In this document: piece after piece, positions 1-64,000 of the stretch
Numbering within the stretch: the stretch's first letter is position 1
Layout: the number at the start of each line of letters is the position of its first letter
DNA from: Hippea alviniae EP5-r
GTDB lineage: Bacteria > Campylobacterota_A > Desulfurellia > Desulfurellales > Hippeaceae
Length of the DNA stretch: 64,000 bases
Reading direction: 5' to 3'
Assembly (NCBI RefSeq): GCF_000420385.1
Contig: NZ_ATUV01000001.1
Span: forward strand, 1,178,001 to 1,242,000
Made by a program: the position numbers and the translations under genes
The notes under the pieces: model-generated
Seen by the model: only the letters and a program-made list of their open reading frames with translations
What the model was told of the DNA's origin: nothing
Database searches by the model: none

Positions 1-2
1 TT

Positions 3-1463
3 TCGGTAGGTTTTATCGACTGCCACTGTCATATAGAGAGCACGCATCTCACACCTTCACAGTTTGCAAAGGCAGTCAAGAAACATGGCACACTTCATGT
101 TGTTGCAGATGACCACGAGATAGCCAATGTCTTTGGCAGAAAAGGGCTTGAGTTTTTTATAAACGATGCAAGAAACTCCCAAATAAACATACGCTTTGCC
201 GTTCCATCCTGCGTGCCTGCCACAGAGTTTGCAACAAACGGCGGCAAACTTGACCTTGAAGATATTGAGTATTTCTTAAATTTCGACGAAGTTGTATCAC
301 TCGGCGAGTTGATGAATGTGCCAGCCGTTGTAAATAGAGACGAAAAATTTATGAAAATGATAGAGATAGCAAAAGCAAAAGGCAAAAGGATAAACGGCCA
401 TGCACCGCATCTGAATTATGAAACGCTTAAAGCTTACAAGAGCGCTGGTGCAGAAGATGATCATGAAAGCTATGATTACGATGAACTAAAAGAGAAGATT
501 GAATTGGGTTTCTTTGTGTTCTTAAGAGAAGGCAGTGCAGAGCATTCAACAGATAGAGCCTACAAGATAATAGAAGAGTATCCCGATAGAGTTGCATTCT
601 GCACTGACGATAAGTCCATTAACGACATACTCTCAAAAGGACATATAGATTACAATCTAAAAAAAGCTATAAAAAACGGCATAGACCCAATTCTGGCTTT
701 AAAAACAGCATCATTCAACGGTTTAAAGTATTATGGATTAGATGAGTTTGATTCTATTGAAGTAGGCAAAAGGGCTTTTCTTGTTCTTTTAAATCAAGAG
801 TTTGAAGTAATAGAAACATTTACACCAAGTACTAAAGAAACTGCTCAAGAAGAAAGTGAAGAGTTTAGAAAATCTATCATCGTGAGCATGCCTGTAATCT
901 TGCCAGAGATAGAAAATAAAAAGATAGCAATAAGCATAAAAGATGGCTCTCTGATAACAGAAAAAATAAATATCGAAAATGTTAAAGGTGAGTTTGATTT
1001 AGAAAACGATTTACTGAAGCTTGTCGTTATTGAAAGATACGGACACAACAACAAAGCTGCGTGTTTTGTTAAGGGTTTTAACATAAAAAATGGTGCACTT
1101 GCAACATCACTTGCACACGATTGCCACAACATAGTAGCCGTTGGTTCAAGCAACGAAAACATAAAGAAAGCCGTTGAGATAATCATACAGATGCAAGGTG
1201 GCCAAGTCGTTATAAAAGATGGCAAGTTAGAAGCAAAACTGAGCTTGCCTATAGGTGGCATAGTCTCAGATAAAGAGCCCGAAGAGATAGCAAAAGATGT
1301 TGACAATTTAAGAAAAAAGGCAAAATCTATAGGCTGCAGCCTAACAGATCCATTTGGAATGCTATCGTTTATGGCATTAGAAGTGATACCACACATAAAA
1401 CTAACAGACAAAGGCCTGTTTGATGTTGACAATTTCTCGTATATAAGGCGAAGCAATGAATAA
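3..1463 (+). CDS. ade: Adenine deaminase, 5'-truncated by window edge
   Basis: Converts adenine to hypoxanthine plus ammonia in purine salvage; a cytoplasmic member of the amidohydrolase superfamily. The open frame runs in from the window edge. Before the first internal ATG (213) it already encodes metal-site-like GFIDCHCHIEST and VVADDHEIANVFG, so the true start lies upstream of base 1. Further family signatures are PSCVPATEF, a FCTDDKSINDI segment and GHIDYNLKKAI. The C-terminal region has the usual adenine deaminase make-up (AHDCHNIVAVG, GGQVVIKDGK, LPIGGIVSD). It overlaps the next gene by 8 bases, suggesting coupled translation. What is seen is the motif set; the substrate is inferred from the family. 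Confidence 0.9.
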   Translation, partial: SVGFIDCHCHIESTHLTPSQFAKAVKKHGTLHVVADDHEIANVFGRKGLEFFINDARNSQINIRFAVPSCVPATEFATNGGKLDLEDIEYFLNFDEVVSLGELMNVPAVVNRDEKFMKMIEIAKAKGKRINGHAPHLNYETLKAYKSAGAEDDHESYDYDELKEKIELGFFVFLREGSAEHSTDRAYKIIEEYPDRVAFCTDDKSINDILSKGHIDYNLKKAIKNGIDPILALKTASFNGLKYYGLDEFDSIEVGKRAFLVLLNQEFEVIETFTPSTKETAQEESEEFRKSIIVSMPVILPEIENKKIAISIKDGSLITEKINIENVKGEFDLENDLLKLVVIERYGHNNKAACFVKGFNIKNGALATSLAHDCHNIVAVGSSNENIKKAVEIIIQMQGGQVVIKDGKLEAKLSLPIGGIVSDKEPEEIAKDVDNLRKKAKSIGCSLTDPFGMLSFMALEVIPHIKLTDKGLFDVDNFSYIRRSNE

Positions 1464-2244
1464 ACCAGAAGCAAAAGATATAGTTATGCTGTTTGATAGG
1501 CAGACAAACAAAAAGCACATATTCAGGATTGAAGATTTAACCAAAGCATACAGCACATCAAAAGGACAGATAGAAAAAGAAGATTTACTAAATACTGAAT
1601 ATGGAGATGTAATAAAGACGCATTTGGGATATGAGTATATACTCCTGCCTGCAACACTTTATGACTTCATAATGAAAAAGCTCAATAGACTTACCCAAAT
1701 CGTATATCCGAAGGATGCATCATACATTGCCCTGCGTTTGGATGTAAAACCGGGTGATACTGTGATTGAATCAGGCATCGGAAGTGGTGCGATGAGTGCT
1801 GTTTTTTTAAGCATCCTTGGTAAAACAGGAAAATTGATAAGCTATGAAGTAAGGGAAGAGTTTATTAAAAACGCATTAAAAAACTTGCGTAAGTTCAACC
1901 TTGATGCAAATATTGAAGTAAAAAACAGAGACATTGCAGAAGGGTTTGACGAAAAGGAAGTTGATGCTATATTTATTGATGTAAAGGAACCGTGGCTATA
2001 CTTAGAAAAAGCCATCCAATCGTTAAAAAATGGTAGAATGTTGGGTGTGCTTGTGCCAACGGTAAATCAGGTGTCTATGGTTTTAGAAGAGATGGAGAAA
2101 CTGCCGCTTATAGATATCGATGTAAGCGAAATCTTGCATAGATTCTGGAAAACAAACCATCAAAGATTAAGGCCACTTGATATAATGTCTGCACACACAG
2201 CTTTTCTCATATTTGCAAGAAAGATAAGTGAAAAGATTTCATAA
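1456..2244 (+). CDS. trmI: tRNA (adenine-58-N1)-methyltransferase, TrmI family
   Basis: SAM-dependent enzyme that forms 1-methyladenosine at position 58 of the tRNA T-loop, a modification important for tRNA stability in thermophiles. The 262-residue protein has a small N-terminal beta domain, then the family hallmark TQIVYPKDASYIALRL (about residues 75-90) and the SAM-binding loop VIESGIGSGAMS. The catalytic-site-like motif FIDVKEPW corresponds to the usual DLPEPW. The end of the protein (FWKTNHQRLRP) also fits the family. The start overlaps the upstream deaminase gene by 8 bases, so the two are probably co-transcribed. Followed by a 104-base spacer carrying a promoter. Confidence 0.88.
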   Translation: MNKPEAKDIVMLFDRQTNKKHIFRIEDLTKAYSTSKGQIEKEDLLNTEYGDVIKTHLGYEYILLPATLYDFIMKKLNRLTQIVYPKDASYIALRLDVKPGDTVIESGIGSGAMSAVFLSILGKTGKLISYEVREEFIKNALKNLRKFNLDANIEVKNRDIAEGFDEKEVDAIFIDVKEPWLYLEKAIQSLKNGRMLGVLVPTVNQVSMVLEEMEKLPLIDIDVSEILHRFWKTNHQRLRPLDIMSAHTAFLIFARKISEKIS

Positions 2245-2284
2245 GTTATTTGTTCGATTTATTGTAAACAACAAAAATTTTTAT

Positions 2285-2313
2285 TTGACAGATAAAGCTT
2301 CAAATAATAAAGT
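2285..2313 (+). promoter_or_regulatory. Sigma70-type promoter for the diguanylate cyclase gene
   Basis: TTGACA at 2285-2290, a 17-base spacer, then TAAAGT at 2308-2313 (4 of 6 matches to TATAAT). Placed 36 bases before the ATG at 2349 in the only sizeable spacer of this region. Read by eye; no expression evidence. Confidence 0.5.
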
Positions 2314-2348
2314 AAAGCGGTAAACTAAAAGGGAAAGTCGGACTTTTT

Positions 2349-4952
2349 ATGAAAAACAAGATAAAACTTAAACGCTTATCGTCCCTTTTTATATTTTTAA
2401 GTGCTATAGTAATTGCTTTAGTAATATCCGTCGTTTGGGGTTTCTTTTTTACAAGAACTGTAAGTAATGATATATCAATCTTTAATAAACATGTTCACAT
2501 AAAAAGGGAAATTCAACTCGAAAGAAGCCAAATAAGAAACATCGTAGATATGATAAATTCTGAACGAGAAAGAGCATACAAACAGCTCAAGGAAACTTTA
2601 AAAGAGCGTGATTACAGGGCTTGGTATATAGCCTACAATATTTATAAGAAATATCACGGCATACTATCAGATGACCAAATAAAAGAGAGAATATTGGATG
2701 CTTTAAGATATCAAGTATTTGATAGAGGAAAAGGATACTATTTCATAACTTCCCTTAATGGCGTTGAAATTCTAAGTCCAGAAAAAAAACTGATAGGCAA
2801 AAATCTCTTAAAAAACAAAAAATACGCAAAATTTATCCAGCAAGAAATAGAAATTGTTAGAAAGTTTAAAGAAGGCTTTGTATACGGTAAATTTTTATTA
2901 AAAGGCAGAGTAAACAAAAGGATAGCTTACGTAAAAGAATTTAAACCATTTAATTGGTATATAGGTTGTGGAAGATTTATAACGACTTTTGAAAAAGATA
3001 CAAAGAAATTCATTTTAAAGGAAATATCATACGCATTTTCATCATTCTCAAATCCATCTGTCTTTATAATAAAAATAAATCAAACACAGCAATGCCCAGT
3101 AAAAATGATTTTTTATTCTCCTAAAATTTCATTACCAAAAAACCAAAGATGTCTTACAACTATAAAGACAAAAATTACCTACCCAGACGGAACACCCTGC
3201 ATAGCAGATTGCCTGAGCAAACTAACCAAAACGGGAACACTAACAACTGAATTAATTTGGCCATTTCATGAAAATAAACTAAAAAAAAGAAGAATTGTTT
3301 ATCTTTACTATTACAAACCATTTAATTGGGTGATAGGTTCTTGCGCTCCTAAAAATTTTGAAGCTGTGTTTCCTAATTTTAAAAACATTTTAAAAGAAAA
3401 TATAAACAAATACACAAAAAATCTCTTTATTCTCTCTCTAATTTTATCTATCTTACTTGCTGCTGTTATATGGTCATTGGTATTTATCCAGATAATACAT
3501 AAACCTGTAAGTCAAGATATATCAAAGATTGTAAAATTTTTCAAAGAATACAAAGAAGGTTCAAGAATAGAACTTAAAAACATGGAAATAGAAGAAATAG
3601 AAAATATAGCAAGAAATGTAAACGAACTATTTGAGCAACTTGAAAACAAAAACAGAGAAATAGAAAAACTCCTAAACAGATTTGAATCATTGGCAGAAAA
3701 TATGCCAAGCTGTTTAAGTATATTCGAACGCAACGAAAATGGAGAATTTGTTCTTACCTTTGCAAACCATGTTTTGCTCAGTTGCCCAGCAATGAAAAAA
3801 CAACAAATAGAAGGAAAAAGAATAGACGAGATATTTAAAAACATACAAAACATTAAAGAAACAATAGAAATTGCTTTCAACTACAATCGCACAGTTGAAC
3901 TAACAACAAAATGCCCTTATATGAACAAAACAGTGAGATTAACCATGTATAAGTTAGACGACAGAAGCGTTGTTTGCATATTTAGAGATATAACTGACAC
4001 AGTAGATACATTTAAACAAAGGGAAAAAATAAGGAAAACATTTGAAACATTTTTAGATAAAATAAAAACGGGCATAATTGTTTTAGACAAAAAAGCACAC
4101 ATTCGATACGTCAATATATTTGCAAAAAAACTATTGGGTGTTGAAGATAAATCCAGTCTCAAATTAGAAGAGTTAAATCTCTCGGACGGTATAAAATACA
4201 AATTTTTAAAGATTATTCACGGAAAAGAAACTTGCGAAAGTTGTGAAATAAATATAACCACTGTAGACGGAAAAAGTAGATGGTTTGAAGTCTATACTGC
4301 TCCACTAAGTATGGACAAAGAACCATTAGTAATAATTTCTTTCAATGACATAACGCAAAAACACATAAAAAACAAACAACTCGAGTATCTAAGTTTCCAC
4401 GATAGTTTAACAGGTCTATACAACAGAAGATATTTCGAAGAAGAACTAAAACGATTGTTTAACAAAAGAAATTATCCACTTACACTCATGCTGTTCGACC
4501 TAAACGGTTTAAAAATAGCAAATGATATACTCGGACATGAAATAGGCGATAAACTCATTCTAAAAATAGCCGAAATACTTTCAACCACATCTCGTGGAAA
4601 CGATGTTGTAGCAAGAATTGGAGGAGATGAGTTTGCTATCTTAATGCCAAACACTGACGAAGAAGGGGCAACAGTTCTGGCAGCAAGAATATTCGAGAAA
4701 ATTAGAGAGAATAACAAAAAAGAGAAATTAAGAATTAGCGCATCATGGGGATTCGCAGTTCAACACGGAGAATTCGACGACCCAGATGATTTATTCAAAG
4801 AAGCCGATAAAAGCATGTACATAAACAAATATTCAACAAATAGAAAGAATGAGCTAAAAGAAATAATAAAATGGGCATTATCGCTAAAAAGAGAGAAAAT
4901 AAAAGTACTTAAAGAAACGGAAATTGACGAAGAATATTTTCTAAACAGATAA
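2349..4952 (+). CDS. Membrane diguanylate cyclase with two Cache-like, two PAS-like and a GGDEF domain
   Basis: Predicted to make cyclic di-GMP in response to a periplasmic ligand. Layout of the 867 residues: TM helix about 12-34; a Cache_2-like module with GYYFI and FKPFNWYIGCGRFI; a second, shorter Cache-like module ending YKPFNWVIGSCAP; second TM about 357-380; a HAMP-like linker; two PAS-like domains about 440-560 and 565-675; and a GGDEF domain from about 680. DSLTGLYNRRYF and the intact active site GGDEF (about 758-762) indicate a functional cyclase. RGND five residues upstream fits the RxxD inhibitory site. There is no EAL domain. The second Cache module is unusually rich in Cys, and the second PAS-like domain carries CESC. 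It lies just ahead of the nickel transporter genes (55-base gap), but a shared role is only a guess. Confidence 0.88.
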   Translation: MKNKIKLKRLSSLFIFLSAIVIALVISVVWGFFFTRTVSNDISIFNKHVHIKREIQLERSQIRNIVDMINSERERAYKQLKETLKERDYRAWYIAYNIYKKYHGILSDDQIKERILDALRYQVFDRGKGYYFITSLNGVEILSPEKKLIGKNLLKNKKYAKFIQQEIEIVRKFKEGFVYGKFLLKGRVNKRIAYVKEFKPFNWYIGCGRFITTFEKDTKKFILKEISYAFSSFSNPSVFIIKINQTQQCPVKMIFYSPKISLPKNQRCLTTIKTKITYPDGTPCIADCLSKLTKTGTLTTELIWPFHENKLKKRRIVYLYYYKPFNWVIGSCAPKNFEAVFPNFKNILKENINKYTKNLFILSLILSILLAAVIWSLVFIQIIHKPVSQDISKIVKFFKEYKEGSRIELKNMEIEEIENIARNVNELFEQLENKNREIEKLLNRFESLAENMPSCLSIFERNENGEFVLTFANHVLLSCPAMKKQQIEGKRIDEIFKNIQNIKETIEIAFNYNRTVELTTKCPYMNKTVRLTMYKLDDRSVVCIFRDITDTVDTFKQREKIRKTFETFLDKIKTGIIVLDKKAHIRYVNIFAKKLLGVEDKSSLKLEELNLSDGIKYKFLKIIHGKETCESCEINITTVDGKSRWFEVYTAPLSMDKEPLVIISFNDITQKHIKNKQLEYLSFHDSLTGLYNRRYFEEELKRLFNKRNYPLTLMLFDLNGLKIANDILGHEIGDKLILKIAEILSTTSRGNDVVARIGGDEFAILMPNTDEEGATVLAARIFEKIRENNKKEKLRISASWGFAVQHGEFDDPDDLFKEADKSMYINKYSTNRKNELKEIIKWALSLKREKIKVLKETEIDEEYFLNR

Positions 4953-5007
4953 CTTGAAAATTCTCCAAACAAATGATAAAAGATGTCTAAAAAACAAGGG
5001 GGGATTC

Positions 5008-5691
5008 ATGCACATTCCTGATGGATACCTAAGCCCGCAGACATGTGCAGTTATGTACGCAGTTTCTATACCCACACTCATAATTGCAGCAAAAAAGGTT
5101 TCAAGAAGATTAGACTCAAAAACAATTCCACTCCTTGGAATTTTAAGCGCATTTTCATTCATTATAATGATGTTCAATGTTCCCGTTCCCGGTGGAACGA
5201 CTGCCCACGCTATAGGTGGAACCCTGATAGCAATAACGCTTGGACCTTGGGAAGCTGTTCTCGGAGTTTCAGGTGCATTACTGATACAAGCTATATTTTT
5301 CGGAGACGGTGGAATATTAGCCTATGGTGCAAACGTGTTTAATATGGCTATAGCTCTACCTTTTAGTGGATATATAACTTATAAACTCCTATCAAAAAAG
5401 ATGAAAAACAAATGGCTCGCAGCAGCAATAGCAAGTTATGTAGGAATAAATGTTGCTGCACTCCTTGATTCAATCGAGCTTGGAATCCAACCTTTACTTT
5501 ACCATACAGCAAATGGAACTCCATTATACTGTCCATATTCTTTATCCCAATCCGTACCAGCAATGATGATAGCCCATCTTACTATAGCTGGTTTTGCAGA
5601 AGCCATATTCACAGGCGCAGTATTCGCATTTTTGCAAAAAAATCTCTCTTATATATGGGAGGAAAAAAATGACAACAATGTCGCTTTATAA
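5008..5691 (+). CDS. cbiM: Nickel/cobalt ECF transporter substrate-binding component (CbiM/NikM)
   Basis: Integral membrane S component that binds Ni2+ or Co2+ for the energy-coupling-factor transporter. The start at ATG 5008 is set by the conserved N-terminus MHIPDGYLSP and a strong ribosome site (AAGGGGGGA, 4996-5003). A longer reading from 4954 would bury that N-terminus. In NikM/CbiM the N-terminal amine, His2 and His67 coordinate the metal. Here His2 and a histidine at residue 67 (TTAHAIGG) are both in place. About six hydrophobic segments, 227 residues. First gene of a packed cbiM-cbiN-cbiQ-cbiO-hypF series; the hydrogenase context favours nickel as substrate (inference). Confidence 0.92.
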   Translation: MHIPDGYLSPQTCAVMYAVSIPTLIIAAKKVSRRLDSKTIPLLGILSAFSFIIMMFNVPVPGGTTAHAIGGTLIAITLGPWEAVLGVSGALLIQAIFFGDGGILAYGANVFNMAIALPFSGYITYKLLSKKMKNKWLAAAIASYVGINVAALLDSIELGIQPLLYHTANGTPLYCPYSLSQSVPAMMIAHLTIAGFAEAIFTGAVFAFLQKNLSYIWEEKNDNNVAL

Positions 5692-5977
5692 AAAGCTTTT
5701 AATACTACTTGGAGTGTTAGCCATACTAAGCCCTTTGGGTCTTATAGCATCTGGTGACGCCTGGGGAGAGTGGTCAAAAGAAGAACTTGCCAAGATGTTA
5801 GGTTATATACCTTATGGATTAAAAAGATTTGCAGATTTCTGGTCTGCTCCTTTCTCAGATTACACAATAAAAGGCACAAACGATACAATAGGATACATAG
5901 CATCCGCCATTATAGGTTCTCTATTGGTTATGCTTCTTATGTATGTAGTGGGCAAAATATTAGCAAAAAATAAATGA
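5669..5977 (+). CDS. PDGLE-domain component of the nickel/cobalt transporter (CbiN/NikN-like)
   Basis: Small membrane protein (102 residues) with two hydrophobic segments (about 7-25 and 78-97) flanking an extracytoplasmic loop. SPLGLIASGDAWGEW and the following GYIPYGLKRFADFWSAPFSD resemble the PDGLE domain that is often fused to, or encoded beside, NikM. The start at ATG 5669 follows GGGAGG and overlaps cbiM by 23 bases. An in-frame upstream start at 5594 is less likely because it lies deep inside cbiM. It probably assists metal loading of the S component. Stop and cbiQ start share ATGA. Confidence 0.82.
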   Translation: MTTMSLYKKLLILLGVLAILSPLGLIASGDAWGEWSKEELAKMLGYIPYGLKRFADFWSAPFSDYTIKGTNDTIGYIASAIIGSLLVMLLMYVVGKILAKNK

Positions 5978-6792
5978 AAGCAACCCAAAGAACGCTATTC
6001 GAACTCTCAGAAGCTACAGAAAAAATAATATTTGAAACCGAGTTTTTACTAAAAGACGGATTTCTCCAAAGAGTTGAACCCAAAATCAAACTGATAGGAA
6101 CAGTAGTAATTCTAATATCAATATCTTTAGTGAAATCGTTATTGCTTCTTGCAGCTTTTCTGTTTTTATCTATAAGCGTCTCATACGCATCCAAAATACC
6201 ATTACCCTTATTTTTAAAAAGGTTTTTATTTATACCTTTGTTTAGCGCAATAATAGCTATTCCTTCCATATTTAGCTTTGTAACACCCGGAGATGTGCTT
6301 ATCCACATATTGGGATTAAATATAACAAAACAGGGCTTAGAGACAGCATTAATGCTCACACTAAGAGTATCAGCATCTGTAGGAATAACAATTCTTTTAA
6401 CTCTAACAACAAAGTGGACAAAGCTCATTGCAGCTCTAAGAAGCCTTGCCGTTTCATGGAATGCTATTCTAACTCTACTCATAGGATACAGATACATCTT
6501 CAATCTTGTAAAAATGGTCGAAAGTAATTACTTTGCAAAACTAAGCAGAGAAATAAAACCATCCCTGAAAGACGAATACAGATTTTTAGGAAACAAAACA
6601 GGAGCATTCATGCAAAAATCTATTCAACTGAGCGATAACATATATATGGCATTTCTATCCAGAGGATACACAAACAAAACCAGTGAATTATTCAAAGAAA
6701 AAACATCCATAAAAAAAGAGGACATAATCTGGATATTGATTTCTGTTTTCTCCTTTGCTTTGGTCATTTTATGGAATATGTATTTACCTTAA
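5974..6792 (+). CDS. cbiQ: ECF transporter transmembrane component CbiQ
   Basis: T component that couples the substrate-binding subunit to the ATPase in nickel/cobalt uptake. The 272-residue protein has several long hydrophobic stretches (about 35-70, 74-100, 118-140, 247-268). A cytoplasmic coupling region near MAFLSRGYTNK carries the SRG form of the ARG-type motif by which T components contact the ATPase. It begins in an ATGA overlap with the PDGLE gene and overlaps cbiO by 22 bases, so the four transporter genes are translationally linked. Confidence 0.88.
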   Translation: MKATQRTLFELSEATEKIIFETEFLLKDGFLQRVEPKIKLIGTVVILISISLVKSLLLLAAFLFLSISVSYASKIPLPLFLKRFLFIPLFSAIIAIPSIFSFVTPGDVLIHILGLNITKQGLETALMLTLRVSASVGITILLTLTTKWTKLIAALRSLAVSWNAILTLLIGYRYIFNLVKMVESNYFAKLSREIKPSLKDEYRFLGNKTGAFMQKSIQLSDNIYMAFLSRGYTNKTSELFKEKTSIKKEDIIWILISVFSFALVILWNMYLP

Positions 6793-7523
6793 AAAAAGTA
6801 AGCTATTTATACAACAATCGCTTTTTGGCTTTAGAAGATATAAATCTAAACATAGAAGAATCAAAATGCACTATACTACTTGGAGCTAACGGTTCAGGCA
6901 AGTCAACACTTTTAAAGATAATTGACGCCCTAATACTTCCTTCGAAAGGAGAAGCGTACGCCTTCAATAAGAAACTAACCGATAAACTAATAAAGAGTGA
7001 AAGATTTAACGAATTTTTCAGAAAAAAGGTGGGCTTTGTATTTCAAGACCCAGATACACAACTTTTTCTTCCAACCGTAAAAGATGAACTCGCCTTTGCA
7101 CCACTTCAGCTCGGCTACTCTAATGACAAGATAGAAAAAACAATAAATAGAGCGGCAGAAGATATAGGTATAAAACATCTGCTCGATAATTTCCCATTTA
7201 ACCTAAGCGAAGGAGAAAAGAAAAAGGTAGCAATAGCTTCAATATACACACTTAACCCTGATGTATGGATTTTAGACGAACCAATCTTCTCGCTCGACCC
7301 AAAAACCCAATGGTGGGTGATTGATTTCATAAAACAGTTAAAAGAGAAAAGTAAAACCATTATAATAGCCACACACAACATAAAACTTGCAAAACTTTTA
7401 GCAGATAAATGCATAATCCTAAGTCCAGAGCATAGAATAGCCGAAATATCCGACGCATCAATATTGGACAATAAAGATATTCTCATAAAAAACAATTTAA
7501 TACACCCTATGGGCATTTTATGA
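6771..7523 (+). CDS. cbiO: ECF transporter ATP-binding protein CbiO
   Basis: Cytoplasmic ABC ATPase that powers metal import with CbiM, the PDGLE protein and CbiQ. All nucleotide-site motifs are visible: Walker A GANGSGKST (38-46), Q-loop FQDPDTQLF, signature LSEGE (from 145, a common variant of LSGGQ), Walker B VWILDEP with catalytic Glu at about 170, and the switch histidine in IATHN. 250 residues, normal for the family. It ends in an ATGA overlap with hypF, directly linking metal uptake to hydrogenase maturation. Confidence 0.93.
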   Translation: MEYVFTLKKVSYLYNNRFLALEDINLNIEESKCTILLGANGSGKSTLLKIIDALILPSKGEAYAFNKKLTDKLIKSERFNEFFRKKVGFVFQDPDTQLFLPTVKDELAFAPLQLGYSNDKIEKTINRAAEDIGIKHLLDNFPFNLSEGEKKKVAIASIYTLNPDVWILDEPIFSLDPKTQWWVIDFIKQLKEKSKTIIIATHNIKLAKLLADKCIILSPEHRIAEISDASILDNKDILIKNNLIHPMGIL

Positions 7524-9727
7524 GAGCCTTTAAAATTCTCATCATTGGCACGGTTCAATCCGTTGGCTTTAGACCATCTATGTATCGAGCCTTTAGGGAG
7601 TTTTATGGATGGGTAAAAAACTCATCAAAAGGCGTTGAAATCTATCTTGAAGCTAATTTAACAAAAAGAGAAATTGAAAAGCTCATAATAGACAACTCTC
7701 CTGTTAACGCTTCTATAGACTCAATAGAGATAAAGCAGGCAGAGATAAAAAAGAAAGCGTTCGATAGGTTTTTTATAAGGGAGTCAACTGGGAGTGAAGG
7801 TGCGGCATTTGTTCCGCCAGATTTGGGGATATGTAATGAGTGTGCTATGGAACTGCTTGATAAAAACAACAGAAGATTTTTACACCCATTCATAAATTGC
7901 ACAAACTGTGGCCCACGATTTTCAATCATAACTGCGACACCATACGACAGAGAAAAAACAACAATGAGACATTTTAAGATGTGTGATGAGTGTAAGAAAG
8001 AGTTTTCAAACCCTTTAGATAGAAGATTCCATGCTCAACCTATAGCTTGCAACAGCTGCGGGCCTGAGTATTTTCTAATTAGAGATAAAAAAATTATATC
8101 AAAAAACATACAAGCCATAAAGAGAACCTGCACAGAGCTCAAAAACGGTGCTGTTATTCTACTTAAAGGCATAGGCGGTTATCATCTGATATGCGATGCT
8201 TTAAATAAAGATGCAATAAAGAAACTAAAAAGTATAAAATTCAGGGAAAACAAGCCCTTTGCCGTTATAGTCAAAAACATTGAAACGGTTGAGAAACATT
8301 GCTTTGTGTCAGAAAAAGAGAAAAAGCTTCTAAAAAGCCAAGTAAAACCAATTGCTTTACTAAAAAAGAAAGAGTCAAATTTTCTAAAAGACGCAACACT
8401 GAACAGCCCTTATCTTGGCGTTATGCTACCCTATGCACCCATTCACATTCTTCTGTTTTACTTCTCAAACATTGAGTTTTTAGTAGCAACAAGCGCAAAC
8501 TTAACAGACAAACCACTAATATACGAAGATAAGGATGCTCTAAATTTCAAAAGAGCTGATTACATTCTAACCAACAACAGAAGAATTGTAAGACCTATTG
8601 AAGACTCAATAGTCATGGTAAATTCCAACAAAACGCTCATATTTAGACTTGCTCGTGGATATGCACCAGTGTATTTAAACCTAAAAACAAAACCCAACAT
8701 ACTGGCAGTTGGTGCCGATTTAAAAAACAATATAGCAATAAGCCTTCAAGATAAGATTATCCTTTCTCAATACATTGGCAACTTAGAAGAGTTCGAAAAT
8801 TACGAAAGATTCAAAAAAAATGTTAAAGATTTCGTAAATTTTTTTAACTTTAAACCAGATATTGTCGCAAGCGACAAACACCCTGATTACCTATCGAGTA
8901 ACTATGCAGATGAGAATTTTAAAAATGTGATAAAAATACAACATCACAAAGCCCACTTTGCAAGTGTTCTATTCGAAAACAAAACGGAAGAACCGGCAAT
9001 TGGAGTTATTTTAGACGGCACTGGCTTTGGTGATGACGGCTATATCTGGGGCGGTGAGTTTTTCATCAAAGACAAAAAAATAGAAAGGGTTGGACATATC
9101 TCATACATGCCATTTGCATTTGGCGACAAAGCAATAAAAGAGCCTTACAGACTCGCTATGCTTCTGCTTTTTAATCTCTTCGGTGAAAAGGCCTTTGAAC
9201 ATAGATTATTTGATAAACATAAAGAGTTTGCAAAGTTCATAAAACTTGCAAAACCAACAAAAACAAGCTCTGCAGGAAGACTATTCGATATCGTAAGCGC
9301 TTTAATTGGTATTTCAGAAACAAGCAGCTATGAAGCCGAAGCAGCCATAAACCTAACTTATGCAGCAATGCAATCAGATACAGAAGAGAGATTTGATTAT
9401 AACATAAAAAATTTCGAGATAGATTTTTTACAGACAATTAGACAAATCGCTTTTGAAAAAAGGCCAAAACCTGAACTTGCCAAAATGTTCCACAATACAT
9501 TTTGTAATGCTGTTGTTCAAAATACATTGAATATTGCAAAACAAACAGGTATAAAAACTATAGCATTAAGTGGTGGTGTGTTTCAGAATGAATTGGTTTT
9601 TAGAACGGTGTATAACGAATTACAAAAAGCCAGTTTAAAGGTTATAACAAACACAAAAGTGCCTGTAAATGATGGCGGCATAGCATTAGGACAGATATAC
9701 ATGATAAATAGGTATGTTAATGAATAA
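7520..9727 (+). CDS. hypF: Carbamoyltransferase HypF (hydrogenase maturation)
   Basis: Makes the carbamoyl group used for the cyanide ligands of the [NiFe] active site and transfers it to the C-terminal Cys of HypE. Domains are in canonical order over 735 residues: acylphosphatase-like N-terminus (VQSVGFRPSMYRA); two zinc-finger units (CNEC...CTNC from about 105, then CDEC...CNSC); a YrdC-like domain (GIGGYHLICDA); and a Kae1-like C-terminal domain with HHKAH (about 475-479), DGTGFGDDGYIWGGE and LSGGVFQN. Full length and apparently intact. Its ATG lies within the cbiO stop region. Fourteen bases overlap the following nucleotidyltransferase reading. Confidence 0.96.
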   Translation: MRAFKILIIGTVQSVGFRPSMYRAFREFYGWVKNSSKGVEIYLEANLTKREIEKLIIDNSPVNASIDSIEIKQAEIKKKAFDRFFIRESTGSEGAAFVPPDLGICNECAMELLDKNNRRFLHPFINCTNCGPRFSIITATPYDREKTTMRHFKMCDECKKEFSNPLDRRFHAQPIACNSCGPEYFLIRDKKIISKNIQAIKRTCTELKNGAVILLKGIGGYHLICDALNKDAIKKLKSIKFRENKPFAVIVKNIETVEKHCFVSEKEKKLLKSQVKPIALLKKKESNFLKDATLNSPYLGVMLPYAPIHILLFYFSNIEFLVATSANLTDKPLIYEDKDALNFKRADYILTNNRRIVRPIEDSIVMVNSNKTLIFRLARGYAPVYLNLKTKPNILAVGADLKNNIAISLQDKIILSQYIGNLEEFENYERFKKNVKDFVNFFNFKPDIVASDKHPDYLSSNYADENFKNVIKIQHHKAHFASVLFENKTEEPAIGVILDGTGFGDDGYIWGGEFFIKDKKIERVGHISYMPFAFGDKAIKEPYRLAMLLLFNLFGEKAFEHRLFDKHKEFAKFIKLAKPTKTSSAGRLFDIVSALIGISETSSYEAEAAINLTYAAMQSDTEERFDYNIKNFEIDFLQTIRQIAFEKRPKPELAKMFHNTFCNAVVQNTLNIAKQTGIKTIALSGGVFQNELVFRTVYNELQKASLKVITNTKVPVNDGGIALGQIYMINRYVNE

Positions 9728-10094
9728 AAAGATAGAAACACTAACAGAAAGAATAATAGAAAAATTAAAACCACTTAACCCACAAAAAATCATACTTTTT
9801 GGTTCTTATGCTTATGGAAAACCTGACAAAAACAGCGACATAGATTTATACATAATAACAAACGATGAGTTTATTCCTTCCAGTTTAAAGGAAAACAGTA
9901 AACTATACATGAAATACTCAAAAGCTTTAAGGGAATTACAAAAAGAGATTCAGATAGATTTAATCGTCCATACAAAAAAGATGCATGAGAAATTCCTAAA
10001 ATTAGACAGTATGTTTTCAAGAAAAATAATGAGAGAAGGCAAGGTTATCTATGAAAAAAGAGATAACAAGAGAGTGGCTAAAGGCAGCGTGTGA
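9714..10094 (+). CDS. MNT-type nucleotidyltransferase (antitoxin-like half of an MNT/HEPN pair)
   Basis: Polymerase-beta-fold nucleotidyltransferase of about 126 residues. The hallmark LFGSYAYGKPDKNSDIDLYI contains the G-S motif followed by D-x-D, the metal-binding catalytic pair. In studied MNT/HEPN systems the MNT protein can AMPylate the HEPN partner and neutralise it. Two in-frame starts are possible: ATG 9714, inside the end of hypF, or ATG 9720. It overlaps the HEPN gene by 44 bases, the usual arrangement for these pairs. The position between hypF and the rest of the hyp genes is odd for such a module. The biochemical role here is inferred from the family. Confidence 0.85.
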   Translation: MLMNKKIETLTERIIEKLKPLNPQKIILFGSYAYGKPDKNSDIDLYIITNDEFIPSSLKENSKLYMKYSKALRELQKEIQIDLIVHTKKMHEKFLKLDSMFSRKIMREGKVIYEKRDNKRVAKGSV

Positions 10095-10479
10095 TGACTT
10101 GCTCACGATAAAGGAAATAATAAATAAAGAGTATCTAACAAACATTGTTGCTTTTCACTCTCAACAAGCAATAGAAAAATCCTTCAAGGCCATTTTAGAA
10201 GATAATGAAATAGAAATACCAAAGGTTCATAGCCTGATTTATTTATACGAAAAAGTAAAGGCATACATAAAGATAAATGATGAAGAAATTTTGGAGCAAC
10301 TAAACAGTTTATATATAAGTTCAAGATACCCTGCCGACTTTGGCCTTTTACCTTACGGAAAACCCACAATTGAAGACGCAGAAAAATTTTTTCACTTTGC
10401 AATACAAATATTCAAACTAACATGCAAACAACTAAAAGTGGATGAAAACAAAATACACTTTCAGGGAGGTTGTATATGA
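10051..10479 (+). CDS. HEPN-domain protein partner of the upstream nucleotidyltransferase
   Basis: A 142-residue all-helical protein with the HEPN pattern: an N-terminal helix (REWLKAACDDLLTIKEII), the signature FHSQQAIEKSFKAIL, the KVHSLIYL turn, and SSRYPADFG near the C-terminus. This matches the general HEPN family rather than the DUF86/HepT type. I do not see the Rx4-6H ribonuclease motif, so toxicity by RNA cleavage is uncertain. It starts 44 bases inside the nucleotidyltransferase gene. Its stop overlaps the start of the next oxidoreductase gene, so the pair appears fully embedded in the operon. Confidence 0.85.
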   Translation: MKKEITREWLKAACDDLLTIKEIINKEYLTNIVAFHSQQAIEKSFKAILEDNEIEIPKVHSLIYLYEKVKAYIKINDEEILEQLNSLYISSRYPADFGLLPYGKPTIEDAEKFFHFAIQIFKLTCKQLKVDENKIHFQGGCI

Positions 10480-11468
10480 AAGCCGTAATATGCGATGGAT
10501 TCGGTGGAATTGATGTATTAAAGGTTGTTGATGTTGAAAAACCAAAGCCAAAACCCAATCAGGTTTTAATAAAGGTAATAGCAACATCTATAAACAGGCC
10601 AGACCTTGTCCAAAGGGAAGGCAAATACCCACCACCACCCGGAGAAAGCGAAATACTCGGTCTTGAAGTTGCAGGCATAATAGAAGAGTTGGGCGAAGAT
10701 GTAAAGGGATGGAAGGTTGGCGATAGGGTTATGAGCCTTGTTGGTGGCGGTGGATATGCAGAATACGCCGTTGCATACGCAGACCATCTGATACCAATAC
10801 CAGAAAGTATGAGTTTTGAAGAAGCTGCATGTGTTTGCGAGTCGTATATAACAGCCTACTTAAATGTGTTTTTATTGGGTGAGTTAAAGGATAATAACTA
10901 TGCAATTTTCCATGGTGGTGGTGGTGGAGTAAATACAGCTGCCATTCAGATAACAAGGGCTTTAACGAAAAATGTAAAAATCATCGTAACAGCCGCACCA
11001 GAAAAGATAGAAAAAGTAAAAGAGTTGGGTGCAGACTTGGTCATAAACTTCAAAGAGACACCCGATTTTTCAGACATCGTAAAGGAATATACAAATAAAA
11101 AGGGTGTTGATGTAATCTTAGACCATGTCGGCGCAAAGTATTTGATGCCAAACATAAAATCCTTAGCATACGCAGGAAGGCTTGTAATCATAGGCGTTAT
11201 AAGTGGCATAAAGGCAGAGATAAACTTAGGCCTTGTAATGGTAAAAAGACACAAAATTATTGGCTCAGTCTTAAGGTCAAGACCAGTTGAAGAAAAGGCA
11301 GAGATAATAAGGGCATTCAGAGAAAATGTAATGCCTAAATTCGCAGACAGAACAATAGTGCCGATAATAGAGAAAATTATCCCGATAGACAATGTAAAAG
11401 AAGCGCACAGATTAATGGAAGAAGACAAGCACTTCGGAAAAATTGTTTTGAAGATCCAAGAACCTTAG
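10476..11468 (+). CDS. Zinc-independent NAD(P)H:quinone oxidoreductase, PIG3-like MDR family
   Basis: Medium-chain dehydrogenase/reductase of 330 residues, probably an NADPH-dependent quinone or enone reductase. The N-terminus MKAVICDGFGG, the active-site segment ATSINRPDLVQREGKYPPPPG, GLEVAGIIEELG and the nucleotide-binding loop FHGGGGGVNTAAIQ match the PIG3/QOR branch. Structural zinc cysteines are absent. The start is ATG 10476, six bases after GGAGGT (10465-10470). A TTG six bases upstream is in frame but sits on the ribosome site. It overlaps the HEPN stop by 4 bases and lies 12 bases before hypC, so it is in the hydrogenase maturation operon without an obvious role in it. Confidence 0.85.
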   Translation: MKAVICDGFGGIDVLKVVDVEKPKPKPNQVLIKVIATSINRPDLVQREGKYPPPPGESEILGLEVAGIIEELGEDVKGWKVGDRVMSLVGGGGYAEYAVAYADHLIPIPESMSFEEAACVCESYITAYLNVFLLGELKDNNYAIFHGGGGGVNTAAIQITRALTKNVKIIVTAAPEKIEKVKELGADLVINFKETPDFSDIVKEYTNKKGVDVILDHVGAKYLMPNIKSLAYAGRLVIIGVISGIKAEINLGLVMVKRHKIIGSVLRSRPVEEKAEIIRAFRENVMPKFADRTIVPIIEKIIPIDNVKEAHRLMEEDKHFGKIVLKIQEP

Positions 11469-11480
11469 AAGGAGAAGATT

Positions 11481-11720
11481 ATGTGCCTTGGCATAGCCAT
11501 GAAGGTTGTCGAGATATACGATGGCGGAATGAACGGCGTTGTTGAAGCAGGTGGCGTAAAAAGGCACTGCTTTTTTCACATGGTTGATGATTTAAAAGTC
11601 GGAGATTATGTAATCGTCCATGCAGGATGTGCTATAGAGAAAATAGACGAAAAAGAAGCCATGGAGAACATGAAACTGCTTGAGCAGGTTTTGGAAGGAG
11701 ATGGGAGTGAATCTGGATAA
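11481..11720 (+). CDS. hypC: Hydrogenase maturation chaperone HypC
   Basis: Small chaperone that, with HypD, carries the Fe(CN)2CO unit and delivers it to the hydrogenase large subunit precursor. 79 residues. The N-terminus MCLGIAMKVVEI supplies the essential Cys2 exposed after Met removal. The small beta-barrel core (VEAGGVKRHCFF, LKVGDYVIVHAGCAIEKI) is typical. GGAG precedes the ATG at good spacing. The end overlaps the hypD start by about 14 bases, as expected for a complex whose subunits are made together. Confidence 0.95.
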   Translation: MCLGIAMKVVEIYDGGMNGVVEAGGVKRHCFFHMVDDLKVGDYVIVHAGCAIEKIDEKEAMENMKLLEQVLEGDGSESG

Positions 11721-12801
11721 ATTCAACGACCCAGAGATTGTGAAAAAAATAGCACTATCAATAGAACAGGAAGCTTCAAAGATTCCCAAAACTGTTAAAA
11801 TCATGCACATCTGCGGGACACACGAAAACTCTATCGTAAGGTTTGGACTAAGGGACTTATTGCCACAAAACATAAATTTAATCGCAGGGCCAGGCTGCCC
11901 TGTCTGTGTTACAAGTTCAAGGGATATAGACGCAATTATAGACCTTGCCTTAAAAGAAAATGTGAAAATACTCACATTTGGCGACATGCTGAAAGTTCCG
12001 GGAAGCAGGCTCTCTTTTTCCAAAGCAAAGTCAATGGGTGCTGATATTCAAATGATATACAGCATATTCGATGCTATCGAGATAGCAAAAGACACAAACA
12101 AGCCATGCATATTTTTTGCATGTGGATTTGAGACAACGGCAGCACCAACAGCAGCGGCCTTATTAGAGATAAACCTGCCGAACAACTTTTTCATCTATAG
12201 CGTGCATAAATACACGCCAAATGGTGTCTATGCACTTCTAAAGTCAGGCAAAATCTCGATGGATGGACTCATTCTGCCAGGTCATGCATCAACAATATCA
12301 GGGCTAAAGGCTTATGAGCGCTTTGTTAATGAGTTTTCCATACCATCTGTTGCTGCAGGCTTTGAAGCCGTTGATGTTATGCTCGCCGTCTTGATGATAA
12401 TAAAGCAAATAAACAAAAAGGAAGCAAAGATTGAAAACTCATACAAAAGGGTCATTAGATACGAAGGCAATAAAAAAGCACTTGAGTTCTTGGATAGGGT
12501 TTTTTATCTAACTGATGCATTATGGCGTGGTCTTGGCGAAATTCCAGAAAGCGGATACGAACTAAAAGACGAATATGAAAGAATGGACGCCAAAAAGCAA
12601 TTCTCAATAAACTATTCTGACTCTTACATAGAGCATCAGAAGGGTTGCAGATGCAGTGATGTAATTTTGGGCAATATAATACCAACTGAATGTCCACTGT
12701 TTGCAAAAAGATGCACTCCCGCAGATCCAATTGGTCCTTGTATGGTGTCAGATGAAGGCACATGCAAAAACTGGTTTGATGGAGGATACGGTGAAATCTG
12801 A
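11707..12801 (+). CDS. hypD: Hydrogenase maturation iron-sulfur protein HypD
   Basis: Fe-S scaffold on which the CO and CN ligands are assembled on iron, working with HypC and HypE. Conserved elements: MHICGTHENSI (CGTHE), GPGCPVCVT, CGFETTAAPTAA, PGHASTISG, GFEAVDVM, and the C-terminal cysteine-rich [4Fe-4S] region with HQKGCRCSD, CPLFAKRC and PCMVSDEG. I place the start at GTG 11707, six bases after AAGGAG. The ATG at 11701 directly abuts that ribosome site, but would add only two residues. About 364 residues, normal length. Confidence 0.94.
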   Translation: MNLDKFNDPEIVKKIALSIEQEASKIPKTVKIMHICGTHENSIVRFGLRDLLPQNINLIAGPGCPVCVTSSRDIDAIIDLALKENVKILTFGDMLKVPGSRLSFSKAKSMGADIQMIYSIFDAIEIAKDTNKPCIFFACGFETTAAPTAAALLEINLPNNFFIYSVHKYTPNGVYALLKSGKISMDGLILPGHASTISGLKAYERFVNEFSIPSVAAGFEAVDVMLAVLMIIKQINKKEAKIENSYKRVIRYEGNKKALEFLDRVFYLTDALWRGLGEIPESGYELKDEYERMDAKKQFSINYSDSYIEHQKGCRCSDVILGNIIPTECPLFAKRCTPADPIGPCMVSDEGTCKNWFDGGYGEI

Positions 12802-13762
12802 AAAAATAACGCTCGACCACGGTTCGGGTGGCAAACTTACACTCAAACTTATAGAAGAAGTCTTTAAAGCCGAACACTCGCTTGATGCTGCGATTTTGAG
12901 TGAGATAGCCTTTACAACAGACTCCCACTCCATCAAACCGCTCTTTTTCAAAGGTGGAGACATAGGAAAACTTGCGATTTCAGGAACTGTAAACGACCTT
13001 CTATGTGTTGGTGCAAAACCACTTTACATCTCAAGTGCTTTTATCATCGAATCTGGATTCGAGATAGAACAATTAAAGAGAATAGCAGACTCAATGAAAA
13101 AAGAAGCAGAAGATGCCAATGTAAAAATAGTCTGTGGCGATACAAAAGTCGTCGAAAACGGCAAATGCGATGGTGTCTATATAAACACATCAGGCATAGG
13201 CAAGATAATAAGGGCAATTGACGGCTCTGACATAAAAGATGGTGATAAGGTCATTGTATCTGGATACATAGGAGACCATGGGTTTGCTATTCTAAATGAA
13301 AGGGAAAACTTAGGCATCGATGCAGAACTTAAAAGCGATGTGGCGAATCTAACAGACCTAATTTTACCCATCATAGAAAGCGATTTGAAGATAAAAATAA
13401 TGCGAGACCCAACACGCGGCGGTCTTGCCATGTGTTTAAACGAGTTATGCTATAGCAAAAACTTCGGGTTTGAGATAGAAGAGAGCTCAATACCTGTAAG
13501 GGAAGAAGTTAAAGTAATTTCTGAAATTCTGGGCATAGAGCCATATTACTCTGCAAATGAAGGCAAGATGGTGATAGTGGTTGACAAAGATGATGCAGAA
13601 GAGACACTTAGCATGTTAAGAAACAATCCGAAAGGCAAAAATGCAGCCATTATAGGAGAAGTAAAAAGCGAGCTTGAAGGCAAGGTTGTTCTAAAAACTG
13701 CATTTGGGTCAAAAAGAATTTTAAGAATGCCCATCTCTGATAAAATGCCACGAATCTGTTAA
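12791..13762 (+). CDS. hypE: Carbamoyl dehydratase HypE (hydrogenase maturation)
   Basis: ATP-dependent dehydration of the carbamoylated C-terminal Cys to thiocyanate, the source of CN ligands. The protein belongs to the PurM/SelD-like superfamily. The N-terminal glycine-rich KITLDHGSGGKLT, FTTDSHSIKPLFF, GTVNDLLCVGAKP and DPTRGGLAMCLNEL are family hallmarks. The chain ends in PRIC, the required C-terminal cysteine. Start GTG 12791 follows GGAGGA by 4 bases and overlaps hypD by 11. The longer in-frame reading from 12701 would lie entirely in hypD. 323 residues. Confidence 0.95.
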   Translation: MKSEKITLDHGSGGKLTLKLIEEVFKAEHSLDAAILSEIAFTTDSHSIKPLFFKGGDIGKLAISGTVNDLLCVGAKPLYISSAFIIESGFEIEQLKRIADSMKKEAEDANVKIVCGDTKVVENGKCDGVYINTSGIGKIIRAIDGSDIKDGDKVIVSGYIGDHGFAILNERENLGIDAELKSDVANLTDLILPIIESDLKIKIMRDPTRGGLAMCLNELCYSKNFGFEIEESSIPVREEVKVISEILGIEPYYSANEGKMVIVVDKDDAEETLSMLRNNPKGKNAAIIGEVKSELEGKVVLKTAFGSKRILRMPISDKMPRIC

Positions 13763-13773
13763 GGAGGTAAACC

Positions 13774-14016
13774 ATGGAGACACTTACAGCATCTGAAGCA
13801 AAGTCTAAAATACAAAAGCTAATAGATGAAGTCGCAGAATCACATAGACCAATAACCATAAAAGGTAAAAAAAATAGTGTTGTTATGCTTTCGGAAGAAG
13901 ACTGGAGAGCTATAGAAGAAACACTTTATCTACTTAATATACCCGGTATGAGAGAATCGATAAAAGAAGGGTTAGAAACTCCATTGGAAGAATGCTCAAA
14001 GGATATAGAATGGTGA
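13774..14016 (+). CDS. YefM/Phd-family antitoxin
   Basis: An 80-residue antitoxin-like protein. METLTASEAKSKIQKLIDEV is the typical Phd/YefM DNA-binding N-terminus. ESHRPITIKGKKNSVVMLSEEDW is the conserved middle, and the acidic C-terminal tail is where such proteins wrap the toxin. It follows hypE by 11 bases behind AAGGAGGT and overlaps the toxin gene by 7 bases. The 11-base sequence AGGAGGTAAAC before it recurs exactly after the toxin gene. Known family members repress their own operon; no palindromic operator was identified here. Confidence 0.9.
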   Translation: METLTASEAKSKIQKLIDEVAESHRPITIKGKKNSVVMLSEEDWRAIEETLYLLNIPGMRESIKEGLETPLEECSKDIEW

Positions 14017-14276
14017 ATTGGGAAACCTATTACACTAAACAAGCTCTAAAAGATGCTAAAAAGATTTCCAATGCTGGTTTAAAACCTAAAGTGGAAAAAT
14101 TGTTAAATATACTAAGAAAAGACCCTTTTCAAAATCCGCCACCTTTCGAAAAATTAGTTGGGGATTTGTCAGGAGCCTATTCAAGGAGAATAAATATACA
14201 ACACAGACTTGTCTATCAAATAATAAAAGAAAAAAGAGCCGTAAAAATAATAAGGATGTGGACACACTACGATTAG
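14010..14276 (+). CDS. Txe/YoeB-family mRNA interferase toxin
   Basis: An 88-residue RelE-superfamily toxin expected to cleave mRNA at the ribosome. MVNWETYYTKQALKDAKKI, the FEKLVGDLSGAYSRRINIQH segment and the end IIRMWTHYD match YoeB/Txe proteins. In these the Glu, Arg and terminal His-Tyr form the active site, and all appear present. The start is ATG 14010, six bases after AAAGGA, overlapping the antitoxin. An earlier in-frame ATG at 13992 is not needed. Sits between hypE and yjbQ. Confidence 0.9.
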   Translation: MVNWETYYTKQALKDAKKISNAGLKPKVEKLLNILRKDPFQNPPPFEKLVGDLSGAYSRRINIQHRLVYQIIKEKRAVKIIRMWTHYD

Positions 14277-14286
14277 GAGGTAAACA

Positions 14287-14703
14287 ATGAAATCCTACAG
14301 AAAAGAACTCTGGTTCAATACGAAAAACAGGGTTGAATTCATAAACATAACGCCAGAAGTTGAAAAAGCCGTAAAAGAGAGCGGCATAAAAGAAGGATTA
14401 TGTCTTGTCAACGCTATGCACATCACAGCTTCAGTATTTATAAACGATGATGAAAAGGGCTTGCATCAAGATTACAAAGAGTGGCTTGAAAAATTGGCTC
14501 CACACAACCCATCACTTTACAAACACAATTTAACGGGCGAAGACAACGGTGATGCCCATCTAAAAAGACAGGTGATGGGCAGAGAAGTCGTTGTCGCAAT
14601 AACGGATGGCAAGCTCGACTTTGGACCGTGGGAACAGATATTTTACGGAGAGTTCGACGGTCAAAGACCCAAAAGAGTCCTAATAAAAATCATTGGCGAA
14701 TAA
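14287..14703 (+). CDS. yjbQ: YjbQ/UPF0047 family protein (secondary thiamine-phosphate synthase-like)
   Basis: Small single-domain protein of 138 residues. Conserved features are [16 protein letters not shown], the histidine-bearing [19 protein letters not shown] and [16 protein letters not shown]. These form the metal-binding active-site pocket of the YjbQ family, for which weak thiamine-phosphate synthase activity has been reported. The physiological role is unsettled. Preceded by AGGAGGT. The 3' end overlaps the convergent hypB gene by 14 bases, closing the plus-strand operon. Confidence 0.88.
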
Positions 14704-15337
14704 AGTCCTTCACATATTCAATCCACTCATCAAAACCAACGCCGGTTTTTGCACTCAGCTCGAACACTTCTGCTTTAGGTTTTACTTCCCTTATCTCTTT
14801 TAACACCTTATCTCTATCAAAATCCAAAACACCGTATAGGTCTATCTTGTTTATTAAAATCACATCTGCCACATTAAACATAACAGGGTATTTTTTTACC
14901 TTATCATCGCCTTCTGGAACACTTAATATAACAACATTTCTATCAGCACCAACATCAAATGTGGCAGGGCAGACGAGATTTCCCACATTTTCAATAATCA
15001 ACAAATCGCAATCAAGCGAAACCTTATTTAGAGCCTTCAAAACCATATCTGCATCCAAATGGCAAGCACCCGATGTGTTAATCTGCACAACATCAACACC
15101 CAATCTTTTTACCCTTTCTGCATCCCTATCTGTATCAAGGTCGCCATCAATAAACGATACTCTGACTTCGTCCTTCAATGCTTCGATTGTCTTTTCTATT
15201 ATGGTTGTCTTACCAGCACCAGGAGATGACATAAAATTTAAAGAAAAAATGCCTTTGTTTTTCAAAATTTCCCTTATCCTCTGGGCTGATTCTGTATTCC
15301 TTTCAAGTATCTTTTTCTCAACAATTACCCTTTTCAT
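14690..15337 (-). CDS. hypB: Hydrogenase nickel-insertion GTPase HypB
   Basis: GTPase that, with HypA, inserts nickel into the large subunit. P-loop SSPGAGKTT (about 37-45), metal-site segment [30 protein letters not shown] and the guanine-specificity motif NKID are present. 215 residues. There is no N-terminal histidine-rich stretch or CxxCGC motif, so it lacks the nickel-storage extension seen in some HypB proteins. ATG 15337 follows AAGGTGA. It lies 2 bases after hypA and is the last gene of the minus-strand hydrogenase operon. Confidence 0.95.
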
Positions 15338-15339
15338 CT

Positions 15340-15690
15340 CTATTCACCTTCTATTTCAATAATTTCCATTTCTTTTCCTTCAATTATCTCAAGTGGCATA
15401 GAGCAATCAGGACATACAAGCACAATATCCGTTAGCTCTTCAAAGTAAAAATCCTTATCACAGACAAAACAGTGTGCTTTTATGTCGTTTTCAACAACTT
15501 CAAACTTGGCATCTTCTATTATACTCTCTTCATTCCTTAAGGCATCAAGCGCAAAAAGCAGTGCGTCAATCATGACACCGCTCATCTTTCCAATCTTCAA
15601 AGCAACCTTTGTTATCTTGTTTAGTTTGTTCTCTTTAGCTGTATCCTTTAATATATCAACTATACTTTCAGCTATTGCTCCTTCGTGCAT
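15340..15690 (-). CDS. hypA: Hydrogenase nickel metallochaperone HypA
   Basis: Zinc- and nickel-binding metallochaperone that delivers Ni2+ with HypB. The start at ATG 15690 gives the N-terminus MHEGAIAESI, exposing the His2 needed for nickel binding. An earlier in-frame start 12 bases upstream would hide it. The zinc site is two CxxC pairs (CFVC and CPDC, about residues 72-95). 116 residues. Overlaps the protease gene by 23 bases. A ribosome site GGTGGA is recognisable within that gene. Confidence 0.94.
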   Translation of the reverse strand: MHEGAIAESIVDILKDTAKENKLNKITKVALKIGKMSGVMIDALLFALDALRNEESIIEDAKFEVVENDIKAHCFVCDKDFYFEELTDIVLVCPDCSMPLEIIEGKEMEIIEIEGE

Positions 15691-16159
15691 AATTTCCACC
15701 AAGTTTTACTATCTCTTCAAGCACAAGCTTAGCGACAGGTTCTATCTTACTTTCAAGCAAAGGTGTAAGCTCCATGCTTAACTCATTTGGCGTAATGGCA
15801 AGCGGAACAATCCCTATGACAACGGCATCCTTTTCTTCTCCCATTAAAGCAACATGATGCAAAACATCACCAAGACCTATCTCATGAATTGATGAGACAA
15901 ATGTCAAGTTGGGCGGAACTTCACTTAAGGGAAATTTATAGACACTGCCTGGTTTATCATCAACCTTAATCGCATCAACAAAAATCAAATGCTCATAATT
16001 TAGAAAATACTCAATCAATTGAAAACCAATCGTGCCACCATCTATAATATCGACACCTTGAAATATGTAATTTTTTTGAAGAAAACGGATTAGGTGAACC
16101 CCAAAGCCTTCATCGGCAAGCAGAAGGTTCCCTAACCCGACAACAGCAATTCTATTCAT
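15668..16159 (-). CDS. [NiFe]-hydrogenase maturation endopeptidase (HupD/HyaD family)
   Basis: Removes the C-terminal peptide of the large subunit after nickel insertion. 163 residues. GNLLLADEGFGVHLI near the N-terminus provides the first nickel-sensing acidic ligand. VDAIK and SIHEIGL supply the other Asp and His positions of the HybD-type metal site. Overlaps the cytochrome b gene by 8 bases and hypA by 23, in the order expected for an uptake hydrogenase operon. Its substrate is very probably the large subunit encoded two genes upstream. Confidence 0.93.
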   Translation of the reverse strand: MNRIAVVGLGNLLLADEGFGVHLIRFLQKNYIFQGVDIIDGGTIGFQLIEYFLNYEHLIFVDAIKVDDKPGSVYKFPLSEVPPNLTFVSSIHEIGLGDVLHHVALMGEEKDAVVIGIVPLAITPNELSMELTPLLESKIEPVAKLVLEEIVKLGGNYARRSNS

Positions 16160-16844
16160 TCTTCTCTTCGCACTTATAACCCGTAAACATGGAAGAGAGC
16201 GAGCCGTTCTTCTCGCCTATATCGTGTGCGATAACCATATAAACATGCGCAATAACAAATACGATAAAGAACCATGTGATTAGATGGTGGGCAATTCTTA
16301 CATTGGGATAACCACCAAATAGCTGGACAACAGGAAAGAGAAGTTTCTGAACGAAAGCAACGCCTCTTATTGAGTTGTCATTCATTGTATAAAGTATGAT
16401 GCCAGTAATTATCTGGAGAATAGAAAAGAGTATAAAAGCAAAATAGGCGAGTGATTGAACAGGGTTGTATTTATCGCTTTTTAAACCTTCAACACCGTAA
16501 GGCTTGAAAGTAAGGTAATTCTTAAGCGTCAAAAACCAACCTTTAACATCCAACCACCCAAAGAGAAAATACTTCCAATCTGCATCGTGGCGTGAGAAAA
16601 ATGCATAATAAAGCCTTAATATGATGGCGAATATAAACACATAAGCTGCAATAAAATGAATTAGTCTAACATTCGCCATTGAGAATATCTTGTAAGCTTC
16701 CTTTGTTCCCGGCGTATGAACAAACCAGAAAGGGCTGGCTATATAAAAGCCGGTAAATGTAAGGACGGCTATAGCTATAAATGTAATCCAATGAAGAAAC
16801 CTTATGCCTATAGTCCACTCATATTTTTTCTTCAGACACTTCAT
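16152..16844 (-). CDS. Ni/Fe-hydrogenase b-type cytochrome subunit (HyaC/HupC family)
   Basis: Di-heme membrane cytochrome b that accepts electrons from the hydrogenase small subunit and passes them to the quinone pool. 230 residues with about four strongly hydrophobic helices. Histidines in or next to them (FLHWITFIAI, LIHFIAAYVFIF, IAHHLITWFFIVFVIAHVYMV) could ligate the hemes. WTIGIRFLHW at the N-terminus is characteristic. Lies 2 bases after the large-subunit gene. Confidence 0.93.
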   Translation of the reverse strand: MKCLKKKYEWTIGIRFLHWITFIAIAVLTFTGFYIASPFWFVHTPGTKEAYKIFSMANVRLIHFIAAYVFIFAIILRLYYAFFSRHDADWKYFLFGWLDVKGWFLTLKNYLTFKPYGVEGLKSDKYNPVQSLAYFAFILFSILQIITGIILYTMNDNSIRGVAFVQKLLFPVVQLFGGYPNVRIAHHLITWFFIVFVIAHVYMVIAHDIGEKNGSLSSMFTGYKCEEKNE

Positions 16845-16846
16845 TT

Positions 16847-18541
16847 TTAGACCTCTACTTTAAACTTTTTAACCTTGCCAGTATTAACATCCGTTATGTG
16901 AACTGCACAGGCAAGGCATGGGTCAAATGAGTGAATCGTCCTTAGAATTTCGAGTGGCTCTTCTGTGTCTGGCACAGGAAGATTTATCAGGCTCTCTTCG
17001 TATGCTCCACGCTGACCCTTCTCATCCCTTGGTGATGCATTCCAAGTCGATGGAACAACAACCTGATAGTGAACAACCTTTTTACCTTTTATTCTTACAA
17101 AGTGGGCAAGTGAGCCTCTTGGTGCTTCGTAGAGTGCAACTGCTGTATTAGTCTCTTCTTCAGGATACTCAAAGCGTGTCCATGTTCTCTCATCGCCCTG
17201 CTTTAGGTTTGCTACAAGGTCATCGACCCATCTGTGAGCACCATACCAGATATATGCAGTCTCAAGTGCCCTTGCTGCTGTCCTTCCAACGGTTGAGAAC
17301 ATCTGTTTTACATCGGCATTATGTTTATCTAAAAAGGCGTCCAGCATCTCTCTCATATTGTTATGCTTCAATGCATATCCTACAAGAATTCTGGAAAGTG
17401 GTCCTACTTCCATCATTTTGCCTTTATATCTTGGAGCCTTGACCCAGCTATATTTGCCTTCTTTTTTTATCGTTCCATCGGGATTTAGGCCAGTGTATTC
17501 TGGGATTGTATGCTCTTCTCCTGGATAAACACCTTTGTCAGGGCCTTTGTACCAAGAATGAGCAACGCTTTCAGTTATAAACTTCTCATCCACTTTTTCC
17601 ACTTTTGTAAGGTCTCTATCATAAATTACGCCCTGCGGAAGATACCTATACTCTGCTTCCCAATCGTTCGTCTCTGGAAAACCACCATAACTTAAGAAGT
17701 TATAAGAGCCGCAGCCCCACCCTTCGACAAACTCATCTTTATAGAAATGAGCTATCAAATCTATATCGGCAAGATAGGCATGCTGAATAAAATCACCCAC
17801 CTGTTCAAGTTTTGATGTATATTCTCCCAGCCTTGTTGCATCAAGCATATCCATAACACTTGTAATACCACCAACAACGAGACTCTGTGGGTGTGGATTC
17901 TTTGCTCCATAAATAGCCATCATCTGGGCAAGTATAACTTGAACATACAAAGCATCAAGATAGTGTGATATGACAATCAGACTGCCTTCTGGCGGCAGTT
18001 TGTATAAAGGATTGCCCATATAGGCACCAGAAAATGGCCCCAACTGGCCACTTGCTACAAACTTTTTGAGCTTTTCAAGAACAGCTTGATAATGTTCAAC
18101 TGACGCATTGTAAGGAGCTTTAGAAAACTGGTGAGCTAATTCATTGGCTTTTACAGGGTCAGCCTTCAAAGCTGCACCAATATCAGCCCAGTCAAGAGAA
18201 TGCAACGCATAGAAGTGAACTATATGGTCATGCATAAACTGGCTCGCATTTATCATGTTTCTTATCAATCTTGCATTCGTTGGAGGCCTTATACCCAATG
18301 CAACCTCAGCACTCATTGTATTTGCTTCATAATGAGCCCAAGTGCAAACACCACAAATTCTTTGAGCTAAAAGACCAGCATCTCTAATATCTCTTCCCTG
18401 CAAAATTGGTTCTATACCGCGCCAGAGTGTCCCAGAACTCCAGGCATTCTCAACCTTCCCATCTTTTACATCTATTTCTATTCTTAAATGACCTTCAATT
18501 CTCGTTATTGGGTCTATAACAACATGCTTCTTCTCTGCCAT
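16847..18541 (-). CDS. Uptake [NiFe]-hydrogenase large subunit
   Basis: Catalytic subunit oxidising H2 at the Ni-Fe centre. The N-terminal motif RICGVCTWAH contains Cys63 and Cys66. The C-terminal motif DPCLACAVH contains Cys542 and Cys545. These four cysteines bind the metals. Sixteen residues follow His548 and are the expected peptide removed by the maturation protease. 564 residues, normal for group 1 membrane-bound enzymes. VVIDPITRIEGHLRIE is the standard N-terminus. The start codon immediately follows the small-subunit gene with a one-base overlap. No substitution of an active-site residue was noticed. Confidence 0.97.
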   Translation of the reverse strand: MAEKKHVVIDPITRIEGHLRIEIDVKDGKVENAWSSGTLWRGIEPILQGRDIRDAGLLAQRICGVCTWAHYEANTMSAEVALGIRPPTNARLIRNMINASQFMHDHIVHFYALHSLDWADIGAALKADPVKANELAHQFSKAPYNASVEHYQAVLEKLKKFVASGQLGPFSGAYMGNPLYKLPPEGSLIVISHYLDALYVQVILAQMMAIYGAKNPHPQSLVVGGITSVMDMLDATRLGEYTSKLEQVGDFIQHAYLADIDLIAHFYKDEFVEGWGCGSYNFLSYGGFPETNDWEAEYRYLPQGVIYDRDLTKVEKVDEKFITESVAHSWYKGPDKGVYPGEEHTIPEYTGLNPDGTIKKEGKYSWVKAPRYKGKMMEVGPLSRILVGYALKHNNMREMLDAFLDKHNADVKQMFSTVGRTAARALETAYIWYGAHRWVDDLVANLKQGDERTWTRFEYPEEETNTAVALYEAPRGSLAHFVRIKGKKVVHYQVVVPSTWNASPRDEKGQRGAYEESLINLPVPDTEEPLEILRTIHSFDPCLACAVHITDVNTGKVKKFKVEV

Positions 18542-19728
18542 TATTCACTCTCCTTCTTCGATGATTTTTCGGCAGCACCCCTTGTTATGCTGCCCACTGC
18601 ATGAACACCTATAGCTGCAGCTGTAGCTCCAGCAACAATCTCTCCAATTTTATCTGCTGTGGCTTCAACGCCTCCTCCACCTGGTATTCTTATACCCGCT
18701 TTATCGTTTGGTTCTTCAAATGGAGCCATCGTATCCCAGAAATTGGGCTCTGAACAACCAATACAACCATGACCAGCACCTACAGGCCAGTTTGTTCCTT
18801 GATTGAATCTGTATCTTGAGCAGTTGTTGTATGTCAATGGACCTTTGCATCCCATCTTATACAAACACCAACCTTTTTTTGCTCCTTCGTCGCCCCACTC
18901 TTCAACAAACTCGCCAGCATCAAAGTGAGCCCTTCTCTCGCAATAGTCGTGAATTCTTGAACCATAAGCCCACAAAGGTCTATACAGCAAGTCAGTTGGT
19001 GGCACCCTATCAAACAGCAATATGTGAAGTAAGGTTCCCACCATATTTACACTATTCGGCGGACATCCAGGAACATTGACAACTTCTATACCTAAGGCGT
19101 CTCTAACGCCTTTTGCACCTGTTGGATTAGGGTATGCAGCCTGAACGCCACCAAAAGCAGCACATGTTCCAAAAGCAAGCACATACTTCGCATCTTTTGT
19201 AATTCTTCTCGCCCTTTCAAGGCCTGTTTCACCTTTTGAACCTATTCTTAAATATATTCCACCATCTTTTGTTGGTATGCCACCCTCTATAATACATACA
19301 TATCTACCTTTATATCTCTGAATAGCTTCTTCTAAATGCTTCTCAACCCTTTTGCCACTTGCCATCATTAGAGTATCATGATATGTGAGTGAAATCTGCT
19401 CAAATATAAGCGTAGCTATATCAGGGTCTCTTGTTCTTAAAAAAGACTCACTACAACCAGTGCATTCTGCCATGTGAAGCCAGATGACAGGCGTTCTCTC
19501 TTTTATCGCTGCAGCTTTAGCAACTCTTGACTCAAATGCAGGTGGCAACATCAAAGCTGCAGTAATAAACGAAGCCCATTTCAAGAAATCCCTTCTACTA
19601 AACCCATTCTCTTTTAATTTTTGATTAAACTCCTCTTCCCTTTCCTTAGAGTAAAGCTCATCAAGTCGCCTATCCACATCTCTCAAAAGCGACTGGTAAT
19701 ACTTCTGCAAATCCTTACTATTGAACAA
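18541..19728 (-). CDS. Uptake [NiFe]-hydrogenase small subunit with Tat signal, TTG start
   Basis: Electron-transfer subunit with three Fe-S clusters. The twin-arginine signal SRRDFLK (44-50) is followed by a hydrophobic stretch and a likely cleavage site near residues 70-73, so the folded heterodimer is exported by Tat. Cluster motifs: CTGC (Cys89, Cys92), NVPGCPPN, CLYKMGCKGP with NNCSRYRFN, and HGCIGCSEPNFWD. A C-terminal hydrophobic segment fits the membrane anchor. The only plausible start is TTG 19728, a few bases after a very strong purine-rich ribosome site. The roughly 43 residues before the Tat motif are charged and probably helical. The proximal motif CTGC lacks the extra cysteine (CTCC) of oxygen-tolerant enzymes. 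Confidence 0.95.
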   Translation of the reverse strand: MFNSKDLQKYYQSLLRDVDRRLDELYSKEREEEFNQKLKENGFSRRDFLKWASFITAALMLPPAFESRVAKAAAIKERTPVIWLHMAECTGCSESFLRTRDPDIATLIFEQISLTYHDTLMMASGKRVEKHLEEAIQRYKGRYVCIIEGGIPTKDGGIYLRIGSKGETGLERARRITKDAKYVLAFGTCAAFGGVQAAYPNPTGAKGVRDALGIEVVNVPGCPPNSVNMVGTLLHILLFDRVPPTDLLYRPLWAYGSRIHDYCERRAHFDAGEFVEEWGDEGAKKGWCLYKMGCKGPLTYNNCSRYRFNQGTNWPVGAGHGCIGCSEPNFWDTMAPFEEPNDKAGIRIPGGGGVEATADKIGEIVAGATAAAIGVHAVGSITRGAAEKSSKKESE

Positions 19729-19760
19729 AGCCCACCCCCTTTAAATTTTTTCTCTTTTAC

Positions 19761-19788
19761 ATTTTATTTACCTCAATGTTCATGTCAA
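19761..19788 (-). promoter_or_regulatory. Promoter of the hydrogenase structural operon
   Basis: On the minus strand TTGACA (19788-19783), a 16-base spacer, then TAAAAT (19766-19761, 5 of 6 matches). The predicted start of transcription near 19754 leaves a leader of about 25 bases holding the ribosome site and TTG start of the small subunit. Confidence 0.65.
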
Positions 19789-19812
19789 TAACTAAATTAC
19801 TTTAACAATAAT

Positions 19813-19827
19813 TTGCTATCATAGCAA
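19813..19827. promoter_or_regulatory. Perfect 15-base 7-1-7 dyad upstream of the hydrogenase promoter
   Basis: TTGCTAT-C-ATAGCAA has seven-base arms around one central base. It is centred about 66 bases upstream of the predicted hydrogenase transcription start. The 7-1-7 layout is that of Fur-superfamily operators, and the TTGC/GCAA ends recall Nur (nickel uptake regulator) boxes. This is a candidate operator only; no binding evidence. Confidence 0.45.
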
Positions 19828-19898
19828 GAACTGCAACCACAAATCTCGATTTTTCCTATAAACACAGGAACAACCAAAAACTAAATATTTTCTTTTAT

Positions 19899-19910
19899 TT
19901 GATATATCAA
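19899..19910. repeat. 12-base palindrome TTGATATATCAA in the hydrogenase upstream region
   Basis: Perfect inverted repeat centred about 150 bases upstream of the predicted hydrogenase start. The half-sites TTGAT/ATCAA match FNR half-sites, but the gap is two bases instead of four, so an FNR assignment is not supported. The rest of the 258-base spacer 19729-19986 shows only weak hairpins. Confidence 0.35.
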
Positions 19911-19986
19911 GCATTAAATATCTAAACACAAAGAAAAATTTACCGTTATCCTTATTAAAACAGGATTTCTTCAAAATGAACAAAAA

Positions 19987-20766
19987 TTAACTTATTATTT
20001 CATAATTGTTAGCATCTATAATCTCAATAAGACTCGAAGCCATCTGTGAGTCAAGGTTGAGTAGAACTTTATACTCCTTTAAAGCCTTTTTAACCTGCTT
20101 TTTCGTTGCATAAAACACACCGAGATTATACCTTGCCACAGGGTCTGAAGGAGATAAATCAACAACCCTTTGAAAACACTTCTTGGCTTTTTCATCTTCT
20201 CCTATTTCAAGATATGCTATTCCCAAGTTTGTATAAACCGATGCTGCTTCTGGCTCCAACTCAATAGCTTTACTATAAGACTCAATGGCATTTCTAAACT
20301 CTTTTTTAAACATATAAGCATTACCCAAATTGGCATAGGCTTCAAAAAACTCATTATCAAGCGATATAGCCTTCTTGTAAAATGCTATAGACTCCTCTAA
20401 TCTCCCTAATTCATAATAAGCGTTAGCTATATTCATGCACACATCTGCATCAACATAGCCTTTCTCCATAATCTTAACAAGCACATCTATTTCTTTCTCA
20501 TACTCTTCAGTAAGATTGTATATAATTGCAAGGTTGTTATAAACATCTAAGTTATTTGGGTCAATCATGGAAGCTTTTAGTAAATAAGTTTCTGCTTTTG
20601 AAAACTCGTTTTTCAATCCATAAACATGACCAAGTTCTATAAGCACTTCAACATCATAAGGGTCATCTTCGAGTGCATTCAAAAGATATATAATTGCTTT
20701 TTCATACTCCGACGACTCTATAGCTTTTATGCCCTTAGCAAGCAATCGCTTAGATAACTCAGACAT
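19987..20766 (-). CDS. Tetratricopeptide-repeat protein
   Basis: A 259-residue protein made almost entirely of about six to seven TPR units, for example ALEDDPYDVEVLIELGHVYG, DPNNLDVYNNLAIIYNLTEE and EPEAASVYTNLGIAYLEIGE. It has no signal peptide or membrane segment, so it is likely a cytoplasmic protein-interaction scaffold. It precedes the hydrogenase operon on the same strand but is separated by 258 bases with its own promoter. It diverges from the HDOD gene. A specific partner cannot be named. The -10 element lies only six bases before the ATG and no ribosome site is visible, suggesting a leaderless mRNA. Confidence 0.85.
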   Translation of the reverse strand: MSELSKRLLAKGIKAIESSEYEKAIIYLLNALEDDPYDVEVLIELGHVYGLKNEFSKAETYLLKASMIDPNNLDVYNNLAIIYNLTEEYEKEIDVLVKIMEKGYVDADVCMNIANAYYELGRLEESIAFYKKAISLDNEFFEAYANLGNAYMFKKEFRNAIESYSKAIELEPEAASVYTNLGIAYLEIGEDEKAKKCFQRVVDLSPSDPVARYNLGVFYATKKQVKKALKEYKVLLNLDSQMASSLIEIIDANNYEIIS

Positions 20767-20772
20767 GCTTTA

Positions 20773-20801
20773 ATTTTATATGTCACAAGACACCTTTGCA
20801 A
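20773..20801 (-). promoter_or_regulatory. Promoter of the TPR gene, apparently leaderless
   Basis: TTGCAA (20801-20796), 17-base spacer, TAAAAT (20778-20773). Only six bases separate the -10 box from the ATG at 20766. Confidence 0.45.
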
Positions 20802-20815
20802 ACTTTTTAAAAAAC

Positions 20816-20843
20816 TTGACTAAATAATTTTTATCGCTAAACT
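20816..20843 (+). promoter_or_regulatory. Promoter of the HDOD gene, apparently leaderless
   Basis: TTGACT (20816-20821), 16-base spacer, TAAACT (20838-20843). The ATG at 20851 follows by seven bases, so transcription would begin at or next to the start codon. The ATG at 20845 would be too close to the -10 element. Confidence 0.4.
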
Positions 20844-20850
20844 TATGGGC

Positions 20851-21726
20851 ATGAATAGAGTTAAGGAACTCTACGACAACCTTACTCAGATAGACGATTT
20901 ACCAGCATTCCCTGCCATAGCGTTTGAAGTCATAAGATTGACACGAGACCCTAACACAACATCAAAACATTTAGAAGAAGTCATAAAAAAAGATCCTAAC
21001 CTTGTCAGTCAAATACTAAAAATAGCAAACTCTTCTCTATACGGACTTTCAAGAGAAGTAACATCTCTCAATCACGCCATCAATCTGCTTGGATTTGTTC
21101 AGGTTGAAAACATCGTGATGATTTCAGTTATTCTATCAAGCGTAAAAAAACTGCCATTACATAAAAATTTCAACAGAGATAAATTTTTAGAACACTGTTT
21201 TGGCTGTGGAGTAACGGCAAAGATAATAGCAAACATTTTAAATTTCAACTTTAGTTCGGCTGAATTCAGTGGCGGAGTAATCCACGATATAGGTAAGGTT
21301 CTCTTAGACCTATACGCACCAGAAAGTTTAGACGAGATATTAGAGCATGCATACAAAAACGGCATGTCATTTATAGATGCAGAGATGGAATTATACGGTA
21401 TAAACCACTCAATGCTCGGTGCAAAACTCCTATCTATCTGGGGACTTCCAGAAGAGATAATAGACATAGTCGAATATCACCATAAACCGTTAAAGGCTAA
21501 AAATAAATTGCTTGTATCCGTTGTCCATGTCGCAGACCTTCTAACATACTCAAAAGGCATAGGTTTTGGCGGTAATTATGCCAAATTCATATTAGAAGAA
21601 GATGAAGGTTGGAGACTTTTAATAGAAGAAGCAAAACTACAGGAAGAATTTGATATAGCATTCTTTACATTCAAACTTTATGAAGAGATAGATAACGCAA
21701 AACAACTTTACTTTGAGAGGTCTTAA
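20851..21726 (+). CDS. HDOD-domain signalling protein
   Basis: HDOD proteins are HD-superfamily relatives, mostly without demonstrated enzyme activity, often tied to two-component or c-di-GMP signalling. Visible: DLPAFPAIAFEVIRLTRDPN, LVSQILKIANSSLYG, HDIGKVLLDLYAPE and INHSMLGAKLLSIWGLPEEI followed by VEYHH. These span most of the 291 residues, so this is a stand-alone HDOD domain. I prefer ATG 20851, seven bases from a -10 element. ATG 20845 would add two residues. No ribosome site is visible for either. It is followed by cheR after 3 bases. Confidence 0.85.
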   Translation: MNRVKELYDNLTQIDDLPAFPAIAFEVIRLTRDPNTTSKHLEEVIKKDPNLVSQILKIANSSLYGLSREVTSLNHAINLLGFVQVENIVMISVILSSVKKLPLHKNFNRDKFLEHCFGCGVTAKIIANILNFNFSSAEFSGGVIHDIGKVLLDLYAPESLDEILEHAYKNGMSFIDAEMELYGINHSMLGAKLLSIWGLPEEIIDIVEYHHKPLKAKNKLLVSVVHVADLLTYSKGIGFGGNYAKFILEEDEGWRLLIEEAKLQEEFDIAFFTFKLYEEIDNAKQLYFERS

Positions 21727-21729
21727 ACA

Positions 21730-22551
21730 GTGTCCGAGAGAATGGATCCCAAAACATTTGAAGAGTTGCGCCAGTTCATATACCAGAAATCTGGTATATT
21801 TTTCGAAAAATCAAAAGAGTATTTACTTACAAATAGATTAAGAAAAAGGCTGAAAGAGCTGGGTTTGAACACATTCGAAGAGTATTTAAGGTATCTAAAA
21901 TCACCAAAAGGAGCTCAAGAGTTAGGGCCACTGTTTGATGCAATTACTATAAATGAGACATACTTTTTTCGCCATATAAGACAGATAGAAGCATTCAGAG
22001 ATGTTATAGTCCCTGAACTTCTAAAAAAGAAGCGCTCAATCAATGTTTGGAGTGCGGCATGTTCAACAGGTGAAGAGCCTTACACAATCGTTATAGCACT
22101 AATGGAAAAATATGGGCAGGCAATACCTGCAAGGGTTTTGGCAAGCGATATATCAAATGAAGTGCTCGAGAAGGCAAAAGAAGGTATATACAGCGAATAC
22201 TCTGTAAAAGAGTTAACACCAGAACTTAAGAAAAAATACTTCGATAGCGTAGGATTTGGCAAATACAAGATAAAAGACTTCGTAAAGAGAAAGGTTGTTT
22301 TTAAGAACATAAATCTCACTGACCCTGGACTGTCAAGAAAAGTCGGAAAGATGGATGTCATATTCTGCAGAAATGTGTTAATCTATTTTGACAACCAATC
22401 GCGCCAGCGCGTTATTGACACCTTTTACAACGACATACTCAATCCCGGTGGCTATCTTATACTGGGAGCAACAGAGTCAATATCCCGCCTGAAAACAAAC
22501 TTCAAACTTTGCCACTTCAGAATGGCAATCGCATACCAAAAACCAGAATAA
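21730..22551 (+). CDS. cheR: CheR-type chemotaxis protein methyltransferase
   Basis: SAM-dependent methyltransferase that methylates glutamates on chemoreceptors. The N-terminal helical domain (FEELRQFIYQKSGIFF) is followed by INETYFFRH, WSAACSTGEEPYTI and VIFCRNVLIYFD, then GYLILGATES near the end. All are CheR hallmarks over 273 residues. Start GTG 21730 has GAGAGG about nine bases upstream; ATG 21742 is a possible alternative that would shorten the protein by four residues. No other chemotaxis gene is nearby, so it may serve a receptor encoded elsewhere, or act with the adjacent HDOD protein. Confidence 0.92.
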   Translation: MSERMDPKTFEELRQFIYQKSGIFFEKSKEYLLTNRLRKRLKELGLNTFEEYLRYLKSPKGAQELGPLFDAITINETYFFRHIRQIEAFRDVIVPELLKKKRSINVWSAACSTGEEPYTIVIALMEKYGQAIPARVLASDISNEVLEKAKEGIYSEYSVKELTPELKKKYFDSVGFGKYKIKDFVKRKVVFKNINLTDPGLSRKVGKMDVIFCRNVLIYFDNQSRQRVIDTFYNDILNPGGYLILGATESISRLKTNFKLCHFRMAIAYQKPE

Positions 22552-22561
22552 AACAAAAAAA

Positions 22562-22942
22562 GGGAGTGAACCTATAAGCCGGGTTCTGTCCCGAGCCTTT
22601 ATTAAATTAAAGGCTCGGTGATGGCCATTTATCTAAGCGACCTACCCAGGGACTTATGCCAAAAGGCATCGGGCAGGGTCAACCCATCGTCCCTCTATTT
22701 GGTCTTGCTCCGGGTGGGGTTTGCCGTGCCTTGAGACATTGCTGTCTCAAGCGGTGGTCTCTTACACCACCGTTTCACCTTTACCGAGCCTATATATTTA
22801 ATATGGGCTCGGCAGTCTCTTCTCTGTGGCACTTTCCTGTGGGTCACCCCAACCGCCTTTGCAGACGGCACCCCGACCCTGCAGAGCCCGGACTTTCCTC
22901 TTGAAAGGTTAAACCTTTCAAGCGGCCATCCAGTTCACTCCC
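22562..22942 (-). ncRNA. rnpB: RNase P RNA, catalytic subunit
   Basis: Ribozyme that matures the 5' ends of tRNAs. Read on the minus strand it begins GGGAGTGAAC, soon followed by the universally conserved AGAGGAAAGTCCGGGCTC and, farther on, CACAGGAAAGTGCCACAGA. It ends ACAGAACCCGGCTTATAG. The first and last ten bases (GGGAGTGAAC and GTTCACTCCC) form helix P1. About 381 bases, type A in size. A T-rich run directly after the P1 strand could end transcription. An open frame on the opposite strand within it is not a gene. Confidence 0.95.
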
Positions 22943-22948
22943 AGAATT

Positions 22949-22976
22949 AATCTAATCCAAAGCAACGATTCGTCAA
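22949..22976 (-). promoter_or_regulatory. Promoter of rnpB
   Basis: TTGACG (22976-22971), 16-base spacer, TAGATT (22954-22949). The predicted start seven bases downstream coincides with the first G of the RNase P RNA at 22942. Confidence 0.6.
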
Positions 22977-22984
22977 ACTCTTAC

Positions 22985-23251
22985 CTACCAACTCCAGCCT
23001 TCCTTCAAAAGCTGTCTCATGATAGGAAATACTTTTTCATACTTACCTTCAAAGTATCCCTTTATAACGCCCTTCTCGCTAACATCAAAAATAATACCCA
23101 AATCTTCAAGGTGTCTCCTTAACTGTTCTTCTTCTTCATCGTTTAGCTCGTCAGCATAGATATCAAGATAACATTCACCCTTCATCGACCATTTAGCTGC
23201 ATTGTAAAAGCCCATCAATCTTCTATGTTCGTTTCCATGTCCGTGAGACAT
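22985..23251 (-). CDS. Small protein of unknown function with histidine-rich N-terminus
   Basis: An 88-residue protein that I do not recognise. It opens MSHGHGNEHRR, which could bind a metal. A compact alpha/beta-looking body follows with a very acidic middle (ADELNDEEEEQLRRHLEDLG) and a tryptophan-ending tail (KEGWSW). No signal peptide or membrane helix. The start is ATG 23251, six bases after GGAGGT. It lies between glycerate kinase (67 bases upstream) and rnpB (42 bases downstream). The good ribosome site and clean frame support a real gene; its function is open. Confidence 0.75.
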   Translation of the reverse strand: MSHGHGNEHRRLMGFYNAAKWSMKGECYLDIYADELNDEEEEQLRRHLEDLGIIFDVSEKGVIKGYFEGKYEKVFPIMRQLLKEGWSW

Positions 23252-23318
23252 CAAGGCACCTCCACTTCTTTAAACTTCGTTTTTAGGATAATAATATTTT
23301 CTTAAATCCATGTCAAAA

Positions 23319-24602
23319 CTATTTAAAGAGAAATAGCCCAACATCAGCAACATTTGTCTTTGTATCAAAGCTTTTAATAGACCTTTTTAGTTTATCGAAA
23401 AAGATTGCACTATTGAAGGCTTCAAGATAGTAATCCACATCAAGATTTAACCTTTCAACATCTTTATACAAACTACCATCAACCCATGCACCTGCGTTGC
23501 TTGAGTTTCCATCCCTACCATCGGTTGCAAAACTAACGAATACAAAATCCTTAAATCCCTTCATCCTTTTGGCAACAAGCAAAGCAAGATGCTGATTTCT
23601 CCCGCCTACTCCATCGCTTTTTAAATCAACCGTTGTCTCACCACCAAAAACCAAAGCAGCAGGCTTTTTAATCTCTATAGAACCGTTCAACATCTCCTTA
23701 GCGACAGAAGATACAAAATCCGCAACACAATTAACATCTCCCTGAATTTGAGAACCAAGATACATAACTTCAAAATTTTTCTCTTTGAGAAAATTGCACA
23801 TGCTTTTGCACATCTTCCCGTTTGATGCAACTATATAATTTTTCACATCCATCTTTTCAAACTCACTTCTGTCTACCGTATCGTATTTTACATCTATCCT
23901 AAAACCAAGCTCAGATAAAATCCTTACAAACTCCTTTTCTGTTGAATTGTCAAAATATGTCAACGAAGAGCCTACAACAGATAAATCATCACCAACAACA
24001 TCACTAACAACAAAAGCCAGCACCTTTGAGTTTATCTTTCTTAAAATCTTACCGCCTTTAATCAGAGACAGCCCTTTTCTAACGCTATTTATCTCATAGA
24101 TTGAGTAATTCTTACTTAAAAGTTTTCTCATTATGTCAACATAGCTATTGATATCTATTATCGGCTTTTCAACAATAGAAGATGCACCGCCAGAGATAAG
24201 AAATATCACAAGGTCGTTAGATTCCATCTCTTTGGTTAACTCAATTAACCTATCAGCAGCTTTTATGCTATTCTCACTGGGAAAAGGATGGGAAGAAAGA
24301 AAAAACTCAATATTGAAAAAAGAAAAACCACAAGGCTTGTTAGAAGCAACAACGCCTTTGTAAATTTCAATCCTTTCGGCAAAAAACTTTGCCATATCAC
24401 ATGCAGCTTTACCAAAAGAGAAGAGAAACACCCTTCTATTCAGGTCATAAATTGAATCTTCAATCCTTAGACAACCATCTTCAATTATACAACTACTTTT
24501 CAAAGAGTTATAAGCAGATACGGATTCTAAACCCTTTGATATGCTTTCAAAGGCTATTTTGTGCAATTCTAATGCTTGCTGTTGGTTATAGGGAAGGTGC
24601 AT
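23319..24602 (-). CDS. Glycerate 2-kinase, GckA/MOFRL family
   Basis: Phosphorylates D-glycerate, probably to 2-phosphoglycerate, feeding central carbon metabolism. 427 residues. Family signatures: FSFGKAACDMAKFFAERI near the N-terminus, FLISGGASSIVEKP, FVVSDVVGDDLSVVGS, VFGGETTV, GVGGRNQHLAL and FVSFATDGRDGNSSNAGAWV near the C-terminal MOFRL region. The first 34 bases overlap the preceding LOG-family gene, so it is the distal member of the ftsH-containing operon. Confidence 0.9.
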   Translation of the reverse strand: MHLPYNQQQALELHKIAFESISKGLESVSAYNSLKSSCIIEDGCLRIEDSIYDLNRRVFLFSFGKAACDMAKFFAERIEIYKGVVASNKPCGFSFFNIEFFLSSHPFPSENSIKAADRLIELTKEMESNDLVIFLISGGASSIVEKPIIDINSYVDIMRKLLSKNYSIYEINSVRKGLSLIKGGKILRKINSKVLAFVVSDVVGDDLSVVGSSLTYFDNSTEKEFVRILSELGFRIDVKYDTVDRSEFEKMDVKNYIVASNGKMCKSMCNFLKEKNFEVMYLGSQIQGDVNCVADFVSSVAKEMLNGSIEIKKPAALVFGGETTVDLKSDGVGGRNQHLALLVAKRMKGFKDFVFVSFATDGRDGNSSNAGAWVDGSLYKDVERLNLDVDYYLEAFNSAIFFDKLKRSIKSFDTKTNVADVGLFLFK

Positions 24603-25243
24603 CTTCTAATATAATCAACAACTTCTTCTATACTGTCGCTAACCTTCACAAGCTCAACATCTTTCTTATCGATATACTCCCTTTTTGCAAGAAATTTCAA
24701 GAAATCAATCACTTCAAGCCAAAACTCTCTGCCAAATAGAACAACAGGAAACTGACCTATCTTTTTTGTCTGAATCAAAACAAGACTCTCAAACAGCTCA
24801 TCAAGTGTTCCATATCCACCGGGCATAACAACAAAACCAACCGCATACTTGACAAAACTAACCTTTCTTGCAAAAAAATACTTAAAATTTAAGGGTACAT
24901 TTACATAAGGGTTAAGATGCTGCTCATGCGGAAGCTCTATATTTAAACCAACAGACACTCCGCCAGACTCAAACGCTCCCTTATTTGCAGCTTCCATTAT
25001 ACCGGGTCCACCGCCTGTGATTATGGCATAGCCAGACTTAACAAAGGCTTTTCCAAGCTCATAAGCTTTCTCATAATAAAAATCACCTTCTTTAGCCCTT
25101 GCAGAACCAAAAATTGCGACAGCAGGCCCTAAATCGTAAAGCTCATCGAATGCTTCGGTAAACTCCGCAACAATCCTGAACATCCGCCAAATATCTTTAT
25201 TCTTGTCTCTATTTTCTAAAAACTCTTTCTGTATATCCTTCAT
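24569..25243 (-). CDS. LOG-family Rossmann protein (TIGR00730-type)
   Basis: A 224-residue member of the lysine-decarboxylase-like/LOG family. Several members hydrolyse nucleoside 5'-monophosphates to base and ribose-5-phosphate, and some act as cytokinin-activating enzymes in plants. Seen: AIFGSARAKEGDFYYEKAYE, ITGGGPGIMEAANKGAFESG and the signature VMPGGYGTLDELFE (PGGxGTxxE). Overlaps the universal stress gene by 4 bases and glycerate kinase by 34. Substrate unknown here. Confidence 0.88.
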   Translation of the reverse strand: MKDIQKEFLENRDKNKDIWRMFRIVAEFTEAFDELYDLGPAVAIFGSARAKEGDFYYEKAYELGKAFVKSGYAIITGGGPGIMEAANKGAFESGGVSVGLNIELPHEQHLNPYVNVPLNFKYFFARKVSFVKYAVGFVVMPGGYGTLDELFESLVLIQTKKIGQFPVVLFGREFWLEVIDFLKFLAKREYIDKKDVELVKVSDSIEEVVDYIRRCTFPITNSKH

Positions 25244-26037
25244 CTTACCACCATAAACGCAACGCCAAGCTCTTTTTTAAGCACATTCTCCGTTGTGCTT
25301 CCAAGCAAAATCTCTTTAAGCTTCGACTTTGCATAAGCACCCATAAAAACAATAGGCTTTTCAACCTTCTTTATCTCTTCTTCTATTGCATCTGCAACCC
25401 TGTCTGCTTCTCTAACTTCAACATCATCTGGTAGACTCACATCATTCTTCTTAAAATAGATAGCCTTAAATTCAATGCCAAACCTATCGGCAAATGCCTT
25501 GGCATACTCATAAGCCTTCAAAGAAATCTCCTTCTCATTGACAAATGCAAGCACAACAGATGGAGTATAAAAGTGCTTCGGAACAACAAGTAGTGTCTTT
25601 TTTGACCTTCTCAAAACAGACTCTATATTTGAACCCAGAATGCCCCTTTCGTAATCTTCATTAACACCTTTAAGCCCTAAACAGACAATGTCGTATTCGC
25701 TCTCTGCCGAAAGGATAGTTGATGAGACAACTCCTGTTTCCATCTCAGAAGAGTATTCAACACCAAAGTCCTTCGCTATACTCTCAAAAGCCATCAACAC
25801 ATTCTTTCCCTTCTCTTCAAGTATAGCCCTTATCTTTGAAGAGAAATCGCCAAAAGGCTCAAAACCCAAAGCACCGCTCAAATCATACATGAATGGCCCT
25901 TCAAGCTGCATAATATCAATCACATGAAAACCCTTAACATGGGCATTAAATTTCTTTGCAATAAAACAGGAAAATCTGCTTACAGATACACCATAATCGC
26001 TTGAATCGACGCAGGCAAGAATATTTTTAATTTCCAC
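25240..26037 (-). CDS. Tandem universal stress protein
   Basis: 265 residues forming two UspA-like halves. The first runs from NILACVDSSDYGVSVSRFS to GILGSNIESVLRRSKKTLLVVP, the second from SVVLAFVNEKEISLKAYEYA to LGSTTENVLKKELGVAFMVV. The LGS-type loops match the phosphate-binding portion of the G-2x-G-9x-G(S/T) nucleotide motif. The second half lacks part of it and may not bind ATP. Overlaps ftsH by 11 bases and the LOG gene by 4. Confidence 0.87.
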   Translation of the reverse strand: MEIKNILACVDSSDYGVSVSRFSCFIAKKFNAHVKGFHVIDIMQLEGPFMYDLSGALGFEPFGDFSSKIRAILEEKGKNVLMAFESIAKDFGVEYSSEMETGVVSSTILSAESEYDIVCLGLKGVNEDYERGILGSNIESVLRRSKKTLLVVPKHFYTPSVVLAFVNEKEISLKAYEYAKAFADRFGIEFKAIYFKKNDVSLPDDVEVREADRVADAIEEEIKKVEKPIVFMGAYAKSKLKEILLGSTTENVLKKELGVAFMVVR

Positions 26038-27868
26038 TGTCTCCCTCCATAATTGCTTTTAGCTCTTCTTCGTTTATAACTTCCTTTTTCAGAAGTTCAC
26101 TTGCAAGTTTTTCAAGTTTATCTCTATTGTTCTGAAGTATCTCTTTTGCTCTATCGTAAGACTCCTTCAAAATCCTTGATATCTCTTCATCAACCATCTC
26201 TTTTGTCTTCTCGCTCACCTTATCAGCCCTTGCCAAAAATCCATCTCCAGATAAAAATCTTGGGCCCGTTGGCTCTTCAACAACCATCAATCCTATCTTC
26301 TCATCCATTCCAAACTGACTAACTATAGCCCTAACAATGTCTGTTGCCCGTGAAAGGTCATTCTGCGCTCCTGTTGAAATACTGCCAAAAATGAGCTCTT
26401 CTGCAGCTCTTCCACCAAGCAGGGTTATCACCTTATCAAGCATCTCTTCCTTTGTTAAAAGATACCTATCATCAACGGGCAATTGTTGGGTGTATCCAAG
26501 CGCAGATAACCCTCTTGGTATAATGGAAATCTTATGAACAGGGTCTGCACCAGGCAGAAGATAGGCACATATCGCATGGCCAGACTCATGGTATGCAACC
26601 CGTTTCTTCTCTTCTTCAGATATAACCTTGTTCTTTTTCTTCAAACCTGCAATCTGTCTCTCTATAGCTTCTTCAAAATGCTCCATATGAACGCTGTCTG
26701 CATTCTCTCGTGCTGCAAGCAGGGCAGCCTCGTTTACTATATTGGCTATATCAGCACCAACAAGACCGGGTGTCATCTGGGCAAGTTTCTTTATATCTAC
26801 ATCACCGCCAATTTTAATCTTCTTTATGTGAACCTTGAATATCTCTTCCCTGCCTTTAACATCAGGCTTATCAACTATAATCTGCCTATCGAACCTACCA
26901 GGGCGCAGAAGCGCAGGGTCTAATATCTCTGGCCTATTTGTTGCAGCCATTATGATAACGCCCTTAGACGAATCAAAACCATCCATCTCAGCAAGCAGCT
27001 GATTTAGGGTCTGTTCTCTCTCATCATTGCTGGTTAAAGAACTCATAGCCCTGCTTTTGCCTATGGTATCTATCTCGTCGATAAACACGATGCATGGAGA
27101 TAGCTTTTTTGCTTCATTAAACAGGTCTCTTACTCTGCTTGCACCTACACCAACAAACATCTCAATAAACTCAGAACCACTGATACTAATAAACGGAACG
27201 CCTGCTTCACCCGCTGTTGCTTTTGCAAAAAGCGTCTTTCCAACGCCCGGTGCACCAACCAAAAGAACTCCCTTTGGTGCTCTTCCACCGAGTCTTTGAT
27301 ACTTCTGCGGGTCTTTCAAATACTCGACAATCTCTTGAATCTCCTGCTTTGCTTCTTCTGCACCTGCAACATCGGAAAACTTAACATCGGGTTTCTCGTT
27401 CAAATAAACCTTAAACCTGCCCTTACCAAAACCAAACAAGCCACCACTTGTGCCGCGCATCTTCCGTGTCATCAACCACCAGATGAAAAACAGAAACCCA
27501 AAGGGCAGAATCCAGCCAAATATGAGATTGGTTAGCCATGTATTCGTCACCTTTCCTGAAAAATCCACATGATGGGCTTGCAACTCCTTTACAAGGTCAG
27601 GGTCATTGACGGCAACCGTTATAAATCTCTTCTCTTTACCTTCCTTACTTAAATAAACACCGCTTATGTATTTTTCGGATATCGTGCACTTTTTTATCTT
27701 ATCTTCCAAAAGCAAACTCTTAAACTTAGAATACGATATCTCGACCTGCTGCGTGCGTGTAAAGTATTGATACATATAGAGCATTGATATGCCAATTAAC
27801 AGATATATAGCAAGAAACTTTGAGAAGTTATTGAAACCTTTAAGCTGCCTATTCTCTTTGTCGCTCAT
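26027..27868 (-). CDS. ftsH: ATP-dependent zinc metalloprotease FtsH
   Basis: Membrane-anchored AAA+ protease that degrades damaged membrane and short-lived proteins. 613 residues: TM helix about 17-35, periplasmic domain, second TM about 111-131, then the AAA module with Walker A GAPGVGKT (about 204-211), Walker B IVFIDEID, the second region of homology [20 protein letters not shown], and the zinc motif HESGH (427-431). The downstream zinc-ligand region [19 protein letters not shown] is intact. Lies 3 bases after the propeller lipoprotein gene. Confidence 0.97.
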
Positions 27869-27871
27869 TGT

Positions 27872-28993
27872 TTATCTCTTGGAAAATACAGCGTAAATAT
27901 CACCATCTCGAGAGACAAAGAACAGCTTGTTGCAGCACAACATCATATAAGAGCTAAACTCACCGCCTATATCTTTTATATCCAGTATCTTGCCCGTTAA
28001 AGGGTCAAGGGCTATAAGCTTCCCATCGCTTGTTAAAGCAAACAGAATGCTGCCAACAAGTTTAAGTGAGTATATATTGCCTTCGAGTGTGAGTCTCTTT
28101 TTCCATATCGTCTCACCGCCAGACAAATCAAGACAATAGACATTACCATTATCATCGGCCAAAAACAGGCCAAATATGTTAGCTTGCATGTTGGAATAAC
28201 TCGAAATCTTCCTTTTCCAAACAAGCGAGCCATCGTCCGTTTTTAGGGCTTCTGTATATCCCCTAACAGATGAGACATAGACAATATTACCGTTCAGTAA
28301 AGGTGTTGTGTCGGCATCTACAAACATACTGCCTTCACCCACTTCGGCTTCCCAAATCTGGTCTCCTTTATATGAGACCTTATCCACACTTCCATCGTCA
28401 AATCCAATATACAGACCATCATCTCCAAAATAGATGCCAGAGAATCCTCTTATATCAAACATGTTTGGTTCGCCATGAGCATACTTCCAGACTGTTTTTA
28501 AATCACTCTCATCTAAACAGTAAAGTATGTCATTTTCGCTTACAACATAGAGATTGCCATCTTTTATATACAAATGCCCAACAACAGGAAAATCAAATCT
28601 CCTTTTTGCAACAACCTTTTTGCTTTTCAAATCAACCTTATACAACCAACCTTTTGTCGTTCCAACAAACAGATAATCACCATCAACGACAACTCCTGCT
28701 TCTATCGGCTGCTCATCAAACTCAACAACAAGCTCTTTATCTCCATTTTTTGGGTCTATCTTATAAACTTCACCATCCAAATTGCCGATATAAAGATACC
28801 CATTATAATTAAAAAGCTCAGCTTTATACCCAACATCTCCAATATCGGCAATAGATGAGTAATCAACAGGAACAGTAAGAGCCTGCTCAATGTTCTTATG
28901 CTCTTCAACCTTCAAAACAAGCTTCTTTGAAGAAGAACACGAAGATAAAATAAAAGCCACAATAACCAGAATAATACTAAAAGTTTTTCTCAT
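27872..28993 (-). CDS. PQQ-like beta-propeller lipoprotein (BamB-like)
   Basis: 373 residues starting with a lipoprotein signal: hydrophobic KTFSIILVIVAFI then a lipobox-like LSSC at about 16-19. Repeated blades such as GYLYIGNLDGEVYKIDPKNG, YLFVGTTKGWLYKVDLKS, DGLYIGFDDGSVDKV and GNVYCLDLSGGETIWKKRL have the PQQ/WD-like beta-propeller pattern. Similar to BamB of the outer-membrane assembly complex in form, but the assignment to BAM is uncertain. Overlaps the PHP gene by 17 bases. Confidence 0.82.
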   Translation of the reverse strand: MRKTFSIILVIVAFILSSCSSSKKLVLKVEEHKNIEQALTVPVDYSSIADIGDVGYKAELFNYNGYLYIGNLDGEVYKIDPKNGDKELVVEFDEQPIEAGVVVDGDYLFVGTTKGWLYKVDLKSKKVVAKRRFDFPVVGHLYIKDGNLYVVSENDILYCLDESDLKTVWKYAHGEPNMFDIRGFSGIYFGDDGLYIGFDDGSVDKVSYKGDQIWEAEVGEGSMFVDADTTPLLNGNIVYVSSVRGYTEALKTDDGSLVWKRKISSYSNMQANIFGLFLADDNGNVYCLDLSGGETIWKKRLTLEGNIYSLKLVGSILFALTSDGKLIALDPLTGKILDIKDIGGEFSSYMMLCCNKLFFVSRDGDIYAVFSKR

Positions 28994-29651
28994 CGTATCT
29001 CCTCTTTAGCAATTTATCTAACAGCTCTTCAGAATTTTTAAAGGCTTCGGATACCTCCTCATCGCTCATGCCGCTACCCTTCAATACAACCCTTGCAAAC
29101 TCCGTTGTTATAAGGTTATTAGGCGAGTGTGTATCTGTGTTAAGCAGGTATTTCGCATTTGCCTTTTTTGCCATTCTAAAGACATGACCATTGGTAAAAC
29201 TATGTCCACTCCTTGCGCTTATCTCAAGATAAACTCCGTTCTCTTCTGCAAGTTTAGCATCTTCAAAGCTTATCAAACCCGGATGGGCAAGTATATCGCA
29301 TCGCCCTAATATCGCAGCTCTATTTGTGCCTTTAGCCACAGGCTCAACAGGACTCTCACCATGCACAACAACAATCTGAGCACCAAGCCTTCTTGCAAGC
29401 TCAATAGACTCAGGAATCAACTCCGGTGGAACATGTGTAATCTCAACACCAGCAAAAACATATAAACCAAAATACTGCTCAAGCCCTTCTGTTGCCCTTC
29501 TAACATTCTCTATTACAAACGCCATATTCGAGAAATCAACATGGTCAGTAAATGCTATCGCCCTGTATCCTATATCTTTAGCCCTTCTTGCAAGCTCAGA
29601 AGGGATAAGCTCACCGTCACTAAAGAGCGTGTGTGTATGCAAATCAATCAT
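28977..29651 (-). CDS. PHP-domain phosphoesterase (histidinol-phosphatase-like)
   Basis: 224 residues of the PHP metal-dependent hydrolase fold. Metal ligands are visible as DLHTHTLFSDGEL at the N-terminus, FTDHVDF, VVHGE, DILAHPG and LLNTDTHSP near the C-terminus. Substrate cannot be told from sequence; histidinol phosphate, nucleotides or other phosphate esters are possible. First gene of the operon running to glycerate kinase. A strong promoter lies so close that the mRNA may be leaderless. Confidence 0.85.
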   Translation of the reverse strand: MIDLHTHTLFSDGELIPSELARRAKDIGYRAIAFTDHVDFSNMAFVIENVRRATEGLEQYFGLYVFAGVEITHVPPELIPESIELARRLGAQIVVVHGESPVEPVAKGTNRAAILGRCDILAHPGLISFEDAKLAEENGVYLEISARSGHSFTNGHVFRMAKKANAKYLLNTDTHSPNNLITTEFARVVLKGSGMSDEEVSEAFKNSEELLDKLLKRRYDEKNF

Positions 29652-29657
29652 AGGAGA

Positions 29658-29686
29658 ATTTTAAGTTTTACCAAAAACAGTGTCAA
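29658..29686 (-). promoter_or_regulatory. Promoter of the PHP-ftsH operon, apparently leaderless
   Basis: Perfect TTGACA (29686-29681), 17-base spacer, TAAAAT (29663-29658). Six bases (TCTCCT) separate the -10 element from the ATG at 29651, with no ribosome site between. Confidence 0.6.
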
Positions 29687-29690
29687 GTTT

Positions 29691-30104
29691 TTACAAATCT
29701 AATTCTTTGATAGACACAATATCAATTTTACCCTTTAGAGACTCTTTTAACTTTTTATCTCCCGTTAAAAGCTTAGCATTTAAAAACAAAGACAGAGCAA
29801 CAAAGGGAGTATCTTTATCATCAACAATTTTGCATATTTCATACGCTTTTATAAAAAAGTGTTTAGGAATAAAATCTTCCGGGAAAAAGTGAATTCTGGA
29901 AAATATACTCGACAATTGCAAAATCAAATCATTCTCGCTTAACTTAGATACTTTCACCAGCTTATCTTTATTTTCAAAGATTTCAACCATCAAAAAATTA
30001 CAAGTAAAAAATTCAAACTTTTTCTGAAAGAGCACTCTTCTACATCTGTTATCTTTACTCAAAAGGGCAGAGAAGACTATATTACTATCAACTACTATTC
30101 TCAT
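29691..30104 (-). CDS. PIN-domain protein, probable ribonuclease toxin
   Basis: 137-residue PIN fold. RIVVDSNIVFSALL at the N-terminus provides the first acidic residue. MVEIF, VDDKDTPFVALSLFL and LLTGDKKL carry the remaining conserved acids of the Mg2+-dependent RNase site. The start is ATG 30104, 3 bases inside an in-frame TTG and overlapping the upstream small gene by about 17 bases, as usual for toxin genes after antitoxins. The RNA target is unknown. Confidence 0.85.
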   Translation of the reverse strand: MRIVVDSNIVFSALLSKDNRCRRVLFQKKFEFFTCNFLMVEIFENKDKLVKVSKLSENDLILQLSSIFSRIHFFPEDFIPKHFFIKAYEICKIVDDKDTPFVALSLFLNAKLLTGDKKLKESLKGKIDIVSIKELDL

Positions 30105-30300
30105 CAACCTTTAAAAACCTATCCTTATTCTCATTCCACCATTTTCCAACTATTTCATCAGAAAGAGAGATTATGTCTTCTTCTTTGGCTTTACTTTTAC
30201 TTCCTATCTCCATAGCAGAAAACATAAGCAAAAGCTCTTCATCTACATTTCCGACTTCAAACTCATAAACCACTTTATCACCTTTCAAAAAAGCACGCAT
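30088..30300 (-). CDS. Small acidic protein, probable antitoxin of the PIN pair
   Basis: 70 residues. MRAFLKGDKVVYEFEVGNV begins a short beta-rich part, followed by helices containing AKEEDIISLSDEIVGKWWNE. I do not recognise the family. Its role is inferred from size, acidity and its overlap with the PIN gene. The start is ATG 30300, six bases after GAGGTG; a GTG nine bases upstream lies in that ribosome site. It diverges from rpsA. Confidence 0.65.
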   Translation of the reverse strand: MRAFLKGDKVVYEFEVGNVDEELLLMFSAMEIGSKSKAKEEDIISLSDEIVGKWWNENKDRFLKVDENSS

Positions 30301-30322
30301 ATCATTCACCTCGTTTTTTCAC

Positions 30323-30351
30323 ATCATACAACCACACCAACGCATTTTCAA
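30323..30351 (-). promoter_or_regulatory. Promoter of the PIN pair
   Basis: TTGAAA (30351-30346), 17-base spacer, TATGAT (30328-30323). It lies back-to-back with the rpsA promoter in the 135-base divergent spacer. Confidence 0.55.
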
Positions 30352-30374
30352 ATATTTGTTATTGGGTTTATTTA

Positions 30375-30402
30375 TTGACAAAATTTAAGCCACAGTTATA
30401 AT
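30375..30402 (+). promoter_or_regulatory. Consensus promoter of rpsA
   Basis: TTGACA (30375-30380), 16-base spacer, TATAAT (30397-30402): both hexamers perfect. The leader of about 25 bases contains the ribosome site GGGGGAG. Confidence 0.75.
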
Positions 30403-30435
30403 GGTTAAAAGTTTAAAAAAGAAGGGGGAGATTTT

Positions 30436-31989
30436 ATGTCAAACACGGAAAAAGATGTTCAAACAATGGTAAACTATGACGATGTTTTCAAAAACTTCGA
30501 CAGTGGAGACATAGTAAAGGGAAAGGTTATAAAAATAACAGATGAAGATGTGTATGTCGATATAGGATACAAATCCGAAGGCGTAATAAAACTGAAAGAG
30601 TTTATGGATGATGATGGCAATGTAAATGTAAATGTTGGTGATGAAGTTGAAGCAGTATTCTTCAACAAAACAAACGATGACGGGTTTGAAATACTTTCAA
30701 AAGCAGCAGCAGAGAGAATCAAGGGCTGGAATAAAGTCCTTGAAGCATACAAAGAGAACAAAACGGTAAAAGGCAGAATAAAAAGCCTTGTAAACGGTGG
30801 ATTTACCGTAAGAATAGATGGATACTTTGCTTTTTTGCCCGGTTCTCAAGTCGAGCTGAGACCAATCAAAAATTACCCTTCCTATGTTGGTAAAGAGTTT
30901 GAGTTCAAAGTTGTAAACATAAACGAAGCAAAGAGAAATGCTGTCTTATCGAGAAAGGTTCTTCTTGAAGAAGAAGAGAGAGAGAAACAGCAGCGCATCT
31001 GGGAAAAGATAAAAGAAGATGCCGTGTTAACGGGAAAGGTTAAAAATATAACAGATTACGGTGTGTTTGTTGACTTGGGTGGAGTTGACGGTTTAGTTCA
31101 CATAACCGACATGTCATACAGCAGAGTATCTCATCCGTCAGAACTTGTAAAACTTGGCGAAGAGATACAGGTAAAAATCATCAAGATAGAAGAGAGCGAA
31201 GGTAAAAAGAAGATATACCTTGGAATGAAGCAGTTAACAAAAGACCCGTGGGAAGACATTGAAAACAAGTTCTCAGTCGAGCAGATAACCGAAGGCAAAA
31301 TCGTTAACATCGTGGATTACGGCATATTTGTTGAGATAGCTGAAGGCATAGAAGGCCTTGTCCACAAAAGTGAAGTAAGTTATGACAAATATCCACCAAA
31401 GATTGATGAGCTATACAAAATTGGCGATACTGTAAAGGTTAAAATCACTGGCATAGACAAAGAGAATAGACGCATGTCTCTTTCAATAAAACAGACAAAA
31501 CCGTATCCTTGGGAAAACATCGAAGAAAGGTATAAACCCGAAGACATAGTTGAAGGCACGATAACAGGCATAAAAGAGTTCGGCGTATTTGTAAAACTGG
31601 AAGACGGTGTTGAAGGGTTAATACACGAAAACGATTTATCGTGGGATAAAGAAGAGAAACCAAATCTGCAGCTTGGTGATAAAATCAAGGTAAAGGTTTT
31701 AAGCATCGATAAAGAAAAGGAAAAAATAGCACTTGGATTAAAACAGCTCACAAAAGACCCGTGGGAAGATGTCGATAAAAAATATTCAGCAGGTGATATT
31801 GTTGAAGCCAAAGTCGTAAGCGTAAAACCATTTGGCAGTTTTGTAAAAATAGAGAAGGGTATTGAGAGCCTTGTTCCAAAAAGCGAATACAACAATCTTC
31901 AGCCAAAGCCAACAGAAACAGTAAAGGTAAAAATCTTAAGAATTGACAAGGATAAGAAAAGGCTCATATCTGGCTTTGTAAACGAATAA
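30436..31989 (+). CDS. rpsA: 30S ribosomal protein S1
   Basis: RNA-binding ribosomal protein that helps mRNA reach the 30S subunit. 517 residues made of six S1 (OB-fold) repeats starting near DIVKGKVIKITDEDVYVDIG, TVKGRIKSLVNGGF, AVLTGKVKNITDYGVFVDLG, ITEGKIVNIVDYGIFVEI, IVEGTITGIKEFGVFVKL and IVEAKVVSVKPFGSFVKI. The middle repeats are the most canonical. Strong ribosome site and consensus promoter fit high expression. Followed after 11 bases by sppA. Confidence 0.93.
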   Translation: MSNTEKDVQTMVNYDDVFKNFDSGDIVKGKVIKITDEDVYVDIGYKSEGVIKLKEFMDDDGNVNVNVGDEVEAVFFNKTNDDGFEILSKAAAERIKGWNKVLEAYKENKTVKGRIKSLVNGGFTVRIDGYFAFLPGSQVELRPIKNYPSYVGKEFEFKVVNINEAKRNAVLSRKVLLEEEEREKQQRIWEKIKEDAVLTGKVKNITDYGVFVDLGGVDGLVHITDMSYSRVSHPSELVKLGEEIQVKIIKIEESEGKKKIYLGMKQLTKDPWEDIENKFSVEQITEGKIVNIVDYGIFVEIAEGIEGLVHKSEVSYDKYPPKIDELYKIGDTVKVKITGIDKENRRMSLSIKQTKPYPWENIEERYKPEDIVEGTITGIKEFGVFVKLEDGVEGLIHENDLSWDKEEKPNLQLGDKIKVKVLSIDKEKEKIALGLKQLTKDPWEDVDKKYSAGDIVEAKVVSVKPFGSFVKIEKGIESLVPKSEYNNLQPKPTETVKVKILRIDKDKKRLISGFVNE

Positions 31990-32000
31990 CAACATAAACA

Positions 32001-32831
32001 ATGGCAAAAAAGATAATAAAATATGCTGTTGGAATATTCGTTTTTATATTTATAGCCAATGTTGTCTATTTTTCTTCTAAAAAGAGCAATGTCGCACTCA
32101 TAAAAATCGACGGCTTAATAACATCTAAAAAAGCCAACGAGATAATAAAATCTATAAACAGAGCAGTAAAATCAGCTAACATAAAAGCCATACTCATCAA
32201 AATAAACTCAGGTGGTGGTGAAGCAGTTGCAAGTCAAAGACTTTTCATAGCTATAAAAAAAGCATCGAAAAAGAAATTCACTATAGCGCTAATCGAAGAT
32301 GTTGGAGCAAGTGGAGCCTATTATGCAGCATGCGGAGCAGGCAAAATCATATCATATCCTGCATCTATAATTGGCAGCATAGGTGTGATATTTGAGACAA
32401 TTAATGTATCAGAACTTGCAAAAAGGTTGGGTGTAAGTCTATTCGTCGTAAAAACAGGAAAAGTTAAAGATGTAGGAAACCCGTTCAGAAAACCAACAGA
32501 AGAAGACAAAAAGATGATTCAAAATCTGCTAAACAGCGTATATGAGCAGTTTTTGAACGCTGTCTCATCAAGCAGACATATACCATTAAACAAACTAAAA
32601 CAGATAGCAGACGGAAGTGTATTCACCGGAAATGAAGCCCTTAAATTAAAACTCATAGACTCAACGGGCGGATTAAATAAGGCAAAAGAGCTGATAAGAA
32701 AAAAAATAGATGAACCTGTATCCTTTGAAAATTTCAACCCAAAGGAGAGCTCTCTTTCAAAATTGCTTAACGAGACATACGATTATTTAGAGATAATCTC
32801 AAAACCCACAATTAAAATGATGGCAAGATGA
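32001..32831 (+). CDS. sppA: Signal peptide peptidase SppA-type S49 serine protease
   Basis: Membrane protease that degrades cleaved signal peptides. 276 residues with one N-terminal TM segment (about 6-24). IKINSGGGEAVAS forms the oxyanion region. The catalytic Ser104 is in GASGAYYAA and the likely general-base Lys156 in GKVKDVGNPF. The end of the gene overlaps the next by 4 bases (ATGA). Confidence 0.92.
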   Translation: MAKKIIKYAVGIFVFIFIANVVYFSSKKSNVALIKIDGLITSKKANEIIKSINRAVKSANIKAILIKINSGGGEAVASQRLFIAIKKASKKKFTIALIEDVGASGAYYAACGAGKIISYPASIIGSIGVIFETINVSELAKRLGVSLFVVKTGKVKDVGNPFRKPTEEDKKMIQNLLNSVYEQFLNAVSSSRHIPLNKLKQIADGSVFTGNEALKLKLIDSTGGLNKAKELIRKKIDEPVSFENFNPKESSLSKLLNETYDYLEIISKPTIKMMAR

Positions 32832-33760
32832 TAAACATAAACCTTAAAAAGAGTCAGGTTCCATCAGAAATAGACATACCCAGAAAATACAAAAAACCCA
32901 AAATTGTCGTATTCATAGGCATAATCATTGGCATTACAATCGTCATCTTAGCCGTTAGCGTATATCTTTTAAAAAGCATAACCGAAAAACCCATACCAAC
33001 AACACATATAGCCACCCACAAGGAAAAACCAATACACAAAGAAGAGATTAAAAAGCAGGAGATTAAACTTAAACATAAACCAGCAATCAAGCATCAACAG
33101 ATAACAAAAAAAGAGAAAACAACCAAAAAACAGACAAAAGTTTCTGTAAAAGAGATACAAGAGAAACAACAAGAAGCTATATTCAAGATCAGCCTAAACT
33201 TTGAAAATCTACCTAAGAGAAGCTCTATAAAACAAAAAGAAGCTTACACTCCGCCACTTCCACCGCAACTCAAACCAAAAGAGAAACCAAAAAAGAAAAC
33301 CGAACAAAGCAAAAGTGTTATTTATGAGATAACGGTTAAAACAACAAGGATGGACAGACTTAAATCTATTCTAAACTCTTTTGGCATAAGTGAGTTTAAG
33401 GTATCATCAAAACCAGTCTCAACTATAAAGCTATACGATGTCTATGTCGGTGGTTTTTACAGTTATCCGAAGATACTGGAGTTTGCAAAGGTTTTAAAGA
33501 AGAAAGGGTACAAAGTATATGCAATCAAAAACATCAACCTTCTATACTTTGCCCTGATAGACAAAAACATAGACAAAACAAAAAAGATAGCCTATGCAAA
33601 AGCATGGTCAAAAACGCCTTTCAAACTGTATTTTAAACCAAAAAGAAAAACAAAATTGATATATACAGTTAAATTCGCATCGCCAAACACCCAGCTTATC
33701 AAAACCTTGAAAAAGAGTGGCTTTTACCCTATAATCAAACCGATAAAAAACGGGGCGTAG
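32828..33760 (+). CDS. Single-pass, lysine-rich membrane protein of unknown function (SPOR-like end)
   Basis: 310 residues: a short cytoplasmic N-terminus, one TM helix (about 29-49), a long Lys/Glu/Pro/Gln-rich linker (about 55-165, for example KKEKTTKKQTKVSVKEI), then a folded-looking part. In the latter YDVYVGGFYSYPKILEFAKV and LKKKGYKVYAIKNINLLYFA resemble a SPOR peptidoglycan-binding fold. The layout fits a cell-envelope or division protein, but no family is certain. Coupled to sppA by an ATGA overlap. Its last three codons (GGG GCG TAG) are also bases 2-10 of the tRNA-Pro gene. Confidence 0.75.
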   Translation: MININLKKSQVPSEIDIPRKYKKPKIVVFIGIIIGITIVILAVSVYLLKSITEKPIPTTHIATHKEKPIHKEEIKKQEIKLKHKPAIKHQQITKKEKTTKKQTKVSVKEIQEKQQEAIFKISLNFENLPKRSSIKQKEAYTPPLPPQLKPKEKPKKKTEQSKSVIYEITVKTTRMDRLKSILNSFGISEFKVSSKPVSTIKLYDVYVGGFYSYPKILEFAKVLKKKGYKVYAIKNINLLYFALIDKNIDKTKKIAYAKAWSKTPFKLYFKPKRKTKLIYTVKFASPNTQLIKTLKKSGFYPIIKPIKNGA

Positions 33761-33828
33761 CGCAGCCTGGATAGCGCACTTGAATGGGGTTCAAGTGGTC
33801 GGCGGTTCAAATCCGCCCGCCCCGACCA
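33751..33828 (+). tRNA. tRNA-Pro (anticodon GGG)
   Basis: Cloverleaf can be drawn by hand: acceptor CGGGGCG pairs with CGCCCCG; D stem GCGC/GCGC; anticodon stem CTTGA/TCAAG around loop ATGGGGT with anticodon GGG (33786-33788); T stem GGCGG/CCGCC with TTCAAAT loop; A73 then encoded CCA. The C1-G72 pair is typical of proline tRNAs. Its first ten bases overlap the end of the preceding coding region. The 159 bases after it (33829-33987) contain no gene that I can support and no clear terminator. Confidence 0.97.
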
Positions 33829-33987
33829 TTGAAAAGCTTATTCCAACGCCAATCACAGCAATCAGTAAATCAGGTATTTACCTACCAAATAGGCTAATGT
33901 AGATACAATGTGGATACCCTTCATTTACATTCAAACCCGTTCTCTTAAATTCCCATTTCTTGATATTACTCAAACGACCCTTTCTCC

Positions 33988-35115
33988 TTATTGCTTCACA
34001 CTCAACACCAAATCTTCCACTGCTTTCAAATAAATCCTGCTGTTTGGTGTTATAATGCCAGTTTGTGGGTCAAAGAAGAGAATCTCTCTTTCGCACAGTA
34101 TATCAATTAGCTCTGTCTCTTCTTCTGTTAAATCCTTAAAATTCAACCCATCTTTCATTAGTCTATCTGCAATATTCATAAATATCTCTTCGGCATTCTT
34201 AGGAAGGTTATATTTTTTATATCTTTTTAATATCTCAAGTATTTGCATCTTCGCATTGAGTTTCTCTTTCTCTAAGAACTCCTTTAACTTTTCAATGGAA
34301 TCTTCGGGTTTTATGAATGTGTACAGATACAACAGCCTGCTAATTATATTACCGAAATACTCAAGTATCAGATTAATCTGACTCTCATTGTATCCCAAAT
34401 CCTTAAGCAGTTTTTCTGCTATCTCCTTTGACGGGTGGTCTATTCTTTTAAATATGCTCGTCTCTTTCAGCTTAGAGTCATTATAAATCCTGTTCAAAAA
34501 TATTGTATTGCTTGTCAAAATTACAACATGAGACAGATGCGTCTCTTTTGTCAATCTTACACAGAAGTTTAAAAACTCTTTTAGGAGCTCTCTTTCTCCA
34601 TTGATGTAAATCTCTTCCAATGTCTGAATCTCATCAATAATGAGAATGGGTTTTTTATTTTCTTTCTTTACCTTTTTATAAAGTTCATCTATTAGAGCAT
34701 CAAATAAATCCTTTTTTCTCTCTTTTACCTGTTTTAAGACTTCTGCTTTAAGTGTGATTACTGCAATAGACACTCCTGCAGATATACTTTTTTGAACTTC
34801 ATAATCTTCTTCTGACTTAATGAAAGACTCAAAGAATGTCCCGTAGCTTGATATGAGTTTCCCTCTTAAGTTTACATACCTAACCCAATAGTTATCTCTT
34901 GGCTTCAGATTCTCAAAATCTTCAAATAGCTCGTTTTCAACGACATACTCAATGAGTGTTGTTTTGCCTGAAGATTTTGGACCGTAGAGAAACAGGATTC
35001 TGCTTGGTTCCGTTTCAAAATATTCTTTCAGAAAGGCTATCTCTTCTTCCCTATCAACAAACGGATAATTTCTAAAGACTTTGTAGCCCTTCTCTCTTAA
35101 GATTTCAGTTAACAT
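33988..35115 (-). CDS. Archaeal-type AAA ATPase (ATPase_2/PF01637-like)
   Basis: 375 residues of the STAND-like ATPase family that is abundant in archaea. FVDREEEIAFLKEYFE leads into Walker A FLYGPKSSGKTTLIEY (about 42-57). Walker B is PILIIDEIQ, a sensor-like VVILTSN follows, and a helical C-terminal part may hold a winged helix. No membrane segment. Function unknown in most members. It faces the tRNA-Pro gene across 159 bases and lies downstream of lspA with its own promoter, so it looks like an independent, possibly transferred gene. Confidence 0.85.
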   Translation of the reverse strand: MLTEILREKGYKVFRNYPFVDREEEIAFLKEYFETEPSRILFLYGPKSSGKTTLIEYVVENELFEDFENLKPRDNYWVRYVNLRGKLISSYGTFFESFIKSEEDYEVQKSISAGVSIAVITLKAEVLKQVKERKKDLFDALIDELYKKVKKENKKPILIIDEIQTLEEIYINGERELLKEFLNFCVRLTKETHLSHVVILTSNTIFLNRIYNDSKLKETSIFKRIDHPSKEIAEKLLKDLGYNESQINLILEYFGNIISRLLYLYTFIKPEDSIEKLKEFLEKEKLNAKMQILEILKRYKKYNLPKNAEEIFMNIADRLMKDGLNFKDLTEEETELIDILCEREILFFDPQTGIITPNSRIYLKAVEDLVLSVKQ

Positions 35116-35148
35116 TTCACTCTCCCTATAAATCTTGTATCCTTCTCA

Positions 35149-35176
35149 ATAATATAAAATAACAACAAAAAATCAA
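35149..35176 (-). promoter_or_regulatory. Promoter of the archaeal-type ATPase gene
   Basis: TTGATT (35176-35171), 16-base spacer, TATTAT (35154-35149, 5 of 6). A leader of about 27 bases carries AGGGAGAG before the ATG at 35115. Confidence 0.5.
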
Positions 35177-35187
35177 AAGATTGTAAA

Positions 35188-35685
35188 TTAAGACTTTGTC
35201 TCGGTTTTAGAAAAAGCTGGCAGGAATTTATAAACAAACAACAAAAATATGCCAACTGTTATGAATGTATCGGCAAGATTGAAGGCGGGATAATGATAAT
35301 TACCGATGTGAAAATCCAAGAAATCAACAACATAACCTTTAAAAATTCTATCGTATAGATTACCCAAATCGCCGCCGCCTAAGAAGGCAAGAGATACGAT
35401 ATACAACCAATTTCTATCCTTCCCACGCAAAATAAGATATAAAACCACAACAAACACAACAATACTTATACCACCCAAAGCTATAAGCCTGATAGATGGT
35501 GGAAGATGAGCAAATACACCAAATGCTATACCCGCATTTCTTATGTGAACAATATTAAAAAAACCCTTTATAACTTCTATTGATGAGTTTAAAGGCAAGT
35601 TCGATGCTATATAGGACTTGGAAAAGTAATCTAAAATAAAAAAAAGGAGTATCAGAGATACTCCTTTTATGCCGTTTTTATCCAT
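35188..35685 (-). CDS. lspA: Lipoprotein signal peptidase (signal peptidase II)
   Basis: Membrane aspartyl protease that removes signal peptides from prolipoproteins. 165 residues with four hydrophobic helices. Conserved boxes: LDYFSKSYI, HIRNAGIAFGVF, GNLYDRIFKGYVVDFLDF with the first catalytic Asp, and YHYPAFNLADTFI with the second. Starts 6 bases after rplQ. Its codons 6-15 lie inside a terminator-like hairpin that probably limits transcription from the ribosomal operon. Confidence 0.93.
   Translation of the reverse strand: MDKNGIKGVSLILLFFILDYFSKSYIASNLPLNSSIEVIKGFFNIVHIRNAGIAFGVFAHLPPSIRLIALGGISIVVFVVVLYLILRGKDRNWLYIVSLAFLGGGDLGNLYDRIFKGYVVDFLDFHIGNYHYPAFNLADTFITVGIFLLFVYKFLPAFSKTETKS
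35638..35668 (-). terminator. Intrinsic terminator of the ribosomal operon, inside the lspA coding region
   Basis: Minus-strand stem AAAAGGAGTATC / GATACTCCTTTT (12 perfect pairs; arms at 35668-35657 and 35653-35642) with loop TCT, continuing into a run of eight T (35645-35638). This is a textbook rho-independent structure located 17-47 bases into lspA. Confidence 0.7.
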
Positions 35686-35691
35686 TAGAGA

Positions 35692-36063
35692 TTAGCTCTC
35701 TTCGGATTTCTCAACAAACTCCACAATAGAGATAGGAGCTGCATCGCCTTTTCTAAAGCCCAACTTTATTCTTCTTACATAACCACCGTTTCTTGATGCA
35801 AATCTTGGAGCTATCTCATCAAACAGCTTTCTAACAGCCTTCTTATTGTTGTTTAACCTTGAATAAACTATCCTTCTGTTAGCAAGAGTATCATTCTTAG
35901 CTTTCGTTATAAGCTTGCTTATAAACCTAACAAGCTCTTTAGCCTTTGCATCTGTGGTTGTAATCCTCTCGTGTTCTATCAACGATATGGCAAGGTTTCT
36001 CAAAAGATGCTTTCTTCTTTCACCGTCAATACTTAATGTTTTGTATCCCTTTCTATGCCTCAT
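35692..36063 (-). CDS. rplQ: 50S ribosomal protein L17
   Basis: Large-subunit protein of 123 residues. MRHRKGYKTLSIDGERRKHL is the standard N-terminus and fixes the start at ATG 36063; an upstream in-frame start lies inside rpoA. Overlaps the rpoA stop by 11 bases. Last gene of the ribosomal array before the embedded terminator. Confidence 0.95.
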   Translation of the reverse strand: MRHRKGYKTLSIDGERRKHLLRNLAISLIEHERITTTDAKAKELVRFISKLITKAKNDTLANRRIVYSRLNNNKKAVRKLFDEIAPRFASRNGGYVRRIKLGFRKGDAAPISIVEFVEKSEES

Positions 36064-37075
36064 CGCTTTCTCCTTCTTTTTCAGCAATAAGCTGTTTTAT
36101 TCTCTCAAGCTGCTCATCGTCAAACTTCATACCAAGCTCCAATCCCAGCTGTTTCAAAGAATCCTTTATCTCTTTTAGTGACTGTTTTCCAAAGTTCTTC
36201 GTGCTTAAAAGTTCCTGGTCTGTTTTCTGAACAAGTTCGTATATGTATTTAATGTTGTGTGCTGCAAGACAGTTAGAAGCCCTGACATTAAGCTCGAGTT
36301 CCTCCACCGGTTTAAGAAGATTCTCATTTATCTGCTCTTCTTCTTTCTTCTTAAGCGGCTGAGCTTCTATAATTCTCTTGAAATCACCAGCGAATACAGA
36401 GACATAATTACCCAAAATATAACTTGCGGTTTTCAAAGCTTCCTGCGGAGACACTGTTCCGTCTGTATGAATCTCTATTGTTAATCTTTCGTAGTTATAA
36501 TAGTCTTTCATCGTGGATTTTTCAGAGTGATATGCAACCTTAACAATAGGTGAAAACAGCGCATCAACAGGAATATAACCTATCTCTCTGTTAACTATCT
36601 CGTAATCTGCCTGTTTATATCCAATGCCTTTTTTAAGATAAATTTTTGCTTCAAATTTTGCATCATCCATCAGCTCACATATATACACATCGTCGTTAAC
36701 TATCTCTATATTGCCAGGAAGCTGAATATCCGCCGATGTGACTACACCTGGTGTATCCTTTGAGATGTAAACTTCACCTTCCTCAAAGTTTTCATTTAAG
36801 GCTCTGAATCTAACCTGTTTGAGATTAAGAATTATATTCAATACATCTTCTTTAACGCCATCAATTGTGCTAAATTCACTCTCAACGCCCTCTATCTCAA
36901 CACCAACAATAGCTATGCCGGGAATAGAAGATAACAGAATCCTTCTTAAGGCATTACCTATGGTTGTTGCATAACCTTCATTTAAAGGTTCAAGAGCAAA
37001 CTTGCCGTAAGTTGGAGTGTGTTCTTCAATCTTAACTTCCTTTGGCAGAGTCAAATAGTTAAAAACGCCCATCAT
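36053..37075 (-). CDS. rpoA: RNA polymerase alpha subunit
   Basis: 340 residues with the N-terminal assembly domain (GYATTIGNALRRILLSSIPG, VEGVESEFSTIDGVKEDV) and the C-terminal DNA- and activator-binding domain (LELNVRASNCLAAHNIKYI, LLSTKNFGKQSLKEIKDSL). Two adjacent ATG codons (37075, 37072); AGGGA spacing favours the first. Follows rpsD as in the alpha operon. Confidence 0.97.
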   Translation of the reverse strand: MMGVFNYLTLPKEVKIEEHTPTYGKFALEPLNEGYATTIGNALRRILLSSIPGIAIVGVEIEGVESEFSTIDGVKEDVLNIILNLKQVRFRALNENFEEGEVYISKDTPGVVTSADIQLPGNIEIVNDDVYICELMDDAKFEAKIYLKKGIGYKQADYEIVNREIGYIPVDALFSPIVKVAYHSEKSTMKDYYNYERLTIEIHTDGTVSPQEALKTASYILGNYVSVFAGDFKRIIEAQPLKKKEEEQINENLLKPVEELELNVRASNCLAAHNIKYIYELVQKTDQELLSTKNFGKQSLKEIKDSLKQLGLELGMKFDDEQLERIKQLIAEKEGESDEA

Positions 37076-37097
37076 TTTAGCATCCCTTCGTTAATTT

Positions 37098-37724
37098 TTA
37101 TTTGGAGTACAACTCAACTATGGCGTTTTCGTTGAATGGTGGCTGTACATCATCCCTTGTTGGATAATCGTTGAATACAGCTTCAACCTTATCAAGGTCA
37201 ACACTTATCCATGATACAGCCGACCTTCTTGTATTCTCTTCAAACTTCCTTCTAAACTCTTCTTTGTTTTTCATTTTATCTGCAACACTAATCACATCAC
37301 CCTTCTTTACAAGATAAGAAGGTATATCAACCTTTCTACCATTAACCCTTATATGGCCGTGAGAAACAAGCCTTCTTGCTTCTCTTCTTGAAGATGCAAA
37401 ACCAGCTCTATAGACAACATTGTCCAACCTTCTCTCAAGCAGGACAACAAGATTAGCACCTGTTTCACCTCTTTGTCTTTTTGCCTCTTCAAAGTATCTT
37501 CTAAATTGGCGTTCAAGCACGCCATATACGGCTTTTGCCTTCTGCTTTTCCATCAAGTGCAATGCATAAGAAGAGAGTTTTCTTCTCGTATTTCTCGTTT
37601 TTCCTGGTGGATACGGTCTTCTCTCAAAAGCGCATTTATCAGTAAAGCATCTCTCGCCTTTTAAGAAGAGCTTAACACCCAAAGCTCTGCATCTTCTACA
37701 AGCAGGTCCAGTATATACTGCCAT
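37098..37724 (-). CDS. rpsD: 30S ribosomal protein S4
   Basis: 208-residue primary 16S rRNA-binding protein, also a translational repressor of the alpha operon in E. coli. The N-terminal CRRC with CFTDKC shows the zinc-binding (C+) form. The S4 RNA-binding domain is at [20 protein letters not shown]. Zinc-type S4 is common in thermophiles and Gram-positive bacteria. Confidence 0.97.
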
Positions 37725-37738
37725 ACTCTATCTCTCCT

Positions 37739-38128
37739 TTATACCCTTCTTCTTTTTGGTGGTCTGCAACCGTTGTGCGGAATAGGTGTAACATCCCTGA
37801 TAGATTTAACCCTTAATCCAGCACTTGCCAATGCCCTTATAGCCGTTTCCCTTCCAGGGCCTGGGCCCTTGACCCTAACATCAATCTCTTTCATGCCCAT
37901 AGCCATAGCCTTCTTGGCAGCATTTTCAGCTGCAAGCTGAGCGGCAAAAGGTGTTCCCTTCCTTGTGCCCTTAAAACCACTATCTCCAGCTGAAGACCAG
38001 CAGAGAACATTACCGTCAGGGTCTGTGATTGTAACGATTGTATTGTTAAAAGTCGCCTGAATATGAGCTATGCCGCTTACGACATTTCTCTTTACCTTTT
38101 TCTTCTTTTTAGCTACCTTCTTAGCCAT
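37739..38128 (-). CDS. rpsK: 30S ribosomal protein S11
   Basis: 129 residues. [40 protein letters not shown] and the C-terminal [20 protein letters not shown] are nearly invariant. The protein sits on the 30S platform. 15 bases downstream of rpsM. Confidence 0.97.
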
Positions 38129-38143
38129 TTACGCCCATCTCCT

Positions 38144-38503
38144 TTACTTTCTACCTACTGTTTTCTTCTTACCTTTTCTCGTTCTTGCGTTTGTTCTTGT
38201 TCTTTGGCCTCTTACTGGTAAGCCCTTTCTGTGTCTGAGTCCTCTATAGTTGCCAAGGTCCATCAACGCCTTGATGTTCATAGCAACTTCTTTTCTTAGC
38301 TCACCCTCAACCTTGTAATCGGCAACAACACTTCTAATGCGCTGAATCTCTTCTGGAGTCAGCTCATGCGTTCTCTTGTCTGGATCAACATTGGCTTTCT
38401 GCAGAATCTCCATAGATCTGCTTCTACCTATACCGTAAATGTAAGTCAAAGCGATAAATATCTTCTTATTCCTTGGTAATTCAACACCTGCAATACGAGC
38501 CAC
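38144..38503 (-). CDS. rpsM: 30S ribosomal protein S13
   Basis: 119 residues with the N-terminus [31 protein letters not shown] and the basic tail [14 protein letters not shown] that contacts P-site tRNA. Follows rpmJ as in most alpha operons. Confidence 0.97.
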
Positions 38504-38514
38504 TTAAACCTCCA

Positions 38515-38628
38515 CTATCCCTGTCTTTGTTTATGTTTAGGGTTTTCGCATACAACCCTTACAACGCCTTTTCTTCTAATTATCTTACACTTAGGACACA
38601 TCTTCTTTACCGACGGTCTAACCTTCAT
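38515..38628 (-). CDS. rpmJ: 50S ribosomal protein L36
   Basis: Very small gene read directly from the minus strand: 37 residues beginning [19 protein letters not shown] and ending [10 protein letters not shown]. The CxxC, Cys and His zinc ligands of the C+ form are present. Preceded by GGAGG and located between infA and rpsM, the standard position. Confidence 0.96.
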
Positions 38629-38644
38629 CTGAAAACCTCCGCTT

Positions 38645-38863
38645 TTACTTGTATCTGTAAACTATTCGTCCCCTTTCTATACTGTAAGGAGACAGCTCAA
38701 CTTTAACCTTATCACCTGGCAAGATTTTGATAAAATGCATCCTCATCTTGCCAGCAACATGAGCCAAAACAATATGACCATTGGACAGCTTCACCCTAAA
38801 CATAGCATTGGGCAAAGCTTCAACAACTTCACCGTCAACGGTAATACTCTTCTCTTTTGCCAT
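38645..38863 (-). CDS. infA: Translation initiation factor IF-1
   Basis: 72-residue OB-fold factor occupying the A site during initiation. [40 protein letters not shown] and [18 protein letters not shown] match the family along its full length. Three bases after map. Confidence 0.97.
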
Positions 38864-38866
38864 AAC

Positions 38867-39625
38867 TCAGTTTACCTCACTTAAAATTACTGGACCGTCT
38901 TCCGTTATGGCTATCGTATGCTCAAAATGTGCCGATGGTTCACCATCAGCCGTAACAACAGTCCATCCATCTTTCAAAACCTTAATCCTCCATGTGCCCG
39001 CATTAATCATCGGCTCAATCGCCATAGTCATACCAACCCTAAGCAGCGGTCCTCTATCAGTTTTTGAAGGCACATAGTTTGGGACTTGCGGGTCTTCATG
39101 AAGCTGCCTTCCAATCCCATGACCTACATAATCCCTTACTGAACTAAAGCCAAAACTCTCAACATAACTTTGGATAGCCGCAGAGATATCATACAGGAAG
39201 TTGCCCGGCTTAGCCTGCTGAATGCCCCTATACAGGGCTTCCCTTGTAACCTGCATCAGTTTCTTCTTTTTCTCATCTATCTTACCAACAGCCACGGTAA
39301 TTGCCGAATCGCCATACCATCCATCGTATATAAGGCCAAAATCAAGGCTTATAATATCACCTTCCTTTAAAACCCTTCTCTTTGAAGGTATGCCGTGCAC
39401 CACCTCTTCGTTGATTGAAGTGCACAGCGACTTAGGAAAACCAGCATAACCTTTAAAGGCACACTTTGCATGCCTTTTTTTGGCCTCTTCTTCTGCAACC
39501 CTATTCAAATACTCGGTGGTTATACCAGGTTTTACCTCATTTTTCAAGATGTTAAGTATTTCACCCACCATGCGGTTTACAACCCGCATCTTCTCTATTT
39601 CTTCTTTACTCTTAAGAACAATCAT
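38867..39625 (-). CDS. map: Methionine aminopeptidase, type I
   Basis: Removes initiator methionine from new proteins; two-metal enzyme of 252 residues. Metal ligands are in SLDFGLIYDGWYGDSAITV, YVGHGIGRQLHEDP and the C-terminal EHTIAI. VVHGIPSKRRVLKEGD is the conserved substrate-pocket region. Overlaps adk by 4 bases. Confidence 0.96.
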   Translation of the reverse strand: MIVLKSKEEIEKMRVVNRMVGEILNILKNEVKPGITTEYLNRVAEEEAKKRHAKCAFKGYAGFPKSLCTSINEEVVHGIPSKRRVLKEGDIISLDFGLIYDGWYGDSAITVAVGKIDEKKKKLMQVTREALYRGIQQAKPGNFLYDISAAIQSYVESFGFSSVRDYVGHGIGRQLHEDPQVPNYVPSKTDRGPLLRVGMTMAIEPMINAGTWRIKVLKDGWTVVTADGEPSAHFEHTIAITEDGPVILSEVN

Positions 39626-40263
39626 CCTAAAGCCTTCTTAATCCTCTCGAATATCTCTTCTATCCTGCCCGTTCCATCTATCTTAACAAGCTTACCCTGT
39701 TTTTCGTAATACTCAACAAGCGGCATCGTCGATTTCTTATACACTTCAAGCCTATTTCTTACAACTTCTTCTGTATCATCATCCCTTTGAATCAACTTAC
39801 TGCCGCACTTATCACAGATACCTTCCTGTTTTGGCGGATTGTTCTTTATGTGATACACAGCACCACAATTTGGACACACCCTTCTGCCTGTTAATCTCTC
39901 AACAATCTCTTCTTCTGGAACATCTATAAGCAGAACCTTATCAAGGCTCAAACTATTCTTTTTCAGCATCTCATCAAACGCTTCAGCCTGAGTAGTTGTT
40001 CTTGGAAAACCGTCCAAGATAAAGCCGTTTTTACAATCGTCTTCCTTTATTCTCTTCTCCATCATATCAATTATAATATCATCAGGAACAAGCTCGCCTT
40101 TATCCATGTATTGTTTGGCTTTTTTGCCAAGTTCCGTTTCTTCTTTAACTTCTTTTCTCAGTATATCACCCGTTGAAATCTGTGGAATTCCATACTCTTT
40201 ACTTATCAAAACACCCTGCGTGCCTTTACCAACACCAGGTGCACCAAGCAAGATAAGAATCAT
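39622..40263 (-). CDS. adk: Adenylate kinase
   Basis: Interconverts ATP plus AMP and 2 ADP. P-loop LLGAPGVGKGTQ at the N-terminus, STGDILRKE and FILDGFPRTTTQAEAFD in the core. The LID region carries CPNCGAVYHI followed by CDKCG, so it is the long, zinc-binding form often seen in thermophiles. 213 residues. Follows secY by 10 bases. Confidence 0.97.
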   Translation of the reverse strand: MILILLGAPGVGKGTQGVLISKEYGIPQISTGDILRKEVKEETELGKKAKQYMDKGELVPDDIIIDMMEKRIKEDDCKNGFILDGFPRTTTQAEAFDEMLKKNSLSLDKVLLIDVPEEEIVERLTGRRVCPNCGAVYHIKNNPPKQEGICDKCGSKLIQRDDDTEEVVRNRLEVYKKSTMPLVEYYEKQGKLVKIDGTGRIEEIFERIKKALG

Positions 40264-40273
40264 GTTAATCCCC

Positions 40274-41572
40274 CTATCTTGTCCTTCTATTCTTCAAGAA
40301 ACCTTCGTAATTTCTCATATACAGATGAGCCTGAATCTGCATTATCGTATCCAGAGCAACCTGAACCACAATAAGCAGTGCCGTGCCACCAAAATAGAAC
40401 GGCACATTAAATCTTCTTATCAGAATCCAGGGCAAAACACATACAAATGAAAGATAGATAGCACCACCAAAAGTCAATCTATCAAGAACCCAGTCTAAGT
40501 ATTCTGCTGTATATCTACCCGGCCTTATGCCAGGAACAAAACCGCCGTTTTTCTTTAGATTTTCAGCTATCTCTTTTGGATTAAACACAATAGCTGTATA
40601 AAAGTAAGCAAAGAAGAAAATTAAGCCTACATAAACAACACTATAAATCAAGCTACCAGGCATTATATAACCTGAAAGCGTTTTTAAAAACGGAACATTT
40701 ACTATCTTTGTTATTGTGACCGGAAACAGAAGGATTGATGAAGCAAAGATTGGTGGTATAACGCCAGAAACATTGATTTTTAACGGTATATAGCTTGTCT
40801 GACCACCATAAAGCCTTCTTCCAACCATCCTTCTTGGATACTGAACAGGTATTCTTCTTTGAGCAAGCTCAACAAACACAACAAAGGCAACAACGGCAAC
40901 GGCAACGGCAAATATAACAAGCAAAGAGAGAAAACTCATCTCTCCCGCACTGACAAGTCTGAATAGATTGCCCAACGCTGCGGGTAATCTCGCAACGATA
41001 CCAGCAAAAATAAGCAAAGATATACCGTTTCCTATTCCCCTTTCTGTTATCTGTTCACCTACGAACATCAAAAACACGCTACCAGCCGTCATAGTCATAG
41101 CAGTAAACAGAACAAACGGAAGACCATGCCATATAACGACACTTGCGCCGCCAGGCCCATGCATAGACTGAAGGCCTACCGCTATACCAAGACCCTGCAG
41201 AAACGCTATGACAACTGTTCCGTATCTTGTGTATTCTGTTATCTTTCTTCTTCCAGCTTCGCCTTCCTTCTTTAAAGCCGCAAGCTCAGGACTTACAGCT
41301 CCAAGCAACTCCATTATAATGGCTGCCGAGATGTAAGGCATTATACCGAGTGATATAATACTGAAGTTTTTGATAGCTCCGCCAGAGAATAGGTTGAACA
41401 AGCCTAAGGCTGTTCCCTTTGCCTGTTCAAAAATGGCAGCCAACACATGTGGGTCAACGCCGGGAGTCGGCACATGTGCAGCAATTCTAAAAACGATAAA
41501 CATTATAAGTGTAAAGAAAAGCCTTCTGTTAAGTTCGGGAATATTAAAAATATTTGAATAATCTTCCCTCAC
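40274..41572 (-). CDS. secY: Protein translocase channel SecY
   Basis: Central pore of the Sec translocon; 432 residues with ten predicted TM helices. RRLFFTLIMFIVFRIAAHVP, LGIMPYISAAIIMELL, GIGNGISLLIFAGIV and FNPKEIAENLKKNGGFVPGI are diagnostic. Overlaps rplO by 4 bases, the usual place at the end of the spc cluster. Confidence 0.97.
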   Translation of the reverse strand: MREDYSNIFNIPELNRRLFFTLIMFIVFRIAAHVPTPGVDPHVLAAIFEQAKGTALGLFNLFSGGAIKNFSIISLGIMPYISAAIIMELLGAVSPELAALKKEGEAGRRKITEYTRYGTVVIAFLQGLGIAVGLQSMHGPGGASVVIWHGLPFVLFTAMTMTAGSVFLMFVGEQITERGIGNGISLLIFAGIVARLPAALGNLFRLVSAGEMSFLSLLVIFAVAVAVVAFVVFVELAQRRIPVQYPRRMVGRRLYGGQTSYIPLKINVSGVIPPIFASSILLFPVTITKIVNVPFLKTLSGYIMPGSLIYSVVYVGLIFFFAYFYTAIVFNPKEIAENLKKNGGFVPGIRPGRYTAEYLDWVLDRLTFGGAIYLSFVCVLPWILIRRFNVPFYFGGTALLIVVQVALDTIMQIQAHLYMRNYEGFLKNRRTR

Positions 41573-42003
41573 TGTAGTACCTCTACACTTCCACCAGCTT
41601 TTTGTATTTTCTCAACAGCACTCTTTGAGAATGCATCTGCTATAACCGTAATCTTCTTTGTTATTTCACCTTCTCCAAGCACCTTAACTGGCCTATTACC
41701 CTTTATTAAGTTAGCCTTTACCATGTAGTTTATATCAACCAAATCGCCATCATTACATACTTCGTTGAGTCTTCCTACATTAACAATTTGATACTCTACT
41801 CTGAAAGGATTTTTAAAGCCTCTCTTTGGAAGTCTTCTGTATAGTGGCGTCTGACCACCTTCAAAGTACGCAGGCTTTGCACCACCGGATCTCTGTTTTT
41901 CACCCTTGTTTCCTCTGCCTGCTGTTGTACCCCAGCCACTTGAGTCGCCTCTTCCGACTCTCTTTCTATCCTTAACAATTCTTGGAAGCTCGTAAAGTTC
42001 CAT
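41569..42003 (-). CDS. rplO: 50S ribosomal protein L15
   Basis: 144 residues starting MELYELPRIVKDRKRVGRG at ATG 42003; an in-frame GTG nine bases earlier sits next to the GAGAGG ribosome site and is less likely. The glycine-rich GRGNKGEKQRSGG region threads into 23S rRNA. 14 bases after rpmD. Confidence 0.96.
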   Translation of the reverse strand: MELYELPRIVKDRKRVGRGDSSGWGTTAGRGNKGEKQRSGGAKPAYFEGGQTPLYRRLPKRGFKNPFRVEYQIVNVGRLNEVCNDGDLVDINYMVKANLIKGNRPVKVLGEGEITKKITVIADAFSKSAVEKIQKAGGSVEVLQ

Positions 42004-42017
42004 GGTTAGCACCTCTC

Positions 42018-42197
42018 TTAAAGTTCTTCTACTTCAACCATAAAGGAGATTTTTTTTATCATACCTCTGATGTATGGCGAGTCTTTTCTTATAACATACT
42101 TATTAGGCCTTTTTAAGCCTAACGCTATTGCCGTTTTCCTTATGGACGGCTTCTGTCCTATCAGACTTCTTTTTAAGGTAATTTTAAGGTCAGCCAT
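42018..42197 (-). CDS. rpmD: 50S ribosomal protein L30
   Basis: Short gene read directly from the minus strand: 59 residues beginning MADLKITLKRSLIGQKPSIR and continuing with a TAIALGLKRPN segment typical of L30, ending MVEVEEL. Lies between rpsE and rplO in the standard order. Confidence 0.95.
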   Translation of the reverse strand: MADLKITLKRSLIGQKPSIRKTAIALGLKRPNKYVIRKDSPYIRGMIKKISFMVEVEEL

Positions 42198-42208
42198 GAT
42201 TTACCACC

Positions 42209-42685
42209 TCACTTGAGTCCTCTCATTTTCATTATCTCTTCTTTGCTTCTCAACATACTCAAAGCCTTAAGTAGCGCATGAGAGAGATTGTGAACATTGT
42301 TAGAACCTATGGATTTTGTAACAATGTTCCTAATACCACAGACTTCAAGTATAGCTCGTGCGGTATTGCCAGCTATTATTCCCGTACCAGGTCTTGCAGG
42401 TTTTATCAATATTCTTCCTGCACCTTCTTTAACTTCCATCTGATGTGGAATAGTACCGTCTTCTGTTATAGGTACCCTAATCATATTCTTTTTGGCTTTC
42501 TCTATAGCTTTTTTTATAGCTTCTGGAACTTCATGGGACTTACCTAAGCCAAGCCCAACTCTACCATTTTTGTCTCCAACAGCAACCAAAGCTGAGAATC
42601 TAAACCTTCTACCGCCTTTTACAACCTTTGTAACCCTTTTTATGGATATAACCTGTTCTTCAAATTCTTTTTCCATCTGCACCAT
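42209..42685 (-). CDS. rpsE: 30S ribosomal protein S5
   Basis: 158 residues. QVISIKRVTKVVKGGRRFRF is the double-stranded RNA-binding part; GKSHEVPEAIKKAIEKAKKN and RPARPGTGIIAG-like RILIKPARPGTGIIAG are conserved. Start at ATG 42685, eight bases after AGGAG; GTG codons just upstream are less well placed. Confidence 0.96.
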   Translation of the reverse strand: MVQMEKEFEEQVISIKRVTKVVKGGRRFRFSALVAVGDKNGRVGLGLGKSHEVPEAIKKAIEKAKKNMIRVPITEDGTIPHQMEVKEGAGRILIKPARPGTGIIAGNTARAILEVCGIRNIVTKSIGSNNVHNLSHALLKALSMLRSKEEIMKMRGLK

Positions 42686-42696
42686 ACGCACCACTC

Positions 42697-43059
42697 CTAA
42701 AATTTAAGTCCTGCTTCTCTTGCACTATCGGCAAGCGCCTTAACTTTACCGTGATAGATGTATCCATTCCTATCAAATACAACCTTTTCTATTCCCTTTT
42801 CTAAAGCTTTTTTGGCTATAGCTTCGCCAACAACCTTAGCAGAAGCTACATTGCAACCCTTTACCTTATCTCTTAAATCTATATCGAGTGTTGATGCAGA
42901 AACAAGCGTTCTTCCACTCTCATCGTCTATAATCTGAGCATAAATGTGTTTTAAACTCTTATAGACGCACAATCTTGGCCTCTCGGCTGTCCCTCTTATT
43001 TTGTATTTGATTCTTAATTTTCTTCTTAGTCTTTCCTTTTTTCTATCTACAGTCGCCAT
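42697..43059 (-). CDS. rplR: 50S ribosomal protein L18
   Basis: 120 residues, the 5S rRNA-binding protein. [20 protein letters not shown] and [20 protein letters not shown] are typical. Between rplF and rpsE. Confidence 0.97.
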
Positions 43060-43072
43060 CTATTAACCCCCA

Positions 43073-43618
43073 CTACTTGCTTGCAGCCTTGCCCATTTTT
43101 CTAATAATACGCTCATCTTTATATCTGATTCCTTTACCCTTGTAAGGCTCTGGCGGTCTTACAGCCCTAATTTGACTTGCAACAAGACCAACCAGCTGTT
43201 TATCTATACCCGATACGGTTATCTCAACACCCTTTTTGTCAACTTCTATCTTGATTCCATCAGGAATCTCATAGTTAACATCGTGAGAATAACCAACACT
43301 CAACACAAGTTTCTTACCAGAGACAGAAGCTTTATATCCAACGCCTTCTATCTGCAAAACCTTTGTAAATCCGTTAGACACACCAACAACAGCATTATTT
43401 ATAAGACTTCTATAAAGACCGTGCATAGCATCGGCATTCTTTGCATTACTTACCTTCTTAACATATATAAATTTATCGTCTTTTTCTACACTTACATACT
43501 CAGGATTGAAGTGCTGAGTCAATTGACCCTTTGGGCCTTTAGCCACAACTTCGTCCTGCTTTATTGTAATCTCTACCCCGTTAGGTATAGGGATAGGTGT
43601 TTTTCCTATCCTTGACAT
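43073..43618 (-). CDS. rplF: 50S ribosomal protein L6
   Basis: 181 residues. MSRIGKTPIPIPNGVEITI at the start and PEPYKGKGIRYKDERIIRKM near the end are the conserved rRNA-contacting segments of the two-domain L6 fold. Confidence 0.97.
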   Translation of the reverse strand: MSRIGKTPIPIPNGVEITIKQDEVVAKGPKGQLTQHFNPEYVSVEKDDKFIYVKKVSNAKNADAMHGLYRSLINNAVVGVSNGFTKVLQIEGVGYKASVSGKKLVLSVGYSHDVNYEIPDGIKIEVDKKGVEITVSGIDKQLVGLVASQIRAVRPPEPYKGKGIRYKDERIIRKMGKAASK

Positions 43619-43631
43619 GCTAACCTCCTAA

Positions 43632-44033
43632 TTAAAATACCTCGCAGATGTATTCTCCACCTATACCCAGCTTCTTAGCCTGCTGGGTCGTCATAACACC
43701 CTTTGAAGTGGAGATAATGCCGATTCCAAGCCCATTCATAACGGGCTTTATCTCATCAGCAGAGATATAAACCCTTCTTGATGGCTTACTAACCATCTTC
43801 ATCATCATAATAACAGGCTTTCTCTTATTCTCGTCGGCATACTTCAAAAACACCCTAACCATATTTCTATTGCCGACATTATCGAGCTTTTTATAATCGG
43901 CTATATAGCCTTCTTCTTTTAAAATCTTGATAACATTCTCAACAAGATTGTTGCTGTGAACATCAACATAATCGTGTTTTGCTTTTAGTCCATTCTTTAT
44001 CTTAGACAAGCAATCTGCTACCTTCTTACTCAT
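43632..44033 (-). CDS. rpsH: 30S ribosomal protein S8
   Basis: 133 residues; binds 16S rRNA and represses the spc operon in E. coli. GIGIISTSKGVMTTQQAKKL with the C-terminal GGEYICEVF is the conserved binding domain. Confidence 0.97.
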   Translation of the reverse strand: MSKKVADCLSKIKNGLKAKHDYVDVHSNNLVENVIKILKEEGYIADYKKLDNVGNRNMVRVFLKYADENKRKPVIMMMKMVSKPSRRVYISADEIKPVMNGLGIGIISTSKGVMTTQQAKKLGIGGEYICEVF

Positions 44034-44040
44034 ACGCCAC

Positions 44041-44226
44041 CTACCAACTTGCCTTTTTTACGCCTGGAATTTCACCTTTACCTGCAAGCATCCTGAAACA
44101 GACCCTGCAGATACCAAATTTTCTCATGTATCCCCTTGGTCTGCCACACAACTGGCATCTGTTTCTCTGTCTAACCTTAAACTTAGGCGGTCTCTTTGAC
44201 TTCTCTATCAAAGCTTTCCTTGCCAT
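44041..44226 (-). CDS. rpsN: 30S ribosomal protein S14, zinc-binding type
   Basis: 61 residues, the short type Z form. [20 protein letters not shown] provides four zinc ligands. Ends PGVKKASW, as typical. Located between rplE and rpsH. Confidence 0.97.
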
Positions 44227-44243
44227 AGACTCTCCTCTTACAC

Positions 44244-44807
44244 TTAGTTTGTTTTTCTAAACGGCATTCCAAAGGCTTCAAGCAGTGCCTTTGCTTCTTC
44301 GTCTGTCTCAGCAGTCGTAACAATCGTAACGCTCATGCCGTGAATCTTAACGATTTTGTCGTAATTGATTTCTGGGAATATCAGCTGCTCTGTGATGCCG
44401 AGCGTGTAATTCCCTCTTCCGTCAAATCCCTTTAGTGGAACACCTCTGAAGTCTCTAATTCTTGGAATAGCAAAAGAGATAAACCTATCGAGAAACTCAT
44501 AAGCCCTATCGCCGCGTAAGGTAACCTTGCATCCAATAGGCATGCCCTTTCTGAGTTTGAAGTTCGCTATAGATTTTCTTGCCCTTGTTATAACGCCACG
44601 CTGTCCGGTAATTGTGGCAAGCTCATCCAACACAGACTCAAGCAATTTTATATCATGCATGCCTTCTGCAAGACCTACATTAAGCACGATTTTCTCGATT
44701 TTCGGCACCTGCATTACATTCTTATACGAAAACTCCTTCATAAGGCGTGGGATTATCTCTTCCCTGTAAAGGGATTTAAGTCTTGGAACATACTTCTCTT
44801 CAGACAT
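44244..44807 (-). CDS. rplE: 50S ribosomal protein L5
   Basis: 187 residues; contacts 5S rRNA and P-site t[23 protein letters not shown] and [20 protein letters not shown] are diagnostic. Between rplX and rpsN. Confidence 0.97.
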
Positions 44808-44822
44808 TAAACTTCTCCTCCC

Positions 44823-45143
44823 TTAGATTGTCTCACCGCATTTTTTACAATACCTAACCTTCTCGCCACTCTCCAAAAACTTAATACCTATGCGAGTAGG
44901 TTTGTTGCAATGCGGACAAACAAGCATGACATTTGAAATATGAATGGGCGCTTCCTTCTCTATAATGCCGCCCTTGGTTGTAGCAGATGCCTTAACATGC
45001 TTCTTTATAATATTGACACCTTCAACAATTACACGGTTTTTCTTAGGGACAAAGGATATGATTGTCCCTTCCTTACCCTTATCCTTGCCAGCAATCACCC
45101 TAACTTTATCATTCTTCTTTAATTTCGTTCTTATCCTGTTCAT
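44823..45143 (-). CDS. rplX: 50S ribosomal protein L24
   Basis: 106 residues with a KOW motif ([20 protein letters not shown]). The C-terminal CPHC and CKKC pairs could bind zinc. One-base overlap with rplN. Confidence 0.96.
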
Positions 45144-45511
45144 TATAGCACCTCTGGAGCAAGAGAAATAATTTTCATAAACTCTTTAGCTCTTAACTCT
45201 CTAACAACAGGGCCAAAGATTCTTGTGCCTATAGGCTCCTTCTGGTTGTTGATAAGCACAGCAGCATTCTCATCAAATTTAATATATGTGCCGTCAGGAC
45301 GCCTAAACTCTTTCTTCGTCCTAACAACAACTGCCTTTACAACATCACCCTTTTTGACCCTTCCGTTTGGGTCTGCTTCTTTAACAGAAGCAACAATTAT
45401 ATCACCAACTCTGGCGTATCTTTTTCTGGTGCCGCCAAGCACCTTTATGCACATTATCTTCTTTGCGCCAGAGTTATCAGCAACCTTAAGCATACTGTAT
45501 GGCTGTATCAT
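45143..45511 (-). CDS. rplN: 50S ribosomal protein L14
   Basis: 122 residues. [20 protein letters not shown] and [16 protein letters not shown] are almost invariant in L14. Overlaps rpsQ by 4 bases. Confidence 0.97.
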
Positions 45512-45771
45512 TGCTCATCTCCCAAACCTACATATTTCTCGGTGATTTCCAGCAATCTAAAATGTTTATCTTTGGAAATAGGTCTGCACTCTATAAACTT
45601 AACCCTATCACCCTTCTTAGCTTCGTTTCTCTCGTCGTGAACCTTAAACTTCTTTTTTCTCTTTATATACTTGTGGAACTTGGGATGCTCCACAAGTGTC
45701 TCGACTTCAACGACAATGGTCTTATCCATCTTATCGCTGACAACGATACCTTCCTTAACTAACTTACTCAT
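45508..45771 (-). CDS. rpsQ: 30S ribosomal protein S17
   Basis: 87 residues, OB fold. [20 protein letters not shown] and [20 protein letters not shown] match the family. Overlaps rpmC and rplN by 4 bases each. Confidence 0.97.
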
Positions 45772-45971
45772 ACCTGCTCACCCTTCTTGAGTTTCTCGTT
45801 TTTAACGGTAAGAACCCGTGCCAAGTCCTTACGCAGGTTTCTAATTTTATGCGGATTCTCCATCTGTTCAAGCCCTTTTCTCATATTGAGCTTGAATATC
45901 TCTTCTCTAAGTTTTCTCTCTTCTTCAATCAACTCTTTTAAACTCTTCTGTCTCAATTCAGACGCTTTCAT
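45768..45971 (-). CDS. rpmC: 50S ribosomal protein L29
   Basis: 67 residues of paired helices ([38 protein letters not shown]). I use ATG 45971; a GTG six bases earlier is too near the GGAG. Both ends overlap neighbours by 4 bases. Confidence 0.95.
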
Positions 45972-46390
45972 TGCCACTCACTCCGTTTGACGATTTTCAT
46001 TTCTATGTTAAACTTCTGCGCTGCAAGCTTAAAAGCCTTAACGGCAAGCTCTTCGGATACACCACCAATCTCATAGAGAATTCTTCCTGGTTTAACAATA
46101 GCAACCCACTTCTCTATGGAGCCTTTACCCTTACCCATTCTCGTTTCGGCAGGTTTTTTGGTCAAAGGAAAATCAGGGAAAATCCTAATCCAAATCTTAC
46201 CCTGATGCTTCAAAACCCTGTTTATGGCAATTCTTGCAGCTTCAATCTGCCTGTTGGTAACTTCACCTCTACCAACGGCTTTGAGACCAAAATCGCCAAA
46301 TGCGAGTTTGGTTCCTCTTTTGGCTGTTCCCCTTACGCCGTTTCTGTTTCTCTGATATTTTCTATACTTGGTTCTTTTTGGCATTAACAT
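45968..46390 (-). CDS. rplP: 50S ribosomal protein L16
   Basis: 140 residues. [40 protein letters not shown] and [20 protein letters not shown] are conserved. ATG 46390 is best spaced from AGGTGGGA; the usual MPKRTKY start would be ATG 46384, two residues in. Confidence 0.96.
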
Positions 46391-46413
46391 AGCTCAATCC
46401 CACCTTTCCTTGC

Positions 46414-47040
46414 TTATGGTGATACCATTCCGTTAAATACCCAGACCTTTATTCCTATAACGCCAGCCTGAGTTAAAGCTTCCGCAAACCCATAGTCGAT
46501 GTCGGCTCTTAAGGTGCTCAAAGGAATTCTACCTTCCTTTATCCACTCTGTTCTTGCCATTTCAGCTCCACCGAGCTTTCCTGCAACCTGTATCTTTATT
46601 CCTTTGGCACCCTTTTTCAACGCCAAATACGCAGCTCTCTTCATCACCCTTCTGTAAGGCATTCTTTTTTCTATCTGAAGGGCTATATTCTCAGCTATAA
46701 GCTGAGCATCCTTCTCTGGAGCAGGCACATCCTTAACATTTATCGTAACCTGAGCGTCGGTCATGCCTTTGACAAACTCTTTAAGCTTCTCAACTTCAGC
46801 ACCTTTTCTTCCGATAATGATGCCTGGCATAGCTGCATATATGTTAACCGTCATCTTGTTTCTTTTTCTCTCTATCTCAATCTTTGAGATGCCAGCGTAA
46901 TATACCTTCTTCTTTATTGCCCTTTTAATCTTCTGGTCTTCCAAAAATTTATCTTTAAAATCCCTTTCAGCATACCATCTTGAAGTCCAAGTCTTTGTTA
47001 TACCAAGCCTTAAACCAATAGGGTTTACTTTTTGACCCAA
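46414..47040 (-). CDS. rpsC: 30S ribosomal protein S3
   Basis: 208 residues with MGQKVNPIGLRLGITKTWTS, a KH domain (GIIIGRKGAEVEKLKEFV) and the C-terminal AEMARTEWIKEGRIPLSTLR. Part of the 30S mRNA-entry channel. Confidence 0.97.
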   Translation of the reverse strand: MGQKVNPIGLRLGITKTWTSRWYAERDFKDKFLEDQKIKRAIKKKVYYAGISKIEIERKRNKMTVNIYAAMPGIIIGRKGAEVEKLKEFVKGMTDAQVTINVKDVPAPEKDAQLIAENIALQIEKRMPYRRVMKRAAYLALKKGAKGIKIQVAGKLGGAEMARTEWIKEGRIPLSTLRADIDYGFAEALTQAGVIGIKVWVFNGMVSP

Positions 47041-47050
47041 AACCCACCTC

Positions 47051-47377
47051 CTATTTGCCGATAATCACGGTAATATTACTTGTGCGTTTAATGATTCTTC
47101 CAGCCCTACCCATAGCCCTTGCTCTATATCTCTTCATCCTGATGCCGTCATCAGCCGTTACATTTATAACCCTAAAACCATCTATATCCATACCCTGCTC
47201 CAAAGCATTGGCAACAGCCGATTCAAGCAGCTTTTTCAAGATAAAAGCAGCCTTCCTTTTGGAGTATTTGAGCAGAACTAATGCTTCATCAACACTTTTT
47301 CCTTTAATCAATCCTATAACTTCTCTAACCTTTATAGGAGATATCTTTGCGCTCCTTAAAAATGCTCTTGCTTCCAT
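47051..47377 (-). CDS. rplV: 50S ribosomal protein L22
   Basis: 108 residues; its beta hairpin lines the exit tunnel. AFLRSAKISPIKVREVIGLI and RYRARAMGRAGRIIKRTSNI are conserved. Confidence 0.97.
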   Translation of the reverse strand: MEARAFLRSAKISPIKVREVIGLIKGKSVDEALVLLKYSKRKAAFILKKLLESAVANALEQGMDIDGFRVINVTADDGIRMKRYRARAMGRAGRIIKRTSNITVIIGK

Positions 47378-47390
47378 ATCTCACCAACCC

Positions 47391-47672
47391 TTACTTACCT
47401 ATTTTCTTTTGAACTACGCCTTTGTGTCCTTTGAATGTCCTTGTTGGTGCAAACTCACCCAACTTATATCCAACCATATTCTCGGTAACATAAACAGGTA
47501 TAAATTTCTTGCCGTTATGGACAGCGAATGTAAATCCAACAAACTCAGGAACAATCGTGCTTCTTCTTGACCATGTCTTTATCATAGTCTTCTTACCAGA
47601 AGCTCTCATCTTCTCAACCTTCTTTAAGAGCTTCTCATCAACAAATGGACCTTTTTTTAGACTTCTCGGCAT
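47391..47672 (-). CDS. rpsS: 30S ribosomal protein S19
   Basis: 93 residues. [40 protein letters not shown] and [16 protein letters not shown] are standard. Confidence 0.97.
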
Positions 47673-47685
47673 AAACCAACGCCTC

Positions 47686-48510
47686 CTATTTCTTTCTTCT
47701 GGTTACGATAAATTTATCCGTTCTCTTGTTCCTTCTGGTCTTATAACCTTTGGTTGGAACACCCCATGGCGTAACAGGTGTGCCGCCCGTTCCTGTCTTA
47801 CCTTCACCACCACCGTGTGGGTGGTCAATTGGGTTCATGGCAACACCTCTAACCTGTGGCCTGAAGCCTCTGTGTCTCATCCTACCGGCTTTACCCCAGT
47901 TGATGTTGTTATGATCAGTGTTGCCAACCTGACCAATTGTTGCATAACACTCAACATGAATCAGTCTCATTTCACCGCTTGGCAATCTTATGTGGGCATA
48001 TTTGCCTTCCTTTGCCATAATCTGAGCCATAGCACCGGCACTTCTTGCAAGCTGAGCACCACCCTTTGGTTTTAACTCTATATTGTGAATAATTGTTCCG
48101 ACAGGTATATTTTTAATAGGCAGGGCATTGCCAACCCTTATCTCAGCATTCTCACCTGCTTCAACAACATCACCAACCTTCAATCCAACAGGTGCTATGA
48201 TATACCTTTTCTCTCCATCCCTATAAGCCAAAAGGGCTATCCTTGCGCTCCTGTTTGGGTCATACTCTATTGCTTTTACAACAGCTGGTATTCCCCTTTT
48301 ATCCCTTTTAAAATCTATGATTCTGTAAAATCTTTTTACTCTTCCGCCTCTGCCTCTTACGCTGATGTGTCCTGAGTTATCCCTACCTGCATGGTATTTC
48401 AAAACCTTTATAAGAGACTTTTCGGGTTTTTTCTTCGTTATCTCACTAAAGTCAGAAACACTTGCAAATCTCAAACCGTTTGTTACTGGCTTGTAAACCT
48501 TGATACCCAT
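47686..48510 (-). CDS. rplB: 50S ribosomal protein L2
   Basis: 274 residues, essential for peptidyl transferase centre assembly. [40 protein letters not shown] and [12 protein letters not shown] contain the conserved histidine region. Confidence 0.98.
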
Positions 48511-48526
48511 AGCTTAAACCTCTTTC

Positions 48527-48802
48527 TTAAAGTTCCTTCAATGTCTGACCTTCTTTGAGTGTAACAATAGCCTTCTTATATGAAGGCCTTTTACCCTTTA
48601 TCCCTCTGAATACCTTTCTTTTTCCCTTCACATTTATGATGTTTACCTTCTCAACTTCAACACCAAACAGCTCTTCAATAGCCTTCTTTATCTCTGGTTT
48701 GTTTGCGTTTTTATCAACAACAAACACATACTTGCCATCTTCCTGGGCTATAAAAGCCTTCTCTGAAATCACTCTTTCCTTTAAAATACTCCACTTATCC
48801 AT
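48527..48802 (-). CDS. rplW: 50S ribosomal protein L23
   Basis: 91 residues at the tunnel exit, docking site for SRP and trigger factor. VISEKAFIAQEDGKYVFVVD and NIINVKGKRKVFRGIKGKRP are typical. Overlaps rplD by 8 bases. Confidence 0.96.
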   Translation of the reverse strand: MDKWSILKERVISEKAFIAQEDGKYVFVVDKNANKPEIKKAIEELFGVEVEKVNIINVKGKRKVFRGIKGKRPSYKKAIVTLKEGQTLKEL

Positions 48803-49418
48803 TGGCGATTCTCCTGTTCAATTTTTCAACCACCGATTTGGGCATAACGATACTCTGAAAACGCAAAACATCGTAAGTGTTCAATGCATCTATATTTCTA
48901 ACTTCTATCCCTTCTATGTTGCGTAAAGAGAGATAAGCATTTTCCATACCCTTTTCAAGCACAAACAGAGCCTTTCTTAGATTCAACTTTTTAACAAGCT
49001 CATAGGCTTCCTTTGTCTTTGGTTTTTCAAAATTAAGCTCATCTAAAACAATAACCTGCTCGTTCTGAATTCTTTGAGCTAAAGCTTCCCTAAATGCCGC
49101 TCTTTTCTCCTTTTTATTCATCTTCAACTCATAGTCTCTTGGCTTTGGACCAAAAACGACTCCACCACCAACCCAAAGTGGTGACCTAATTGAACCTGCT
49201 CTTGCCCTGCCTGTACCTTTTTGTCTCCACGGCTTTTTACCGCCACCGGATACTTCGCCTCTGCTTTTTGTGCTCACAGTGCCCTGTCTTGCATTCATCA
49301 ACATAGCCCTAACAACCCTATTAAACAGGACACCTTTATCCTTTACATCCTTAGACTCAACATTGATTTCAATATCGCCGACAACCTGATTTTCCCTGTT
49401 TAAAACCTTTACTTTCAT
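48795..49418 (-). CDS. rplD: 50S ribosomal protein L4
   Basis: 207 residues. ARQGTVSTKSRGEVSGGGKK and PWRQKGTGRARAGSIRSP form the extended loop lining the exit tunnel. In E. coli L4 autoregulates the S10 operon. 3 bases after rplC. Confidence 0.97.
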   Translation of the reverse strand: MKVKVLNRENQVVGDIEINVESKDVKDKGVLFNRVVRAMLMNARQGTVSTKSRGEVSGGGKKPWRQKGTGRARAGSIRSPLWVGGGVVFGPKPRDYELKMNKKEKRAAFREALAQRIQNEQVIVLDELNFEKPKTKEAYELVKKLNLRKALFVLEKGMENAYLSLRNIEGIEVRNIDALNTYDVLRFQSIVMPKSVVEKLNRRIANG

Positions 49419-49421
49419 CTC

Positions 49422-50042
49422 TTAGTTCCCCTTCTTTATAATATTGACATAGCTGCCCTTAGAACCAGGAACTGCGCCTTTAACTGCTATCAGATTCTTC
49501 TCAGGGTCAACATACATAACTTCAAGGTTCTTGATTGTCACCCTTTCATCTCCATAATGACCCGGCATCTTCTTACCTTTAACAACCCTACCTGGAAATT
49601 CACAGTTACCTATGGAACCAGGCCTTCTGTTGAACATTGAACCGTGGCTATCTGGTCCACCGGCAAAGTTGTGTCTCTTCATTACGCCGGTAAATCCCCT
49701 ACCTTTTGTCTTGCCGATAACATCAACAATATCGCCCTTCTGGAAGATATCAACCTTAATCTGGGCTTTCACTTCATACTCGGTTGGATTCTCAACCCTA
49801 AACTCTTTAAGCATCTTCTTGGGTGGAACACCAACCTTCTTAAACACACCCAACATAGGTTTGTTCAGCCTTGTCTCTTTTGTGTCTATAAAACCAACGA
49901 CAATAGCGTTATAACCATCCTTCTCCTTCGTCTTTATCTGGGTTATAACGCCGTCTTGAGCTTCAAGAACCGTAACGGGAACAGCTTTACCATCAACATA
50001 AAGCTGCGTCATCCCCAATTTTTTAGCAATTAAACCCAACAT
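49422..50042 (-). CDS. rplC: 50S ribosomal protein L3
   Basis: 206 residues. GLIAKKLGMTQLYVDGKAVP at the start; the central loop GFTGVMKRHNFAGGPDSHGS reaches the peptidyl transferase centre. Separated from rpsJ by 86 bases holding a hairpin. Confidence 0.97.
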   Translation of the reverse strand: MLGLIAKKLGMTQLYVDGKAVPVTVLEAQDGVITQIKTKEKDGYNAIVVGFIDTKETRLNKPMLGVFKKVGVPPKKMLKEFRVENPTEYEVKAQIKVDIFQKGDIVDVIGKTKGRGFTGVMKRHNFAGGPDSHGSMFNRRPGSIGNCEFPGRVVKGKKMPGHYGDERVTIKNLEVMYVDPEKNLIAVKGAVPGSKGSYVNIIKKGN

Positions 50043-50084
50043 CTATCACTCCCATCCTTCAAATTTATTCATAAAGAAACAGAG

Positions 50085-50108
50085 GAACCCCACCCTTAAC
50101 GGGGGTTC
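50085..50108 (-). promoter_or_regulatory. Hairpin in the rpsJ-rplC spacer, possible attenuator
   Basis: GAACCCC/GGGGTTC arms (50108-50102 and 50091-50085 on the minus strand) with a ten-base loop. The sequence after it is pyrimidine-rich but lacks a clean T run, so it is a weak terminator or a regulatory or processing hairpin. Confidence 0.4.
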
Positions 50109-50128
50109 TTATTTCCATTGGATACAAC

Positions 50129-50437
50129 CTACTGCAGTTTAACTTCTATATCAACTCCTGCCGGTAAATCTATCTTCATTAATGCATCAACAGTCTGCTG
50201 GCTTGCATCAACAATATCCAGCAGCCTTTTGTGTGTCCTGATTTCAAACTGCTCTCTCGACTTCTTGTTTACATGCGGAGACCTTAAAACAGTGTATCTT
50301 GAAATCTTGGTGGGTAAAGGTATAGGCCCTTTTACCCTTGCACCAGTCTTCTTAACAGTCTCTATTATATCCTTAACCGAGCTATCAAGGAGGTCGCTCT
50401 CGAACGATTTAAGCTTGAGTCTTATCTTCTGCCCCAT
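50129..50437 (-). CDS. rpsJ: 30S ribosomal protein S10
   Basis: 102 residues; also the NusE antitermination factor. [20 protein letters not shown] fixes the start at ATG 50437 rather than an in-frame GTG nine bases upstream. [20 protein letters not shown] and RTHKRLLDI are conserved. Confidence 0.96.
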
Positions 50438-50450
50438 GGTTATCACCCTC

Positions 50451-51647
50451 TTACTCCAATATCTCCGTTATAACACCAGCACCAACTGTTCTACCACCTT
50501 CCCTGATAGCGAAGCGTGTCTCTTTCTCTAAAGCAACAGGTGCAATGAGTTCAACAGTTAATTCAACATTGTCTCCTGGCATAACCATCTCAACGCCTTC
50601 TGGCAGATGAACGGTTCCAGTAACATCTGTGGTTCTGATGTAGAACTGTGGTCTATAACCATCGAAGAATGGTGTGTGTCTTCCACCTTCGTCTTTGGTC
50701 AGAACATAGACCTGAGCCTTGAACTTCTTGTGTGGTGTGATGGAACCTGGTTTTGCAAGAACCATTCCTCTTTCAACATCTTCTTTCTTGATACCTCTTA
50801 GGAGAACTCCAACATTGTCTCCAGCCATTGCTTCGTCAAGTATCTTTCTGAACATCTCAAGGGATGTTGCAACAGTCTTTCTTGTCTCTCTGAAGCCTAC
50901 GATTTCTACTTCTTCACCTGGCTTGAGAACGCCTCTTTCCACTCTTCCTGTTACGACTGTTCCTCTTCCTGAGATGGAGAAGATATCTTCAATTGGCATC
51001 AAGAATGGTTTGTCTGCTTCTCTCTGTGGAGTTGGTATGTATTCATCAACTGCATCCATTAACTCTTCTATTGCCTTTGTCCACTCGTTGGACTGGCCTG
51101 GTGGTGTCTCAAGAGCTTTTAGAGCTGAACCTCTGATTACTGGAACATCATCACCAGGGTAGCCATACTTTGAGAGAAGCTCTCTTACTTCCATCTCAAC
51201 AAGGTCAACAAGCTCTTCATCATCAACCATATCAATCTTGTTTAGGAATACAACGATGTATGGAACATTAACCTGTCTTGCAAGAAGTATGTGCTCTCTT
51301 GTCTGTGGCATTGGACCATCTGCTGCAGAGACAACAAGAATAGCACCGTCCATCTGAGCAGCACCAGTAATCATGTTCTTGATGTAGTCAGCATGCCCTG
51401 GACAGTCAACATGAGCATAGTGTCTTTTGTCTGTCTCATACTCAACATGAGCAGTGTTGATTGTGATTCCTCTCTCTTTCTCTTCTGGTGCATTGTCGAT
51501 GTCGTTGTAATCCTTGAACTCTGCTTTACCCTTCTCTGCCAAAACCTTTGTGATAGCTGCTGTTAGAGTTGTTTTACCATGGTCGATGTGGCCGATTGTT
51601 CCGATGTTAACATGTGGTTTTGAGCGGACATATTTTTCCTTTGCCAT
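50451..51647 (-). CDS. tuf: Elongation factor Tu
   Basis: GTPase delivering aminoacyl-tRNA to the ribosome; 398 residues. G-domain motifs [34 protein letters not shown] and FLNKIDMV are all intact, with domains 2 and 3 ([31 protein letters not shown]). Strong AAGGAGG before ATG. Only tuf copy in this window. Confidence 0.98.
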
Positions 51648-51657
51648 AAAAGCCTCC

Positions 51658-53733
51658 TTAAGCTTCTTTTTTGATTATTTTTTCAGCTATATTCTTAGGC
51701 ACTTCTTCATAGTGCGAGAATTGCATTGTATAGGTTCCCCTTCCCTGAGTAATCGACCTTAAAGCAGTTGCATATCCAAACATCTCACCAAGTGGTATGT
51801 GGGCTCTGATTATCTTGAGATTGCCTTTCTCGCCCATACTCTTGATTTTGCCACGACGAGAGTTTATATCACCCATAACATCGCCAAGATACTGCTCAGG
51901 TGTTGTCACTTCAACATCCATTATAGGCTCAAGAAGATAGGGTTTTGCCTTTTTAGCTGCTTCTCTAAACGCCATTGATGCTGCAATCTTAAATGCCATA
52001 TCGGATGAGTCAACTTCGTGATAAGAACCATCATAAAGTGTAACCCTAAAGTCAACCATTGGATAGCCAGCCAAAACGCCACTCTCGGCTGCTTCTTTAA
52101 CACCTGCTTCCACAGCCGGAATAAACTCCTTTGGAATAATACCGCCGACTATCTTATCGACAAATTCGAAACCTTTTCCCCTTTCAAGTGGCTCAAGCTC
52201 AATCCAAACATGTCCATACTGACCATGACCACCAGTCTGTCTGATGAACTTACCTTCCTGTTTGACTTTACCCTTGATGCTTTCTTTATATGCAACCTGT
52301 GGTTTGCCAACATTAACGCCAACTTTGAACTCTCTCTTTAATCTATCAACAATTATTTCAAGGTGAAGCTCACCCATTCCAGAAATAATCGTCTGATTGG
52401 TCTCTTCATCGTATCTAACTCTAAATGTTGGGTCTTCTTCTGCAAGCTTCTGAAGAGCATTTGAAAGCTTATCTCTGTCAGCCTTTGTTTTTGGTTCAAC
52501 GGCAACAGATATAACAGGCTCTGGAAACTCCATAGACTCAAGCAGTATTGGATTCTTCTCATCACATAAAGTATCACCTGTTGTTGTGTATTTTAAACCA
52601 ATTGCAGCAGCAATATCTCCAGCATATACAACATCAACATCTTCTCTCTTGTTTGCGTGCATTCTTAGGAGTCTTCCTATCCTTTCCGTCTTGCCCTTTG
52701 TAGAGTTATAAGCGTAAGAGCCAGCCTTCAATGTTCCAGAATAGACTCTAAAGTATGTAAGCTTACCCACATAAGGATCGCTCATTATCTTAAAAGCAAG
52801 CAGAGCCAACGGCTCATCTTCACTTGCCTTTCTTTCTATCTCTTCACCTGTTCTTGGGTCAATACCCTTAACAGCTGCTATATCAACTGGACTTGGCAGA
52901 AAGTCAACAACAGCATCAAGCAGCGGCTGAACGCCTTTATTCTTGAAAGCACTTCCACACAGAACAGGCGTTATTTTTGTATCTATTGTGCCTTTTCTTA
53001 TTACCCTTTTTATCTCATCTTCAGATATATCTTCGCCTTCTAAATACTTCTCAGCAAACTCATCATCTATATCAGCAAGTTTCTCAAGCATCTTGTCTCT
53101 ATATTCTAAAGCCATATCGGCCAATTCGTCTGGTATATCTTTAATAGAGAACTTAGCACCCAAGACATCAGAATCCCAGATAATTGCCTTCATCTTTACT
53201 AAATCAACAACGCCCACGAAGTTTGACTCAGCACCTACAGGCAACTGAATAGGAACAGGATTACCATTGAGTTTTTCTTCTATCTCTTTAACAACATTGA
53301 AAAAATCAGCTCCAATCCTGTCCATTTTGTTTACGAAGGCAATTCTTGGAACATGATACTTATCTGCCTGTCTCCAAACTGTCTCACTCTGTGGCTCAAC
53401 ACCACCAACAGCACAGAAAACACCAACAGCACCATCCAAAACCCTTAAAGCACGCTCAACTTCCACTGTAAAGTCAACATGCCCCGGTGTATCGATAATA
53501 TTTATCATATGTTCTCGCCAGAAACAGGTAGTGGAAGCAGAAGTAATCGTAATTCCACGCTCCTTCTCCTGCTCCATCCAGTCCATTGTTGCTGTGCCTT
53601 CATGAACTTCACCAATCTTGTGCGATACACCCGTGTAATACAGAATTCTCTCTGTCGTTGTCGTTTTTCCAGCGTCAATATGAGCTATAATTCCTATGTT
53701 TCTCAACTTCTCAAGTCGATACTTGCGTGCCAC
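51658..53733 (-). CDS. fusA: Elongation factor G
   Basis: Translocation GTPase of 691 residues. [39 protein letters not shown] and [10 protein letters not shown] mark the G domain; domains III-V follow, ending in the [20 protein letters not shown] segment. The start codon is GTG (53733) behind AAGGGGAG. Confidence 0.98.
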
Positions 53734-53748
53734 TTTTCACTCCCCTTC

Positions 53749-54216
<468 letters not shown>

Positions 54217-54226
54217 TTAACTCTCC

Positions 54227-54601
54227 TTACTCCTTGGGCTTCTTTGTTCCGTATTTAGACCTACTCTGTTTTCTGCCTTCAACACCGGCAGCATCCAAAG
54301 CACCTCTGATGATGTGATACCTAACACCTGGCAAGTCCTTAACCCTTCCGCCTCTTACCAAGACGATAGAGTGTTCCTGCAAATTGTGTCCTTCGCCAGG
54401 TATATAAGCTGTCACTTCATAGCCCGTTGTGAGCTTAACCCTTGCAACCTTTCTCAAAGCTGAGTTAGGTTTCTTTGGTGTCGTTGTATAAACCCTTGTG
54501 CAGACACCTCTTCTCTGTGGGCATCCCTGAAGGGCTAATGTCTTTTTCTTTGCCTTAACCTTTTTTCTTCCCTTTCTTACAAGCTGGTTAATCGTAGGCA
54601 C
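54227..54601 (-). CDS. rpsL: 30S ribosomal protein S12, GTG start
   Basis: 124 residues beginning [16 protein letters not shown]; the start codon is GTG 54601 behind AGGGAGG. The decoding-centre loops [16 protein letters not shown] and [17 protein letters not shown] keep the residues whose change gives streptomycin resistance, so none of those changes is evident. Confidence 0.97.
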
Positions 54602-54630
54602 TTTTTACCTCCCTAAAAAATTGCTTGCCT

Positions 54631-54659
54631 AAACTAACAACAAAAGTCCTTTTTGTCAA
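54631..54659 (-). promoter_or_regulatory. Possible str-operon promoter between rpoC and rpsL
   Basis: Minus-strand TTGACA (54659-54654), 17-base spacer, TAGTTT (54636-54631, 3 of 6). The -35 element is perfect but the -10 is poor. Located in the 64-base spacer after the rpoC stop codon region. Confidence 0.35.
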
Positions 54660-54665
54660 GATTTT

Positions 54666-57600
54666 TTAATCATCACCACTCGCAGGCTTCAAAATTATGT
54701 CATCATATTTTTTCTGACCTGTTCCAACAGGTATCAACCTACCAACAATAACATTCTCTTTCAAGCCTCTTAGATGGTCTATCTGCCCACTTATAGAAGC
54801 TTCTGTCAGCACTCTTGTCGTCTCCTGGAAACTTGCAGCAGAGATAAAGCTGTCCGTATTCAGTGAAGCCTTGGTTATTCCGAGTAATACTATCCTTCCA
54901 ATGGCTGGCTTCTTGCCTCTCTTTATGAGCATCTCGTTCTTCTTTGTAAATATAAATCTGTTGACAACTTCACCTTCAATGAAATCACTATCGCCAGAAT
55001 CTTCTATAACAACCTTAGAGAGCATCTGTCTAACGATAATCTCTATATGCTTGTCGTTTATGTTAACACCCTGCAGTTTGTAAACCTGTTGAATCTCACT
55101 AACAAGCATCTTTTGAAGTTCTTTTTCACCCAAAATAGCCAAAATATCGTGTGGATTGACAGAACCATCCGTTAAAGGCTCACCCATCTCAACTCTATCA
55201 CCTGGGAATACAAGCAATCTCTTGTTTCTCGGTATCAGATACTCTTTTACGACCTTGCCTTTACCTGCTGTAGAAGTGATAATAACCTTTCTTTTACCTT
55301 TAGACTCTTTTCCATATGAGACTATTCCACTAATCTCACTTATAATTGCTGCATCCTTTGGTCTTTTTGCTTCAAACAACTCAGAAACTCGTGGCAGACC
55401 ACCCGTAATATCGGTGGTTTTATCAAGCTCCTTAGGAATCTTACCAATAACATCGCCAGGTTTTACATACTCTCCATTCTCTTTTTGCAAAATTATACCC
55501 GGCGGCAAATAGTAAACGGCATCTTCATCAATATTCTCAAACTTCTTGAGTTTGCCTTCTTCGTCAACAATGTATATTCTTGGCCTTTTTGTTAAATCTT
55601 TGCTCTCTATGACAACATTACTCTTAAGGGATGTAATTTTATCTATCTCTTCTTTGATTGTAACATGTGGAATTAAATCAACCCATTTTACATAACCTTC
55701 AGCACCTGCAAGCAGGTAATCTGAGTATGCATCCCACTCAGCCAATGTCGTGGTGCTTATGTAAATTGTTGGGTCGCTTTCGAATATTCTCTTCTTCTTC
55801 TCATCATCATATCCAACAATAACATCACCGGCTTCAACCCTTTGACCCTTTTTCACATACAAAACAGAACCCTTTGGCACATAGTATCTTACTTTATCTT
55901 CGCCATTCTCGGTTATGACAACATGTGTTCCATGTCTGTTTACTATGCCATTCTCAGGGTCATCTATCTCAACAAATCCTTCACCTTCCAAAGCTATAAG
56001 TTTTACCGTTCCGCTCTCTTCGGTCTTTACGAATCTCTTTATCGTCTCTCTATCTTTGACAAATATTTTAGCAGCATAAGGAATACTCTTTGGCACATCG
56101 AATACTTCCAAAACCCTTTCGACCAAAAGACCCAAAGCATCTACTTCATCACCGTCTTTAACAGAAAGCATCAGCTTACCTATAGCCTTGGAACCACCCG
56201 TTATTATGTCTTCATCCTTAACAAAATCGACTTTCTTTATCTTATACTCTTCTGCATCACCAACAGCCACATAGTAATAACTCTTATCTTCTCTGATTGA
56301 AACCTTACCCTTTGTCTTTGAGACTATCTGTGGTTCTGTTATAAGTAAAGCTGCATCCCTTCTTGAAAGCAATATACTCTCACCTGCAGAGTTTGGAACG
56401 ACAAAGAAGTTGTAAAATCTTACAATTCCTGCCCTTTTTGTCTCTGCCGCTTTACTCTCTTTTGTCAATCTCGACGCCGTTCCACCAACATGGAATGTTC
56501 TAAGTGTAAGCTGCGTTCCAGGTTCACCGATTGATTGGGCTGCAACAATACCGACAGCTTCACCAACATTTACCCTGCCGCCCCTTGCTAAGTCCCTTCC
56601 ATAACACTTAGCGCATACGCCACGCTCAGCTTTACATGTCAAAACAGAGTATATCTTAACCTTCTTTATTCCAGCCTTAAGTATCTTCTCAACGGCTCTT
56701 TCGTCTATCTCCTGACCTTCTTCGACTATCACTTCATCAGTGAATGGATCAATAACATCTTCTGCTGCTGTTCTGCCCAAGATCCTCTCTTCCAAAGACT
56801 CTATTTCCTCACCATTGACCATAATTGCCGACACTTCAAGGCCTTCGGTTGTGCCGCAATCTTCCATGGTAATCGTAACATCTTGAGCAACATCTATAAG
56901 TTTTCTTGTGAGATATCCAGCATTTGCCGTCTTCAAAGCCGTATCTGCAAGACCCTTTCTTGCACCGTGCGTCGATGTGAAGTATTCAAGAACCGTCAAA
57001 CCTTCTTTAAAGTTTGATTTAATTGGTGTCTCAATGATGTCTCCGGACGGCTTTGTCATTAATCCTCTGATGCCTGCAAGCTGTCTCATCTGCTGCTGAG
57101 AGCCTCTTGCTCCTGAGTGTGCCATGATAAAGATAGAGTTAAAACTCTCTTCGTACTCACCACCCAGCTCTCTCATCATTGCAGCTGCAATCCTATCCGT
57201 TGCGGAACTCCATATATCAACGGCTTTATTGTATCTCTCCTTATCCGTCAAAAGACCCTGCTGGTAATCTTCCTGAATCTTTCTAACTTCTTCTTCTGCC
57301 TTGGCTATAATCTCTGCCTTCTCCTTCGGAACAACCATATCCTCAATGGATATAGAAACACCAGCCCTTGTCGATATCTCAAATCCCAAATCCTTAACAT
57401 CATCTAAAAACTTAACAACAACGGGCAACTCTTCATGCTGATACAGGTATGAGATAAATCTATTCAACTCTTTCTTTGTAAAAAGCTTATTTACATCTTT
57501 AAACGGAACACTCTTTGGCACTATCTCATAAAATAGAACCCTTCCAACGGTTGTCTCTTGAATCTCACCATCTATCTTTACATGTATCTTGGCATTCAAA

Positions 57601-59222
57601 TCACAGACACCATTCTCGTAGGCAATCCTTACTTCATCGGCTGATGAGAAATACATGCCTTCGCCTTTTTGACCATCTCTTGCCTTTGTCATGTAATAGA
57701 CACCCAAAACCATATCTTGGCTTGGCATAGCTATAGGATTGCCATGAGCAGGCGAGATAATATTCTCCGTTGCAAGCATCAGCACTTCACTTTCTAATAT
57801 CGCTTCATTGCTCAAAGGCACATGAACAGCCATCTGGTCGCCGTCAAAGTCTGCGTTAAATGCTGGACAGACAAGTGGATGAAGCCTAATTGCTTTCTCG
57901 TCAGTCAAAACGGCATGGAATGCCTGGATTGACAACCTGTGAAGCGTTGGTGCTCTGTTCAACAACACCGGATGCTCTTTCACAACATCTTCGAGTATAT
58001 TCCAAACTTCTGGGTCTTTACGCTCAACCATTTTCTTTGCTGCTTTGATTGTTGGAGCATGCCCTTCTTCAATCAACCTATGGTATATGAACGGTTTAAA
58101 CAGCTCTAAAGCCATTATCTTAGGTAATCCGCACTGATCCATTCTCAAATCAGGACCAGACACAATTACCGAACGGCCAGAATAGTCAACCCTTTTACCG
58201 AGCAGGTTTCTCCTAAACCTTCCTTCTTTTCCTCTTATTGATTCGCTTAAGGACTTCAAAGGCCTATTATTCGATGCTCTAACAACCTGCTTTCTTCTGC
58301 CGTTGTCTATTAAAGCATCAACAGCTTCTTGAAGCATTCTCTTCTCATTTCTTATGATAATTGAAGGAGCACCAAGTTCTATCAGCCTTTTAAGTCTGTT
58401 GTTTCTATTGATAACTCTTCTGTATAAGTCGTTTAAGTCGCTTGATGCAAATCTCCCACCTTCAAGCGAGACTAAAGGCCTTAAATCCGGCGGAAGAACG
58501 GGCAAAACTTCCAGAATCATCCATTCTGGCTTATTGCCACTTCTCTTAAACTGCTCCATCAAGCGCATGCGTTTGATGAGCTTCTTCTTTTTGGCTTTGG
58601 AAGAAGTGGCTTCTATCTCTTCTTTCAGCTGCATTATCTCAAGGTCAAGGTCCATCTCTTTGAGCAACTTCTGAATGGCTGCAGCACCCATCTCAGCAGT
58701 AAATCTTAAACCGTACTTCTCAGAGTATGTTTTATACGCAGCTTCATTTAAAACGGTCTTTTTTGGCAACTCTTCAACTTCGCTCTCCACTACAACATAG
58801 GATTCGTAATAGATAACCCTTTCCAAATCCTTCAACTTCATATCAAGCAAAAGAGCCATAATGCTCGGAACAGAACGCAGATACCATATATGGGCAACGG
58901 GCGTTGCAAGTTCTATATGTCCCATTCTCTCTCTTCTTACCTTAGACTCCGTAACTTCAACACCGCACTTTTCACATACAACGCCCTTGTATTTGATTCT
59001 TTTGTATTTTCCGCACAAGCACTCATAATCCTTGATAGGACCAAAAATCTTTGCACAGAAAAGGCCATCCCTTTCGGGCTTAAATGTTCTGTAATTTATC
59101 GTCTCTGCCTTTTTTACTTCTCCGTAACTCCACTCCCTTATCTTCTCAGGTGATGCCAACTTTATCCTTATTGCATCAAAGTCTTTAGAAGACTTTGGCT
59201 TGCTCTTTAAAACAGTAAACAT
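54666..59222 (-). CDS. rpoC: RNA polymerase beta' subunit
   Basis: 1518 residues. The N-terminal zinc site [20 protein letters not shown], the catalytic loop [18 protein letters not shown] that chelates the active-site Mg2+, and the second zinc site (CGTTEG, then [11 protein letters not shown]) are intact. [12 protein letters not shown] lies near the trigger-loop region. An insertion-rich beta-barrel C-terminal half makes it longer than the E. coli protein (1407). 10 bases after rpoB. Confidence 0.98.
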
Positions 59223-59232
59223 TACTGCCCCC

Positions 59233-62200
59233 TTATCTTCTTCTTATATCCTTAAGCAGCTCGACATCCAAACAGAGTGCTTGCATCTCCTTTATCAACA
59301 CATTAAACGACTCCGGCACTCCACCCAAAGGAATTGGTCTTCCTTTAACTATAGCTTCATAAGTTCTATTTCTTCCTGTAACATCATCGGATTTTACCGT
59401 AAGCATCTCATGAAGTGTATATGCTGCACCGTATCCTTCAAGTGCCCAAACTTCCATCTCTCCGAAACGCTGACCACCAAACTGAGCCTTTCCACCCAAA
59501 GGCTGCTGCGTAACAAGAGAGTAAGGTCCAACGCTTCTTGCATGCACTTTATCATCAACAAGGTGATGCAGTTTTAGAACATACATAACACCAACAGTCA
59601 CGGGCTCTTTAAACTTCTCACCCGTTATACCGTCGTAAACTTCGCTCTTGAGCTCTTTAAAGCCCACCATATCCATTAAATACTTCAAATCCTTCTCTTT
59701 TGCACCTTCAAAGACAGGGTTGGCAAAGTGAACGCCATTCTTCCACTCTTTTGCATACTTTTCTATCTCTTCATCGCTCAAAGAGTCTATGAACTCTTCT
59801 GCTTTCTTGCTATTGAATATTCTCTTGATAAAATCCCTTAACAAATCCCTTCTGCCTGCCTTTAGAAGCTCATCTATCTTTTTACCCAAGCCCTTTGAAA
59901 GCCATCCAAGATGCGTCTCCATTATCTGACCTATGTTCATTCTGGAAGGAACACCAAGTGGATTGAGCACTATGTCAACGGGCGTTCCATCTTCCAAGAA
60001 TGGTAAATCCTGAACAGGCAGAATTTTAGAGACAACACCCTTGTTTCCATGTCGTCCACTCATCTTATCGCCAACGGAGAGCTTTCTCTTCGTCGCTATA
60101 TAAACATTGACAACAGAGATAACGCCCGGTGGTAGGTCGCTCTCCTTCTCTATGCTCTTGATGAGTTTATTATGATGCTCTTTTATAGATTTTTCCATCT
60201 CTCTGTAATGTTTGTTTAATGACTTTAAGTCAAAACCCTTAGGCAGCAATCTCTCAAGTTCCCTTTCATTTAAACCTTCAAGCTCTTCTGAGTTTATAGC
60301 TTTACCTTTCTTGAATACCTTTGAACCAACCTTTATATCTTCTTCTGGTGCATGCCCTATGATTGCTTCTTTTAAGCTGTCTATCTTCAGCTTTTGAAGG
60401 AGTTTAAGCTTATTCTTTAACTCTTTTTCTATCTTCTGCTTCTCTTGAGCTATTATCTCTTTTTCTCGTGGATTTACATCTGCTCCACGTCTGTGAAGTA
60501 TCTTAACATCGACAACGATACCCGATGTGTCAGGTGGAACCCTTAACGAAGAGTCTGCAACATTGGCAGCCTTTTCACCAAAGATAGAGCGTAAAAGTTT
60601 CTCTTCAGGTGAGTAATGCGTCTCTGCCTTTGGCGTAACCTTACCAACAAGTATATCTCCGGGCTTTACATAAGCTCCAATCCTTACAATACCGTTTTTA
60701 TCAAGGTTTCTTAGGGTTTCGCTTGATGCGTTTGGAACATCTGCCGTAATCTCTTCCATTCCGAATTTCGTATCTCTGACATATACGCTAAACTCTTTTA
60801 TATGAATTGAAGTGTATAGGTCTTCTTCAACAACCCTTCGTGAAATCGTGATACCATCTTCATAGTTATAGCCACGCCAAGAGACAAAAGCAACGACAAG
60901 GTTTTTACCCAAAGCAAGCTCGCCTTTATCCATTGAAGGACCGTCAGCTATAATTTGGCCTTCTTTTACATAATCTCCAACATCAACAACAGGCGTCTGC
61001 GTAAAGCAGGTATCCTGGTTTGACCTTAAAAACTTCTTCAACGGATAAACATCAAGCTCATAGCCATCTTCTGTCTTAACTGCAACATAAATTTTGTCGT
61101 CTATTCTTACAACCTTACCATCTCTTTTTGCCACAACAGCGTATCTTGAGTATTTAGCGACAACAGGCTCAAGACCCGTTCCAACAAGCGGAGCTTCAGG
61201 CCTTATCAAAGGCACAGCCTGTCTCTGCATGTTTGAGCCCATTAATGCCCTGTTTGCGTCGTCATGCTCCAAGAACGGTATCAAGCCTGCAGCAACAGAG
61301 ACTATTTGGTTCGGAGAAACATCCATTAAGTCAATCTCTGTGTTGCGAACAACAACAAACTCTCCATCTTTCCTTGCTGCAACATACTCATTCTTGAATG
61401 TTCCATCTTCATTCAACGGAGCAGATGCCTGAGCGATTATATGTCCTTTCTCCTTGGATGCACTCAGATAAACAACTTCGTCTGTAACCCTTCCATCCTT
61501 GACAATCCTGTAAGGTGTCTCTATAAAGCCCAGTTCGTTTATGTTTGCGTATATTGCCAACGAAGAGATAAGTCCAATATTTGCGCCTTCTGGTGTCTCG
61601 ATAGGACATATCCTTCCGTAATGGGTTGGATGGACATCTCTAACTTCAAAGCCAGCTCTCTCCCTTGTTAATCCGCCGCTTCCTAAAGCCGACAATCTTC
61701 TTTTATGTGATATTTCAGAGAGTATATTGGTCTGGTCCATAAACTGAGATAACTGACCCGTAGCAAAGAAATCCTTTATGGCAACGGCAACGGGTTTTGT
61801 GTTTATGACATCATAAGGCATTATGTTGTCGATTTCACGCATCACCATCTTGTCTTTGATGAGCCTTTGCATACGCAACAGGCCATTTCTTATCTCTCTG
61901 TAAAGTTGATCACCTACAAGATTGACTTTTCTGTTGCTTAAACTGTCAACATCGTCTGGATAGACCTGGTCATTCTCAAGCAGAACAATATGTCTCATTA
62001 TGCCAACAAGGTCATCTTTGGTTAAAACCCTTACATCTTCTGGCACATCTATATTAAAGGTTTCATTGAGCCTTATTCTTCCTTCTAAGGAAACATCGTA
62101 TCGCTCTGGATTGAAAAACAGATTCTCAAAAAACCTTTTTGCATCTTCAATCGATGTATGCTCACCCGGCCTTAAAAGTGTGTGGATAAAGATTCTGGCA

Positions 62201-63312
62201 ACATCTTCGTCATCTAAGCCTTCAGGTAAAGCAACCCTTCTTTTATTCAGAACTTCCCTTGCCGCAACAAGCGTATTGAGAATAAGGTAATCGTCAAACT
62301 TAGAATAAACAACATCAAACTCTGCATCAAACTCTTTGATAAAACTCAGCTTCTCCTTTGTTAGTTTTGTTGCTGGGCGGATAATCTCTTCTTCGTCGTC
62401 AACATTTATTTTCAAAGGCGTTGCTAAAAATTTACCCTGTAAATCAGACTCTCTTATTGGCACATACTCAACATTGGCTTCAGATAGTGTCTTAAAAGCC
62501 CTTGTTGTTATCTTCTTGCCTTCTTTGACAACAACTTCTCCATTTACTTCTATGTCAAGGTCTGCCCTTAATCCTATTATTGACTCGTTCAGCTTAGCAT
62601 ATATATTTCCATCTTCAATTTTGACATGGATAGTCTCATAAAATGTTTTGAGTATTTCGCTCTCATCCATACCCAAAGCTTGAAGAAGGATAGTGGCAGG
62701 AAACTTCTTTTTTCTGTCTATGCGTGTTGAAAGAATCTCTCTCGTCTCTGTCTCAAATTCTATCCAGCTGCCCCTTTCTGGTATAATCTGACCATAAAAC
62801 AGACCACGACCAGCAAACTCAGAGAGCTTTTTAAATATGACACCCGGAGACCTGTGAAGCTGACCAACAATAACCCTTTCAACGCCGTTTATTATAAAGC
62901 TTCCAGTCTCTGTAATTAAAGGCAACTCACCAACATAGATGTTCTGCTCTTTTATATCTTCAATGTCCAATTTCTCGCCTGTATGCTCATCTATGTTCCA
63001 CTGGGTAAGTCTAACCTTCAAAATCAAATTACCTGTATATGAGAGACCCTTTATTTTACACTCTTCTGGTGAAAATTTCGGCGGTGTTATCTCCCAATCC
63101 ACAAGGTCAAGCCTTAGCCTTCCGTGAACATCATCTATAGGAAAAATGGACCTAAGTGCATTATCCAGATTTTTTTCTCTTTTGCTGTTTTTGTCTACAA
63201 ACTCTTTAAAAGAATTTATGTTAAGCCTTAAAAGGTCAGGAATTTCCAAAACCTTTTTAGTTTTTGAGAAGTTAACTCTCATTCTGTATTGCAATTTCAG
63301 AGGCTCAGCCAT
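59233..63312 (-). CDS. rpoB: RNA polymerase beta subunit
   Basis: 1359 residues. The rifampicin-pocket region reads [20 protein letters not shown] then [20 protein letters not shown]. By alignment to E. coli the key contacts Gln513, Asp516, His526, Arg529 and Ser531 are conserved, while 518 and 520 differ. [40 protein letters not shown] and the C-terminal [20 protein letters not shown] are invariant-type segments. Preceded by an attenuator-like hairpin after rplL. Confidence 0.98.
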
Positions 63313-63348
63313 TATGCACCTCGTTTATTTTTTAGAAAGATTTTTTAG

Positions 63349-63385
63349 AAAAAAAAAGGAAAGAGACATAAAGCCCCTTTCCTTT
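63349..63385 (-). terminator. Attenuator/terminator hairpin between rplL and rpoB
   Basis: Minus-strand AAAGGAAAGGGG / TCTCTTTCCTTT form a 12-pair stem (two G-U pairs) with loop CTTTATG, followed by a run of T. The same position in E. coli carries a partial terminator that sets the ratio of L7/L12 to polymerase subunits. Confidence 0.75.
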
Positions 63386-63411
63386 ATCCGATAAACCCAC
63401 CTTAAAAGTTA

Positions 63412-63801
63412 TTATTTAATCTCAACTTCAGCGCCAGCTTCTTCTAATTTTGCCTTAATCTGCTCAGCTTCTTCTTTGCTTACCTTCTCTTTTACTGCCT
63501 TTGGAGCAGAGTCAACCAATGCTTTTGCCTCTTTCAGGCCAAGACCCGTTATCTCTCTTACAACCTTGATGACCTGGATCTTCTTATCTCCTGCCTTGTT
63601 AAGAACAACATCAAACTCTGTCTTCTCCTCAGCAGCAGCTTCACCACCGCCAGCAGCAGGTGCAGCAGCAGCTACAGCAGCAACAGGAGCAGCAGCACTT
63701 ACGCCAAACTTATCTTCAAGCTCCTTAACAAACTCTGCCAACTCAACAACTGTCATATTTTCAATAAATTTAATAACATCTTCTTTTGTAATCTCTGCCA
63801 T
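63412..63801 (-). CDS. rplL: 50S ribosomal protein L7/L12
   Basis: 129 residues of the stalk protein that recruits translation GTPases. N-terminal dimerisation domain ([20 protein letters not shown]), alanine-rich hinge, and C-terminal domain with [20 protein letters not shown] and [20 protein letters not shown]. 15 bases after rplJ. Confidence 0.97.
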
Positions 63802-63816
63802 TAGTAAACCTCCTTT

Positions 63817-64000
63817 TTAATTTTCCTTTGCTTTTTTCTCTTCTATTGCTTTAAGCACATACAGAAGCTGCCTTATGTTTGCCGCTAAAACATTGACAAA
63901 ACCAGAAATTGGAGCCTTCATAGTGCCAAGCAGTTGTGCAACAAGCACCTCTTTTGGTGGCAACTTGCTCAAAGCCTTAATATCATCTGCCGTCAAGAGT
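63817..64000 (-). CDS. rplJ: 50S ribosomal protein L10, 3' part only
   Basis: C-terminal 61 residues read directly from the minus strand up to the window edge. DIKALSKLPPKEVLVAQLLG, TMKAPISGFVNVLAANIRQL and the closing helix YVLKAIEEKKAKEN are the conserved L10 core end and the helix that holds L7/L12 dimers. The start lies beyond base 64000. Confidence 0.93.
   Translation of the reverse strand, partial: LLTADDIKALSKLPPKEVLVAQLLGTMKAPISGFVNVLAANIRQLLYVLKAIEEKKAKEN

Follow-up and report, generated by a model that had tools for sequence, protein, structure and literature searches.

The sequence analysed is a 64,000-nucleotide stretch of the genome of Hippea alviniae EP5-r, called the window in the following; the genome itself (G000) comprises 1.75 Mb in 4 contigs. 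On the minus strand of the window the ribosomal stretch rpsK-rpsD-rpoA-rplQ is followed by lspA (Table 1). Pfam domain assignment of the proteins encoded at the locus placed rpoA ahead of rplQ and identified the products of the last two genes as ribosomal protein L17 (PF01196) and signal peptidase II (PF01252), which agrees with the gene identities given in the original prediction, made from the sequence without database searches. The stop codon of rplQ (TAA, 35694-35692) and the start codon of lspA (ATG, 35685-35683) are close together, and the same holds for all 19 genomes of the order that we compared, in which lspA starts between -8 and +10 nt relative to the end of the rplQ stop codon. 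The Shine-Dalgarno pairing of lspA is weak (about +0.8 to -5.9 kcal/mol, vs -9.3 kcal/mol for rplQ), and together with the spacing of the junction this is consistent with translational coupling of the two genes.

Table 1: Features of the rplQ-lspA junction, with positions counted from the first base of the window.
Feature	Position	Strand	Remarks
lspA, lipoprotein signal peptidase (PF01252), single copy	35188..35685	minus	
rplQ, ribosomal protein L17 (PF01196), final gene of the rpsK-rpsD-rpoA-rplQ stretch	35692..36063	minus	
rplQ stop / lspA start junction	35683..35694	minus	six-base gap, weak Shine-Dalgarno
Predicted terminator hairpin	35642..35668	minus	12-bp stem AAAAGGAGTATC / GATACTCCTTTT, loop TCT; minus strand 35668-35642 reads AAAAGGAGTATC-TCT-GATACTCCTTTT, then TTTTATTTTA
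T8 (U) tract	35638..35645	minus	8 nt; covers end of Leu14, Phe15 and Phe16; unchanged across 19 genomes

Within the first codons of lspA we found a perfect hairpin of 12 pairs with a loop of three nucleotides, the first base of which is located 17 nt inside the gene, followed by a run of eight Ts. Both the form of this element on the minus strand and its placement, 17 bases inside lspA with rplQ six bases away, had been described in the original prediction and were confirmed by the coordinates that we read. The hairpin spans codons 6–16 of lspA, which encode the beginning of transmembrane helix 1. Of the eight Ts, four also take part in the 12-bp stem, where they form the outer A-U pairs. These outer pairs are kept in just a few congeners, and the conserved unit is the 9-bp core formed by the inner pairs (35645-35665), with the consensus (R)GGAGTRTY/GRYRCTCC(T), together with the T8 tract. 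With a calculated fold energy of -14.2 kcal/mol at 37 °C and -9.1 kcal/mol at 55 °C the element has the make-up of an intrinsic terminator, a stable hairpin directly 5' of a U-rich tract. The distance from the rplQ stop codon to the 12-bp stem is 23 nt, and other terminators of the window genome mostly show 14–28 nt. The 5' arm AAAAGGAG (window positions 35656-35668) also resembles a Shine-Dalgarno sequence and the CTCCTTT of the 3' arm resembles the anti-Shine-Dalgarno of 16S rRNA.

Elements of this kind appear to be rare at the beginning of genes. A generic terminator scan of the region gave 10 matches where 10.1 were expected, without an excess of weak hits, and the lspA site was the strongest of them. 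When 464 kb of the window genome were scanned more strictly, the lspA site was the sole perfect intragenic terminator, and no other convincing terminator in a gene start was found by strict scanning of about 1.66 Mb from three genomes, sampled as 20-kb stretches amounting to about 22–47% of each. Among 1,294 other ORF starts of these three genomes nothing comparable was detected except for the two lspA orthologues contained in the sample, and in each of the 19 lspA loci (about 2–3.5 kb each) the hairpin is the lone strong terminator on the sense strand. Some further candidates were rejected. One of them, a hairpin with T7 in the early codons of a chemoreceptor-like gene of the window genome (L073, 5340-5420, minus strand), which sits behind a fructose-bisphosphate-aldolase-like gene, has a stem that is not conserved in congeners, and three start-proximal matches in other genomes were dismissed as start-codon miscalls or as a weak site with a short T run. 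In the literature that we searched no description of a terminator at rplQ/lspA was found.

To take the comparison beyond the window genome, we read the same site throughout the phylum. The hairpin is present at the same lspA codons in all 19 genomes of the order, 16 from the family of the window genome and three from a sister family. The motif GGAGTRTCNYTGRYRCTCCTTTTTTTT occurs in all 16 members of the former and in two of the three members of the latter, and it is found once per genome, except that the fragmented assembly G015 has another copy on a small contig. The third genome of the sister family (G018) carries GGAGTGTT-GTT-GACACTCC-T8 at the equivalent site. The second copy in G015 (L060, contig 315) is a short repeat of the lspA start including the hairpin and is probably an assembly duplicate; likewise, one in-frame TGA in the lspA match of another fragmented assembly (L012, G006) is probably an assembly error. 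The gene lspA was found in 25 of 25 phylum genomes examined and lies 3' of rplQ wherever the junction was read. Six genomes belonging to two other families of the phylum lack the hairpin despite having the rplQ-lspA order, and a scan of fifteen distant lspA loci revealed no comparable element. The distribution thus suggests either a trait of one order that was added onto an older gene order or a loss in the two other families. Judged from the aligned sequences, the hairpin is maintained across the whole order, comprising Hippea, Desulfurella and their relatives, and is not a product of chance.

The way in which the element varies points to selection on RNA structure over coding sequence. According to the original prediction, one observation that would speak against it is a stem that no longer pairs in relatives sharing the gene order. 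We found the pairing intact throughout the order: all 171 pair cells of the 19 genomes are standard, with G-U steps at four of the stem pairs. As a control, shifting the partner by 1–3 columns left 37–68% of the cells paired; the shuffle control does not represent a probability. At columns 15/23 all three Desulfurella-type genomes of the sister family show a double change from A-U to G-C, which may be a single event inherited by the three; as it replaces Ile12 by Thr, the pairing has been kept and the residue has not. Furthermore, five codons of the hairpin, GGA8 (Gly), CTC13 (Leu), CTT14 (Leu), TTT15 (Phe) and TTT16 (Phe), are the sole codon used in all 19 genomes. Among the other degenerate lspA columns with a conserved residue none of 45 is codon-invariant (Fisher p = 2e-5 against the five hairpin columns); conserved Leu columns elsewhere in the gene use 3–6 codons and Gly columns 3–4, and the Leu codon CTC is little used in these genomes (2.8–7.8 per 1000). 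At codons 8–11 variation is almost solely found at synonymous sites, indicating that the stretch is translated. The main arguments for selection are the frozen codons and the pairing maintained over 19 species. The dual use proposed originally, in which the same bases form the hairpin and encode lspA, is supported.

Since lspA is present as a single copy in the complete genomes and the start codon of its open frame precedes the hairpin in each of the 19 genomes, every lspA transcript must read through the hairpin. Any lspA promoter is therefore also located upstream of the putative terminator, and lspA is a downstream gene without a promoter that avoids it, the arrangement looked for in a terminator that sets the stoichiometry of an operon. 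If the hairpin terminates, lspA depends on read-through, and by this logic of single copy and upstream start codon the originally proposed expression of lspA by read-through only is supported.

An alternative would be that lspA begins within the hairpin at the TTG/CTG codon 11, with AGGAG in the 5' arm serving as its Shine-Dalgarno sequence, which would make the hairpin a noncoding operon terminator that also hides the start codon. The AGGAG is indeed located 5 nt ahead of this codon, and the Pfam domain Peptidase_A8 opens at residue 11. The 3' arm and the T tract encode residues that align with the Peptidase_A8 start and the region of the first membrane helix in solved LspA structures, making a start after the hairpin very unlikely. 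The codon 5 nt past the GGAG is TTG in 15 of the 19 genomes and CTG, a poor start, in the remaining four including that of the window; this C/T change preserves Leu, and codons 8–10 also vary almost only synonymously. Moreover, an internal start would leave 8 residues to the conserved Asp, against 18 from the upstream start, a value also seen in the hairpin-free family f3, and the upstream start has an open frame in 19 of 19 genomes. We therefore judged codon 11 not to be the lspA start and consider such an internal initiation very improbable. Still more improbable is an explanation without any RNA function, in which the protein sequence GVSLxLLFF and codon bias fix the bases. The segment does encode part of transmembrane helix 1 and adjoins the conserved Asp, and the invariant LLFF codons of the membrane helix could carry some constraint at the protein level too. 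Against this stand the invariant GGA and the minor codon CTC, the families f3 and f4, which manage without the GVSLxLLFF peptide, the double change of the sister family (f2), which alters the residue and retains the pair, and the fact that recoding LspA residues 1–27 synonymously 200,000 times gave a comparable hairpin with T tract in just 87 cases; the codon data thus largely refute a reading based on protein alone. We also give next to no credence to the U8 behind the hairpin being a site of transcriptional slippage or frameshifting that lowers or diversifies LspA output: the U8 is strictly conserved, but no conserved alternative product was seen, the frame downstream is plain lspA, and the signals themselves are exactly those of a terminator.

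We favour, with a probability of about 0.72, the interpretation that hairpin and T8 tract are the intrinsic terminator of the rpsK-rpsD-rpoA-rplQ operon, stepping transcription down for lspA. Most RNA polymerases leaving rplQ would halt at the hairpin and T8 tract, and the minority passing it would produce the lspA message, giving a fixed, large step-down from a very abundant mRNA for ribosomal proteins to a membrane protease that is required at a low level. Ribosomes that have finished rplQ would re-initiate at the lspA start, which overlaps or adjoins rplQ, and a ribosome already on the first lspA codons is likely to boost read-through modestly, as a secondary effect. Termination in vivo, its efficiency, the re-initiation and the stoichiometric purpose are what we infer from the element. 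Terminators located in the first 100 bp of coding regions function efficiently in E. coli (PMC4824070). The proposed terminator would have a price, as termination at the T tract leaves a message that ends in lspA and lacks a stop codon; ribosomes would be trapped on it, and trans-translation would be required. A tmRNA gene is present, and the weak ribosome-binding site of lspA may limit this cost; nevertheless, the non-stop message would need an explanation and counts against an operon terminator at this place.

It is also possible, though unlikely, that the site works as a translation-controlled attenuator, as the original prediction envisaged, with read-through set mainly by a re-initiating ribosome that covers the 5' arm. 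This ribosome would have to arrive before RNA polymerase departs from the T tract, and lspA output would then report ribosome supply or growth rate. The close junction and the weak Shine-Dalgarno sequence would fit the re-initiation needed here, the core stem begins 21–33 nt past the lspA start codon in 19 of 19 genomes and so is reachable by a ribosome a few codons in, and precedents exist in pyrBI (PMC4824070) and ampC (PMC6045580). In the E. coli construct W48, however, the terminator lies 30 bp past the AUG of the second of three ORFs in an operon, and translation cost only about 10% of the termination efficiency (PMC4824070). The six relatives without the hairpin also have rplQ and lspA adjacent, so the adjacency did not evolve for attenuation. 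In addition, ordinary terminators of the congener G008 start less than 12 nt past the stop codon in 11 of 15 cases (only 2 of 16 in G000), a spacing that is taken as a sign of uncoupled transcription in the literature (PMC7858274) and that in G008 points to loose transcription-translation coupling. The corresponding count for G016 is 3 of 6, all three being small samples with crude gene calls (L081-L100 and L131-L150 for G008, L061-L080 and the window for G000, L101-L120 for G016), and such differences between congeners may bear on coupling in the lineage. Coding strands in L061-L080 and the window (G000), L081-L100 (G008) and L101-L120 (G016) are purine-rich, with means of 0.546–0.565, and purine-rich coding strands have been linked to runaway transcription (PMC13323073). 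In the E. coli system of construct W48, ribosomes strongly repress terminators that lie a few bases past a stop codon; the 23-nt gap at rplQ escapes most of the effect of a ribosome parked on the rplQ stop. A search covering strong terminator-type hairpins gave no second one in the locus that could compete as an antiterminator, and there is no room for a separate regulatory leader peptide as lspA starts within 10 nt of the rplQ stop. We regard as unlikely a growth-linked form of this control, a valve in which plentiful ribosomes trail the polymerase from rplQ, begin anew on lspA and thereby open the hairpin. If true, it would tie the capacity for lipoprotein processing to ribosome supply via the enzyme's own codons, and initiations on terminated messages would be removed by tmRNA.

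Parts of the leaky operon terminator that we prefer are known from E. coli. The ampC attenuator is located in the untranslated leader, whereas the putative attenuating site of lspA lies inside an open reading frame. As proposed for lspA, the terminator of the upstream operon, in this case frd, attenuates the next gene, and growth-rate-dependent anti-termination has been reported (PMC6045580). T1 between rpsU and dnaG in the macromolecular synthesis operon is likewise a conserved intrinsic terminator behind a ribosomal-protein gene and partly controls the level of the lower-abundance downstream genes (PMC7863352), but it is intergenic, in contrast to the lspA hairpin and T tract, which are wholly within the coding sequence of the downstream gene. 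In the pyrBI attenuator, as proposed for lspA, the terminator is placed within a translated frame; a ribosome close by suppresses the pyrBI terminator (PMC4824070). The pyrBI frame, however, is a short leader peptide with a pause site for RNA polymerase; at lspA the frame is a structural enzyme gene, and neither a leader peptide nor a pause element was found at this site. Premature 3' ends inside ORFs are widespread in E. coli, and of the listed 5'UTR/ORF ends about 20% have an intrinsic appearance (PMC7815308), but these are observations in a single species; at lspA, pairing and synonymous constraint keep the site in place throughout an order. In function T1 is the closest analogue, the closest case of dual use is frd/ampC and the closest terminator in a translated frame is pyrBI. 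To our knowledge, none of the three puts the whole terminator inside the structural gene that is limited by it.

In summary, the lspA site is well supported as an element, and the mechanism that we propose for it is drawn from sequence comparison. Intragenic terminators should not be discarded from annotations as false positives before relatives have been checked. The lspA site also offers a defined test of ribosome suppression of termination outside model species. With the same bases encoding a membrane helix and, as we propose, an operon terminator, it would be a clean natural case of dual use that is as deep as the order and has once cost a residue (Ile to Thr). Judging from this site, a single-copy housekeeping gene can apparently persist downstream of a strong terminator in its own frame.
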